Source: Cliona cf. orientalis (lineage: Eukaryota > Porifera > Demospongiae > Clionaida > Clionaidae). From it: a stretch of 64,000 nt of DNA. A program made the position numbers and the translations under genes. The notes under the pieces are model-generated. The model was not told the DNA's origin. It did not search any database and saw only the letters and a list, made by a program, of their open reading frames with translations. Shown here in pieces: positions 1 through 64,000 of this stretch. Position 1 is the stretch's first letter. The number at the start of each line of letters is the position of its first letter. The stretch spans positions 4,271,054-4,335,053 of the forward strand of contig OZ005694.1 in assembly GCA_963930775.1 (NCBI GenBank). Reading direction: 5' to 3'.

Positions 1-305
1 AAGACTTGTCACCAAACAGCGTGAACTACTTCGTGCAAAGGTGTTAAAATGTTTGTCTACGTCTCGTGTATCCGGTCGGCCGGCTGGGGAGGCAGTGCGC
101 ATGTGCATTGGCAACCCTTGCGTCTATATTAATTTTGAATCTCGTTATGGGGTTGGTGCAAAACCTGGACTCTGGACTCTGGACTGGACTCATGGACTGG
201 ACTGTGGACTGAGATTTGGACTCGATTTTGGACTGATGCGCTGGGCGATGACGACCATTTCCAACAACAAACTCTGTTGCGTACGCGTTGGAGGCCGATA
301 GAATG

Positions 306-1262
306 GGGATACTGCAAAACCTGGACTCTGGACTCTGGACTGGACCATGGACTGGACTATGGACTGGACTGGTAACGACCATTACCAGTTTTCTGAGGCA
401 GAGAATAGTGTTTTGAAGGTTGGATGACTCACAGATCACTCGTACACTGCCAAGTATGACAAGAGTTCAAATTTGTACTTGTGCTACCATCCAATGGCCA
501 CACAGTTGACCATGTGAAAATTCAGTAGGTCAAATATATACCACTACTGCATGATCCTCCTAAAGTGATCCCGTAATTTGTCTGCTCAGTGAGCCTGGGT
601 TCAAGGCTCAGCGAATGGTAGAGCCAATCTTTATGTGCTTAGCCAGGGCAGTAGGTCAATAATGCTGTTTTATTCCATGGAAACTCACCTACACCAGCTG
701 GCCCAGACCGTAATAGTCCCAGGCCACTGTTCACTAATTGCTTATCTCTGACATACACTAAACAATAACTCCGTATTGTTCCGGCAATAATTGATGGCTA
801 GCTATGTTTCGAATAAGGGACTGTGATCTGTATAAACCAATCAATAGTGAATATCTTTGTCACAGTTGTCAAATCAGGCTCTCAGAGCCTTGAGATAGCT
901 AGTAGACATTTGGATTACTGGCTGAATAGGTTACATTCTCATTACATAATATAACCTTTTTGCATTTCTACAAGCAGTGGGGTTTATATCCAATGTGCTG
1001 ATACCAGTTTTAACATACACTAAATGTGATTATAGTGTATACCGGAGGTATATACTGGTAGCATAAGTACAGATTTGAACTCTGATCATATATTCGAGTC
1101 TACAATAAAAATACAGAGTGACTTCACTCCTCTGTGAGTCATCAGGTTTCAAAGCACACTACCTTTCAGTCTCGGAAAGCTGGTAATGGTCGTCACCAGT
1201 CCAGTCCATAGTCCAGTCCACGGTCCAGTCCAGAGTCCAGAGTCCAGGTTTTGCAGTTACCC
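306..1262. mobile_element. Inner transposon of the same family, nested, with 9-bp target duplication
   Basis: It starts GGGATACTGCAAAACC and ends with the reverse complement of GGGTAACTGCAAAACC, again followed inward by CTGGACTCTGGAC repeats (313-385 and 1183-1256, inverted). A 9-bp direct repeat GATAGAATG lies at 297-305 and 1263-1271. It sits inside the outer element at 150-2045. No coding region is seen in its interior. Confidence 0.75.
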
Positions 1263-1612
1263 GATAGAATGTGCTACAAGGAGCTGCTTGTATTTATAAA
1301 GCATGTAGAGGTAGAGCTGATTATTTCCCTTGGAAAATTGGTGAAGGGTGCATCTCCTCAGGGCATTGGGCATCAAGTTGAGACTCGGATGCAGTGAAAG
1401 ATAGTCTCATTCCCAGCCCCCTTTCAAGCATACGGAGCTGGGGACGAGGGACTTGATAATGACCATAGCTCTACAACTGAGAGATTAGGCCAAAGAAGCC
1501 TTGAACGCCGGCTGATTTTCAAGGAGCCTGAATTCGAGACTAAGTTTGAGCATAAGGTAGATACTTTCTATATCCAGGTATTTTAATATATAGTGTTTTT
1601 ATAAATCTACTC

Positions 1613-1726
1613 TAGTCTCGAAACCAGACCGCTCCCACCGCAGCGTTTAGTTCTTTTAGGATAAACACGCGTATTTATCCTGAAAGAACTAAACGCTGCG
1701 GTGGGAGCGGTCTGGTTTCGAGACTA
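1613..1726. mobile_element. Hairpin MITE with TAGTCTC ends and 9-bp target duplication
   Basis: The 114-bp sequence is an almost perfect palindrome: arms of about 47 bp (1613-1659 and 1680-1726) with a short loop around ACGCGT. It is bounded by the direct repeat AATCTACTC at 1604-1612 and 1727-1735. It begins TAGTCTC and ends GAGACTA. The element at 34125-34471 has the same termini and also a 9-bp duplication, so these are probably related non-autonomous elements. Confidence 0.8.
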
Positions 1727-2144
1727 AATCTACTCCGACTTCAGTGAGGAGATGCCATCCCAGCCGGGCTCACTGATTTTGCAACTTCTACATGCTTACA
1801 AGTAGCCTCCAGGCTAGCTCCTTGTGATTTAACCTCGTACCCTGAAGGGCCTGGGAACGTACGTACAAGACTGCTTGTGACTACTAGCCTAGCTTGCAGT
1901 TGTAGCACCGTGCCTTCTTTCCATAGTCTCTTGGAAATGGTCGTCATTGCCCTGCGAATCAGTCCAAAATCGAGTCCAAATCTCAGTCCACAGTCCAGTC
2001 CATGAGTCCAGTCCAGAGTCCAGAGTCCAGGTTTTGCACTTACCCCTCGTTATGTACCGAGAAACCCGCGCGTCAAGATGACGTTCTATTGATCACGTGT
2101 GGCGCGCGCCTCCCTCACTTAGAAAATTTCCAGAGTATAAGGGA

Positions 2145-2226
2145 AAAAAAAGGAATAGAACGAGGATCGAACTGGGGTACATGAATCCGTACACCAGAGC
2201 CCTAACCACTGCACCACCGTGAACGC
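2145..2226 (-). repeat. tRNA-derived SINE-like promoter region
   Basis: Read on the minus strand from about 2226, the sequence contains GGTGCAGTGGTTAG, which resembles a polymerase III A box, and about 40 bases later AGTTCGATCC, which resembles a B box. No complete cloverleaf with an acceptor stem could be drawn, so this is called a tRNA-derived repeat and not a functional tRNA gene. Confidence 0.5.
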
Positions 2227-2646
2227 CGCTGCCAGGTGCTCTTTTGTCACGACTTTAAAGACAATAGTAGTACTAACCCTTATGTGTCAAACCCTACCCT
2301 AAACCAAAACCCTACCTACCCTTAGCCGTTCATATAATACTGTGCAATTTAGCTCAGCCCCCTACGGGGGCTGGGCCGTGTGCCTATGGCGCGCGGGTTT
2401 CTCGGTACATAACGGAATTCATTAATTTTACATCGATCATCGTCGACGCGTCAGATTAGGGGCGGCGCGCGCCCGGGCTCGAGGCCTAGAGCTAGCTAGA
2501 GAGCTAGAGCTAGAGGAGGTTGGACATGACGCATATTTACGCTATAGTTACATGACCTTGGTATGCTGCCACGCGTTCAACTTTGGCAAAATATGAAGGA
2601 GATGTACGTGTAGATCGTGTAGAGCCTCCATAAATCCTTGATACCC

Positions 2647-2851
2647 CTATAGCGGGAAACTTTCGAGGGAGAAAATTTTCACGATTTTAGCGATTTTTCA
2701 GCCATCTGCGAAAGTTTTTTTCTACGAAATTCTAGGCATGCCACACCCATTATGCAAACAGTTTTAACATTCCGCAAAAGTTTTTTCCGCGAAATGCTCC
2801 TTTCCTATTGATCCGTGAAAGTTTTCTCCCTCGAAAATTTCCCACTATAAT
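2647..2851. mobile_element. Short inverted-repeat element (MITE)
   Basis: The left arm (2647-2681, CGGGAAACTTTCGAGGGAG within it) and the right arm (2817-2851) are imperfect inverted copies of about 33 bp. Internal pieces such as GCGAAAGTTTTTTTC repeat the same theme. No coding capacity. The length of about 205 bp fits a non-autonomous DNA transposon. Confidence 0.6.
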
Positions 2852-3448
2852 ACAGTATAACAGCCAAAAAAGCTGACTGCAGTCGACAAGTACTGCTTTT
2901 GGTGTTACCATTTTGAAGAACAAGTTTTCTCGATATCATAGAGTATGTAGACTCTATAAGTAGGGATGGCCCGGATATGCCATATTATTATCTCCCCAGT
3001 AGCAATTTACTTTTCTGTGGTTATGAGGTAATTATGGTGTAATTATGATGAAACCTATGGTGTAATCTCTTAGGTAATCTATGAGGTAATTATGAGAAAA
3101 TTCAGGGCCTTGCTGGAGCCTTTCTGGGACTTGAAAATCAGTAAATATGTAGAGTATCTTACGCGTGTATCCAGCGAATACATTACAAGCTGAGCGCTAC
3201 TTTCTCTGAGAAGTACTGTTGGTTGAACTTCACGTGTTTTCTTGGCTTACGTAATGCCGTGGATAAATAAAGCTAGCCTTGCGCTATATATAGCACGCAT
3301 TGTCACAAGGGCTGGCCCGCGCGCGACTGCAGCAGCGTGACCAACCTGAAGTTCGGAAGGAATACTGTACTGTCGAGTTCGTCTCTGTGATTGAAGCATC
3401 GAAACTTGTCGCCGTCAAGGCTGAGAGTCGATCTTAGACGCCATCTCA

Positions 3449-3790
3449 GTGGCGGATCCAGGGGTAGTTCGTTTGGTTCGTTCGAACCCCCCTGACCCCA
3501 AGCCTACCTCGAGTAATAATACCTTCCAATGAAAAAATTGAGTGTACCAGTGATTCTTGATGTGAAACTACACTATTTTGGGAGTCTTGGCCTTGTTTAT
3601 TACAGCTACAATCAGGAAACTTACAGGTTCTTTCGTCGTCTTTCTAGCGGCTGCACGGTTCAGCGGCAAGCGCGATCGAAAAGTGGGCGTGGCGAACACA
3701 AAAGTGGGCGTGGTCGACAAAAATTTTTCGCGCGCTTCGCGCGCACAATGACAAGAACCCCCCATAACAATATCCTGCATCCGCCCCTGA
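3449..3790. mobile_element. hAT-like non-autonomous element with GGCGGATCCAGGGG end
   Basis: The left end contains AGTGGCGGATCCAGGGG and the right end CATCCGCCCCTGA, an imperfect inverted pair. Such termini are common on hAT-type MITEs of invertebrates; I assign the type by that resemblance only. The interior carries AAAGTGGGCGTGG repeats and a short palindrome TCGCGCGCTTCGCGCGC. The same interior motif occurs in the element within the kinase exon (16500-16590), and a similar end occurs at 62418-62435. Confidence 0.5.
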
Positions 3791-4058
3791 TTCTCCATGA
3801 TTTCTGGGGCGAGCATCGATCGATGTGTATGCATTCTATTGACGACCTTTTACCACATGCACCATTACACTTTGCAGCTACTGGGGGAGATGGTCAAGGG
3901 TTCATACGTAATACAAAACAAAAACGTTAATAACTCAGAACAACTTGAATTTTAAGATTTTTAACTTTCATATTCGTGATCTACGCCGAAATATCTATCT
4001 ATCAAGCCCCAAAACATCCATAGAGAAACGATCAGGTACGCCTGAATCAGCCGTTTTT

Positions 4059-4307
4059 AAGGTACCATTTAATTGCGTGGGCGTGAGCGTCAGGAATGGC
4101 TAATTCAATTAGCGAATCGTGAAGGGGCGTGGCCGAAGAGGCCATACGAGTGCTTTTGGTCGAAGGTGGGCGTGTCCAGAATCGGCCAGGGATGATTATG
4201 CGCGTGTAATTAGCGACCGGAAATGGCCCCTGAAGAAAAGGCCGGTAATTGCCCACATCAAAGCAAGATCAAAGCATTCTTGCTTAACTATTAACCGCAA
4301 CGACTTA
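4059..4307. repeat. Dispersed 247-bp repeat, copy 1
   Basis: This stretch is nearly identical, with only a few base differences, to 7809-8057. The shared block starts GGTACCATTTAATTGCG and ends at CGACTTA. Small open frames in it occur in both copies but have no recognisable protein similarity. The high identity suggests recent copying. No inverted ends were found, so the class is unknown. Confidence 0.85.
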
Positions 4308-5952
4308 AAAAAAAAAAAAAGCTAATTAGGCCTAATTAAGCATGTGGGCGTGTTCCTGGCACTGTGTGGAGTGTGTGCGTGTGCGTTAATGCAGGTTTTA
4401 TTGCTTCCGATTGGGCGTGGCTTCACAGGCCAGTGCTTGGACATCGGGGCCGGGGACTTGGCTGCGGCGATAGGTGGGCGTGTCCCGGATGCGGTGGTGA
4501 CCTTTGAACCCGTCCAGGAGGCTTTGGGGGTGTGGCAGGAGGTCAAAGGTGAGGCCATGTCTGTTAATGAGGCACTGTACGGCGGTGCGATCGAGGGGCC
4601 TGTACGGCTGGACGGAAGCTGACGATGGTTTGAAGCGGATGTGGTTGCGATGACGTGTTGTTACTCCGCCCACACAGGAAATGAGGTGAGCTCTTGCGTG
4701 GGCGGTGTGGCAGAACGGCCTCCAAGTGTTTGTGTGTGTTTTGGCCTTGAGGAAGCTGTGTGTTTTAATTGGGATTGATTGGGGGCTTCCGGTGGACATC
4801 CGGTGGTTAGTAGGCACTTGATTGAGAATGGTGGTCCTTGGGGAACAGGGTGGGGCTGTTTTGGGCGTGGCCTGGCCCCTCCCTTCCGGCTCGGCTTCCG
4901 GTCCATGGAGGATATTAAATGAACACTTCCGGCTCTAGCAGCCACACCCCTGAGACCTGTGCAATTAAAAGGGCGTGGTTACACAACATGCACCTCACTA
5001 ATGACTTTGATGTGGTTTAGGTGTCATATCCCCCACCTCACGCCCACGCAATTTAAAAACGTGCATTTCGTCAATCTTCTTTCTTTCATCTTATCCAGGG
5101 CTAACTCAAAACTGGTATGACTTCTCATCTTAGTTTAACAATAAATACGCTCCGTTTTTTTTAGCGTAGGTCTATGGCACGCTATTTCTGTTGTCATGAA
5201 AGTCGCTGAATCGTAGGTTTACGCAGCGTGTTTAATTAGTGGGTGTGTCCGCCACCCCATTTTGTCATATAATGCGCATGCTCCGACAATGTTGCCATGG
5301 TGAAGTCATGTGACCGAAATCAGTGGCGCTCAAGCGCTTGCGAGCGCTCATGCTCAGCTGGTGAACTGTCGAAATGCTGGCTACTATCAACAATAAACTT
5401 ACTGGCCTATAAAATTCGCTCTCTAATAAGTTTTACATTACTACTCGGCGTGAAACGGTCTTCTTTCAAATTTGTCAGCCAGTTGTCTTCCGAGGAACAA
5501 GTCAAGTTCAAGAGCTGAAAGGGCGTGGCTATCACGTCGTCTGATGTCTTCTAGCAAGAGGAGGAGGGCTTCTAGTACGGCAATGCGCACACTGGTTACC
5601 TGCAGCTATGTCTCGAGAGTCCCACTGATGCATATTCAATTATATGTGATGCACTGCGTCATCCCGTCTAAAGACTGATCAGTTCAGTGCACTTGACAGG
5701 CCAAGACTAAATCCCATTCCTCACTCTATACAAAATTCCTCACTGATGCCTTCTTGAAATTCTATCATAAAGCCCATTCGGACGTGTGTTCAACCCTCTA
5801 GTAAATTTTGTACTGTTATTGCTATTGACCTCTGTGAAATAAATCACACGACCTTTGTGTTATTATGATTGTGGAAGTTAAATGCACAAAATTTAATATT
5901 ACCCTTCATGGTACCAGATTGTTGCCCAGAGTGCAATAAAAAAGGAACAGTA

Positions 5953-6394
5953 ACAAGTATAAAAAAGAATTGAAAATTAAAGGATGAAGTAGGGATGGTA
6001 GGACCAAAAAATATACAAACAAGATTTGTAGGGATAATCACATCAACTATACATCCCTACGCTTGCTTTTCTCGATTATCGTGATTGCGTGCACGCACCT
6101 AATTTGTGTCAATAATATGATATTCTTGGGTCTTATCCTTGATTCAATTTATAATATAATATTCTTGGGTCTTATCCTTGATTCAATTTATTTTGACATT
6201 GTATGTGAAAGAAAATCCTATTATTTTATTCGTGGCCGGATTACTGGTTAGTTCAATAATTGAAGTTACTCAAAAGCAAGCGTAGGGATGTATAGTTGAT
6301 GTGATTATCCCTACAAATCTTGTTTGTGTATTTTTTGGTCCTACCATCCCTACTTCATCCTTTAATAATATTTTCAATTCTTTTTTATACTTGT
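5953..6394. mobile_element. Fold-back element with ~120-bp arms
   Basis: The left arm (5953-6075) and right arm (about 6270-6394) are long inverted copies sharing blocks such as GGATGAAGTAGGGATGG and ACAAGATTTGTAGGG. The right arm has a small ATATT insertion. The loop holds a tandem duplication of about 34 bp (6119-6153 and 6154-6187). No gene is visible inside. A single left-arm-like copy lies at 47155-47270. Confidence 0.8.
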
Positions 6395-7560
6395 GCAAGA
6401 AGTGACGGTGAAGGGTGGAGGGGCGAGGTATGGCGCTAGATCCTCTTTTCTTTTCGTAGCCTCATCAAAGGTATTTAAAGCCCCACCCCTCAACGACGCT
6501 AGCTACATCCCACACATTGGCAGCATTAAATACTCTTGGCTGTAGCTAAGTTAATTAGTGTTAGAAGTTGTGCTACAATAAGGGATACTCTCCAATTATG
6601 AAATACTTAAGCAATTTTATCTGTAACTTCCGTTACCTAGCTATATATATAGCTAGTGTCACAATTAACCATATTTTTTGCACATAGACTCAGGTAGATA
6701 GTGTGCATACATGCACAGTATTTCAGATTTACACCCTAACAGCAACAAAAAACCTCTTGATTTTTGTTGGGTATTTCATGTTTAATAGGAGCAGTTTTTA
6801 TATGTGGTACCTCTACCTCAGTCTCTTGCGTGCTTGCAATGCATGTCTTCAATTTCTGCATCTGCCTTAGACGATGTGGCACCCAGGGGGCCAGATTACC
6901 CTAGCTTGAACTGTAACTAAATAGCTGCCTTTAATAATAGATGTGGGTTGTAAGGATGGCGGAGAACCATGACAAGACACAAACTTCTCAGTGATACTTT
7001 GTCTCTGGTTATAATAATGCTGCCATCATCGGCCTAGTGGTACAGTTGAAAGCAGGAAATGATGCACTAGCAAAGAAGCTACATCAACGAGCAGGCACAA
7101 ATAAAATTTTGAATAGGAAATCTACGATTTCTGTTTCACATCAGGAGTTTGTCCAACTTCCTTAGCTTCAACAAAAAGTTAAACATTTGTGCAAGACCAA
7201 GTTGCTGATCTTGAAAATGACATTCCCCAACTTCTACACGAAGTTGAGGAATTACAGATCATTGATCTTAAGTAGCAGAGCTTGAGTACGATGTCAGCCG
7301 TGCCATGGAGGAATTGGTGGAGAACCATGATGCAATCACTACTATGCATAGTGTCTACAATTCCAGATGCAGCCCTTGTGTAAGTACAGGTAATCTAGTA
7401 GCTATTAACAATTATAACTTTTTACCACAGACTGAGTTTTCAACGGATACACGGCTTAAAAAATTCTGGAGAATAATTATTACTTTCTATAGTGTTAATT
7501 ATTAACCTTAATTTGTTTATAATAGCGTGTGCTTCGATTCTTTTTAAGTGCATGATTCGG
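6395..7560. other. No supported gene
   Basis: AT-rich sequence with only short, low-complexity open frames and no protein motif I recognise. No strong inverted or tandem repeats were noticed. Confidence 0.5.
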
Positions 7561-7566
7561 TAGTTT

Positions 7567-7745
7567 TAATACCGTAGTGTTCCGGGTAAGCGCCCATAGG
7601 CGCTTAAACATAAATCCCTACTTTGGCCCGCTTGAGCGCTTACCTGGAATATAAGTTCCATTATGTCTGTATAGAAACTGCTACATTGAAATGCGGTCGG
7701 TACATGGGTGTTTACCCGGGAGTGGGCGCTTGCCCAGGACACTGA
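7567..7745. repeat. Dispersed repeat with GTAAGCGCCCAT motif
   Basis: The segment begins CCGTAGTGTTCCGGGTAAGCG-type sequence and ends with GCGCTTGCCCAGGACACT. Related fragments occur at 22470-22560, 22860-22890 and 55805-55855, which suggests a decayed interspersed family. No coding sequence. Confidence 0.5.
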
Positions 7746-7808
7746 GTCTATGGTAGCTAATAGATATAGTTATTGTTTATGATTAACCAGTTTAACTACT
7801 CGATCATT

Positions 7809-8057
7809 AAGGTACCATTTAATTGCGTGGGCGTGAGCGTCAGGAATGGCTAATTCAATTAGCGAATCGTGAAGGGGCGTGGCCGAAGAGGCCATACGAG
7901 TGCTTTTGGTCGAAGGTGGGCGTGTCCAGAATCGGCCAGGGATGATTACGCGCGTGTAATTAGCGACCGGAAGTGGCCCCTGAAGAAAACACCGGTAATT
8001 GCCCACATCAAAGCAAGATCAAAGCATTCTTTCTTAACTATTAACCGCAACGACTTA
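7809..8057. repeat. Dispersed 247-bp repeat, copy 2
   Basis: Second copy of the repeat at 4059-4307, in the same orientation. The flanks of the two copies differ, so the duplication is limited to this block. Confidence 0.85.
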
Positions 8058-8100
8058 ATTAAACACTAAGTAGTTACACCATAAATTTCCGTATGAGTAA

Positions 8101-8130
8101 TGTAATGTAATGTAATGTAATGTAATGTAA
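8101..8130. repeat. TAATG microsatellite
   Basis: Five to six tandem copies of the pentamer TAATG. Confidence 0.9.
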
Positions 8131-8559
8131 ATAATTAACTTATCTGATATAATCACACATTTGCGTTTTCTGATTCTGGGTGGAGTATGCAAGTAATGCC
8201 AGAAGTAGAGAAATATTAAATTTTGTATTTAGAGTTGAGATGCCACTGCAATAAAATATCTCCATCATTTCTTCTCTAAGATTACTTATATAGCTATACT
8301 GAGCCAGTAGTTCGGGCATGTCCTCATTACTGTAACATGCAAGAGCGATAATCATACGTTACTAGTATAAAATATTTATGAGTGCATAATAATATGTTCA
8401 GAACCTATTCACAGGAAAAATATCCTTACACTTCATAATAGTATTGTATATAATATTATGATTGTGCCCTCCGAAAGTTTTATATGTATCCCTTCAAAAA
8501 TCTTATATAGCTACACAAGAGAAAAGTCCTTAGCTAGACAATGTAGTATTAAGATGGCT

Positions 8560-9165
8560 AGAAGTGCCCATGTGCCCTTAAAAAATCTTACACAAGAGAA
8601 AATTCCTTACACATTATTTCCATGCTCAGTGGGGCTGTGCAGGGACAGATAGGAGTGCCCATGTGCCCTTAAAAAGTCTTACACAAGAGAAAAATCCTTA
8701 CACATTATTTCCATGCTCAGTGGGGCTGTGCAGGGACAGATAGGAGTGCCCATGTGCCCTTAAAAAGTCTTACACAAGAGAAAATTCCTTACACATTATT
8801 TCCATGCTCAGTGGGGCTGTGCAGGGACAGATAGGAGTGCCCATGTGCCCTTAAAATGTCTTACACAAGAGAAAAATCCTTACACATTATTTCCATGTTC
8901 AGTGGGACTGTGCAGGGACAGATAGGAGTGCCCATGTGCCCTTAAAAAGTCTTACACAAGAGAAAAAATCCTTACACATTATTTCCATGCTCAGTGGGGC
9001 TGTGCAGGGACAGATAGGAGTGCCCATGTGCTCTTAAAAAGTCTTACACAAGAGAAAAATCCTTACACATTATTTCCATGCTCAGTGGGGCTGTGCAGGG
9101 ACAGATAGGAGTGCCCATGTGCTCTTAAAAAGTCTTACACAAGAGAAAAATCCTTACACATTATT
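8560..9165. repeat. 91-bp minisatellite, about 6.6 copies
   Basis: Units start with AGGAGTGCCCATGTG at 8560 (variant), 8651, 8742, 8833, 8924, 9016 and 9107. The period is 91 bp, with one unit of 92. Each carries CTTACACAAGAGAAAAATCC and TCAGTGGGGCTGTGCAGGG. Degenerate half-units occur just before (8500-8540) and after (9220-9350). No palindromic repeat/unique spacer pattern is present, so it is not a CRISPR array. Confidence 0.92.
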
Positions 9166-9904
9166 ATAAATATTCTCTGTGTTGGTAGTATGCGGTTCAT
9201 AGCTATCTACATGTATGCTGAAAATCCTTACACAACAGAAATTTCCTTAGTTATTGTAGCTACATGTATACAATGGGGCTGTGAGACAAGAGTAGCTACC
9301 AGTGACAAGTGTCCTTAAAAAAATCCTTACACAAGAGAAAAATCCTTACATATGGCAGTATGTAGCCATTTATACCCAACAATAACTACGTGAACTATAA
9401 TGTACATTTTATTGTTAGTCAAGAGTATAATATGGCAATTAATATTAATAAGATAAGCAGTCGTTCATAATTATCGTTGCTCATACACACACTACTGGAA
9501 GCCAATTCTATGAATAGTGTAATGGAAGTATGAGAAAATCATATGTGCTGAGCTCTTAGTGCTGGAATAGTCTTGGAAATTGGGGCCAGAGCCCAATTTT
9601 TTGGTGTGTGACTGTGGGAAATTATTTCATAGTGTTGGAATATATTATCACTTGGAGTACATGTGATAAATTTTGGAGATCTTTTTCTAAGTAGTCTGTA
9701 ATTTTTTATGTGTTGTTAATATATTGGAAAATTTTCATATACAACTCTGAAGTATTTGTAAAACATCAAAATAATTATGATAGTTTTCCAACATCTACAA
9801 AATTAATAGTATTGTAATCTACAGATGGTGTTTGAAAGGTGTCACTGTTAATTTTTTGTACAAAATTAAGTATCTGAATGAATTCATGATTTTCAGATGT
9901 ATAA

Positions 9905-10010
9905 ATTGAATTGAATTGAATTGAATTGAATTGAATTTTATTTTAAAGTCACGCCTCTAGGCGGCAGACCACAAGTTTGGCCCATGTGACAACAATTTTA
10001 CATAAAATTA
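9905..10010 (-). mobile_element. Probable 3' end of a non-LTR retrotransposon
   Basis: On the minus strand the sequence GTGGTCTGCCGCCTAGAGGC is followed by TAAAATAAAATTCAATTCAA and several ATTCA copies. LINE 3' ends commonly finish in such short tandem tails. No reverse-transcriptase frame is joined to it, so this would be a 5'-truncated copy. The call rests on the tail pattern only. Confidence 0.35.
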
Positions 10011-10220
10011 ATAAAGGTATAATGTGATAATAATATTATAATAAAGAGAGTGTCATATAATATGAGAGATATATACATAATCCTGCAGGAGCCTCGGGGA
10101 ATTGTACATAGAATAGTTAATAATCAAGGGGGGTGGAGGGTGAAAGGAGAGGTAGATAGAGAGGGGAAGGTGGGAAAGGGCTTTCTTTTTTTTTTTTTTT
10201 TTTTTTTTTTCAAGGGGACC

Positions 10221-10585
10221 ACACACTAAGCAGAAAAAAAATGGTCCGAAAACCATCACACAATCGAGCCGGATGCATAGTAGAGCCATACAATGCAAGC
10301 AGGCACCCAAATAGCAATGTATACAATGTTTGGTAAAGGGTCGTCAACGTACCCCGCGCGCCCGTAATTTTTTTTATGGGCAAACATGGCTTCCTATACA
10401 AACATATGGGAACATTCTAGGGGGTGTATCTTTAATTTAAAGGCGTGAATCAAAAATCCACAAAGATTAAATTTCTTGTTTCGATCCATTCTGCGTGCCC
10501 ATGTCAAAATTATGGCCTGAAATGCTTCCTAGTGCTCTAATCTTTTTTCGGTTTTAAGATCTTTTTTTTTTTCTACTTAGTGTGT
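10221..10585. mobile_element. CACTAAG-ended element, copy 1
   Basis: The left end ACACACTAAGCAGAAAAAAA is mirrored by the right end TTTTCTACTTAGTGTGT. The interior shares AGTAGAGCCATACAATGCAA and other blocks with copy 2 next to it. Termini starting CACTA recall the CACTA transposon superfamily, but no 3-bp duplication is clear, so the class is tentative. No protein coding. Confidence 0.6.
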
Positions 10586-10603
10586 AATTTTCAAGGAAAC
10601 CAG

Positions 10604-11027
10604 AACACTAAGCAGAAAAAAAATTGTCCAAAACTTTACATAGTTGAGCTGGATGCTTAGTAGAGCCATACAATGCAAGCAGGCACACTCCAATTTTGAT
10701 CAAAGTAGGTAAAGGTCGTCACGTTTGTGTGCGCGTGCCTAACGGGTATTCCCCGTTTTTCACGTAGCGCGTGGGCGGAAAACATTGCAAACGCATGGCT
10801 TCCCTATACAAACATATGGGAAAACTTTAAAGGGCCGTAACTTTAATTCTAAGGTTTGAATCAAAATTCTTTCAGGTCAAATCTCTAGTTTCGACCCATT
10901 CTGCGTGCCCATGTAAAAATTATCCCGCCAAGTGCTCCCAAACCCCCCATGAATTAGATTATTTAATTATTTAATTATTTAAGTTTGCTTTTTTTTCTAC
11001 TTAGTGTTTAATTTCTACTTAGTGTGT
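10604..11027. mobile_element. CACTAAG-ended element, copy 2 (adjacent, same orientation)
   Basis: Inverted ends ACACTAAGCAGAAAAAAA and CTACTTAGTGTGT as in copy 1. The right end is partly duplicated (CTACTTAGTG occurs twice, near 10998 and 11015). It shows roughly 75-80 percent similarity by eye to copy 1, so the two are not a very recent duplication. Confidence 0.6.
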
Positions 11028-11389
11028 AATTTTTGCAGCAACAATAAATATAGTAATATTAGATCGGCAAATTGGGTGAATTTTGAGGATGATTTTTGTT
11101 GTGTACACAAATATGTTCAGGAGAAGGTAGTAAAAAATTTTTGCCATAAGGTTCAATAGAGATAATATTATACAGATTTGTCAGATTAGGAGAATGTTTG
11201 AGAGTGATTTCCGTTGTATATACACATCAGTAAAGTACGATCGAGAAATTAGCCATTTGGGAATGTTCAATAGAGATAATATGATTGGGAAAGTTCTATG
11301 AATAATGTCAGATTTTAAGCTTATGTTGGAATTATAATAATGTATTAAACCCAGAATATCAGAAAAATATCTGATATTACTATGGTCAC

Positions 11390-11990
11390 ATGACAGACGT
11401 GATAAAAATTCAAAAAATCAAGTTCAGACCCCCCTAGCTTTCAAGTGGCAAGAACGGCACAGCGAAAATTTTCAACGATAAAAGATACCGGTGACCTAAA
11501 ACCTGTCACAATAGCACGCAAAAATTTGGGTGCCGCTTATGCCACTTGACCCCAGTCTTCTTGGTATATAGCGATTCCGGCCGTCTAATTTTTCGGCTCA
11601 ATGGTGCAAACTGGTGGCAATAGCAATTTACATGATTGAGGTATCGATAGCTTCCACTCGGTGAGGCCTATTCAGCGATATGTGTTTTTTTGTTGAAAGG
11701 TTGAAGTGTGCCCGATTTACGCGCCGATTAGTTTTCCCATACATTTTCCCATAGAGCTAAAAATTAAATCTGCAAGGCGTGTACTCAACCGATTTGCTTG
11801 TTTCAAGGCTTAAATGAAAGGCAATTTCCTAAGCTATCTTGTAATTATTTTATTTTTTGTAGTCAATCCCCTCCGTTGCTGAGTTATAACTGCTTTTATG
11901 CGCTTAGGTCGATCGCCCGGAATCGCTATTCTTGGTGTTGAATCTAGCTATCTGATTTACACTATCCCGCTTGGAGGTACATCGGGATGC
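11390..11990. other. Unassigned sequence, no supported gene
   Basis: Only short frames with no protein-like motif. Phrases such as CCCATACATTTTCCCATAG suggest repeat-derived sequence, but no second copy is in the window. Confidence 0.4.
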
Positions 11991-11999
11991 GCATTGTTA

Positions 12000-14050
12000 A
12001 GTGGGAGAATCCCGCCGAAATCGGGATGGTTGGACAGTCCGGACGACGTCGTACAAGGATCGAGCCTGCGTGATATCGTCGTTCCCAGGCTCCCCGATCA
12101 TTTTCAATGCACGCGAGAAAAGATCGGGGAGCCTGTGGACGAGGCTAATCGATATCACGCGGGCTCGATGTACTTGCATGCTTGTACGACGTTATCGATA
12201 TCTAGCCTCGTCCCCAGGCTCCCCGATCTTTTTCAACGCACGCGAGAAAAAGATCGGGGAGCCTGGGGACGAGGCTAATCGATATCACGCGGGCTCGATC
12301 TACTTCATGCTTATACGACGTTATCGATATCTAGCCTCGTCCGCAGGCTCCCCGATCTTTTTCAACGCACGCGAGAAAAAGATCGCGGAGTTTGGGTACG
12401 AGACTAGATATCGATAACGGTGCACGTTTAAGATCGCAAGGGAGCACGCGCGCAAGAGGGATGTGGTCACGTGTAACATTATTCATTGCGATTTGCGTAC
12501 TCATTTTCCTGCGATTCTCTTGATTGCGTCTTGTGTAAAAATTCGCAATTCGCAATCAAAAGAAGCTCGCATTCAAACCCGACCTACGCAAGAAATATTT
12601 CGCACGAGACGCAATCAAATGAGTACACAAATCGCAATGAATAATGTTACACGTGACCACACCCCCTTTTCCGCGCGTGCTCGCTTGCGATCTCAAACGT
12701 GCATGCGTTATCGATATCTAGCCTCGTCCCCAAGCTCCCCGATCTTTTTCAATGCACGCGAGGAAAGGATCGGGGAGCCTGAGGACGAGGCGATTCTGAT
12801 TCTCCGACTTGAATTTGATTTTGATTCTGATTCTCTGACTTGATTCTGATTCTCTAACTTGATTTTGATTATTATTTCTCTGATTCAATTCTTAATTAGA
12901 TTCTTACTTCGATTTTGTAAGTGGATTCTGATTCTCTAACGTGATTCTCATTGGGCTTTCCATTAATAATTAAAGGACCTGTAGCTATAGGGAACATTTT
13001 TAATCCCCCCCCCCCCCAAAGATTAATTAAAATTGCCAGAAGAGGCCCATAGAACCAATTAATTATTGCCAACCGGATCCTCAAGAAACTCATTAAATGT
13101 TTAAAAAAAGCCCTTATGGATGTAATTGTCAATCGGGAATCCTCAATGGGGGATGTATTAAATGGAAAAGCCCATTACTGGTTTTTAGCAAAGCAAGCCA
13201 TCCAATGACGTACATGCAATTAAGATGTTAACCCATTCACGGTACATTCTTTTTCCATAAAATTTTAGTCCACTGTCGTAGACAGTAATAAGACTGTCTA
13301 CATGGAATAGTACCTCTTATGCTATTACTGCAGTAGGAAATGTTATGCTGTTGTTAGCTATCCTTGTGTATTCACTTTCTTTGTTTACTTGCACCCAGGT
13401 AGAAACTACCTAGAGACGCCACTGCACCAGCCCCGTGCCGCCAATGACATACATGTGATCATGATGGTAGTCTATACCATGATGAGCATGATGAATCCTC
13501 AAATGAATCTTTTGACTTGAATGAAGGCTCGCCCCACACAGATGATTTTCATCACCACTAGTACCCCAAAGTTGGCTACTGACTGCCTGGGAGGGCTGAG
13601 GAGCCCCGGGGGGGGGGGGGGGGGGGGGGGGGGGGAGATGCACCCTTACGCTGCTTGTGGCCCTATAATTTAAATCCCACTGCCATTCTGAAAGGACAGA
13701 TAGCTATTATTATTTTTGAGTCACCACTATATAGCTTGTAGAATAAGAATCAAGTTAGAGAATCAGAATCCACTTCTTACAAATAAGAATCAAGTCAGAG
13801 AATCAGAATAAGTTGGAGAATCCGAATCCACTTAGAATCAAGTCAGAGAATCAGAATCAAAATTAAAAATCAAAATCAAGTTGGAGAATCAGAATCAAAT
13901 CGGAGAATCGAGAATCAGAATCAAAATCAAAATCAAGTCAGAGAATCAGAATCAGGATTGAGTAGAGGACCGAAACGAGTGCAGGGCCACTGTATACGAT
14001 CTACTTGCATGCTTGTACGACGTCGTCCAGACTCTCCAACCATACCATCC
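12000..14050. repeat. Nested fold-back and hairpin cluster
   Basis: The outer inverted pair is 12023-12062 and 14008-14047 (core CTTGTACGACGTCGTCC). Inside are three tandem units of about 128 bp (12063-12400), each holding a hairpin with arms AGGCTCCCCGATC / GATCGGGGAGCCT, and a fourth hairpin at 12716-12795. An inverted pair at 12405-12480 / 12635-12720 follows, then opposed arrays of GATTCTGATTCTC (12790-12950) and GAGAATCAGAATC (13740-13960). The region is symmetrical at several scales. Short frames here are repeat by-products. Confidence 0.75.
13606..13635. repeat. Poly-G tract
   Basis: About 30 consecutive G bases inside the fold-back cluster. The true length is uncertain because such runs are hard to sequence. 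Confidence 0.85.
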
Positions 14051-14109
14051 GGGTGACTATTGGAGAGGGGTGCAGTATTGGCTATTTTACAAATTATACA
14101 TCATATTTG

Positions 14110-15070
14110 ATTAGACAAATGTCTAATATAATACATAAATATATAAATTATACAATATTTGATATGTATAATTTAATCAAAAGTACATTTTGCCAGTATA
14201 TTCTGTCAAACTTGATATTTTATTTTATACATTAAGTAGACTATAGCTTTACTCTAATTATCAAATATTGGTAAGTATGATATCCCAGTCAAATATGTCT
14301 AATTTGTATATTTTGTCTAATTAGACATATTTGACTTCACTTTATACAGTAATTAGATTACAATTTTACTTTATACTGTCTAATTTTGATCGTCAAATAT
14401 TGAAATTCATAATCTGATATCCCAGTCAAATTTGTCTAATTTGTATATTTTGTCTAATTAGACGTATTTGACTTCACTTTATACAGTAATTAGATTACAA
14501 TTTTATTTTATACTGTCTAATTTTGACTATCAAATATTGAAATTATTTATAATCTGACATCCCAGTTAATTTGTATATTTTGTCTAATTAGACGTATTTG
14601 ACTTCATGCACTTTATACAGTAGCTTATAGTTATATTACAACTTTACTTTATACTGTCTAATTTTGATTATCAAAGTTATTGAAATTTATAATCTGATAT
14701 CCCAGTCAAATGTGTCTAATTTGTATATTTTGTCTAATTAGACGTGCTTTATACAGTAATTAGATTACAATTTTACTTTATACTATCTAATTTTGACTGT
14801 CAAATTTAATATTGAAATTTATAATCTGATATCCCAGTCAATTTTGTATATTTTGTCTAATTAGACATATTTGACTTCACTTTATACCGTAATTAGATAA
14901 CAATTTTACTTTATACTTTTTAATTTTGACAATCAAATATTTTTATTGAAGTTTATAATGTGATGTCCCAGTCAAATTTATCTAATTTGTATAATTAGAC
15001 GCATTTGACTCCACTTTATACAGTAATTAGACTATAATACTTTACACTTTCTAATTTGGATTGTCAATTA
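14110..15070. repeat. Tandem repeat, ~123-150 bp period, with GTCTAATTAGAC palindrome
   Basis: About six to seven degenerate units. GTCTAATTAGAC or its variant recurs near 14315, 14452, 14582, 14732 and 14855, so spacing is 123-150 bp. Each unit also has ATCCCAGTCAAAT and ACTTTATACAGTAATTAGA. A reversed partial unit lies at 15770-15900. Confidence 0.85.
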
Positions 15071-15084
15071 ATAAAATAATTGTG

Positions 15085-15750
15085 TTTGGCAGGGGGATTT
15101 AAACATTAACTACGTTTGGTAGGGGATTGAGGTATTTAAACATGATCTATATCGGCAGGGGAGTCGAGGCATTTAAATATTTATTACGTTTGGCAGGGGG
15201 ATCAGGCGTTTAAACTTTAATTACGATTGGCAGGGGAGCTGAGGCATTTAAACGTTAACTACGTTTGGCAGGGGGGTCGAGATATTTAAACATTAACTAC
15301 GTTTGGCAGGGGGGTTGAGATATTTAAACATTTATTACGTTTGGCAGGGGGGCTGAGGCATTTAAACATTAACTACGTTTAGCAGGGGGGCTGAGGCATT
15401 TAAACATTAACTACGTTTGGCAGGGGGGTTGAGATATTTAAACATACATTAACTACGTTTGGCAGGGGGGTTGAGATATTTAAACATTTATTACGTTTGG
15501 CAGGGGGGTCGAGATATTTAAACATTAATTACGTTTGGCAGGGGGGCTGAGGCATTTAAACATTAACTACGTTTGGCAGGGGGGTCGAGATATTTAAACA
15601 TTTATTACGATTGGCAGGGGAGCCGAGGCATTTAAACGTTAACTACGTTTGGCAGGGGGGTCAAGATATTTAAACATTTATCACGATTGGTAGGGGGTCA
15701 CACATTTAAACATTAATTACATTTGCCAGGGGGGTCGAAGTGTTTAAACT
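15085..15750. repeat. 38-bp minisatellite, about 17 copies
   Basis: The unit contains ACGTTTGGCAGGGGGGTCGA followed by GATATTTAAACATTAACT. Starts at 15261, 15299 and 15337 show a strict 38-bp period. Variants alternate between GAGATATTT and GAGGCATTT. Confidence 0.92.
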
Positions 15751-16063
15751 TATGCTATGATCAATATTTGATGAGACATGTTTGACAGTATAAAGTAAAA
15801 TTGTAATCTAATTACTGTATAAAGTGAAGTCAAATACGTCTAATTAGACAAATTATACAAATTAGACAAATTTGACTTCATATAGGCCAATAGACAGTTA
15901 TTGTAAAATACGTTGCTATTTCATATAAAATGTATATTATACAATTTGACAGTCAAATATTGTCAAATTAAGTATATTCCCGTATAATAGCCAATACTGC
16001 ACCCTACTGGACTATTGAACCGAGACTCGGCTATAGTTGTGTTTAATAATAAATTATGCATCA

Positions 16064-19000
16064 ATGGATGATTATTATACTCAAGCCAGCGTAGAGCAGT
16101 ACAGACTGCTCGCTGCTCGTGAAACAGGATTGGAATTTGGTAGAGGCTCCTGCGCAGCAGTCGTTGAGGTAGACTACAAAGGTCTGCGCTGTGCTGGAAA
16201 GAAGATCCACCGTGTTCTCTATGAAGGACAAGTAGACAACTTAATTAATGAGGCGTTTCGAGGAAGAATGCAGGTTGCTGAGCCAACTTCGACACCCGCA
16301 CATAGTCCAGTTCCTGGGCATCTGCTTTCATAGTTGCCAAGTGTCCCGGTTTGGCCGGGACAGTCCCGGTTGTGTCCCGGTTTACCTGATTTTGCAGCAT
16401 TGTCCCGGAATCCAGCTCGATTGCACAAATGGAGGTGTGGCACAAGCATAAACTCAGTATATTATCGAATTTCAGTCCGTATATCTCGATGTTTAGTGGG
16501 CGTGACAGTACATAATCGCCCGAAAGTGGGTGTGGTCTCCCCAAAGTGGGCGTGGTCCGTAAAATTTCGCGCGCGCTTCACGCGCATTCATTATATTTTC
16601 TACTCTGTCCCGGTCTCTCTTCTTGTAAACTTGGCAACTATGTGCTTTGAAGTGGACACCAATGCACCAATTCTGGTGATGGACTTTCTGCCCACCACTC
16701 TCACCCAGTGCCTGGACCACTATGGTGTCATGCCAGAGGAGATCAACTGCTCCATCCTTCAAGATGTGGCCATTGGTCTGCGATACCTTCACGATCGACG
16801 TGATCCCATCATCCATCGCGACCTTTCCGCCAACAATGTGCTGTTGGTGGCAGATATGAGAGCCAAGATCTCTGATCTAGGCGTAGCTAAGATTGTGGAT
16901 ACAAATCCCAATAGAATATCAACCATGACTAAGACTCCTGTTACATGCCACCAGAGACAATGGTGCTTAAACCACGATACGGTATTAAGGTATGTATATT
17001 AATGTAATAAGACTATGTAAGTCAGTGTAGTAGTACACATGCATGCCTGTTGTGATTGTGATACATATGCATGTATTTTAATGTACCTTATTATAACTTG
17101 TAGGCTAAGAGACACTTGAATACTAGTTCTGTTTGGCTAGTGTACACTCGATCCCAGCATGCATCTTAATTAAGTGCCAAGTCAATGACATCATCAAATT
17201 TTTTCCATAATAATATATTATTAGCTATAGTATGTTTGATATCACAGTCATGGAATAATGTGGCTGATATACACGAGTTACTCACACACTCAGAGAAAAT
17301 GTAAATAGTATTATCTCCCTAGCTGTGCATGTGACAGTGCACATGCAAGCGTAGCCGAGGCTAATGCAAGTGCAGAAGCCACGAACTTTGAACTTATTAG
17401 TATCACTTTGTAGACCACACCCCTTGATGGAGGTCAACAGCAGCTGCTCATTGCAATGGCGACGTTCTCGCTCTGTCGAATCTACCACCAGGCTATGACA
17501 AAGAACAGACTTCATCTCCGAGGCTCAGTGGCCTGCTGAGCAGGCCTCTCGAAATGCGTGGCGCTTTGTGCAGTTCGTTCAAGAATGCATCTCTAGCTCA
17601 ATGGCTACTGTTGTTTGTGCATACGCCACTGCAATTCTGACCAATCGTGGGCCTTCTGAACTTGTAGAAGAGCGTATCTTTCGGCCCTCCAGGTTAGGAC
17701 GCAGACTATAATATAAGAAAAACGATCGTCTGAAAAATATTTTTGATTGTACATGTACCGGTATATTGTATAATCAGTTCCTATAGCTAGTTTAAGAGTT
17801 AGTTTGAACCACATTAGCTATTAGGCCACTCCAAGTCAATCATTAGTTTCTGGTCACACCAAGTACATGCAGACAGGCAGATGGTTAGGACTATGAGACT
17901 ATGACAGGAAGAGGAAGTACTTAAGTCTAGACCTACATGTATGTAGAGCACATACCGCGCACACATTGCGCAATCTATAGATCTGCTTTTGTGTGTATGG
18001 GGAAACAAATATTGAGTAGAAATGCTGCTTGATTGTATCAAGGGCTTGTAGACTCCATAACCCCTTGGTTGTATATAGGCTCCTGGTGATAGCAGCCAAA
18101 AAACCACTGACTCTCTCTCTCTGCACGAGATCTAGACTAGGTAGATATATCTTACGTTCTGATTGTTTGCATTCCAGTCTGTGGATAGCTAGCAGCCAAA
18201 TATTATTATGCCACTAGCATTATTGACGACCTTTACCAGCTCATAATATTTGTTATGCGCATGAGCAGAAGCACAAGGCCGTATGCATAATGTATTGAGT
18301 GGGCGCTGTCGATAGGCGTGGTTACGAAGGCTAACAAAAGGCACTATTTGTGACGCTCGTGGACCATGTCCCTCGATTCGAAGCACACTGAAGCTAGTTT
18401 TTCGTCAAATGCGACTGATTCATTGTGCTTACGAGTCGTTCAGGTACCTAGACCTCACGATATGGCGATATTTGTGCTTATAACAACAACAACAACAACA
18501 ACAATGACAACGACGACACAACCAATTACTTTACCCCTTGTGCATGCGCGCGGGGTAATTATCATCCGCCCGACCAACTGACCCTACTATATTTCGTGGT
18601 CATGTTAGTCCAAACAAACAATTTATTCTGTGTGGCCTAAAATCTTCTTGTGATTCGTCTTCAGTGTTTTGTAAATCCCATGCGTATGGCTTCAGCTGAT
18701 GGATATCTCTACGTAATTTCCTCTCCATCTATAGGTTGATATTTTCTCATATGGTGTGATGATGGTGCATGCATTGAGTGGACAATGGCCTTTCCCTGGA
18801 GAAGCTGTACGTATCAACCCCAGAAATCCAAACAACCCTAATGATGTTATTGGAGTGACAGAGTTTGATCGTCGTAAGGAATATATCGACCTGATTGGAT
18901 ATGAGCACCCTTTGATAAGTTTGATCCAAAGATGTCTTAGCAACAGCCCCTCCCACCGCCCCACCTCCTCAGAGGTCCACCAGAGAGTGAACGCAGTGGC

Positions 19001-20576
19001 AGCTGACCATCCTCCCTCCTTTGCCAATAGAGTGGATATGATGGACAGGATCAAAGTTCTTAGTGATGAAAAGGAAAGAGTGCAAATTGAAAAAGAAGCT
19101 ATAAGGGTAGAAAAGGATACAGCTGTCCGAGCTATTGAAAGGCTCTCAGCTGAAGCTGAGGAATTACAGTCATCCACGGACAGACATCACAAATACCACT
19201 TGATCGAGAAGGAGAGTCTCCATGCACAATTATCTCATGTCAAAGCTGAGAATGAGCATCTGGTCAGAGTTATTGGTATCAAAGATGAAGAAGTGGAAAC
19301 GGTGAAAAGTAATAATCAGTCCAATGTGCAAGTGTTGGATAGAAAACATAGGACAGAAAGTGAAATGTGTGAACAAAAATATGTGGTTGAAATACAATCA
19401 TTGAAACAACAAATACATATAATTGAGAAAAAGCACGCAGTACAGCTTGCTACACTGGAGGATGAACAAAGGATTAAAAACGAACACCATCAGGCCGAAT
19501 TAGAAGCAAAGACAAGGGAGCTGGCAGTAAGAGCTGACTATCTTGCTACCAAGTCCAATGCTTTAGAAACTCTGGAGCGACAGCTTGAATTTGCATTGGA
19601 TCTCTCACAGAATCACAACATTCCCAATTTGTTTACCCCTAGAGCAAACCTAGTGTTCAGTGAATGTGCCAACTTGCCTACCACGCGTGGTCAGGGTACT
19701 GCAGTAGTCAGTGGTCATATCGTTTATGTTGGATACGGTGGGACAAAGTTCGTGTACAAGTATAGCATTACTATAGATAAGTGGGATAGCCTTCCCGTTG
19801 CACTTGTTGAGCATTTTGCACTTGATCACTTAAACGGTAAAATTTTGACAATTGGAGGAAAAATGCAATCCAAGGGGGTGATATCAGACATTTATGAATT
19901 CGATGAAGCCTCCCAGCAGTGGATTGGATCAACCTCCATACCACCTATACCAACAGCACGTGAACTTGTAACAGTTGTCTCCTGGTCATCACCACCCGCT
20001 CTGATCGTCTGTGGAGGAAGAGGTGAAAGTGGTGAGCCAATGTCAGTTGTGGAGATATATACCACTGCTCAGTGGAGCACTGCAACTCCTCTCCCTACCC
20101 CAAGCAGCTTAATGTCGCAAGCAATTTACGGTGATACTATATTCTTCATGGGTGGCAAAGAAGAAAGTGCTCTTGGTAGTTGTAGGAAAACAGTCTTTTA
20201 TGTCTCTGTGGCTCAGCTCCTAGCTTCATGTATATCAGAACTACCCTCGTCCCAGCCTAGGCTAGATAAGCTACGAGAGCTATGGCACTTTCTTCCTGAT
20301 GTTCCCCACTATCGATGCTCTGCTGCTTTTCTTAATGGTTGCCTACTAGCAATTGGTGGGCAGAAAGAAGCACTAATAGGTGGGCCAGTCTACTCCTCTG
20401 TGTATGCCTACTGCCCTCATTCATCGTCTTGGCTCAAGGTTGGGGATCTGCCTCAACCTCGCTCATATACTACAGCTGTCACTCTTTCAACACGAGAACT
20501 ATTGGTGATAGGAGGACTTTCAACCAACTTTCTTACAACCAGTACCATATACAAATGCTTGCTCTCTTTTTTGTAA
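16064..20576 (+). CDS. Protein kinase-coiled-coil-Kelch fusion (first exon disrupted)
   Basis: Modelled as exon 1 (16064-16989), a 1745-bp intron (donor GTATGT at 16990, acceptor TATAG at 18734) and exon 2 (18735-20576). Exon 1 gives a kinase domain: glycine loop GRGSCAAVVEV, likely lysine in CAGKKIH, RRFEEECRLLSQLRHPHIV, catalytic loop HRDLSANNVLL, and DLG in place of DFG. The junction restores GIK-VDIFSYGV. Exon 2 is one open frame: end of kinase lobe, coiled coil (about 19030-19620), then Kelch-type repeats to the stop. Problems in exon 1: a one-base frameshift near 16240, a 314-bp transposon (16329-16642), and a lost piece plus frameshift near 16940 where YMPPE resumes in another frame. 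Either a recent pseudogene or assembly indels; the intact second exon argues for recent decay. HRDLSxNN suggests the tyrosine-kinase-like group. A function in signalling is inferred from family only. Confidence 0.7.
16329..16642. mobile_element. 314-bp transposon inserted in the kinase exon, 6-bp target duplication
   Basis: Ends are CATAGTTGCCAAG and CTTGGCAACTATG, perfect 13-bp inverted repeats. The 6-bp TGCTTT occurs immediately on both sides (16323-16328 and 16643-16648). Dropping the element and one TGCTTT joins the codons for GIC and F-EVDTNAP without a gap, so the boundaries are exact. The interior holds GTCCCGG repeats and AAAGTGGGCGTGG plus CGCGCGC sequence shared with the element at 3449-3790. 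Confidence 0.9.
17945..18556 (+). mobile_element. GAGCACATACC element, intron copy
   Basis: It begins AGAGCACATACCGCGCACAC and ends near TGCATGCGCGCGGGGTAAT. It shares blocks such as CGATAGGCGTGG, GCACACTGAAGC and TTTGTGCT followed by (CAA)n with copies at 39604-40195, 44455-45040 (inverted) and 61277-61757. It lies inside the kinase intron. No coding capacity. Confidence 0.7.
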
Positions 20577-21252
20577 CTATTTTGTCATAATCATATGCTT
20601 AAAATTTAAATCTACATGACTACTGGCAGCCAACAGAATAATAAAATTATTATTATAAAAATATGTATAGAGTCAGGGGAACTGAACCGGCTTAGGAGAA
20701 ACTCGGTAACAAATTAAAGGTCTTAAAGAAAGTTTCAATATAATATAGGCTGAGGAGCTATATACATACATGCATGATAATGTTGTCAGTTCCTATATAG
20801 GCATTCGTACTGAAATGTGTAGATTTAGCAGGGATTGGAGTGCCATTGTCTAGCTGATCAGATCCAGCCAGCCACACAAAATTGCTGTATAGCTACATGA
20901 AGGCTTATACCAGGTGTTAGCTATAATGCATCATCTGAATGAGGGGTAGCTATAAAGGAGGCATCATTAATCCAGCAAAAGTTTATCAGTGGCGAACCGG
21001 ACTTGGATGCATGCATATTATTATTGTCAAAAATGAATTTAATATGCAGCTGAATTGGGATTCAGCATATTAAAAGAGATGCCATTAGCTAATAATATTA
21101 AAGAATAGTTGCCAATAATATTATACATGTACTTGACAGCTACCAGAGAGGTGTGTGCCTGTTCATATCGCGCATGCGCATCGTGAATTGACCTTTGAAC
21201 CAAGCTCTAATGACACCATTTTTTGGTGAGTAGCTACCAATTGCAATTAGCA

Positions 21253-24200
21253 ATGGGAAGCAACACTCCTGAGTACCGTGCGATGATTCAGTCGACCTCT
21301 GATGTCACCAATGCTGTGAAGAACGACATGGGTCCTCTGGGTGATGAGCTACTAATGAAGGGTCTCATATCTGCTAGCAACCTAGAGTCTGCCACTAACC
21401 CAATGATTGATGCGAGTCAGCGTGCCTCTCAGCTGGTGTCTTTGATTAGAACAAAGATTCAACTAAGTCCTGGCAACTTCCATAAATTCGTTGATGCTCT
21501 TCTGACAAGGGCTTCTGACCATCGTGAGATCCTGGAGATCCTAGACCACAAGTATAAGGCACTAGGTATATGTACATGAGTAGCATTTTGTGTGTGTGTG
21601 GGGGGGGGGGGGTCGGGGGGGCGGGGGAGTTGGTGATACAGTACAGGTGACTACTACCACCAGTGAATTGGGCTGAGTTAAAATATGCTGGGTGATCAAG
21701 CTATGAATTGGGGGCAGTTTAGGTCAAGGTTGTTCCAGATGCTTGATGGGCGTGGTTAAATGCACAAGCTTCTTATGCCACCGCGCCCCATTTTATTGGT
21801 AATGGTCGTCAAATATGCATGCTTCATTCAACTGCTGGGAGTATTTTTTATAGCAAATAAGCAAATTAACTAACCACCAGCCACATTGAAAATGAGAAGC
21901 CAGTAGATGAGAAACTTTAAGTAGCCTAACAGTGAAGTATGTGTAGTCAGGTACAAAACTTGATGGGACAAAATCTTGACCACAATCATGGGGACTAGAT
22001 AGGTGCCTGTGTAGTCCCTGCCTGTTTACCACTCTCTTTTTTCAGGGGAAGTGGGTGGGAGGGGGGGGGCAGGGGTTGAAGTGGATCATTTAAGCAGATT
22101 AAAAATCTATCCTTGATTGCTTGACTGGGAAATAGACTAACTCTGTGCCCATACTTTTAAAATTATATCAAGTTGTAAAACCACGAGCACATCCCTAGTG
22201 AGCAACATGTATACATGTACATGTAATTGAGTGCTGTGTGTCTTCCTTTGCCTAACTGATTCACTCCTTCCCAGGAGGAGTAAAGGAGACTGGTATCAGT
22301 GCTGCACTAGCCACTCTAGCTGAGCAAGACCACGCAGCTGCACAACAAGGTATACAGCCGTACAAGATACATTAATTTTTCGTCTACTTTTACATTGTAG
22401 GTATCATCTGTAGACTGTAGCTGCCCATGTTCAGATCTCCCTAGGCTGGTGTATTAAATGGCAGTACCGTAGTGTCCAGGATAACCACCCATGGGCACTC
22501 TACCATAACTCCTCAAATATTTACTACCTGGGTGCTTTACCTATGCCAAACCACACACAGAATTTTTAGTGGCTGGTATCAATGTACAATCATGATTGCT
22601 ATAGCAACTCGATCTTGATCGCCATTAGTTAGCATGTTTTAGAACGAGGCAATTTTCGTTAAGTATAAAAGCTACTTACATGCATACTAGGTTTGTGTCT
22701 CTACTGCCACAAATCAGCTGTTGGTGGCGAATGAGATGATGTTTGATGCATGATCGAGCTGTCAACTACGCATGTAGCTATGTTCAATGGAACATGCCCA
22801 TCGATGCAAGTGCTCTTTGGCGTACACACATTGCTTGAGCACTTGACATAATTATATGGCCAGGAGTGAGCACTTGCCCGGGGCACTAGCACTATGGTAT
22901 ACGTGTATGTATGGAGCTGGAATACATCACAGGTTAAGACAGCTGCTGGATCAAAAAGCAGCTAGCATACATGTACACATGTAACTGGCTAACATAATAT
23001 TATTTTGTTCCCATGATTGTACAATCATAACTTGGACATGTACATATAGTGTACAGTTGTTTATTCAAGAATTACCAGTGTAAACAATAATGCTTGCACA
23101 GTGGCTCCCACAGTGACGCGGTCACCATCTTCAGCACCGGCTATACAATCTTCATCACAACAGCCTCAACCAGAATCTAGATCATCATCGTCATCGTCAC
23201 TGTCAGCTCAACAAGCCACTACTGGTGGAATAGTACCAAGTTCAGGTAAGAAAAACATTTAATTATTTCTCACTTACAATAATATCGAACTGTTGTGTAC
23301 TTATTATCCATAATTCTGTCTCTGTTTGCATATTCTTTGTAGGCCGTGTACACTTAAATGATGGGATGTCAGACGAGCTGTTTGTGGAGTGGCTCAGAGA
23401 TAGCGGCATGACTCAGAGTGGAGACAGAGACAAAATAATTGGTATAAACAAGAGTAGAATAGTTAACTATAATAGTGATTCTAGTAGTTGTACTGGTCGA
23501 CCTGTACTAAGGTATAGATTTATTGGCAAAGCTGCTTTCTGTCATGCTTTCCTCCCAAATAAACCATTGTTTACCACTTATTGTCGTGCCCACTCGAGTT
23601 CGTACTTTATATCTGTTGTGGTGGGGCTCCAGGACTGTGGCCAATTGTTTGAGGGCTAACTGTATGTGACTGTATGATAATATTATATTTTTGGGGAGAG
23701 GGGGGGGGGATAAAATGGAGGGGGAGCTTTCCTTGAAAATGAGTATACCACTACATATACTAAATTCAGGGTGCAGCTCCTGTTTAAAAACATACATTAT
23801 GAATGTGGTACACGTACAATGTAACAGTGTTCTCCCCAAGATAAATTCAAGGCATGTCAAGGTACGACAGTAGAGCATGCTTTAGGTGGAGGCAAGAGTA
23901 TACTTTTGGTGGAGGCTATGGCCACATTAAGGCTTTTGGAATCTCCCTATTTGTATATCAAAGAAAATTCTGTACTGAAGGCTTGTTGGGCCGACATACC
24001 TTATGTATGCTGAGGAGAACATTGTAAATGTGAACATAAGAAAACTCACAATAATTGATATAATATTATACAAGCAATTAAATCCGTCATTTGATGTTAC
24101 TGTTTGCATAGATATTCGTGTCCTGCTTTTTCTCCTGGCCAGGGAAGGGCACAGGGGAGGGTTATATTTATTTGCCTTAGCCAGTGTTATCCCCAGGAAA

Positions 24201-25960
24201 AGAATTAAGGCATGATAGTAGGGCATAGCTTGGGTGGAGACTGGCCACATCAAAGCATATGGATTAGCACTATTCCCACATCAAAGGGAATTCTGAACTG
24301 AAGGCTTGTTGGGCCGACATGCCTTGGGCGTACTGAAATTAGGTGGGCACCAAAGCATTTCAGTATGCTCATCCCTATTATGAAAAATTTTCACCCTGAT
24401 ATTTGATGATGGTGGTTTTGGGCGTGTGCTGGGGTGGGTGGGGTGGGGGAAGTGTGGGGAGAATAAGGAGAGGGGTGAACCTTTCCTTCAAAATGAGTGC
24501 CACTGATTCAGAAGTATCAGTGGCTATAGCGCACAGTAATCATTGGATTCTAACTGAAGCTGCCTCTCTTGACCACAGGAGCAGGCATCAATGCTCAGAG
24601 CCTTCCATATTTAGAGGAGATGGATGTCAAGGAAGTCATGGGACAACTGTCTCTCGGAGGGAGGGGTATTTTACGAAAGCTATGGAGACAATACAAAATC
24701 AGTGTAAGTACAATGTCATGTACTGTAGGTGTACTACAATTAGGGGTAGATAAATTATGCTAATATAGTGCTATTCTCAAATGCTCAAAGAATCCCTAAT
24801 AATGCTCAAGAAGTGTACCTGTAATTCCCACTACATTGCCCATTATGCTCAAGTATGAATCGACTATAATGTTAATAAAAACCGATAATAATATGAGACA
24901 TGAGGAGACTTGGTTACACTATCATGGAGTGCAGCCATTTCAATTTTACATGTGTTTAGATTTAAAAGTGGGGAGCAGCGTTGTGGCAAAGGTCAATTAA
25001 TTGCTTGCAATTGTGTGCCCTAAAATTCTCAAAATTATGCCAGTTGATGCCTATAATGCTAGCATAATTCTCAAATGCTTACACATACCTATTATGCTCA
25101 AAATTATGCCAGCATAATTTGCCTACCCCTAACTGCAATGTATATGACGTTATTACAATTATGTCATGTATATTATATGCAAGTTAGCATTGTACCCTTG
25201 GGATTTGGCTATAATATTATGTAGCATGGTGTTCAGTTATGTAAATTACTATTTACAGGATGAAAATGAAGGTTCGCTGACTAGCCACTTGGATACAGAA
25301 CTAGGTAAGAAAGTCTACTTGTGGAATGAGAAATTTGGCATAATAATATTGACATTTACCACAATGTCATAGCAATTTTGGTGAGTATTAATGTGAAGAA
25401 AATTTAATGGGTCTCAGTTGGTACTGAGCACGTGCAGCATGACATTTGTAATATAATACCTGGAAATGGAATTTATAGATTTGGTGATCTGCAGTGTGCA
25501 TGAGTGAATGTGAAGTTTTTAATTTGATAATCTTTATACCCAATTTTGCCATCCCACATCAATTGAAATCCTCACCCAAATTCCTGCTGTACGTATTGAA
25601 AGAGTTACAATGTAATGCTGAATATTCTCTCTCTCTCTCTCTCTCTCTGAATCTCTCTCCACCACACCCCACTAAGATAAGAAGGTGCACTACAAGATAA
25701 CCCGTTTCCTCAAGGACGTTCCTGCTAATGATTTGAGGAAACTTGGTGGTGCTTTGGGCCTCTCTCGTTCCAAGATCCTCCAAAAGCCAGATGATGAACT
25801 TTGTGAAAGTATAGTTTCATCGTGGTTACGTATGGAAGATGAAGTTCTAACTGTTGGCAAACCAACTCTGAGAGTTCTAGCCTTTCACCTTAAAGATATA
25901 GGGCAGAGTGGTCTGGCTCATGAGATAGTTAGTACCAATGGGAAATGTATACTGAATTAA
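21253..25960 (+). CDS. CARD-SAM-Death adaptor A (seven exons)
   Basis: Exons: 21253-21565, 22275-22349, 23102-23245, 23343-23441, 24579-24703, 25259-25304, 25677-25960. Every junction has GT donor and AG acceptor and the frame holds throughout, giving 361 residues. Residues 1-104 form a CARD-like helical domain (LVSLIRTKIQLSPGNFHKFV, ending EILEILDHKY). Residues 105-177 are an Ala/Gln- then Ser/Pro-rich linker. Residues about 187-249 fit a SAM domain (FVEWLRDSGM, LPYLEEMDVKEVM, GGRGILRKL). Residues about 270-355 are a Death domain (VPANDLRKLGGALGL, SIVSSWLRM, LAFHLKDIGQSGLA). The ATG at 21253 is preferred over 21223 because it matches the start of paralogue B (MxNxPEFR). Such adaptors join receptor or kinase complexes through like-with-like domain contacts in the cytoplasm; the exact pathway is unknown. 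The CARD and SAM calls are by motif. Confidence 0.82.
23831..24345. repeat. Two degenerate direct copies in an intron
   Basis: Blocks 23831-24010 and 24188-24345 share ACTGAAGGCTTGTTGGGCCG and CAAGGCATG / TAAGGCATG contexts. They lie in intron 4 of adaptor A and show no coding signal. Confidence 0.5.
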
Positions 25961-26160
25961 AAGAATTATTGATTGTTATCATGATGATAATTGTTACTAG
26001 CCTCGTTCCCAGGCTCTCCCTCGCCCGTCTGTTTATTTATACGCGCGATTTTATGAACAATAATTTCGCATAAACAAAAATTAATAATTATTGCGGTCAC
26101 AGTTATGTGCGTGCTATGTTGGCCACACCCATTTATACAGTACCTTGAAGAGGGAAAGCC

Positions 26161-29100
26161 ATGGCAAATGGCAACAGTCCCGAGTTCCGCACCATCATCC
26201 AGTGCACCCCTGAGTTGACGACTGCTTTGAAGAATGATCTGGTCTCCCTCAGTGGTGAGCTGCTAGCGGCTGGCCTTATCGCGGACGATAACGCGGCTGC
26301 TCTCAACAACCAGTTTGTCGGCGCTGCGCATCGAGTGGCTGAACTGGTGGGATTTGTGAGAAACAGAGTCATGCTGGACACTAACAACTACCTCTCCTTC
26401 ATCAAAGTGCTTCAGTTGAGGCAGGACGATCATAAGAACATACTGGAGATCCTAGGCAAAAAGTACAGGGAACTAGGTTAGCCATGATCATAATAATATT
26501 AAATTTTGTATTGCAGTCATATTGCCATGAAGGGAATTACCCAGGGATTTACCCCTGAAACTTGTAAGCATTACGTCATCATGATAATATTGTGTGTAAA
26601 CGTACGTATACCTGCAAACATAATTTTCATGATTTTTAATCCCATCCTCAGTGTCCTCATTCTTTCTAGCAATCTATGTTTCTCCACATACACTAGTCTA
26701 TCAAGCTAGACCCTTTTTCGCCCGACGACCTTTACCTACTCCCTCCACACGCGAAAAAGGGTCTAGCAAAGGTCAGTGTTGGAATGCAATTCATTAGGTG
26801 AAGCCATACGAGTGCGCGCTTGGCTCAAAAGCAAGAGAACAGCAGCAGATGGCCCAGTCTGATGTTATTATGTTTGAAAGTAAGCTCTAAAAATACTAAA
26901 AGCATAGTAGGCCTAGTCTAGTGCCCGTTTTTTGCCAACTGCTACTCTACACCCACGCATAAATTGCTTGCATGAATTTCAAAAGCTGAATCTGATTGGC
27001 CAGACAAAATTTGATTAAACCTGACCTTTGCTAGACCCTTTTTCGCGTGTGGAGAGAGTAGGTAAAGGTCGTCGGGCGAAAAAGGTTCTAGCTTGATAGA
27101 CTACACATACACAGGCTGATGGGTTGTTTTGATTTATGTACTGGAACGGAACGGTACGGAATATTCCGGAAGCGGTAGTGCTTCAGGAGTACTCGATTGA
27201 CTCTTGCGGACCAATGCCTCCTCCTTTTTCAGAGTATAGGAAGGCCTGAGTATATTAAAAATGAACTATAATATTATATAGTTTTCTAGCACCACATGCA
27301 TTCCACAATCGGGAGTGCACATAGTCTCGCTAGCCATATATACCCTTCTTTTTTTGCCTGGGGGAGGGGGGGCGGGGTGGAGGGGTGACACATGAGACTA
27401 GACTGTAATCTGGATGCCGGCCCTTCATAGGCACCCAGACTAATTAGATCTAGTCAGCAGCTGAATACTGGTAGCATAAAATTAATGGTACACAATTGCT
27501 TGCTATATTATTATAGTACATACATAGTGACTTTCAACCTGTCACTGCAGAAGTGATATCTCACCTTAGATCCTACTTGTAACAAATACTGTAATCTGAT
27601 TGGTTAAACTGAAGTATCTATCCTTCATAGAAAATCATGTAAGCTCTGTAGAAAATCATGTAAAGCTCTGTAGAAAATCATGTAAATTTTCTTGCCTATG
27701 GTTAGGGTTGTTGCTAGGCAGCAGTTTATGTATCAAGCTTTTGGGCATTGTTGCTAGGATCTAAACAGGTTAGACACTGTTTAGTTGGTTTCTACGTGAT
27801 TTAGAAGACCTCGGGGCTCAGTAGAACCCTCGCTTCGCTCGGGATTCTACACAGAGCCCTTCAGTCTTCTAAATCATGTAGAAACCTCCTAAACAGTGTC
27901 TAACTATTATTTAGATACTTTAGTCTAGGCATGTATCACAGTGGTTTGTTAATTGAAACACGCTGCTGCGTCAGTAATAGATAAACTATGGTTGATATAC
28001 CATTCATATATATACCACCCTGAGCTCGAGGGCATAGCCCGAGAGCGAAGGTGGTATATGAACAGTGTATCCTGGGCAAACATAGTTTATCTGTTTAATA
28101 TCTTGACCATGATTGGTCAGTGTAATCACCAGACTGTTTACTTTTTCGTATTTGAGTTGGAGTAGTAGGTAGCTAGATTCTATCATAATGACAATCTGTA
28201 CAATAGTCTATCAAGCTGGAACCCTCCTAGTGATTGTATTATGTGTGGGAGCTACTGGCTATAACAAGTGAAAAGCTAGTAGCTACAACACAAATTAACT
28301 TGGTATGCCAGTGCAACTGTGTTATTGGACTATTGTCAGGGGTAGCTAGGGAGTTATGATGCCTGAGGGCTGGGGTATATGGGAGTTATATCATGGCTGT
28401 TACCTAGGATACAAGGCTAAGTCTAAGGCTAAGGGGGGGGTGGGGGGGGGGGGGAGTGACACATGAGACTAGACTATAGTCTGGACGCCAGCCCTTCATA
28501 TATAGGCACCCAGACTAATTAGATCTAGTCAGTAGCTGAATACTGGTAGCATAAAATTAATGGTACACAATTGCGTGCAATATTATCATAGTGACTTTCG
28601 ACCTGTCACTGCAGAAATGATCTCACCATAGATACTTTAGACTAGGCATGAATCACAGTGGCTTGTTGAAACACGTGGCTGCATCATGGAGCATTAGAGC
28701 ACTGATACGTGTGCATCTGTATGGCTCCGGTAATTACACAATATTCCGGATTTGTTCCATTCTGGTAAATAAACACTACTATTATGAGAAACAAACTAGA
28801 GCTCTCTAGGGCATATAGCCTGTGCGCTTCTGTAGCCGCTGTAGCGTAGTATCCCAGTTTTCGCCAATAGCTATTCACCTCTTCATGTTTACAGTATGCA
28901 CAGATATCTACAAATGTATACCTAGAACTCAATTTTCTTGGCACTGACGACGAGAGATGCCAATTGCTTTACCCCTTGCATATGCATGGGGGGTAATAAT
29001 ATAGATGTACATGTGTTGGATCTTGATTATGTTATCCATGTACAGGCGGTGAGGGAATTTGTCATATTATGACAATCAGTCACAGTCAGTCAGAGCCCAC

Positions 29101-31912
29101 CTTGCCAAATACTGCTGAGAGTGTTGGGATCAATAAGAGCAGATCAGCATCCACTCCAAGTAAGGAATTGACTTTAGGAATTGATATTGGGCCAGTACAG
29201 TTAATAAGAATACACCCCTGTTGAGGAATAATTTTCCAGTTCCCCTGAAGACAAGTAATCAGATCAATTTTCCCCAGAAGACTTAATTAAAATGGAGGCA
29301 GTGACCCCCAAGACATCGTTAAAATGCACCATTTACCCCCCAGAACATCATTAAAATAGCCTCAACACCCCCCCCCCCCCCAAGACTTCATCAAATCAAG
29401 CTACCCCCTCAGGATACAATTATCGTTCCTCAACAGGGGTGTATCTTTATTAACTGGAATAGCCCCTTATGTCTTTACCTGTCACATAACGTTTAGATCC
29501 CCATACAGACCTTATAGACAAACCCTGCCCCAGCTATAGACCCTGGAGACTAACCTTGCTCACCATATATTACATTATAGCTGGTACCCAGTCCCTGACC
29601 CCCTGAATCTCTACTGTAGTTGCATGGGATCCAGATATTTCTGAAATACATGTATAATGGCCAGAGGTCCAAATATTTTGAAATAATATATGGACTAGAG
29701 GGGTCCATATTAATTTTATCAAATGGTTTCAAGGCTGAAAAATTCACTTCTAACCTCCATGATCACATCAATAATTATCCTGTTGCTCTTTACTACAAAT
29801 GTCTAGTGGGTCAAATAGTGTGTTCTGATCATACAGAATGCCCTTACATTTCTGTGGGGGTGGGTATATTCTCTATCTGTGAGGGTGGTGGATATTCTCT
29901 GGTTCTCCTAAATCACTGGTGCCTTGCAGGTGGAGCTGAAGTATGCGGATTTTCAACATCTTTATCGGATGATGAATTTTCAGCCCTTCTACGAAAGGAA
30001 GGTCTCAAGGAGCCTGACTGCAAGAAACTCTCTGGTATGTACATGTATGTGCCAATGGTTTATGTATGTGTACTTAATTAACCCTCGGTGCATGCACGAG
30101 GGTTACGATAGTCGTTCTGTGTGTATCGATGTGTCTATTTCCACGATAACTGCTACGTACATGTATATACCTCGTTTGCAAGTCCAAAGTGCAGTTTTAT
30201 AAGATTCCTTACGGCGTTCCAAACACATGTATTGTGTAGATTTTGCTAAAAATGCTTTGTTCTCCAGCTTTGGCATCATTTGTTGATGCTAAGCTTCTTG
30301 GCTTTCGACATTCAACCTTCTGTTTATACGTAAAGTCATGCACGAGTGGTGCATATACGGTATGTCTGAACAAAGGACACTTTGAGAATGGGCCTCTTGT
30401 CCTTTGCTCGGAGGTTGTCCCTATCTCGGAGGTTCTTGATTTTTCAAACCATTTTGATTGTATTAGTTAGTAAATGCACTGAAATGCATGATAAGAGCAG
30501 TAGAGATGATAATCAAGTGGTTGATATGTTCTGTTTTCAGTATCAACATAGCACAGGCTGAATTTTTTGTTTCTGAAGTACTGGCTACTCCAAAATCGTT
30601 ATCTGGATTCAAGGCTAATATTATTATCGCGCATGCAGCATAATATTATCGCGACCGCCTAGATTGCGGCAAAGGTGGACGTGGCGTCGTTAATTTAAGG
30701 GCATGGTTTCCGGGTGTCTGCTATTTAGAGGCAGTTTTGCATTGAAAAGTCACGTTGGGAGCTTGGATCTTGTCCGCTGTCCGGAATCGAGAAGCGTCCA
30801 CTTCTCGGAGGTTACTATAACTATGCTAAATTCAATCGGTAACACGGCACTTGTCCGCTATAGAGAGGTTGTCCGCTTCTCGGAGGGTCCGTTATCGGAG
30901 GCTCGACTGTATGTACATGTAGCAGCTAGCTTGATAACAGATAGCCTCATCCCCAGGGGCACTGCTTCTTGATGAGATCTAGATTGACATGCAATCGCTT
31001 CATTTCAAGAAGACGAGAATGTAGGTGTAGTGATAGATCTTACGTGTATAACTTGACTGACTCATCACTGGTCACAGTAGGCTAATCAACTTAAGTTATT
31101 AGTCTTCAAGCTAGACCCCTTTTGGCCCGACGACCTTTACCTACTCTCTTGTATAATCTCATCCATCTAATCCTTCACCACTTTTGTTTTGTCACTGTGG
31201 CTGGTTATATTTATTTATTTATTTTTCTTCACTATCTATAACTTTTTACAGAGAATTGTATTGGAGCTCAGGTATTTCCACTCCTCACTGATGATCACAT
31301 AAAACAACTTGAACTCACTCTTGGTGGTAGTATTGCTGTTAAAAATCTTCTTGCTAAGATTAAGGTTTGAGCCTTCAATCTTATGTTATTTTGGTATATT
31401 ATACATTATAATGTCAACATTGTTATGCAGGAGTCCAACTCTGTAGCTGGTGCATCTGGTACTAATGGTCATCAAACTAATAATCCCAACACTGCTTGTG
31501 TTAGCACAACCCCGCAATGTAGCAGTGATGGTAAGTGCTAAGTTTTACTAGTAAAATAGTATATTGGTTCAGTAATTTGAAGTCATGTTGCTGCATTGAA
31601 TACTGTATAGGTCCCAAGAGTCAATATCTGAGCATAGATGACCTGGGCGAAGTGTATGATGCAATGCAAGATGCCCGTTCTAAGTGGTACCACATTGGGC
31701 TGGAGCTGAGGATTAGCCCTAACGACCTAGATGCCATCGTGAAACAGTGTAATAATGACCTTACAAACGCTCTAACAGAAACACTGTCGATTTACCTGAG
31801 AAGATTGGACCCCAAACCGACATGGTCGCAGCTGGCAGAAGCTCTAGGCGCTAGATCTGTTGGCTTTGAATACCTAGTAGAGAGAGTACGCCACCAGGGT
31901 ACTCGCACATAA
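26161..31912 (+). CDS. CARD-SAM-Death adaptor B (six exons), paralogue of A
   Basis: Exons: 26161-26476, 29046-29159, 29930-30034, 31252-31364, 31431-31530, 31611-31912. All have GT/AG borders and a continuous frame of 349 residues. Residues 1-105 are CARD-like (MANGNSPEFRTIIQ, ILEILGKKYREL). Residues about 155-215 fit a SAM domain split over two exons (LSDDEFSALLRKEGL, then PLLTDDHIKQLELTLGG). Residues about 258-345 are a Death domain (IDDLGEVYDAM, WYHIGLELRISPNDLDAI, WSQLAEALGARSVGFEYL). Exon phases match adaptor A (1,1,1,0,1), but no counterpart of A's 75-bp second exon was found in the 2.6-kb first intron, which is full of transposons. The gene starts 200 bp after A ends. Role inferred as an innate-immune or cell-death adaptor. 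Confidence 0.82.
26694..27103. mobile_element. 410-bp element with TAGTCTATC ends and 9-bp target duplication
   Basis: Ends TAGTCTATCAAGCTAGA... are inverted at 27023-27103, with arms of about 80 bp. The 9-bp CACATACAC flanks it at 26685-26693 and 27104-27112. A single-arm fragment lies at 31103-31142 and a shorter one at 28203-28225. It sits in the first intron of adaptor B. No coding. Confidence 0.85.
27572..27910 (+). mobile_element. 339-bp insertion with empty site in the neighbouring duplicate
   Basis: TTAGAT occurs on both sides (27566-27571 and 27911-27916), and the uninterrupted duplicate at 28625-28645 has a single ATAGAT. The interior contains a fold-back (TTTCTACGTGATTTAGAAGAC and its inverse). 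An inverted relative lies at 48890-49205. The ends lack clear inverted repeats, so the class is unknown. Confidence 0.75.
27977..28093. repeat. Short inverted-repeat element
   Basis: GATAAACTATG at the left is inverted at the right (CATAGTTTATC), with an inner pair TATACCACC / GGTGGTATA around TCGAGGGCATAGCCCGAG. It fits a small MITE in the intron of adaptor B. Confidence 0.6.
29198..29456. mobile_element. 259-bp inverted-repeat element in intron of adaptor B
   Basis: The left end CAGTTAATAAGAATACACCC and the following CTGTTGAGGAA are inverted at 29424-29456 with one or two differences. The interior is C-rich with CCCCCAAGAC-type repeats. No coding. Confidence 0.7.
30240..30915. repeat. Repeat-derived block with CTCGGAGGTT motifs
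   Basis: Repeated phrases TTGTCCGCT, CTTCTCGGAGG and TCGGAGGCTCGACTGTA are spread over this stretch. They look like the decayed body of an interspersed element. It lies in the third intron of adaptor B and does not affect its exons. Confidence 0.45.
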
Positions 31913-32410
31913 CCAGAGTAGCTTTATTTTCATGAGTATTCTGTATTTCACTTTATACTGTTTATAATTAATTAATCATAAAGGTGCATTGTCCCAGTGA
32001 GTGTGCAATGGCTGTTATCCAATCCGTGCATGCATTATTAGAACTCGGTAGGCTCTATGACCCATGGGTTTTTTGTTTTTTTTTGCATTTATTTATTTTT
32101 CAAACTTTATCATAATATTATGTCTACGAATAAAAAGGGTATGACAGAGCAAATAAACCCCAGATCTCAAGGTTAACACACCAGTCCTATGTGGCATGGG
32201 CTTGGCAGGGGCATGAGATAAAAAAAATTAGCTATAGTTGTATAATGGATTGTTGATACAAATTAATAAGAAGAAATACAATATTATGTGGAGTATCAAG
32301 AAAATAGATAAATTTGCAAAAGTGCACGTAAGGGGGTCCAGGAGTGCTCAGAGTTGACAATTCCTCATATATATATACCCTCGACAGTATGACTAGAGCC
32401 AAGAAAAGAA

Positions 32411-32645
32411 AGTCAGAGAATTTGAAGAACTGTACCAACAAGCTCTAAGCGATCTGGAAAGTAAGGGTTTTGAGGGAGATCTTTACACTATTGAAATAGG
32501 AACTCTTGGCCATTGGCTTCCTACATCACGAACTTTACTTTTAAAGGTATCCTCTTCTCTCATAATCTCTGCAGAGATTGAGAAAGCCAAGAACAACTAT
32601 AAAGAGACTCTTCTGAAAAGCTCTGATATTCATAATAATATTATC
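32411..32645 (+). pseudogene. Reverse-transcriptase-like C-terminal fragment
   Basis: A plus-strand frame reads KKVREFEELYQQALSDL, KGFEGDLYTIEIGTLGHWL and so on to a stop at about 32652. The spacing of E-L, G-x(7)-IEIG-x-x-G resembles the region after the polymerase domain in some animal LINE elements. It has no start and an in-frame stop just upstream. This is a resemblance by eye only. Confidence 0.3.
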
Positions 32646-32790
32646 CCACTTTAAGTTTGTGATTACTTGCTCAATGATGAGCCTTTGCATCAGTTCCATC
32701 TTTGTCAGCATACTGATGCCCTTGGTGACTGGCCACATGGACGAATTGATCGATGATAGCCATCATGATGAGCAGGATCATCCAAAATCC
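32600..32790 (-). pseudogene. Possible HECT-like fragment, second piece
   Basis: The minus frame reads SSINSSMWPVTKGISMLTK, MELMQRLIIEQVITNLKW, IRAFQKSL. The order resembles the stretch after the first part of a HECT ubiquitin-ligase domain, and it lies downstream (minus) of the better HECT-like exon at 35328-35528. It overlaps the plus-strand fragment, so at most one of the two is meaningful at each base. Weak call. Confidence 0.28.
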
Positions 32791-32905
32791 TGTTTAATAC
32801 TTTATTGTCCTGAGCCTGATCAATCTGCATCACAGTACACAAATATCTGAATGATCTAAATCTAGTAACGACAGTAATATCCCATTACTAGGAGACATCT
32901 CCATA

Positions 32906-33706
32906 CACTGTTAAAAATGGTGTGTTGTCCAACACACTAAATTTTGTGGTCAGATTTCACTAGTGTGTTGTATAACACACTTGTGTTCCACTGACACACG
33001 AAGTGTGTTGCTGGACACACATGCTCACTCAGTACATAGAAAGTGTGCTATCTGACACACTTTAATAGTAGGTGTGCAAAAGTGCACACTTGTATGCGTG
33101 TTATGATGCACTCACAGGGGTGTTGGTATGGCTAGCTATGGGGGCGGGGCTATCATGATCATTACGTCATTGGATTAATTACGCATGCGCATATTGATTA
33201 GCTCTGTGGCAGCTGCTCTCCAGTTTGAATCTTTGGCCAGCTCTCTGACAGTGAAATGGTGATTTCTAACTGCATAAGTGAGTTTAGTAAGCGGTTAAGA
33301 TAATATTTATGTGCAGCATAAATGGTTTATTCCCTCTGCTACTCCAAATAAGTACCACCAGTCTTTTAGGAAGCTGTAGCTAGTTGCATGCTAAACTTGC
33401 CATCTTTTTCGGTCACTGTCTCTGGACTGGCCTCCCTTTTAGAGTTTACTTACATGCAGTGGGTCGTATTTTAGAGTAAAATATGCTTACAATCCGTTAT
33501 TGCCCAGATTAATGGCCATAAGAAGCATGGAGCAATCGTTTCAATACCTGAATGAAAATGTTCTCTCATCCTTCTCTGCTTTAGGGCCATATTTATCAAC
33601 TTAAAAATTTCTCTCCCAGGCTGCTCCCTGGCACATAAATGATGCAGCTGCTGATGCTATCAAGCTAAGATGTTACATTATGCTAGGTAAGCAAGTTTTG
33701 TTGATT

Positions 33707-33740
<34 letters not shown>

Positions 33741-35001
33741 TACTGAGGTTCTCTTTCCTTCTGTCATGATATCAAGTGCATAAGGTGATTTTTCTCTCAT
33801 TGCATGGTACAGATGCCACCTGCTGTTTGTAATTCTGGAGTGCCATACTACCCAACATGTTGATCTGGTAAGTTCCATACCCAACGTCTTTCTCTCTCTC
33901 CCTCCCTCCCTGCTTCTCTCTCTCTCTTCCTCCTCTTGTTGAGGGTCTAGTGCGTAAATGATTTTCTCTCATTTATACCTGATACAGCTGCTGCCTGGTG
34001 CTCATAACTTTGCCTCCTGTTGCGTCATACAACCAAACACACGTTAATCTGGTGAGTTTCACCTCTCTCTCATGCAGATCTCTTTCTCTTTTATGCCTAT
34101 ATATCTCTTTTCCTACTGCTTAATTAGTCTCATGCCCAGCCCCCTTTCATGCACGCGGAGAGAAGGGGTCTGGACAAACGTGTATAGGACCCGTATCGCC
34201 GAGAAATGCATGATGTCACGTATTTCTGGTGTGCGTGAATAAGAAACGCGAATAAATTAACATTCCATTGGGTACCAAGGGTTCTATCATGTACAAACGC
34301 GCACGCGCACAGTCATTAATTTGCATTCCATTCATGCCCGTGCAGTCATGTGATTTGATCCGTGCATCTGATTGGAGTGCACTGTATGTTGCACAGGCGA
34401 CACAGGCCCTATACATGTTTGTCCACACCCCTTCTCTCTGCGTGCGTAAAAGGGGGCTGGGCACGAGACTACTGCTTATTCTGTCCCTGTATCCCGTCTA
34501 TTTCCATTATCCTTAATTATGTATGTCTATGAATAATCAGGGCCACCCATACACGCTAATTCAGCTGGTTGAGTCAATGTTTTTTTCTGTTTTTCCATTT
34601 AGATGAAATAACAGCACCAGCAGCAGCAAGATCGTTGTTTCTCCAAAGTTGGGGTATATAATTCAACACCAACGAAAGCTTCCGAACAGTAAAAGTACTA
34701 GTAATAGTATTACAATCATATCTTTTGAACGAATAATTATTATTTATAATTGTTGTAGTGTTATTATTGGAACATTTTAATATTGAAATGAAATTTAATA
34801 CACATTGCATGTTGCATGTTACAGAAGCACACCAGAATCCCTACTGAACACACTAAATAAGTGCTGTGCAACACACTATTTCAGTGTTGCAGAGCACACC
34901 AAACAGAGGGTGTTGACTGACACACATTTGGTGTGTTAAATTTAAGTACCTGTACTAACACACCAAAAGTGTGTCACCATAACGCACTATTTTTAACAGT
35001 G
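32906..35001. mobile_element. 2.1-kb inverted-repeat element with TA target duplication
   Basis: The left end CACTGTTAAAAATGGTGTGTT is inverted at 34981-35001 with two differences, and TA flanks both ends. Sub-terminal regions (32915-33110 and 34845-34985) are rich in GTGTGTTG-type repeats. No transposase frame. (CT)n tracts occur at 33708-33730 and 33889-33930. It contains the younger element at 34125-34471. Confidence 0.7.
34125..34471. mobile_element. Nested MITE with TAGTCTC ends and 9-bp target duplication
   Basis: TAGTCTCATGCCCAGCCCCC at the left is inverted at the right (GGGGGCTGGGCACGAGACTA). Flanks CTGCTTAAT (34116-34124) and CTGCTTATT (34472-34480) match at 8 of 9 bases. Same termini as the hairpin at 1613-1726. 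Inserted inside the 2.1-kb element. Confidence 0.8.
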
Positions 35002-35327
35002 TACTGATTTTAAACATGGGGTGATCCATGAGTGGGTTAAGGTCATGATATTATCCATATCAACTGATTGATTTTTTGGGTGAAACTATATTATAGTTCT
35101 GAGCATGATCTTAAGGTGAGGGGAGTTGGAGCTTAATTATTCTACATCTATTAATGTACTGCCCCACCTACCCACCTTGTGTAGTCATGGAGATATGAAC
35201 CATACACCCAAGCATAATAATTATTATTATTATGGTTCTCTTTTGGAGGATGACATAGTACATGACTATGTGCCAGTTGACATAACAATAATATAATAAT
35301 ATTATTATTATACGGCATAATATGCAC

Positions 35328-35528
35328 CTGTTTAATTAATTGGAGGAGGTCAGCTGTTCCAGCATTAAGGAGTATATCATCTGCTTGGAGTGGGTATGTC
35401 ATGATCGATTGTTCAACGTTGTCAGTCATCAAGTAGTGGTATATTGCAGGATTGATACAAGACAGCGATGGTCCTCCTTGGAAGACGGAGTGTGCAACCA
35501 TCATGCCACCAATCTCTCCATCTCCATC
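35328..35528 (-). pseudogene. HECT-like exon, isolated
   Basis: A 201-nt stretch on the minus strand with an AG acceptor and GT donor, both phase 0. It reads GEIGGMMVAHSVFQGGPSL then INPAIYHYLM and ADDILLNAGTADLLQLIKQ. The pattern G-M-x-A-H-S-V-x-x-G-G-P followed by P-x-x-Y/F matches the early part of HECT E3 ligase domains. No catalytic cysteine region is visible in this window; the next piece lies beyond the 2.1-kb element. Called a remnant because neither the gene's start nor its end was found; a gene with very long introns is an alternative. Confidence 0.45.
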
Positions 35529-35529
35529 C

Positions 35530-37970
35530 TACTTTGGAAGTCTGTGGAAATTCAAACTGTTGCCTTATCAATAGTCATTATTATCAATTTTAGCTTAATG
35601 ATGCCTGAATTATAATCTGTCACTAGGCCACAGCAAAGCTGCTGGCACTTGAGTGCTTCAACATCTGATTTCAATTGAAATTAGTACAGAGTCTGAGACT
35701 ACCTTTACCATGCCTTTCTCAATGATAGCTAATGTTACTGTTTTCTTCCCACATACTTCCCCTTGTAAACCGTGCCCAACATTATCTAATTAACATAAGG
35801 TCTGTATCGTAAACTATAGTAAGCGGATAAAATTTAAAGACAGTTTATGCATGTATTAATCTTTTGAGGATGGCTGCAGGGGTTAGAAGGCCCAAGGGCA
35901 ATAATTTCTTCATCATCCCATTTATGGCTTAATATAATGTACAGCTACCAGTACTGTACTGACATGTACAATGTCATGCATGTATGAGTATTCCTTGTGC
36001 AAGCAGAATGTGTTGGTAGCTACTCTTAGTGACTAACTTGAGTATCAGTGCTGCTGCTGTAGCAATTATTATAGAGCTCAAATAAATAGTGGGCAACAAG
36101 GGAATTAATATGGCCTTTGTTTTGTAGATAGGGTCAATTTATTACTATAAAAGCCACATTTATCATTAATTTTGGTTGCTGTGACTATTCTCCACCATAC
36201 TTTCATGACATTGTTTCAATGCAGTGCAATATGAATGCACAGGAGTCCAGAACCCTCACCGCTACATGCATGCATATTATATCAAGTTATATAACATGGT
36301 ATACTATGCATGTTCAATAACAGGAACTACCGTGTCCGTTCTAATTAGGCGCCTCTCTAATAAACGCAACACATACGCTGGAATCCTAATTTTCGCGCTC
36401 TAACTATGCGCCATACGGCCATGCTAATTATTTTTTCCGGGTGCGTTCTAGTTAGAGCGGTACCGGTATACTTATAGCTGATAGTACCTCGATAGTACCT
36501 CGAATCTTGTACGGAGTACTGGAGGCTATAGTATGTTCTCCACACTTTCGCTCTAATTACAATGCACCTCTCCAAAAGATGCGCCACCTGGATCAGAACG
36601 TTAATTTCTGGGCTCTAATTATCGGTAATTATTTTTAGTGGCACGTTAATTAGATCGTATTGAACTACATACCCTGCACCTAACCAGGGTTCTGGTACTG
36701 TTCTCTTAAGAGTCAGTGATCTAAGAGTCTGACAAGAAGGATTGTGAATAAACATCACCGTTAGTACATATTTTTCTTGGCTACATGATAAAACCTTGTA
36801 TGTAGTTTGTGCCTATTTTTAGTAACTGTGCAGCAATGCATGTATTGGTATATTATACCATAAGCTCTGAGATTTCAATCTCAAGGTGGATGTGTGGATT
36901 CCCTCTTCAGGGGAAGGCACCAGGCTATGTCACTATTATCTATACTAACTGAAACCCTCCTTCAAATGAATTATGCACTTCAATGTGAGAGCCACTGCCT
37001 GTTATACCGGCTATCACTGCATTGACAACTGACCAGCAAAGCACAGAATGGCAATCAGTCATGTAGTTGAGGTAGGTGCCATGTAAACACAGACTGGACA
37101 CTTCCTTTATGCTACGTATGCCTAGCCTAGAATGCGTACTTGCTCTATGACGACCCTTACCATTTAGCATGGGAGGGTTAATTGCGACGGACAGACAGAC
37201 GGACGACGGACAAAAATCGCCAAACGATTGCAGTAACCCTCCGCCTATACGTTTTGCGGCGAGGGTTAATAAAGCTAGTCTCGCATGGCCAGATTCTACT
37301 CTTATGGAGATATAGAGCATGTACCGTACTCCCGCTGGATGATAAGTGGGGTGAAGATGTACAACATGTACTTTTGAATAGTACCCACAGCTTACTCTAC
37401 TAGGTCAATTAATGCCAATTCACCATACTCCTCTCTGTGAGAGTAGAGTCTGGCCACACAAGACTAGTGTATATGTAAAGCATGCATTCATTTTATATAG
37501 ATGATAAGCTAGATGATTATAGTATATAAGAATCAGATGGGTATGTACATGAATTAGCTAAGCGTTGTGTGGAAAAATTACTTGAAGAGTGATAAAATTA
37601 ATATTATCCTTTTAGTTTTTAGCTGCATGAATGGTACCTTGATCTTGTGTAGTGACTGTAAGATCCTCATAGCTAGCTATAACCCAAACTTTTGCAGGAG
37701 AAAATTTTTCAGTGCTAATAATTATTTTGTGAACAGCTTTTATATAGGAATTTGTTTAGTATTAGGACAGGGTCATCAGTACCATTGTACCATGTGGACT
37801 TATTGAAGTGAACCACACACCAATGTTTTAGAGACTGCAAACAGAAGCAAATGACCCAGTAGATGGAGTTTATGTGCATGTAAGTATGCATGTATGTACA
37901 GAAAGCTTGTTTGTAAATAATAGGAAAGTTAATAATAGCTATGGTCCATCACATACGTAACTCAATTTGT
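35530..37970. other. Unassigned, repeat-bearing sequence
   Basis: No convincing exon. Repeat-like blocks occur at 36320-36660 (CTAATTAGGCGC and GCACGTTAATTAG motifs) and at 37165-37268, where GGAGGGTTAATTG and TAACCCTCCGCC bracket a short element. Confidence 0.4.
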
Positions 37971-37974
37971 AATA

Positions 37975-38355
37975 TTAACATCCATACTTGGCATTGTTGG
38001 TAACAAAATTAATGCCAAGTGTTTGGACCGTTGGACACCTCAGGACAGTTCCTAAGGCATCAACATTCCAAAGAAATGCGTCTGGAAAATTGTAGTTGTA
38101 GGTCATGACTCCATTAAGTATCGATAGGATGAGTAGCTACGTCCCCCACATTCATCAAGGTCTGTGGTAGCCCACAGTTTGCACGTTCGACATTAGTGTC
38201 TAAACCAATACCAGAGTGGATGTGGTATACATCCCCAGTGGGAGCAGCATGCCCTTCACAGGAGTCAGTCAGGTGTCCTTCAGATTCCACAGCATCCATC
38301 TACATTGATGTCAATTCAGCATTTGGAAATAAACCCACAGGGGGATTTGCATCTA
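37975..38355 (-). pseudogene. YHYH-protein pseudogene
   Basis: The minus strand encodes MDAVESEGHLTDSCEGHAAP, HIHSGIGLDTNVERANCGLP and, after a deletion of about 30 codons and a frameshift, GVMTYNYNFPDAF and FVTNNAKYGC-stop. These match the intact gene at 41151-42032 closely. The signature YHYH is changed to YNYN, and an extra codon breaks GDYHIH to GDVYHIH. Flanking sequence (37745-37870) reappears inverted at 39040-39200, so the copy arose with local rearrangement. Confidence 0.85.
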
Positions 38356-39603
38356 CTGCCTTTATATTGTATAATTGCACATAATGTTATTAGTTGGCAC
38401 ATTATTAGAAGGGGATAGGAGAAGGGAGGGGCACTTGCCCCTTCATTTTTATAAATTAAGGAGGGCATAGCTAGCCCCCCCCCCCCCCCCCCCCCCCTTG
38501 TGTCTAAGATTTTATCAGATTCTTTACTGATTTTGGTAGCTTAGAATATGTCTCAGTGCTTCCTTCACCTCTGATTAGTTATATACTGTCAGGACAGTGA
38601 ACAAGGTTGCATTACGAAGTAAACGACATGCATGCTTCTTCAACTTGCATGCATATAGTAATGTACACATAAACCAGCTATTAGTGACTAAGCCCAATCC
38701 AGGTGGACATAATTAGCCATAGAGGGTAATCAAGCTTTCTGTACATGCATGCATACTTACATGCACATAAACTCCATCAAGAGTAGATTAGGACAAGTGT
38801 TGAACTTCACAGGAGAGTGTTCCTGTGGAATGACATCACAGATGTGTAGCTAAATGAAATCTACTAGTACATGATAGTTTATCAAGTGACCACTAGGCTG
38901 AGCTATATAGTCATGCACTGCTGTCTGTATAGAGTACATGCATGTGTGACTCATGCAGCTGTGTTTACGTAATACCTTGTAAACTACACCACTAGATAAG
39001 TGGGACTGATTACCTTTTTTTGCTTGTGTCTCTACCAGAATGTCCTCTAGGTTTTTGTATGACTCTTGTCCTAATCTATACTCTTGATTCCATCTAATGG
39101 GTCATTTTTTATTGCTTCTATCTGCGGTCTTTAAATGTGTGGTTCACTTCAATAGGACTGACTACATGTATGTGGTACAATGGCACTGATCGATAATCCT
39201 GTCCTTTTTGTATCTCACTTAAGTTAACATAAACAAATTTCTATATAGTTGTTTGATCACACAATGTTGACAATGTGAAAAAGACATGATATTGTAGTTA
39301 CTAATGTAAGTTAGCTATTGTCCTCATCCGTTTATCAATCATTATTGTTGTTTATCTCAATATCTTCATGAGGGAGTATAGCCTATTTAGCGCACTAAAT
39401 CTGAGTCCTGCTGTGACTCAGCTATCTATGCAAGTCATGTTTGTGATTTGTAATAGTCTGGCACAAGTTACCATGCATCCACCTCTCAGCTCATTTTTCA
39501 CAATTAATTTTGTTTCTGATATCCTCTTAGACATGTATATAGTCCTATTTAAGCGAACCACACACCAACACTTTAAAGATTGCAGGCAGAAATAATAAAA
39601 AAA

Positions 39604-40195
39604 ATTAGAGCTCTGTAGAGCACATACCCCGCGCACACATTACGCAATCTATAGATTTACTTTCGGTGCATGGCTATAATTTTGTGAACTTGAGAGGAAA
39701 TACTGCAGCTTAGTTGTCCCGGTGACACTTGAAACAGTGCTCTCTGTACTCAGACTAGGAAGACATTAACTTGTACGTGTAATAATAGTATAGCTATCTT
39801 ATGTGGTGATTGGTTCCATGAGACTTCAGATTTCAGTCACTATTTAATAAAATATAGATGTTATGAACATTATTTAGAACATCGACGATCTTTACCAGCT
39901 TGGCCACAGGCTTAGTTGTGCGCATGAGCAGAAAGCACAATGGGCATGCATCATGCATTGATGGGCACTGTCGATAGGCGTGGCTACGGTGGCCAACAAA
40001 AAGGCACTATTTGTGACGCTTGTGGACCGTATCCCTCGATTTGACGCACACTGAAGCCAGTTTTTCACCAAATTCAATTGACTCGTGCTTGCGAGTCGCT
40101 TAGACGCCTACATCTCGAGATATGGAGATTTTTGTGCTAACAACACATGCAACGACAACGACAACGACACGTTTACACCTTGCGCATGCGCGCGA
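39604..40195 (+). mobile_element. GAGCACATACC element, full-length copy
   Basis: Starts AGAGCTCTGTAGAGCACATA and ends near GCATGCGCGCGAGGTAATG. The whole length matches the reverse complement of 44455-45040, including TCTATAGATTTACTTTCGG, CGACGATCTTTACCAG and TCGAGATATGG. The interior has simple (ACGACA)n repeats. No coding frame. Confidence 0.75.
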
Positions 40196-40516
40196 GGTAA
40201 TGACACAACCCCTTTACCCCTTGCGCATGTGCTGACCCAATAAATTATGCATAAACAGGAAGCTTCTTCGCCCACTAGGGTGTCTTATGTCCACCTGCAT
40301 GGACCATCTGGGCTTAGTTAAGTGTATATGTAATACAGTGCATGTTATCGAAGAATGTTTACTATACTGTCCTGTGTATAGTATAGCTATAACTAATCAG
40401 AGGGATAGGAAGCACTGAAATAGCGAGGGGGCGTTGAGGGTAAAGGATAATTATGTCCACCTGGATTGTATAATATTATATTATGTATGCAGTCAAAGAA
40501 GCATGTCCTTTACTTC

Positions 40517-40635
40517 TTGTTCACTGTCATGACGTTAGAAGGGTACCGGTAATTAGTCTTGTTCACTGTCATGACATTAGAAGGGTACCGGTAATTATTA
40601 CCGGTACCCTTCTAACGTCGCGACAGTGAACAAGG
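40517..40635. repeat. Direct plus inverted repeat around ACCGGT
   Basis: CTTGTTCACTGTCATGAC plus TTAGAAGGGTACCGGTAAT occurs twice in tandem (40517-40556, 40557-40597), then inverted (40598-40635). The inner arms form a strong hairpin. A fragment (GACAGTGAACAAGG) also occurs at 38594-38608. Confidence 0.8.
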
Positions 40636-40869
40636 CTGCATTAAGAAGTAAAAGAAGTAAGGCTGCAGTGGAATAGGAAGCAATTGCGTATTGCAGGGGC
40701 CACCGATACAAGTTGTGGGTGTGGCTTTGATTACTGAATTTTGTGACCACAATTATTCTTTTGTAGCGGTCGTATTTTAGCAATAATTATTTAAACCAGA
40801 CTTTTACGAAGAAAGTCTGATATATTGGAAGAATACATACACAAGGATTTTGTATCAAGCCTGATTATT

Positions 40870-40894
40870 GGGGGGGGGGGGGGGGGGGGGGGGG
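40870..40894. repeat. Poly-G tract upstream of the YHYH gene
   Basis: About 25 G bases in a row. A matching poly-C tract of about 25 bases lies at 38476-38499 near the YHYH pseudogene on the other strand, consistent with the inverted duplication of this locus. Confidence 0.8.
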
Positions 40895-41150
40895 CAATGG
40901 CCCCCCTGGCCCCCTGGTTCCTACTCCACTGCCCTGCTAGAAATGTGCTAACTACCGAAGTCCTATGTGTGCAGTTAAACAGTATAAAGGCAGTAGGGGC
41001 AAATGCGATTTCTGAGTTAATTCGATTTTGATCAGTCTATGCATAACAGTTGGTACTGCTACATCAGATTCACAATGCTTACCTCCATCAATGTGAGTGA
41101 CATAGTAGTTAACTGACTATAATACAGTGATTGCTATATATGTTTGTATA

Positions 41151-42032
41151 ATGCAGATACTCCTCGGATTATGCATCAGTTTGTCCGGAATCTGCTACAT
41201 TAAGGCTCACTGTGCCATGGACATTGCTGAAGAGTCCCAAGCAAGAACTCAAACGTGCAGTGCAAAGGGCAGAATCCAATGCCCTACTTCTCCACCCTAC
41301 TATGATGTTGTGATCTCAAGAAATGTTACGTATCGTCACGTGCAAACCACTGGATGCCCACCGTATGAAAACCCTGGCTGGACAAATCGAGCGGAGGCCT
41401 GTGTGGTCGAATTAACTTACGAGATCCCAATAAATCCAAAAGTGGCTAATGTTCCTATTCCAGTTGGAGAGATTCTAGAAGTTTTTGAAGGAATTACCTA
41501 CCTCAAGGAAGATCCTGCCCCTGTTCTAGGAGCACTTGGAGTTCTAAGAAACGGAGTCAGGATATTTGGTGTAGGATCCCCCTGTGGGTTTAGTTCCAAA
41601 TGTCCAATTGATGGTGGACCATCAATGTATGTGGATGCTGTAGAGTCCGAAGGACACACGGTTGACTCTTGCGGAGGGCATGCTGCTCCCACTGGGGATT
41701 ACCATATCCACTCTGGTATTGGTTTAGACACTAATGTCGAACGTGCAAACTGTGGGCTACCACAAGACACGCCTGGACGACATTCTAAGCTCTTGGGATG
41801 GATGTTTGATGGATATGGAATATACGGACAACTTTCACTTGGTGGTCAGCTACCAACAGATCTTGATGAATGTGGGGGACATACTCATCTACTCAATGGA
41901 GTCATGACCTACCACTACCATTTACCAGATGCATTTCCTTGGACTGTTGGATGCCTTAGGGGTTGTCCTGAGGTGTCCAACAGTCAAATGAGTTTTGCAT
42001 TTGTTACCAACAATGCCGAATATGGATGTTAA
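41151..42032 (+). CDS. Secreted YHYH-domain protein
   Basis: Single open frame of 293 residues. The start at 41151 is the only ATG that gives a signal peptide (MQILLGLCISLSGICYIKAH); the frame extends upstream without another ATG, so an upstream exon joined at ATGCAG is possible. Features in order: Cys-rich start after the signal, NxT glycosylation sequon (NVT), FxGITYLKED, RIFGVGSPCG, a histidine-rich centre (GGHAAPTGDYHIHSGIG), GWMFDGYGIYG, DLDECGGHTH, and the signature YHYH at residues 254-257 followed by DAFPWTVGCLRGC. These are hallmarks of the YHYH family, found in bacteria, algae and marine invertebrates; the biochemical role is not established. The many His and Cys residues make metal binding plausible (inference). 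AATAAA at 42300 is a possible polyadenylation signal. Confidence 0.85.
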   Translation: MQILLGLCISLSGICYIKAHCAMDIAEESQARTQTCSAKGRIQCPTSPPYYDVVISRNVTYRHVQTTGCPPYENPGWTNRAEACVVELTYEIPINPKVANVPIPVGEILEVFEGITYLKEDPAPVLGALGVLRNGVRIFGVGSPCGFSSKCPIDGGPSMYVDAVESEGHTVDSCGGHAAPTGDYHIHSGIGLDTNVERANCGLPQDTPGRHSKLLGWMFDGYGIYGQLSLGGQLPTDLDECGGHTHLLNGVMTYHYHLPDAFPWTVGCLRGCPEVSNSQMSFAFVTNNAEYGC

Positions 42033-42497
42033 TATGACAGTTTCAGTTGCATAATATAATTACTATGTGATGGAATCTATATCTACTAATAATAATGGTA
42101 CTCAGAGTTAGCCTATCAGTGTAATCATAGATTCATACAATACATATCTAGCTGTGATTTATCTTAGCTTATGCATTCCAATGTTAATATGTATAAGGAC
42201 ATCCATATTATAATAATATTATCATGTACTATTCTTTTTGTAATTGCTATCTCAATATCATCATTAAAAATACTGTAACGTTAACACTGTTAGTAATTCA
42301 ATAAAAAATATTGTAATAGCTACTCATCATGGGAGTACTATGTCATACATAATAATTATTATTATAGCTAATATCAACCATTACTATAATAATATACCCA
42401 ATCCACCATAATCAGCCTGCTACCTGCTATAATTATATGTAGTACACTATACAAGGGCATAAAAAGAAATAGTATTATTATTATTGCTGACATTGCA

Positions 42498-42840
42498 CGT
42501 GACAACGTGTGATTTTGATTTATTGCACGCAATTCTAACTACCTACAACCTGATCCACGTTGGTCAAGCAGGAGTGCAAAATTTATAATTGGTAATACCT
42601 GCTGGGAGCTCTACTGTGACAGTCTTGAGCATGGCATCGATAGAAGTGGACGAATGGTTGTGGATACAAGCGAGGGTGTTGAAGCGGACTCTTTTAATAC
42701 TTTCTTTAGTGAAAACGAGTATGGATACCATATGGAGCATGTGCCGTATTTGTAGATACTGAGTCTACAGTGGTGGATGGAGATAATCTCAGGTTGTAGT
42801 TAGAATTGCGTGCAACAAATCAAAATCACATGTTGTCATG
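42498..42840 (+). mobile_element. Inverted-repeat unit carrying an alpha-tubulin fragment
   Basis: Arms 42498-42552 and 42788-42840 are inverted copies (GTGATTTTGATTTATTGCAC, GCAATTCTAACTAC). The 235 bp between them is almost entirely alpha-tubulin-like coding sequence. The arrangement resembles gene capture by a DNA transposon. No target duplication was recognised, so an inverted duplication is an alternative. Confidence 0.55.
42553..42793 (+). pseudogene. Alpha-tubulin N-terminal fragment, frameshifted
   Basis: The frames read IHVGQAGVQ, then [10 protein letters not shown] and LEHGI, then DSFNTFFSE, then HVP, and after a shift [14 protein letters not shown]. This follows the order of the first roughly 80 residues of alpha-tubulin. 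At least two frame changes and a stop (TAG at 42752) rule out a working gene. Confidence 0.8.
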
Positions 42841-43271
42841 TTTAACTTATTACCTATTAATAATCATGATTGAGTGAGTAGCTAGAGTGCCCATACAGAG
42901 CCAGACAGTTGTGCAGGGAAGCAGTGTGCTAGGTTCCTCAATGTTGAGTGCCAGCATCCTCTCTATACACCAAAGTTCTTTTGAGGAACCCCAACAAATC
43001 CAAAAAGCCCTCGTCAATCTATGCGACTTCTTCTAATGGGATAGATAGCTGCTTCATCATGTAAACTTTACCACCTGGATTAATCTTAAGCTAGCTAGCT
43101 GGCTAGCTTCCGTTGAAGGGTTAGTTAGAAGCTTTATTTTACTATAATTCTTCTAATAGCATGGACAGCTGCTTCCACAAGTAGCTAAGGAGTAGATGTT
43201 GTACAACTTACACCATTTTGTATGTAAACAAACAGGAGTATGTTAATACTGGACTGGAATATGTATGTTAT

Positions 43272-43340
43272 AGTTACAAGACCTTAATTGGGGTGCATGA
43301 GATGCATGGTCGAATGCACCCCAATTAAGGTCTTGTAACT
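43272..43340. repeat. Perfect hairpin, 27-bp arms
   Basis: AGTTACAAGACCTTAATTGG plus GGTGCAT at 43272-43298 is exactly inverted at 43314-43340 with a 15-base loop. It looks like a small MITE or an inverted-duplication scar. Confidence 0.85.
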
Positions 43341-44103
43341 GTCTTATTGGCCCATGACCCCCTCTCATCACTGGCCTACCCTATGATCATCCACACCCCG
43401 TGGTGGCCGGCAATTTGCCTATAAAAACTTTGGTTGCTAGGTGATGGCCAATAAATAATTGGGGCGATCGAACCTGAGCGAGCCCCACATAAACGGTACA
43501 GCCATGCGCGAATTTTATATTATATATTATGGTACGTCCGTCACGCGAAATTATATACCCAGTGATCTCTACGGACATAAACGCGAAATATTCTATTGCG
43601 CATTCTCATGCCTGGGACACGGGCCGTATATACGTCGTTCTGATTTAGCGAATTGCAAATTTACACTAGTGCTTGTATTGATCAAGCAAGCTAGCTACCG
43701 TACCGCGCCGTACAGAAGCAAGCAGAAGGCTCCAAAGGAGGAGACTCTGAGCGAGATAGAGCCTGCCATCAGCTCAATAGCGCAAGGACCAGCTAAGAAC
43801 ACGATAAAGATAGACTAGACGTGCTGCTCACTGATGACTCTGATCATTGTTTGCTTGGATCTGTATCAGTGGTCTTGCTATGGCTTTATTAAAGCTTTTG
43901 AGTCGCAGCTACTGACAGACTTTCAGAGGCTCAGCTCAGGCTCGCCCCAAACAGGCCCTGCATGTCACTAGTATTATGGCAAGTGCTAGCTAGTCACCCC
44001 GCGCGCATGCGCAAGGGGTAAAGTAATCGGTCGCGTCGTCGTTGTTGTTGTTGTTGTTGTCGTTGTTACTCCGCGCGCATGCGCAAGGGGTAATGTGATC
44101 GGT

Positions 44104-44160
44104 TTGTCTGTCGTCTGTCGTCTGTCGTCTGTCGTCTGTCGTCTGTCGTCTGTCTGTCGT
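44104..44160. repeat. CTGTCGT microsatellite
   Basis: About seven tandem copies of TCTGTCG, part of the simple-repeat interior of a GAGCACATACC-type element (43985-44455). A (GTT)n run lies at 44038-44063. Confidence 0.85.
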
Positions 44161-44454
44161 TAGCACAAAAATCGCCAGATCTGGAGATCTAGGCATCTGA
44201 GCGACTCGTAAATATAACTTACCCGTCGATATCGTCGAAAAACGGGCTTCATTATGCTTCGAATCGTTTGGTAAGGTCTATGAGCGTCGCAAATACAGCA
44301 TTTTGTTGGCCACGCCTATCAACACTACCCACCATGTGCTTTCTGCTCATGCGCACAACCTGGCACAATATGTAGGTAAAGGTCGGCAACAGCCTACAGA
44401 TGGCATGCAGCTAGAGAGTTCGAGATCGACGCTGCAGCGCGCGGGGTATGTGCT

Positions 44455-45040
44455 CTATAGAGCTCTAGTTGTAGTTGTCGTTGTCGTTAGCACAAAAATC
44501 GCCATATCTCGAGATATAGGCGTCTAAGCGACTCGTAATCACAACGAATCAATCGAGTTTGGCGAAAAACTGGCTTCAGTGTGCGTCAAATCGAGGGATA
44601 CCGTCCACGAGCGTCACATTTTTGTTGGCCACGGTAGCCACGCCTATCGACAGTGCCCATCAATGCATATGCATACCAATTGTGCTTTCTGCCCATGCGC
44701 ACAACTAAGTGGCCAAGCATATGACTGGTAAAGATCGTCGATGTTCTAAATAATGCTCGTGATGTCTACAGTGACTGAAATCTGTAACCAATCATAATGT
44801 AAGATAAGCTATACTACTATTGTTACAACAAATATAGGTAGAAATTCATATGTTCCTAGTTTGGGCTAGGTCTGGGTGCATGCAGAGAGTGCTTTTTCAA
44901 GTGTCACCGGAACCCCCAGTAGTTTAAAGCAGCATTTCTGTTTCTCTGAAGTTTACACAATTATAGCCATGCACCGAAAGTAAATCTATAGATTGCACAA
45001 TGTGCGCGCGGGGTATGTGCTCTAAAGAGCTCTAGTTGTT
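44455..45040 (-). mobile_element. GAGCACATACC element, inverted copy
   Basis: The reverse complement matches 39604-40195 over its full length, with both TATACCCCGCGC-type starts and CGCATGCGC-type ends. Together with 43985-44455, which is a shorter relative, this forms a head-to-head arrangement. Confidence 0.75.
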
Positions 45041-45092
45041 TATGCACACGTATATAGATCTAAACCCCAGTGGTTAGCAATACTGTTCCAGA

Positions 45093-45098
<6 letters not shown>

Positions 45099-45139
<41 letters not shown>
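45099..45139. repeat. Poly-G tract, about 41 bases
   Basis: Longest G run in the window. Its exact length is uncertain in any assembly. Confidence 0.85.
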
Positions 45140-45686
45140 GTCCTTTGGTCTGGCATTTACCAGGCCTGATTATCAGTAAAATGAGGATTAATAGCTACCA
45201 AATCTAGATCTACCGGCAATCCATTTGTCATTTTTCAGTGAGAGGAGGTTGCACATGCGTCACTAAATTAATGTGTCACATGCACCAACATAAAATGTAG
45301 CTATATAAACGTACATTAATTTATGGCAGGTAGCTATCCTGTGTCTTATAATGGATACCGTTGGGAAAGAACTCAGTGAGCCTTGACAATCCAACCTTTC
45401 CTGGCAATCTGGCCCTGCCAAATTAGCGAGTAGCTAGCTTTATTGTTCCTCATAGTCAAACAAAAGTCGGCATCTCAGGCTGATTAACACTTCATTCGTC
45501 TGTTCTCCCTCTCTGGATTTGAAATCAGGCTAAGAAAGTAGTTTTTGACTGAATCTGCGGTGCAGCTCTATGTTGCTAATTTATGCTAATTTTAGTCATG
45601 TGCACATAGCGCACTTCATGAGCAAATTAGTATATCTTCAGTCCTCCAACCTTCAATACGTTTTACGCCTATGTGTTCCCTATTAA

Positions 45687-46726
45687 TAGCGAATCTCACT
45701 GCATGGGTGTATCCATTCACTGGACTGGACCACTAGACTGGACTACTGGACTCGCCTTTGACTCCAAAGATGGCATAGCTAAATGGGAGCTCACGTTAAC
45801 TCTGTGGTTGTGAATTTAATACCCAGCCCTTCCGTTTTGGCCACAGTGACGGTCTGATTCAAGATATTAAAAATTTTGATCATTATAGTTGTTTTCCTAA
45901 TACTAGCTGTGTAGCTATGCCATAATGCATGGTCACTATTAGCTAGCTGTCCAGTCTGATGTTGCTAAACAGGCTTAATCAGCTACATAATGTATTCAAT
46001 GATAGCTCTAGGGACATAAAATAATATTATGGATAGGTGGACACTTGATCTTAGCATATTAAATCTAGAATGCCGATTTTCAAAACAGTCAATAATGAAC
46101 AGGTCCTCTCCCCCCTTGATTCAATAATTATAGCTTATCCTCTTCTGCCACCAGCTGTCTTATGCTTGTCAAATGATCGTCGATGATAGGAAATTTTTCC
46201 ATCTCTAGCTATAATATAATATACCTTGACCCTCGATATCAATGTCAATAATAAGCAATCATTTTCATTGGCTATTAATTAAGGTATATCACGGGAGTAG
46301 TTTACTGTAGGTAGCTATTTACTCCTCTTCAGAATAATATTATGTTCTTCAGCTACTGCATAATGACACTCAGATTCTAGATAGCCTTTGTTCGGTGTTT
46401 TTAGCTCTCAATCTGCAATCAGTTGTCCAACCTAGCTAAAAACGTGGATGTCACATTAAATTTTTAATTGCTGCTAAGCAGACCGGCTAGACAACAGTAG
46501 CTAGGTAGCGCTATACAGATAGCTATAAGTGATTTTCATCTACCTGATATACACAGAGCAGAGCAGGTAGCTAAAATTAATATCTTTCCGACCAGAGAAG
46601 CAATAATTATGACAGCATTCCAGCAGTGCCAATCAGTGCAAAAAATGCCCATTTCCAATTAATATTTTGGGCTCAAAGGTGAGTGCAGTAGTCCAGTCCA
46701 GTGAATGGATGCACCCAATCTCGCTA
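45687..46726. mobile_element. 1.04-kb inverted-repeat element
   Basis: Ends TAGCGAATCTC... and ...ATCTCGCTA are inverted, followed inward by TCCATTCACTGGACTGGACC and its counterpart at 46690-46710, then CCTTTGA. Arms are about 70 bp with gaps. The GGACTGGACTA theme recalls the TGGAC-rich ends of the elements at 150-2045, but the outer termini differ. No open frame inside. Confidence 0.65.
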
Positions 46727-47154
46727 CAATAATATTATTATTATCGTCATTAGTGAAATTTATTCCACCAAATTTTTCTGCAATACAAAGGGACATGTAC
46801 TAGCTGAATTTCTGTCCAATGAAAATCTTCACGTGTATGGGACAGTTTTTGCACTAGAAACACTCATGTAACGGTATACTTTTATGAAGGGGAAGAGAAG
46901 TCACTGCATGATGTCACAATGATAAAAGGATAACAGGTACTCCATGAAAGCTTTAAGTTATTGTCCTCTTCAGCTTTAACAGAACCCAGGAGTATGGACC
47001 AGTGGAACTCAAGAATAAGATTTAAAAGTAGAATCTGAAATATTCAGCCAGGATCAATCATACATGGTCAAACAGTGAGTTATAAATCTATAAACTAAAG
47101 TATTCTATTATGTTTCTAGCCTTAATTAAACTTTATCACAAGTGTAAAACAATT

Positions 47155-47270
47155 GAATAAAATTGAAGGATGAATTAGGGATGGCAGGGTCAAAAAGTAC
47201 ATAAACAAGATTTGTAGGGATAATCACATCCACTATACATCCTTGCTTTTCTCGATTATCATGCACCTAA
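47155..47270. repeat. Single arm of the 5953-6394 fold-back family
   Basis: ATGAATTAGGGATGGCAGG, ACAAGATTTGTAGGGATAA and CTTTTCTCGATTATC match the left arm and the beginning of the loop of the element at 5953-6394. No second arm is nearby. Confidence 0.75.
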
Positions 47271-47948
47271 CTTGTTCGTTAAGCGCTCTTGACTTGCGTG
47301 TGGAAGATATTACTGTTTTTGCACCCATCAAAAAGCAAAACCATGCATAAGCCATGTGGAGTGGTCCACTGGCCAAATCTTTAACGATTTTCACAACTGT
47401 GGGATGTTTGACATTTGAAGCCACACTGTGCAATGACCAAAAATATTCTTATGTCATGCATATTTTTGAATGCACCAAGCATTCCCTAGAATGTGTATGA
47501 TTCTCCAGGCCCTCTCTCTTCCTTGGGTGCGTAGGAGGGGCTGGGTACATTATGGGAGACGTTTATGCATACTGCAAGTAGCCCTTGGTGTTTGTATACC
47601 TCTGTACTATGGCATAGCATAGACACAGATTACAGGTGGGAATTTTTTTGGACATTGAGATAAAATTTAATATACAGGATCGGGCAAGAACACATGATTT
47701 ACCTCCATAGTGATATATAATATGCTGGATAGCATTGGGTGATTGTGATATAAAAGCTATAATTTTTTCTACCACATTCCTGTCTGTGAGTTTGTGGACA
47801 AAGTGTGAAGTGATGTGCCAGTCACGTTAGTCTGATAACAGAAACTGACTCGAAAAAAGATTTTCTGGATATTTCTCTGATAATTGCCATTTTGCCACTA
47901 GTGTGAAACATTCTTTTGTTACAGTATCCTTTTAAATTATCTGAAGGA

Positions 47949-48312
47949 TCACACAAAATAATTATAATATGCTTCCTTGTTTTCTTTCAAATTAATTTTA
48001 CGTAGAGCTTCCAGGATGACTTGCCTACACTTATCAACAGTTTCTCTTACGTCTTTGACCTTCCTTCTGTACATTCCAATTATAATGTCAGATACTTTGT
48101 CTCCATCAAGAATCCTTAACTTGCCACAATCCCCAGCGAATACCAAACAAAAACCCACCTCCATCCTTGATGCCAATCTGCCAGCATTAATGGGATCTTC
48201 ATAGAGCTGCTGTTTAATAATCTTCTCAATTTTTTCTGCTAGTGGGGTCATGGGCAGATTGACATGCAATCGAAATATCTGTCTGGTCATTGTGTAGTTG
48301 AGTTTGTGGATA
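47949..48312 (-). CDS. Uncharacterised exon-like open frame
   Basis: A minus-strand frame of about 113-120 residues with balanced, protein-like composition: MTRQIFRLHVNLPMTPLAEK, then RMEVGFCLVFAGDCGKLRIL, DKVSDIIIGMY and VDKCRQVILEALRKIN. An AG acceptor is possible at CTGGACAG just upstream, giving an exon start ECNIHKLNYTM. I do not recognise the family. No neighbouring exon was found, so it may be a lone fragment or the last exon of a longer gene. Confidence 0.35.
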
Positions 48313-48889
48313 TTGCATTCCTGTCCAGTTGGAAATAATGATAATATTCAAAATTTCATCATCTAGCAGAAATGTACTGTCACCAGGATGGGATGACGCA
48401 GATTGTGAGCCTATACATGTACAATTCGATAACTAGTTCCTTTAAGTGGATTAGATGAACCATAGTTTTGCTTGGTCATCTTCCCTGATCTCACCATACT
48501 ACCCTGGTGGAGTGTTTACTATAACCAGGAGGTAGGCGATTTGTGGCCGCAGCTCGAGTTTGCACCAGGTACAAGTTGTGGTCATCGAGAGTCATGGAAT
48601 CGTGGTCATGGAGATATAATATAATAATGTACTTAAATTTATGTTGACTTACTAAGTTCTCCAGAAAGCCTCCTTCATACAATTATAGTTTCATTTCAAA
48701 GCCAATCTGCTTCCCAATGAGCTAATCCGTGGATATCACCTGATACAATCAATACATCGTTGCCTTAGCAGTGTACAGCATCTTGCCATAACCCCCCCCC
48801 CCTCCTCTTCATTAATTCGATTGTAACTCCATGCTTAGACATGCTTCGGGGATTATGTAACGAAAGAGAATCTAACATTATACATAATA

Positions 48890-49205
48890 TGTAGACACCG
48901 TTTAGGAGGTTTTCTACGTGATTTAGAAGACTGAAGGGCTTTATATAGAATCCCGAGATCTTCTAAATCACGTAGAAACTGACTAAACAGTATCTGACAA
49001 CTTTAGATCCTAGCAACAATGCCCATAAGCTTGACATATAAACTGCTGCCTAGCAATGTTAATGATCCTAACCATAGGCAATAATTTTTTATAGGTTTAC
49101 ATGGAAATTTTACAGGTTTATAGCTATGAGCTTGAAATAGCTAGATACCTGCTCCTGACCAATCAGATCACAGTATTTGTTACAACTAGGATCTAAATAC
49201 TGATT
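48890..49205 (-). mobile_element. Second copy of the 27572-27910 element, inverted
   Basis: Shares TTTCTACGTGATTTAGAAGAC, CTAGCAACAATGCCCA, AACTGCTGCCTAGCAA and CAATCAGATxACAGTATTTGTTACAA with the intron element, on the opposite strand. The 5' part keeps the fold-back. Confidence 0.75.
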
Positions 49206-49209
49206 GTGG

Positions 49210-50590
49210 TTGAGCCATTGTGGCATATTATTCTAAAGTTAGTGCTGCTTTAAAGTGGAATACTAGGGACAGATATTCAGAACCATGGGGTACAGATAGG
49301 TAGATGCTATGGGAGGGGTTGGTGCTTATTGTTTTATTGCTTGAGGCATGCACTATTGCTCTGGGAGGTGCAAAAAGTCATACTATGCATTCTCATGTTT
49401 ATCAGTCACAAAATTGATGATAGCTAGCTGCCGGGGAAGGCATCCTCTGAAAACAGAAAACCCCAACTATAATAGCTATTGGACTATGATTTTGTACATA
49501 GTATAATATACCGGAGCTATAGGGATCGATCAGTGTGGTGTCTCAGTTGGGGGAGGCTGCTGCTTCTTGACAAGCTTCTCCCATTTCAATTGAACCCTAT
49601 GGTTCGATGGTTGGCTTTCATGGATACATGTACACATGTAGCTACAGCAGTTCATTTGAGCCACAAAGACTTGTGGAGAAGCTACATGATATTCTACTTT
49701 CACCTAGAATTCATACTGCTTGGACATTTGGTGCGACACACAAACAGGATTTGCCATATATCTTACTGTGAGAACTCAGACGTCTGTGATCATCTTCTGA
49801 AGCCATGGGCAATGATGGAGCTCTGAATTATCAACAGATTGACAGGTTCAACATTGGTCCTAGTTAGCAACCATGCACGTGGTCTAACCGCTTCGCCATG
49901 TTAGCGCGCTGTGCATTGTACCATAATTATTATGGTGTGTATGGACAGCTGGCCATCAGCTGGTTTGCAGTTTGAATTTGTCCACTGTAATGGTGCACAT
50001 GGCAAACTACGTCTGGCCTGGCCACCCCCTTCCCTTTCCATGATATTTTCAATCCATTTTTGTACCAAATTTAGCCTAAGATATTCAAGTGACATTAAAT
50101 TTTCACACTATAGTTATCATGCGTTATCATGGGATGACCTCATAGCTCATAACAATATTATTTGAAATCTTCTGCCAGGCTAAAAAATTTTCGTCCTATT
50201 CCTATGGTTTAAAATTATCAGACAAGATGCAAGGCGTCTGGGCTTATACACCTTTGTAGTCATTTCCATGTTTTTTATGCATAACTCTACAGAGCATCCT
50301 AGCTCGAGTCTCCTTGTTCAGAGAGTGGTCAAGCAAAAATTCAAACATAACTTATTCAATGAATAGAGACATGAGGAAACTAAACTAGCTACACTCACAC
50401 TAGACAACTATAGCTATATTCATCAGAGTCATTAAAGATTGTTAGTGATATAATTTATGTTCGGCATATTGCAATGAAATATTTATACATGCAAGATTAA
50501 TATTATTATGATTCAATAAAGTTAATGCCAACTGGACCAAATTTAAGTTACAATCTATGTGACTCTTATTGTTGACATTAATTCCCTCTT
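49210..50590. other. No supported gene
   Basis: The largest open frame (49479-49826) shows no family motif and no splice support. Sequence is AT-rich without notable repeats. Confidence 0.4.
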
Positions 50591-50598
50591 CCAAAGAT

Positions 50599-52661
50599 TT
50601 AGTGACGTTTCTGTCCAAAGAAATAGCCAAAATTGATACTCCCTGAGCCTAATGCTGGCTGTTGTTGGATAGAAAAACGATCGGTTGGCTGAAGAACATA
50701 CGTATAAGCATGGCTGACCCTTCTAGCGCGTGGTCCAGGATGTTGATCACAAGGACAAGCATATACTTGCTGCTTAGGCTTACGATGCCGACGCTGAGGA
50801 CGGTAACGTTGTGGGGCACTGGGTTGCTGTGAAGAACCTGGTTGCTGACCCTCAGGGCACCTGGTATAGTTCCTCTGAAATGCTTGAACAGTAAACCAGG
50901 CCCATTCGTTTAGTCCAAAGCGAAGATGTTCGTTCCATTCTGGATTTCGTGTGTCATTCAGCGGTTTTGTGCATTTTTGAGTGATGCCTCCATTGTTATC
51001 ATAAGCATTTATCATAATGTAGGGATTCACACCACGTGTAGCACCATTTTCATTGACCAAGTTTACAGCATCAGTTATGTTGATATTAAGACGTGCACGA
51101 TTAAACTGACAGCGAGGTCCTCCGTAACCTTCTATGCAAGAGCATGTGCCATCAGCTTGACATGTTCCTCCATTGAGACAACGGCAAACCTCTGAGAGGG
51201 ACATGGAGAATGTCAATCTCATGCTACAGTCGATATTGTTACAGTGTTGAAGGTTCTGAGTTCCAGGATTGACAGAGAAAGGTTGTGGCGGTGTGAGGAG
51301 ATCGTCTGGGTTTGGATTCGTAGGTGTAACTGTATCATGGTCCCAGATGCTGACATTAATGTATTGCCAATTGTTACTGCTCGTTCCAAAGTCAATCTTG
51401 GTGTTCCAAACAGGGTTACCAGTATCATTGAAATAGAAGGTTCTTTTTGTGACAACAAGACCTCCATCATCGTAGGCTGTCACTAATACGTATGGATCAT
51501 CTCTAGGAGGCAAATTTTCAGCTTTTTGTATGTCAACACTGAGGCTTCCTGGTACACCACTCCCTGGGCAGTTATAAAGTCGATTAAGCTGTTTTATGTC
51601 AAAATGGCTAGCAGTCGGCACACGTCCAAGATTTGGGCTTCCCTGTTGCTCGTACGCAGCTTCATTGATGATGTTCAGTGTGTTTCCTGTGTCATCTTTA
51701 TTAAACGAGTCCAGGCGATAATGCATGACAGATGCATAATCGTATGATTCTCCCTGAGAGTCTACCTCGAATGTATTACGCTTCAAGAAGTTGTGCTCTC
51801 GACCAGCCTCAACATTGCTCAGCAAAATCTGAAGGTAGTTGTCTCTGTCAGGCCGGCTCTGCTCATGCCATAGCCCCAGGGCATGGCCTGTCTCGTGGAT
51901 GATAGTGTGTTGTGTATTGCACCTTGGTCCAATCTTGATGATCTGCTCTCCTCCGTCAAAACCCACATGACTGCTGCAACCATCGCTTGATAGAGATCTG
52001 TATTTGATGTAGTTGGGTTGATTTGTGCGTGGTATAAATCTCACACAGGTCAATTGCTCTAGTGTGTGTATTCCTTGTTGAATAGCGGCACGAAAGACGG
52101 CATTGATTGATGCATCAAATGTATAGTAGACTGTGTTGTCAGGCCATATCTGATTCTTGTCTCGTCGCACAGCTCGTGCTGTTCGTGCCTGTGTGTGTGT
52201 GAAATATAATGAGTATACATGTATGTACCTGTTGATTACTGCATGGTGGTTGCCAAATAAAAATTAATGATTATGCAATCCAAATAAGTAATTATCTCTG
52301 CAACATGGTTATAATGTTACTATAGTGATATGAGTTATCTAGTGGTACAGTGAGTGTTCATAGCTACAGGAGAGGATCAGCATGCTCTAATTTTCTATTA
52401 CACGTAGTAATAATAATAATTATTAGAGGTTTTAGTGGGGTAATTACTTACATTCCCAGATTGTCCACTGTGAGGCACACCATAATACTTCTCGAACTCC
52501 TCTGGAGTGATAACTATGTCTCCTTCGAATAAGTTTGGGTCATACATTGCTGCATCATCCGCTATTGTGTCTGTCAGTGGTACTGCAGCTATGAGAATAG
52601 CGCTCTGCATTGTCCACAGTACTATGAGAGTCAGAGGCAGGATATTTCTTGTAGGACTCAT
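50599..52661 (-). CDS. Astacin metalloprotease with C2-like and EGF modules (two exons)
   Basis: Exon 1 is 52661-52452 and exon 2 is 52188-50599, joined in phase 0 with GT/AG borders: 599 residues. Residues 1-28 are a signal peptide (NILPLTLIVLWTMQSAILIA). A prodomain ends in RAVRR before DKNQIWP, a likely furin-type cleavage. The astacin domain (about 80-277) has the zinc motif HETGHALGLWHEQ (168-180), RPDRDNY, and Met-turn SVMHY (223-227). After it come a C2-like module (about 284-395; DDPYVLVTAYD, NPVWNTKIDF), an EGF domain (about 405-431; CRCLNGGTC, CSCIEGYGGPRC), a second C2-like module (about 435-510; NPYIMINAYD, NPEWNEHLRFGL) and a basic Gln/Pro-rich tail. It should be a secreted zinc endopeptidase; C2-like pairs with astacin are unusual. 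All catalytic residues are present. Confidence 0.88.
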
Positions 52662-55600
52662 TTTAAGAATTGACTAAGTTGAACTTAGCTTGTATGCTTC
52701 AAGCGTTTCTGCAGGATACGAATTTATATCCTTCCAGTGACTGCAAGTACAGAAATGTTGTGAAACATGGTTGGACAGCACTCAGTTTTCTTAGTAATCA
52801 TTCCATGTAAGGTAGACGTAGTGTATGTAATAATTATTAACAATAGCTAGGTACATAATTATGCAGGAATTGTCATAACAATAGCTATGTATATATGTCC
52901 TATAATACTTCAACTAAAATAGGAAGTGTAGCTAGATATTATTATAACTACAGTGTCATGATTTTCTTCATATAGCTGACTGCTGTCAATTTTTTAAGCT
53001 CTTTCATCTTCCTCTCCAATGCTACGTAAATTCTCTCGTATAGTGCATGTTTCTATAAAAAAATATTAGTATATAACGTTAATGATTGATATACAACTAA
53101 TATACCTTACTGATGATAGATTTGTTAGGTTTGACTGTTGTCCTAACTGCATGAGGATAGCTAGAGTGCATATCTGACATTATTTTTATAATATTATACT
53201 GCAGGGGGTGACAGTAGCAACTATATTGTGAATATAATTCGCATAGAAATCCTTGCATTTTTCTTTTATACTGATCACAGCTAGTAGTTGTGAATACCCT
53301 GCATAATAATTATTATAGAAAATCCTTTTCATCTTTTTTTTGTATTTCTCTACCCCTCCATTAAATTTTCAAATGGCATGCGTTTCCCAGATATTAAAGT
53401 TAATGCTAGACTTAGTATACATGCACACGTGGTTATATACATAGTATTCTCTATTATTACAGGTGCATGCACAATGGACTAAAGTGACTCATGATTATAG
53501 CTGCCTTTCAAACAGCAAAACTGTTAAAAGGACTATGCATGCATGGATCTTGCACAATGTCATGTACTATGACTATACTAAGCAGCTTAATCAAATGACC
53601 TAACTATTCCAGAAATGGATGACATTGTATGACAGTGTTCACCCTTGCTATAAATACAATTGTTATGTTTTAATCTTGTTCAATCATCCATAGTAAATGT
53701 TTAGGGATGAAAGTATAGACATCACTAGTGTCATAGTAACTTTCTTAAAACTATTCTGCCTATTATTCAGTTGGCTGCATACAAGGTCAGGTCACAGGAT
53801 TGCCGCAATAATAGTTATTACAAATTATATTGTATAATCAGAAAGGATTCCTGTGTACAAATTTGACACACTGATATATACTATGCAGAAAAAAATTCTA
53901 AAATTCACCGAGAATTAATGTGACAGTCCTGGCACCACAAACTGCAGCTCACACAATTTAATACTTTACATCTGGCATGAAGGCCTGATGATAAATGCTG
54001 TACAGTACGTACCTTTTTAATAAGAACTCTGTGCATGTGCCAGCCAAATTAAATGATCGCCTGAGTGTTTCACAAGATTAATTCATTTGGCATGCACTTA
54101 CAAACCTTCTCATTGTATATTATATCCAGTTGACAGTTTTTCTGAGGTGCCCCCAAATTAGCGTTGGCAAAGAGCTGTGTATCACAAGGGAATTAAAATG
54201 TATGGGAGTGTTGTGCAAGGTGCCAGACCAGTAGTTATCATGGCTATAACTATTCATGCATGTATAGATAGAGATCAAGCCAGCTAATATCAATATTGTA
54301 TCACAGTAGCTAGCACATGAGTATTATAATTATGTGGTTTGCACTGCCACAGGTACAGTTATTAAATTTTAGCCAGTTAACATCTTGTGACTGCATGGTG
54401 CACCATTTTTGTTATAGTTGTGTGATCATGCCAGTACACATTTCTGTAGATGTTCTGTAGCCAGTGTTTCCACTGGCACACGCAGAGCCAATTATCTGTC
54501 CTCGTGTCTTGTATAGACCTGTCGCCTGGCTGGCACTGCAATGGAAGAATAACATGTTATTTTATGCAGTGGCCAATGTCAATATCTGGCATGGAGTACG
54601 ACATTACCATAAACTAAGAGTCACCACCTACATGTGTATGCATCAGTCCACACAAGTAAAATAGATCATGTGGCCAATTTCAACACTGAGCCAGTTTAGC
54701 ATCGTTAATAGGCCCTTATGTAGTAAATAATTATAGTGCCTAGTAGGTTTGAAGTGCAAGAATAAGATTGCTGGGTATGATGGATCATTCCTGAATAGTC
54801 GATTCCTTTCTACCAAAGTGATTGATATGCCATACAATAATAATAATATTAATATATTAGAAGCCGTTTCATTCATCACTAGTACTAGCTATAGGCTAGG
54901 CATAAAAAATTCAATGTGTATTGTCTACTCGAGGATTTATCATGCATTATATTCAGTAGACTGTAATCTGATGTTAGCTATAGACTAAGTATGGAGTTCG
55001 AAAAGTTAGTCACACTTATGCATTAAACGTGCTCAACTTACTAGCTTGTGGTTTGATTTTATGATGTCACTGCATTATTTAACATTAGGTATCAGTTGGT
55101 CATGCGAGTGGATCCTCACACTTGTCTAAACACAGTGGAGACAACTATAGTACAAGTCCTCAGTCAACAAGTGTGAGCATTTAAATTAGAGGGTACCACG
55201 TTGAGAGAGCTAACTTTGTATAGTGTCTTCATATCAAATCATATATAGATCATAGGTGATGACGTGTACTAGCTAGCTACATACACCAGTTAAAAACTTT
55301 CATCTACATGTAGCTACTACTTTATTACTATAGCTATAGCTGCAGCATTTAAAATATTGACTACTAATTGCACTGTTGCCTTAGATACTAACGATAAACT
55401 GCAAATGAAACGTACAGAAAAGCTTACTAGGCTGATAGTCTATTGGTTTATACGCAAATGCATGTGCAATGATGGAGTGAACTTTAAACCACTAGTGAAC
55501 ACATGCATGATGATGCGCATAAGTCCCTTTATTCAGAGATGCAGGTATCAGAACTAATTATACAAATTTACTGCCAAATGTGGTTTAGGGCTGTGAACTT

Positions 55601-56535
55601 TCCATCAGCCTTTCCCAAAAGTTCAATTATCTACTTTGCCAATGGGCCCTATAGGTTGTATGTATACGTTATGCTTTCAAACTCATTATAACCAGTATCT
55701 TACTATGCATGTTATTCTTTGTGAGGTGTAGCATATAATGGTATTGTGATAGTCTTGCATTGAGCAACTCAATTTTGATTTCAGTAAATCTTTATCATCA
55801 CTTACCGTATAGGGCAAGCATCCACTCTTGGGTAAGTGCCCATATAGCTCGTTTTAAGGGGTCACTGTAGCAGCTTCTATATATACAAACAAAGTTATAT
55901 ATATGCGGGCCAAAATCATGAGTTATGCATATGTGCCACTAACGGTCTAGGTAACAGGGGTGATTAACCCCCTCCCTCTGGCAGTTTATTCCCTCATAAC
56001 ATGACTGCCCAATGAGAAATGGAGTTTACTTACTGTACTGCATCAGTGTATTCATGGTAGCCATCCTAACCCTTGGGCGCTGCCCTCGGGTCTCTGGTGG
56101 TTTTATTATGCCATATTTCCCTGCCTACACTGCATTAACTATCATGACGTAATTATGTTATAAGCTATAGGTTCTGTGTACACAGGAAAATAAATGACAG
56201 TTACTGGATGCTATGCACGGCTAAGGATGGAATGTGGAAAAGAACTGGGAATTAAGTTAATGAAAAAATTCCGATAAGCTTAATCCCCATGCTCTCCTTC
56301 TTCCTTCCCTTTCTTCATTTTTGCTATAGTGTGCCGTCAATTTAGCTATGTACAAATATGAAATGGGAGAGGAAAGTGTGGGGACAAGGCTGCAGAAAAA
56401 TATCAATATCTCTCCCAGCAGTGCCCGCCTGATACCCTGGATCAGAAATAGCTAGCTAGAGCTGCTTGGGTACGAGGCATGCACGTTCTATCTAGCTACT
56501 GCCTAGCTAGCTATCAATTTTTCAAAGGAGGAGCA
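52662..56535. other. No supported gene
   Basis: AT-rich intergenic sequence. Short frames only, none with a known motif. One fragment (55805-55855) belongs to the GTAAGCGCCCAT repeat family, and 56055-56260 is the first copy of a repeat repeated at 58345-58595. Confidence 0.45.
56055..56260 (+). repeat. Dispersed repeat, copy 1 (partner at 58345-58595)
   Basis: GGTAGCCAT, GGGCxCTGCCCTC, GCCATATTTCCCTG, ATTAACTAT and CTAAGGATGGAAT appear in the same order at 58345-58595. Direct orientation, moderate similarity. Confidence 0.65.
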
Positions 56536-56946
56536 GGGAACAAGTCTAACTTGAGAAGTCTATATAGGCCCATCCTTGATAATTATTATAATAATACAAT
56601 AGCATAAAGGGAAATTTTTCTGCCAATCCCTGCTTGCTGCATCACGGGAAAATTTTATGCCAAGTCTGCCTTGCTGTACAGTGATGTTGGCATAAGATTA
56701 CCTCATGTTTTATTAAAGGTGAAATTTTATGCCAAGGTAATTAACTGTCATAAAAAGGAGTATCCTCAACTTGGATGTATCTATAGGTATGTAGCTATTT
56801 GGCATAAAAGTTTACGATAGTGTTACTTCACAACAAAAATGCTTTTTGCCAAACCGCCAAGGGCCCATGCAATGTCATATACTATATTGTATTATTTTAA
56901 TATGAAGGATGGGTCTATATAACCTTCTCAAGTTAGATTTGTTCCC
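56536..56946. mobile_element. 411-bp element with 65-bp inverted ends
   Basis: GGGAACAAGTCTAACTTGAG at the left is inverted at the right; the arms continue through TATATAGGCCCATCCTT. The interior repeats AAATTTTATGCCAA. No coding region and no clear target duplication. Confidence 0.75.
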
Positions 56947-58344
56947 GGCTACGGTATATGGTTAGCAGGTTAGTTTCCAGGGTCTGTATTGTATGTTAGT
57001 ATCATTGTTATTTGGTGTATACAATGGTGATAAAATGGATTTCAGCAGCGGTGATGTAGTGGCATCATGCAACACCCAGAAGGATTTTTCAACCACAAGC
57101 TTGATCAATAGTGTACTTGTGCATTGCAAATAATATTAGACAACACTGGACTGGGGCTAGCTGATCTGGGGGGGATAGGGTGGCTAGCCACCCCTTCACC
57201 AGTTCCTTTATGCAACATAGTAGCTATAGGAGATGTCCACCAGCCACCCCTTTGCACCAGTATGGTTTACTGCCCTGCCTACCTACACAGGAACCCGCGC
57301 GGCTATAGATGAGTGTACCAAAGTAACTACATTTCATGCATGTGAACAAGCACCACTTTCTGCAATTCTTAATGTCCAAAGACTACCCTGGGATTCTGCA
57401 TGTGAAGCCTAGTAGCTATAGAGAATGTAAGAATTTCGAAATAAGGTAGTGGCTGTGATCTGCCAGAAATCAATTAATTGCTGTAGAAAACGCGATAGAA
57501 TATGTATAGCTCAATGCTTGCAAACCGACAAAGATCCTCAATGGATTAGTAGACACGAACAATATAACAAGTATATAAGTATAACAATACAGGTATGACC
57601 ATACTGTCAGAGCTTGCTACTGGCCGTGCGTAGATACTTCAGCTCACTCAGACTGTGCGCGCCTTTCAAGGTCAAGCTGATGGCCTAGAAAGATGCTAAA
57701 TGAGTCATTTAAGGATGCAGATGAAGGTATTTTAATGAAAAGAATCATTGTATACTGTATACTCTATTATGTGGCACGATCGCTCTTTCCAACAAAACTG
57801 AACCAGCTCTATCACGCAGATCCTTCTTCGGTACTTGAGCTCAGGGGTATAATTTACAGGAAAGTTGGGCTAGAAACCCCAAACGAGAAGACATAGCTAC
57901 ATGTATATAAGAGCCTATTATAGCTTATCCACAATAGTAAGCACTTCATCTCACCTTAGAGGTACACAGATGATCAGTTCTCCATTGTGCAGTACTTCAG
58001 CCCATACCCATTATGTACTGAACATCATGGCCATGTGCTAGGTCACGTAATCTCGTTACCGTGACAACTACACCACAATCAACTTAGGCACATTTTCAAA
58101 AAATGACTGAAGTAAGGTTCCATTCTACTGTAGCTAAGAGCCCACATTTAGAAGATGTGTAGTTATAGCTAGCTAGCTATGCTACTCTCAGTCAACGGTT
58201 AACTTCTTCAGTAAGCAAGTTCTAAATGGATGATATTTTCCGGGGTTTGTCTTGTCACTGTCAAAGTTCTATGCTTGCTTCCATGGAGGGGAATCATTGA
58301 CCAGTCAACACCGGGCAGCCGGGATGTAGCTAGCTACATCCTGC

Positions 58345-58595
58345 CTTGTGGTAGCCATGCCTAACACTTGGGCTCTGCCCTCAGGTCTCCGGTGGTTATA
58401 ATATTTTGCCATATTTCCCTGGCTGCCATACATTAACTATAACATAGCTAATTGTGTATTATACCGGGTTCTATGGAACCGTATATAATACACACTGTAC
58501 CTGAGCCAGGAGAATAAATAACTAGCTAGTATATACACTGGCACGACTAAGGATGGAATATTGAAAAGAACTGGGAAGTCAATGGGAATTAAATC
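58345..58595 (+). repeat. Dispersed repeat, copy 2
   Basis: Direct relative of 56055-56260, longer because of an insertion around TATTATACCGGGTTC with its inverse (58455-58490). Confidence 0.65.
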
Positions 58596-58618
58596 CAGGT
58601 CACTGACTTGAGCTACCT

Positions 58619-58712
58619 GGGGGTGGTGGGTGGTTGTATACCTCGGTGGTTAGAGCACTGGTAGGCTACCAGTGCTCTAACCACCGAGCTATAACCACCC
58701 ACCACCCACCCA
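58619..58712. repeat. tRNA-like palindrome
   Basis: GGTGGTGGGTGGTTGTATAC, then CTCGGTGGTTAGAGCACTGG, is followed at once by its inverse. GGTGGTTAGAGCACTGG is like the D-arm and A-box region of many tRNAs. It looks like two tRNA-derived SINE heads joined head to head. A full tRNA cannot be drawn. Confidence 0.6.
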
Positions 58713-58919
58713 TTCCACGTACTGCCTGTCAAGTTTTGATGGTACTGCTATATCACACCTAACAGCTATTAGTGTGTGACGTTATGATGTTGACCAGAAA
58801 CAATTTCCTGAGCCACACTGATGATTTTTAATTTCAAAGAGATTAAAATAGAAGATATTGATGTAAGATGGTTCTATGTAGCTACGTGGCTTTAGCTCGC
58901 TCAATTCCCATGTATGCTC

Positions 58920-59165
58920 TATTACATTATTCCACCACTTCACTTCACTATTCCGTTCTACTGTTCCACTCCATTCACTCCACTATTCCATTCCACCACT
59001 CCACTCCACTGTTCCATTCCATTCATTCCTCCATTCCACTCCACTTTCCATCCATTCATTCCACCATTCCACTCCACTGTTCCATTCCTCCACTTCACTC
59101 CACTGTATAATTCCACTGCTCCACTCCATTCAATTTGTTGCAGTCCATTCGTTCCACAGTTCTAA
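58920..59165. repeat. CCATT/CCACT-rich satellite
   Basis: Imperfect tandem pentamers of TCCAC / TCCAT. The open frames here are by-products of the repeat. Confidence 0.85.
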
Positions 59166-61276
59166 AAACTACACAGTATACGTAGAGACTAAACTGTATA
59201 GCTACTACATTATAGTCATGATACTCAAATTTAACAACAACACATAATATTATATAGCTATGAGAAATATGGAATTTCCATGAAAGCTATTGTAGAGCTT
59301 AGTACCTATATGATCAGTTATGTGTTGCAGCTTGGTGCACTGGGTAGTTTGGTGCATGATATAATATGCAATTAATGAAGTTCACGTGTGCATGCTGTGG
59401 ACATATATCCCTCTGGATTGATCCATAGATGAGGACTGGATCAGATCGCACAGTTATTTCAATACCTATATACAACTGCCATAGTCTTAGCTGCAAGCGG
59501 GACTCGGGAGCATACTGATCATAGGCCCTGTGCTCATAGCCATGTTCCTGTCAAGTGGAGTAAGAATTTTAACTGGGCTTTTAGACTCCCAAGGGAGAAT
59601 AGGGCAGTAAACGTATCACGGAAAAAAATTCAAAATTAATAGTCTAGGCTGAAAATAGTATCAATTTCTACACCTGAGCTAGTATAACGTAACTAAAATT
59701 AGTAGCATTCTATTTTCAGATTGTATACTACACGTAGAATTGCATTGGCATTCTAAACATGCCATCTCCCTTGTATCTTTAACTATCCATTAGATAAATT
59801 TAATTTGCAATGGATATCACTAAAACTCTAAATAGCTATATATACGATATCCAAGTGAGAACATAAAAGCACTAGCTGTTTTACGATGCAGGGTGTATTA
59901 CGTTCTCTCAACATTGGTTGAAATGGCTCAACAGCATCAGAGTGAGAAGATTGGCTTCAAAAGAATCACTCTTTGTAAAGATGAAACCCTCGGTATTGGA
60001 GCTTATGGAATTGTATACCAGGCAAAGTGTGATGACCTCCTCTGTGCAGCTAAAATTATCCATCCAACTCTATTCAATCCAACCACTCTACGTCAATCTG
60101 CAACTCATAGTGAGCACAGCCTACCTTTTAAGAGGTTTCAACTGGAATGTGAGTTCTTGAGCACTGTACGACATCCTAACATTGTCCAATACCTTGGAGT
60201 GCACCAAGATTCTGATACTGGACTACCATGCAGTTCTGTTAATGGAGCTGATGGACAATAGCCTAACCGTATTTCTGGAAAACTCGACACAACCGATTCC
60301 TCACAACATCCAAGTGAATATCTGTCACGACATTGCTCTTGCTCTCTCATTTCTCCACTCTAATCGCATTATCCACAGAGATCTTTCTAGTAACAACGTG
60401 TTGCTGATAAATTATGTGAAAGCCAAAGTGACCGACTTTGGAATGGCGAGGCTGAGTGATCAAATGCCACTTGCAACTCAACATACCTTCACTATGTGTC
60501 CAGAGGCTGTCAAAGCTAATTCAGCATACACGGAGAAGATTGACTGCTTCTCGTTTGGAGTCATCACCATCCAGATTATAACACAACAGTTTCCCAACCC
60601 TGCGAATCGCCGAAAGGAAATCCAAGTTTATCAACCAGGATTACCTCCGACTGTCGAAGTGCCTGTATCGGAAATTGAGCGACGACAAAACCATATTGAT
60701 GAAATTGATCCACATCACCCCCTTCTTCCAGTTGCTCTTGACTGCCTAAATGATGCAGATTTTGAACGTCCAACAGCTCACCATCACTGTGAAAGAATAG
60801 CAGGCTTGAAGCAAGATCCACGATACAGTGAGAGTGTGAGGCTGGTTGAAGCATGCAAGGGGTTCAGCAGAGCAGAGTAGAAGCGATGAGGAATTACAGT
60901 CACTGAGACATGAACATGGTCAGCAAGTTCAAAGGCTTCAACTGATTATTCAGTCACAAATAAATCAATTGACAAAATGCAATCAAACACTGAGAGAAAA
61001 AGATGATATCATAGCCGAACTGACACAAAGAAATCAGCAATTGGAAAGACAGAAAGGTATATTGCTTTTGATGATCGAGAGAGAGAGCTGAGACTAAGGG
61101 CTAGAGAGATTGATGGACTGGAGAAACAATTGGGACGCATCAACCAGCAGTTAAAAGAGAGTGAACTGGCTAATGCTCAGTTTCAGAGTCGAATTGCTGA
61201 ATTAGAGCAACTGATAAAGGAGCAGAGAGCCAGAATCAAGTTGAAATGGAGGGAGGGAGAGAAAGCACCATGTAAA

Positions 61277-61757
61277 ACTAGAGCTCTGTAGAGCACATAC
61301 CCCGCGCGCTCTGTAGCCACTATAGCGTCGTATTGCAACACTATGAGGCATCGCGCTCTAATATCTATGGAGGCATATAATTATGTAGCTGTTTCATGAC
61401 GTGACGACCCTTTCCAACAAAGTGCTTGAGCATGCGCAGTCGCATCCGCATACTTAAAAGAGTGGGTGTGGTCGATAAAACACAGGCATGCTGAACAGAA
61501 AATGCACTATTTGTAGCACTAGTAAGCCTTTTGAAACGCGTACAAACCAGTTTTTCACCGATATCCACCGATTGGTTGTGCTTTCAGTACCCCTTGCGCA
61601 TGCGCGCGGGGTAATGAGCATCCACCGATTGGTTGTGCTTTCAGCACGCATAGATACCTAGAACGCGAGATCTGGCGATTTTCGTGCCGACAACGACGAC
61701 GACGACAGACATACAAACCGATTGCTTTACCCCTTGCGCATACGCGCGGGGTAATGA
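61277..61757 (+). mobile_element. GAGCACATACC element inserted in the kinase-Kelch pseudogene
   Basis: Starts AGAGCTCTGTAGAGCACATA and ends GCATACGCGCGGGGTAATG, with an internal copy of the end block (CCCCTTGCGCATGCGCGCGG at 61591-61610). It separates the coiled-coil frame from the Kelch frame. The (ACG)n stretch at 61692-61704 is typical of this family. Confidence 0.8.
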
Positions 61758-62224
61758 GCATATCATATTATTGTGCAGCAGTCGATGACAGTACTCTTTA
61801 TGTTAGAGCAACACGTCAAATGTTTAGTTACACTATCAGCACTGCTAGATGGTCTCAATTTCCAAACAGTCCAGTTGAATTTTATCCATCAGTTATTGTC
61901 AATAACTTTCTCACACTTGTTGGTGGTAATTTATGTTGCGAAACTCAACTATACAGCCTCTCTGGTGAAAGTAGTGACAGGAGATGGACTGAAGAATTTC
62001 CACCCATGCCGACTAAACGACAGGGAACAATTGCTCTGGGCACTGGAACGGCTCTGATTGTAGCAGGAGGAAGGGATAGGAATATGACCACACTACAAAT
62101 AGTTGAAGTATTGAATACTGAGACTCTCCAGTGGTCTACTGCTGCTGATCTACCTCAGCCACTGGCGTTTGCTCCAGCAACCATCTGTTGTGATCATATT
62201 CACCTCTTGGATGAGTTCAACATG

Positions 62225-62436
62225 TAGTACACATGTTCCAAATCGATATTTCCCCCCATCCCAGAGCAGAAATCATTTTTGACCAGGTTATGGAATAGAC
62301 GTGCTGTATAGAATTCCAAAGTGGACAAAATTGGATGATACACAAAATAATTGTCAAACAGATTTACACATAAAACAATTGTCAAACTTCTTTTATCTGA
62401 GCACCCCCATTCCAGATCCTGGATCCGCCCCTGCCA
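62225..62436. mobile_element. Insertion with hAT-like right end in the Kelch region
   Basis: The Kelch frame stops at LLDEFNM and resumes with SIHGQLLAIGGKDS at about 62443. Between them lies unrelated sequence ending CCTGGATCCGCCCCTG, the same kind of end as the element at 3449-3790. The left border is not clear. Confidence 0.5.
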
Positions 62437-63019
62437 CCTGCGTATCCATTCATGGTCAACTGTTAGCAATTGGTGGAAAGGATTCAGATAAGGAACCTAC
62501 CACTGCCATTAATATGTACGACCGGACTGCTATATAACTCCTGGGAGGTAGTTAGCCACATGAGAACACCTCGATGGAAAGCTATAATATTATTTTAATA
62601 CATGATTAATTTTGTGTAATTACAATATCTTGCTTCATTATAAGCAGAAGCCTCCACTGGATGAAACCCTGCATGGCAGCATACCACTGCCTAATCTGCC
62701 AAGTCTCGGCTACGAATTAAACTATATACTTCAAGTGTGCTTTAGATAGAGTTTCTCACCTTTCAGCGCTAAGTTGAGCTTATCCAAAGATGATAATCAG
62801 TCAATTACCATTAAAAGGAGAGAGCAAGTGCGTACCAACAGGTATTTAGAACACATTGCTTATCAGAAGCATCTCCTGTGGATTTTTGTCAAAAAATTAA
62901 TAGTAATGTGATATCCGGTGCGCATGCGCAGAAACGAGACAGCGTAACAGAAGATCGAGGACCCTTACCCATCACAGAAATTAAGGCAGACAGGTGTCCT
63001 AACGGTAAACGTCCCGTCC

Positions 63020-63425
63020 AAATTACGTCCGGGGGGACGTAAACGGGTTAACGAGCTACATCCGGGGCAGAGGAGGTCGGACATGCATAGTGCAATATAT
63101 AAAGACAAAAACCTTTGAATTGTGGGATAATACTTTGTCAGTGACTCCATAATGATGAAACATCGCATCCTTGCCTATTGTGATCATCATAATAGTGTTA
63201 CTTGTACGATGGGGTGCATATTTACAATATATTCCATTGCATTCCATGTATGTAAAAGAGCTCAAAGGTATCCCATGGTTAATTTTCTCACGGGGCACAG
63301 GTTGGGCACAGACATCTCTTCTGAACATAGACTAACTGGCCAGGTTTTATTCCCCAATTCCAAAAATTCCTCAATTATGTATGAGACCTTGTCCAACCTC
63401 CTCTGCATCCGGGGGACGCATGTCG
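63020..63425. mobile_element. Probable inverted-repeat element
   Basis: CATCCGGGGCAGAGGAGGTC with GGACATG (63060-63086) is inverted as TTGTCCAACCTCCTCTGCAT plus CCGGGGGACG (63389-63418). Interior frames show no motif. Confidence 0.5.
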
Positions 63426-63474
63426 CCATCGAATATTGATGGTCCTATATGTGCGCTGACGCGAGCAGTGCAAG

Positions 63475-64000
63475 ATGTCTTGCAAATATCAGCTCTGTAT
63501 TCCTGAGGAGTTGGCAGCCTTTCTGCCCTCTATCAAAGTGGAATGGTGTGCATCACCAGTATGGTCTTTCTCGAGATCTGAATCTGGCTTTAGTGTAAAG
63601 CTGTTTTGGAGAACCAAGACAACTCCATTTAGTACTCACCCTCACTCTGCTGCCGTATCCAAAAGAAAACTTCGGAGTAGACAGCGCATGGAGAAATTCA
63701 TAGAAAAGAAGTCTGCTGAAAATCAAGGAATTCCGGAAAACCCGTCTCACGAGGATATAAAGCCCAGGCAAGTTTCTCTTAATAGCTGCTCTGAACCCAG
63801 TCAACAATTGCTTGATGTCAAGCAAGTTAACCTCAAAGCTGAGGTATCAGTAGGGAGTCATGAGCTTCCCAGTTCTGAGGAATCCTGTTTAAATGTCTCA
63901 AGATTTGATTCAGTAACTGAAGATAAAAGATCTATGCACTATTCATTGATTGATGCCGACACCTGCTCTGAAAAGCCGCTTCTGCTTACTGAATCTAAGA
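63475..64000 (+). CDS. Uncharacterised open frame running off the window (partial)
   Basis: The ATG at 63475 opens a frame of 175 codons with no stop before the window ends. It reads MSCKYQLCIPEELAAFLPSI, then FSVKLFWRTKTTPFST, a basic stretch SKRKLRSRQRMEKFIEKK, and a Ser/Glu-rich tail. The basic KR-x-R-x-RMEKF-x-x-K pattern recalls the first open frame of some invertebrate retroelements, but I cannot name a family. It may equally be a host exon. The start is the first ATG after a stop. Confidence 0.45.
   Translation, partial: MSCKYQLCIPEELAAFLPSIKVEWCASPVWSFSRSESGFSVKLFWRTKTTPFSTHPHSAAVSKRKLRSRQRMEKFIEKKSAENQGIPENPSHEDIKPRQVSLNSCSEPSQQLLDVKQVNLKAEVSVGSHELPSSEESCLNVSRFDSVTEDKRSMHYSLIDADTCSEKPLLLTESK

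Follow-up and report, generated by a model that had tools for sequence, protein, structure and literature searches.

Two adjacent CARD-SAM-Death genes in a demosponge as putative adaptors between sensors and caspases

CRADD/RAIDD (of the PIDDosome) is a small adaptor with an N-terminal CARD and a C-terminal Death domain, and it has no SAM domain. ASC/PYCARD is a PYD-CARD protein that bridges sensors to the CARD of a caspase, and FADD is a DED-Death protein. In the pairs Apaf-1 / caspase-9 and CED-4 / CED-3, the CARD is carried by an ATPase or a caspase.

For Porifera, NLRs and caspase-1 are the only components listed, direct NLR-caspase contact is proposed for sponges, and ASC is named in human, mouse and fish (PMC11508797). 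CARD-NLRs, as counted by Pfam and SMART, are missing from seven of 11 sponge genomes, and the most expanded class of sponge NLRs is without a CARD or Death head (PMC12909245). FADD and CASP8 of Amphimedon have been tested as a basal DISC, in a report that also comments on how scarce SAM polymers are in innate immune signalling (PMC13012725), and microbial cues change CARD, Death and CRADD-like genes in sponges (PMC6208332). Most architectural types of TRADD-N proteins in Amphimedon are reported to include Death-like domains, which this sponge shuffles widely (PMC8195603); this tempers the novelty of the genes described here. Novel joins of death-fold, SAM and effector domains are recorded in invertebrate immunity, namely, the TIR-SAM, Death-NACHT and Death-caspase hybrid genes of amphioxus (PMC2575513) and an RLR with an N-terminal SAM in one species (PMC8998645); in the available portions of these two reports, neither CARD with SAM and Death nor SAM with a caspase appears. 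Our own literature search, done mostly without subscription papers, found no description of CARD-SAM, SAM-caspase or Death-SAM/SAM-Death proteins, nor of Roco with Death in sponges.

Here we describe two adjacent host genes, A and B, of the demosponge Cliona cf. orientalis. Both resemble CRADD in size and in their terminal domains, but in CRADD nothing stands between CARD and Death, whereas in A and B an intron-split SAM lies between them. The likeness to ASC is one of concept only, as the CARD comes first in A and B with SAM and Death behind it; a Pfam search of the whole proteins gave no PYD match, and the N-terminal domain is assigned to CARD. FADD shares the C-terminal Death domain, and is the top PDB match of the B Death profile, but its DED-Death architecture differs from CARD-SAM-Death. 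Unlike in Apaf-1, caspase-9, CED-4 and CED-3, the CARD is found on a SAM-Death protein. Thus, by domain content, A and B are none of CRADD, ASC and FADD.

Gene models and intron phases of A and B

Both genes lie on chromosome 6 of the genome, on the plus strand of the window (the whole stretch of 64,000 nucleotides that was analysed, at 4271054-4335053 of this chromosome, to which positions without a locus or chromosome prefix refer). Rebuilt from the sequence, gene A (21253-25960) has seven exons and 1086 nt including the stop codon, encoding 361 aa, and gene B (26161-31912) has six exons and 1050 nt including the stop codon, encoding 349 aa. Their exons are as follows.

21253..21565, plus strand: gene A exon 1, CARD (residues 1-105); assigned by profile; 41% identical to B exon 1
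22275..22349, plus strand: gene A exon 2, linker; bounded by GT-AG introns, phase 1 on both sides
23102..23245, plus strand: gene A exon 3, Ser-rich linker, the extra linker exon of A relative to B; from the exon rebuild
23343..23441, plus strand: gene A exon 4, N-terminal half of SAM; local HMM 2.9e-18, the HMM containing this sequence
24579..24703, plus strand: gene A exon 5, C-terminal half of SAM; local HMM 1.7e-21, the HMM containing this sequence
25259..25304, plus strand: gene A exon 6, short linker; entered in phase 0 and left in phase 1
25677..25960, plus strand: gene A exon 7, divergent Death domain of 94 aa, with the stop codon; profile comparison, low-confidence model
26161..26476, plus strand: gene B exon 1, CARD (residues 1-106); profile and AlphaFold fold
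29046..29159, plus strand: gene B exon 2, linker; its QSEPT and RSASTPS stretches are conserved in the chromosome-10 paralog
29930..30034, plus strand: gene B exon 3, N-terminal half of SAM; profile
31252..31364, plus strand: gene B exon 4, C-terminal half of SAM; profile
31431..31530, plus strand: gene B exon 5, linker; entered in phase 0 and left in phase 1
31611..31912, plus strand: gene B exon 6, Death domain of 100 aa, with the stop codon; profile

The original prediction, made from the letters of the window, had assembled both genes completely with consistent splice sites, had given all shared junctions the same phase, and had placed a CARD, a SAM and a Death domain on each protein. These three statements are borne out, the last by profiles that recover all three families, though below Pfam cut-offs. 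All 11 introns are GT-AG and neither reading frame contains an internal stop. The junction phases are 1,1,1,1,0,1 in A and 1,1,1,0,1 in B, the difference being one additional phase-1 linker intron and exon in A, and the five junctions common to both genes, compared by order, agree (1,1,1,0,1). In a four-gene alignment, two of these five coincide (at column 106, after the CARD, and at column 212, inside the SAM), and the other three are 2 to 16 columns apart, in gappy linker. This agreement exceeds chance, since a paralog on chromosome 10 (C10) retains all six exons of B, with phases 1,1,1,0,1 and all five junctions in the columns of B. Over 344 aligned residues, B and the C10 paralog are 61.6% identical, with a dS of 0.69, a dN of 0.27 and a dN/dS of about 0.4, which points to purifying selection; by piece, identity is 72% in the CARD, 62% in the linker (29 residues), 59% in each SAM half and 58% in the Death domain. 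Based on these models and the domain assignments below, we hold the CARD-SAM-Death architecture of A and B with high confidence.

Two other accounts of the pair were discarded. A and B are probably not one fused gene, as each starts and stops separately, with 200 bases between the two. Nor are they a recent tandem duplication, given an identity of 32.5%, a dS of 2.5 and last exons from two different Death families.

The introns and linkers of B have features of their own. Intron 1 contains an 83-nt inverted repeat (26694-26776 / 27021-27103, 98% complementary), which looks like a small transposon, as well as a 91-nt direct repeat (96%) with copies 1,075 bases apart, and a 44-nt relative of the inverted repeat lies in intron 3 (31106-31149). 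The linker stretches QSEPT and RSASTPSG are common to B (29046-29159) and the C10 paralog (L029:3729-3857) within an otherwise loose linker, and are possibly phosphorylation or docking sites.

Divergent CARD, SAM and Death families

None of the six domains of A and B reaches its Pfam gathering cut-off, and the evidence for them comes from profiles of relatives, from structure models and from comparisons within the genome, on which the CARD, SAM and Death domains are genuine but divergent. For the CARD, PF00619 gave no match in the whole A and B proteins at E up to 10, nor in B exon 1 alone at E up to 1. Pfam CARD is matched at E up to 1 by 13 of the 25 members of the A/B CARD family, among which the L042 frame alone clears the PF00619 cut-off (24.9 vs 23.9 bits). 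The A1 CARD profile matches the CARD of APAF1 with an E of 6e-4, and the AlphaFold model of B exon 1, which provides the structure check called for on the N-terminal third, is CARD-like, namely, a Death fold with a kinked first helix. The N-terminal CARD of A and B is accordingly predicted to be Apaf-1-like. In searches with single sequences, a DUF4195 match in the whole A protein (Pfam) was dismissed as spurious, and PDB rows of botulinum light chain, matching part of B exon 1 at E 0.11-1.7, were considered chance.

For the middle domain, four joined SAM sequences drew no match from Pfam SAM (PF00536/PF07647) at E up to 5. When nine relatives were combined into a profile, hhalign matched it to a profile of 20 SAM_2 domains found by Pfam in the same genome with a probability of 93.8% (P 1.7e-7), against 0.2-2.2% in five control cross-comparisons (CARD/Death, CARD/SAM, Death/SAM, and this SAM with Death and with CARD). 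Against the PDB, 11 of the 22 rows returned by the profile are SAM domains, led by BICC1 (Bicaudal-C; 0.0085) and including SAMHD1, ANKS3 and Shank; two rows of BURRH repeats that ranked above the SAM rows were dismissed, as they sum many sub-threshold repeats, none of which passes singly. A single-sequence PDB search with the whole of B weakly returned the SAM of ANKS6 (0.64) and FADD (1.1). The SAMs of Bicaudal-C, ANKS3 and Shank polymerise. We thus assign the middle domain of A and B, on sequence grounds, to SAM, split by an intron that occupies one alignment column in phase 1 in A, B, the C10 paralog and a chromosome-8 (C8) gene described below.

The Death domains of A and B belong to two different families. 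That of B scores 22.5 bits alone and 19.8 bits in the whole protein against PF00531, where the cut-off is 22.6; in the whole protein, this match (E 9e-4) is below cut-off and is the only Pfam domain match of B. That of A scores 12.6 bits against the same cut-off. Pfam Death is matched by all 15 B-family members and by ten of the 20 A-family members, and the two families recognise each other at 97.6% in a profile-profile comparison. The B-family profile places FADD on top in the PDB (2e-7), followed by PIDD (3.5e-4) and, weakly, CRADD (0.41); the A-family profile returned three PDB rows, with no Death chain among them, and the structure model of A exon 7 is of low confidence.

A CARD-SAM chassis and candidate sensors elsewhere in the genome

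The CARD of B, used as a query against the whole genome, finds 146 CARD-like places, of which three overlap with the 49 places returned by a Pfam CARD search at E 0.001. A SAM N-half lies within 7 kb downstream on the same strand at 14 of the 146, two of which share one SAM, and at none upstream or on the other strand; gene A is outside these 14, as its N-half was missed by the query of joined SAMs. The SAM of B as a genome query gave four matches, only in B itself and the C10 paralog, and the wider family required three other SAMs, joined into one query and run at E up to 10, which returned 113 rows. By query range, 111 of these could be sorted into halves, including 53 N-halves; the C-half is next on the same strand within 1.5 kb in 49 cases, and order or strand is wrong in one. 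Of the 49 exon pairs, 33 are on chromosome 3. Given that the B query finds only itself and its paralog, and the wider family emerges only through other queries, the SAM may serve another purpose. The genome also contains at least 150 Death-like places.

The module extends beyond the C10 paralog. The C8 gene consists of a CARD, two linkers, SAM-N, SAM-C, a short exon and a caspase, with phases 1,1,1,1,0,1; compared with A, exon order and all six phases are identical at an overall identity of 27.6%, and the last exon is a caspase, not a Death domain. The caspase match is strong (9.4e-53), with LSHGT and QACRG, which we take to be the catalytic stretches. Two chromosome-3 genes are CARD-SAM genes with phases 1,1,1 that end after the SAM; upstream of one of them (L034), a frame matches COR-A (1.6e-5, below cut-off) and is separated from the next frame by a stop. 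A chromosome-14 locus has a CARD exon and a SAM exon with another exon in between, a C2 locus (L069) is SAM-caspase with a broken CARD-like stretch upstream, and a C18 locus (L070) has a caspase with weaker SAM halves, for whose weak score it was excluded from the SAM alignment. The original prediction had singled out A and B as the best candidate for an undescribed signalling module, and this stands in part: no description was found in the literature, as noted above, but the CARD-SAM-Death module is wider than these two genes.

Several further loci were noted in passing. By eye, L070 (C18:2865000-2872600) has three Death-like repeats followed by the SAM-like halves and the caspase, and the chromosome-14 locus has an extra CARD-like exon between its CARD and SAM exons (L030:3601-4020), which has no CARD match in Pfam. 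L036 (C10:7508000-7517900) contains two CARD exons, followed by two and one Death-like exons, respectively, which suggests tandem CARD-Death genes; local HMMs found no SAM exon in this stretch. At C11:9.07-9.13 Mb there is a cluster of eleven Pfam-recognised CARD matches, mostly in frames longer than 250 aa, which is separate from the B-type CARDs; a single B-type CARD (C11:9072122) is interspersed.

Candidate sensors were sought next to the same families, as the original prediction had advised for receptors that could pair through CARD or Death. Within 13 kb, a NACHT lies downstream on the same strand at 17 of the 146 CARD places, upstream at five and on the other strand at one; within 5 kb, these numbers are eight, zero and zero, all of them lower bounds, as 103 of 490 NACHT candidates were scored. 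The CARD-NACHT pairing is suggestive only, because the C6 and C14 clusters are rich in both domains and because of the extent of the NACHT list. At two loci (L037 and L044), a CARD exon precedes frames with NACHT matches of 1.2e-25 and 1.1e-22; no LRR could be assigned behind them, where Pfam gave LRR_6 at 0.018 in L044 and, in L037, no LRR match below E 1. Open frames of equal length (1581 aa), separated by 2.3 kb on one strand of chromosome 19, have a weak CARD match (2.2e-4) and a NACHT match, and chromosome 5 has a similar pair of frames (659 aa), with a Death match (3.2e-13) and a NACHT match. Since Pfam misses most B-type CARDs, some of which are directly upstream of NACHT exons, a CARD may have gone unrecognised in some 'headless' sponge NLRs.

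Among six loci of the B Death family that were inspected, two combine COR-A-like and Death matches in one frame, all below cut-off (L020, 3.2e-5 and 4.8e-4; L022, 6.6e-6 and 7e-4, respectively), and at a third locus (L024) there is a COR-A-like frame. On chromosome 3, a Roc-like frame (3.4e-4) is followed by a Death-like frame (0.016) and then by SAM halves (L071). A Death-like piece near a NACHT frame (L014, 42 bits to the B Death) was set aside, having no Pfam match.

In a tree of 25 CARDs, A, B, C10, C14, L031 and L032 group together with weak support (81/31), and the CARD of the C8 caspase gene stands beside NACHT-linked CARDs of C6 (85/87, not starred), not with the adaptors. Such a position would be compatible with a caspase that contacts the sensor directly, with no adaptor in between. 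Among these 25 CARDs, clustering by label (adaptor, NACHT or SAM-other) did not exceed that in shuffles.

Proposed role and alternatives

The best reading of these data is that A and B are adaptors that would link NACHT and Roc-COR-like sensors to CARD-SAM caspases, in the manner of ASC, CRADD or FADD, probably within a cell-death pathway of immunity. We lean somewhat towards a place for A and B as adaptors in a sensor-to-caspase pathway, and hold any specific assignment of partners to their domains with less confidence. A domain family common to two proteins is no proof of binding. An activated sensor with a Death domain, either Roc-COR-like or Death-NACHT, would oligomerise and nucleate the adaptor through Death; alternatively, a CARD-NACHT sensor would nucleate A or B through the CARD. 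The CARD of the adaptor would then gather CARD-SAM-caspases, with the SAM as a second, possibly polymerising contact, and the gathered caspases would be activated by proximity. With a common CARD-SAM chassis and a different last exon, adaptor and caspase could come together at two interfaces simultaneously, and the two Death families of A and B would let each adaptor listen to different sensors. The bridge between CARD sensors, SAM polymers and Death-domain effectors that the original prediction envisaged is supported indirectly, in that members of the CARD family are found ahead of NACHT exons and at the start of a caspase gene, the SAM family occurs in caspase and Roc-COR-like genes, and the B Death family ends Roc-COR-like frames; on these partners, the likelier arrangement would have Death towards the sensors and CARD-SAM towards the caspases.

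Three alternatives have to be weighed against this role. CARD-only proteins such as ICEBERG are described as damping decoys, and A and B, with a CARD and SAM like those of the caspase but no protease, could likewise act as dominant-negatives that tie up sensors or caspases and dampen signalling. Their exon order and phases are those of the CARD-SAM-caspase gene minus the caspase exon, and chromosome 3 also has genes that end directly after the SAM; yet a decoy needs no Death domain, and B and the C10 paralog have retained theirs (58% identical, with a whole-gene dN/dS of about 0.4), so that we regard a decoy function as unlikely. A scaffold unrelated to caspases, in which SAM and Death would tie Roc-COR-like GTPases to other pathways, we consider more improbable still. 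It would account for the COR-A-like frames at three of the six loci inspected, two of them with Death in the same frame (L020 and L022, with L024 as the third), and for the concentration of 33 of 49 SAM pairs on chromosome 3, where, at both loci that were checked, the SAM is preceded by a frame that is COR-A-like (L034) or Roc-like (L071), but it leaves aside that the chassis is common to a caspase gene and that the CARD is otherwise known as a docking domain of caspases and NLRs.

Ordinary lineage-specific domain shuffling, in which sponges would freely recombine death-fold domains, with CARD-SAM-Death as one of many combinations and no dedicated pathway, is about as unlikely as the decoy. 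A genome with at least 146 CARD-like places, at least 150 Death-like places and 49 SAM exon pairs offers ample material for it, and in Amphimedon, up to half of 357 TRADD-N proteins are reported to have unique architectures (PMC8195603). Against it, three CARD-SAM-Death genes and one CARD-SAM-caspase gene keep the same order and phases, and purifying selection is seen between B and the C10 paralog.

The adaptor role, which we continue to prefer, would provide a route from sponge NLRs to caspases, with A and B as candidate adaptors, the C8 gene as candidate caspase and the loci named above as candidate sensors. A broader proposal, which we put forward tentatively, is that demosponges have a caspase-activating immune pathway in which SAM is a standing third docking interface, sensors, adaptors and caspases share the CARD-SAM chassis, and the last exon of this chassis is swapped between Death and caspase. 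If true, this would give sponges an equivalent of the inflammasome with SAM in place of the vertebrate PYD, and a counter-example to the scarcity of SAM polymers in innate immune signalling noted in PMC13012725.

Within the window, the region of A and B is flanked by two genes of kinase-Kelch type, one at 16037-20576, with a Kelch match of 2.8e-14 and a partial kinase domain at 8.5e-6, below cut-off, and one at 59836-62224, judged by eye from its frames. A frame at 41109-42029 contains a stretch that we take to be YHYH-like, and a fragment on the opposite strand about 3 kb away (38114-38299) encodes nearly the same peptide. On the minus strand, at 50602-52263, a 554-aa frame has C2/EGF-like stretches by eye and a zinc site, HETGHALGLWHE, presumably an astacin-type motif.
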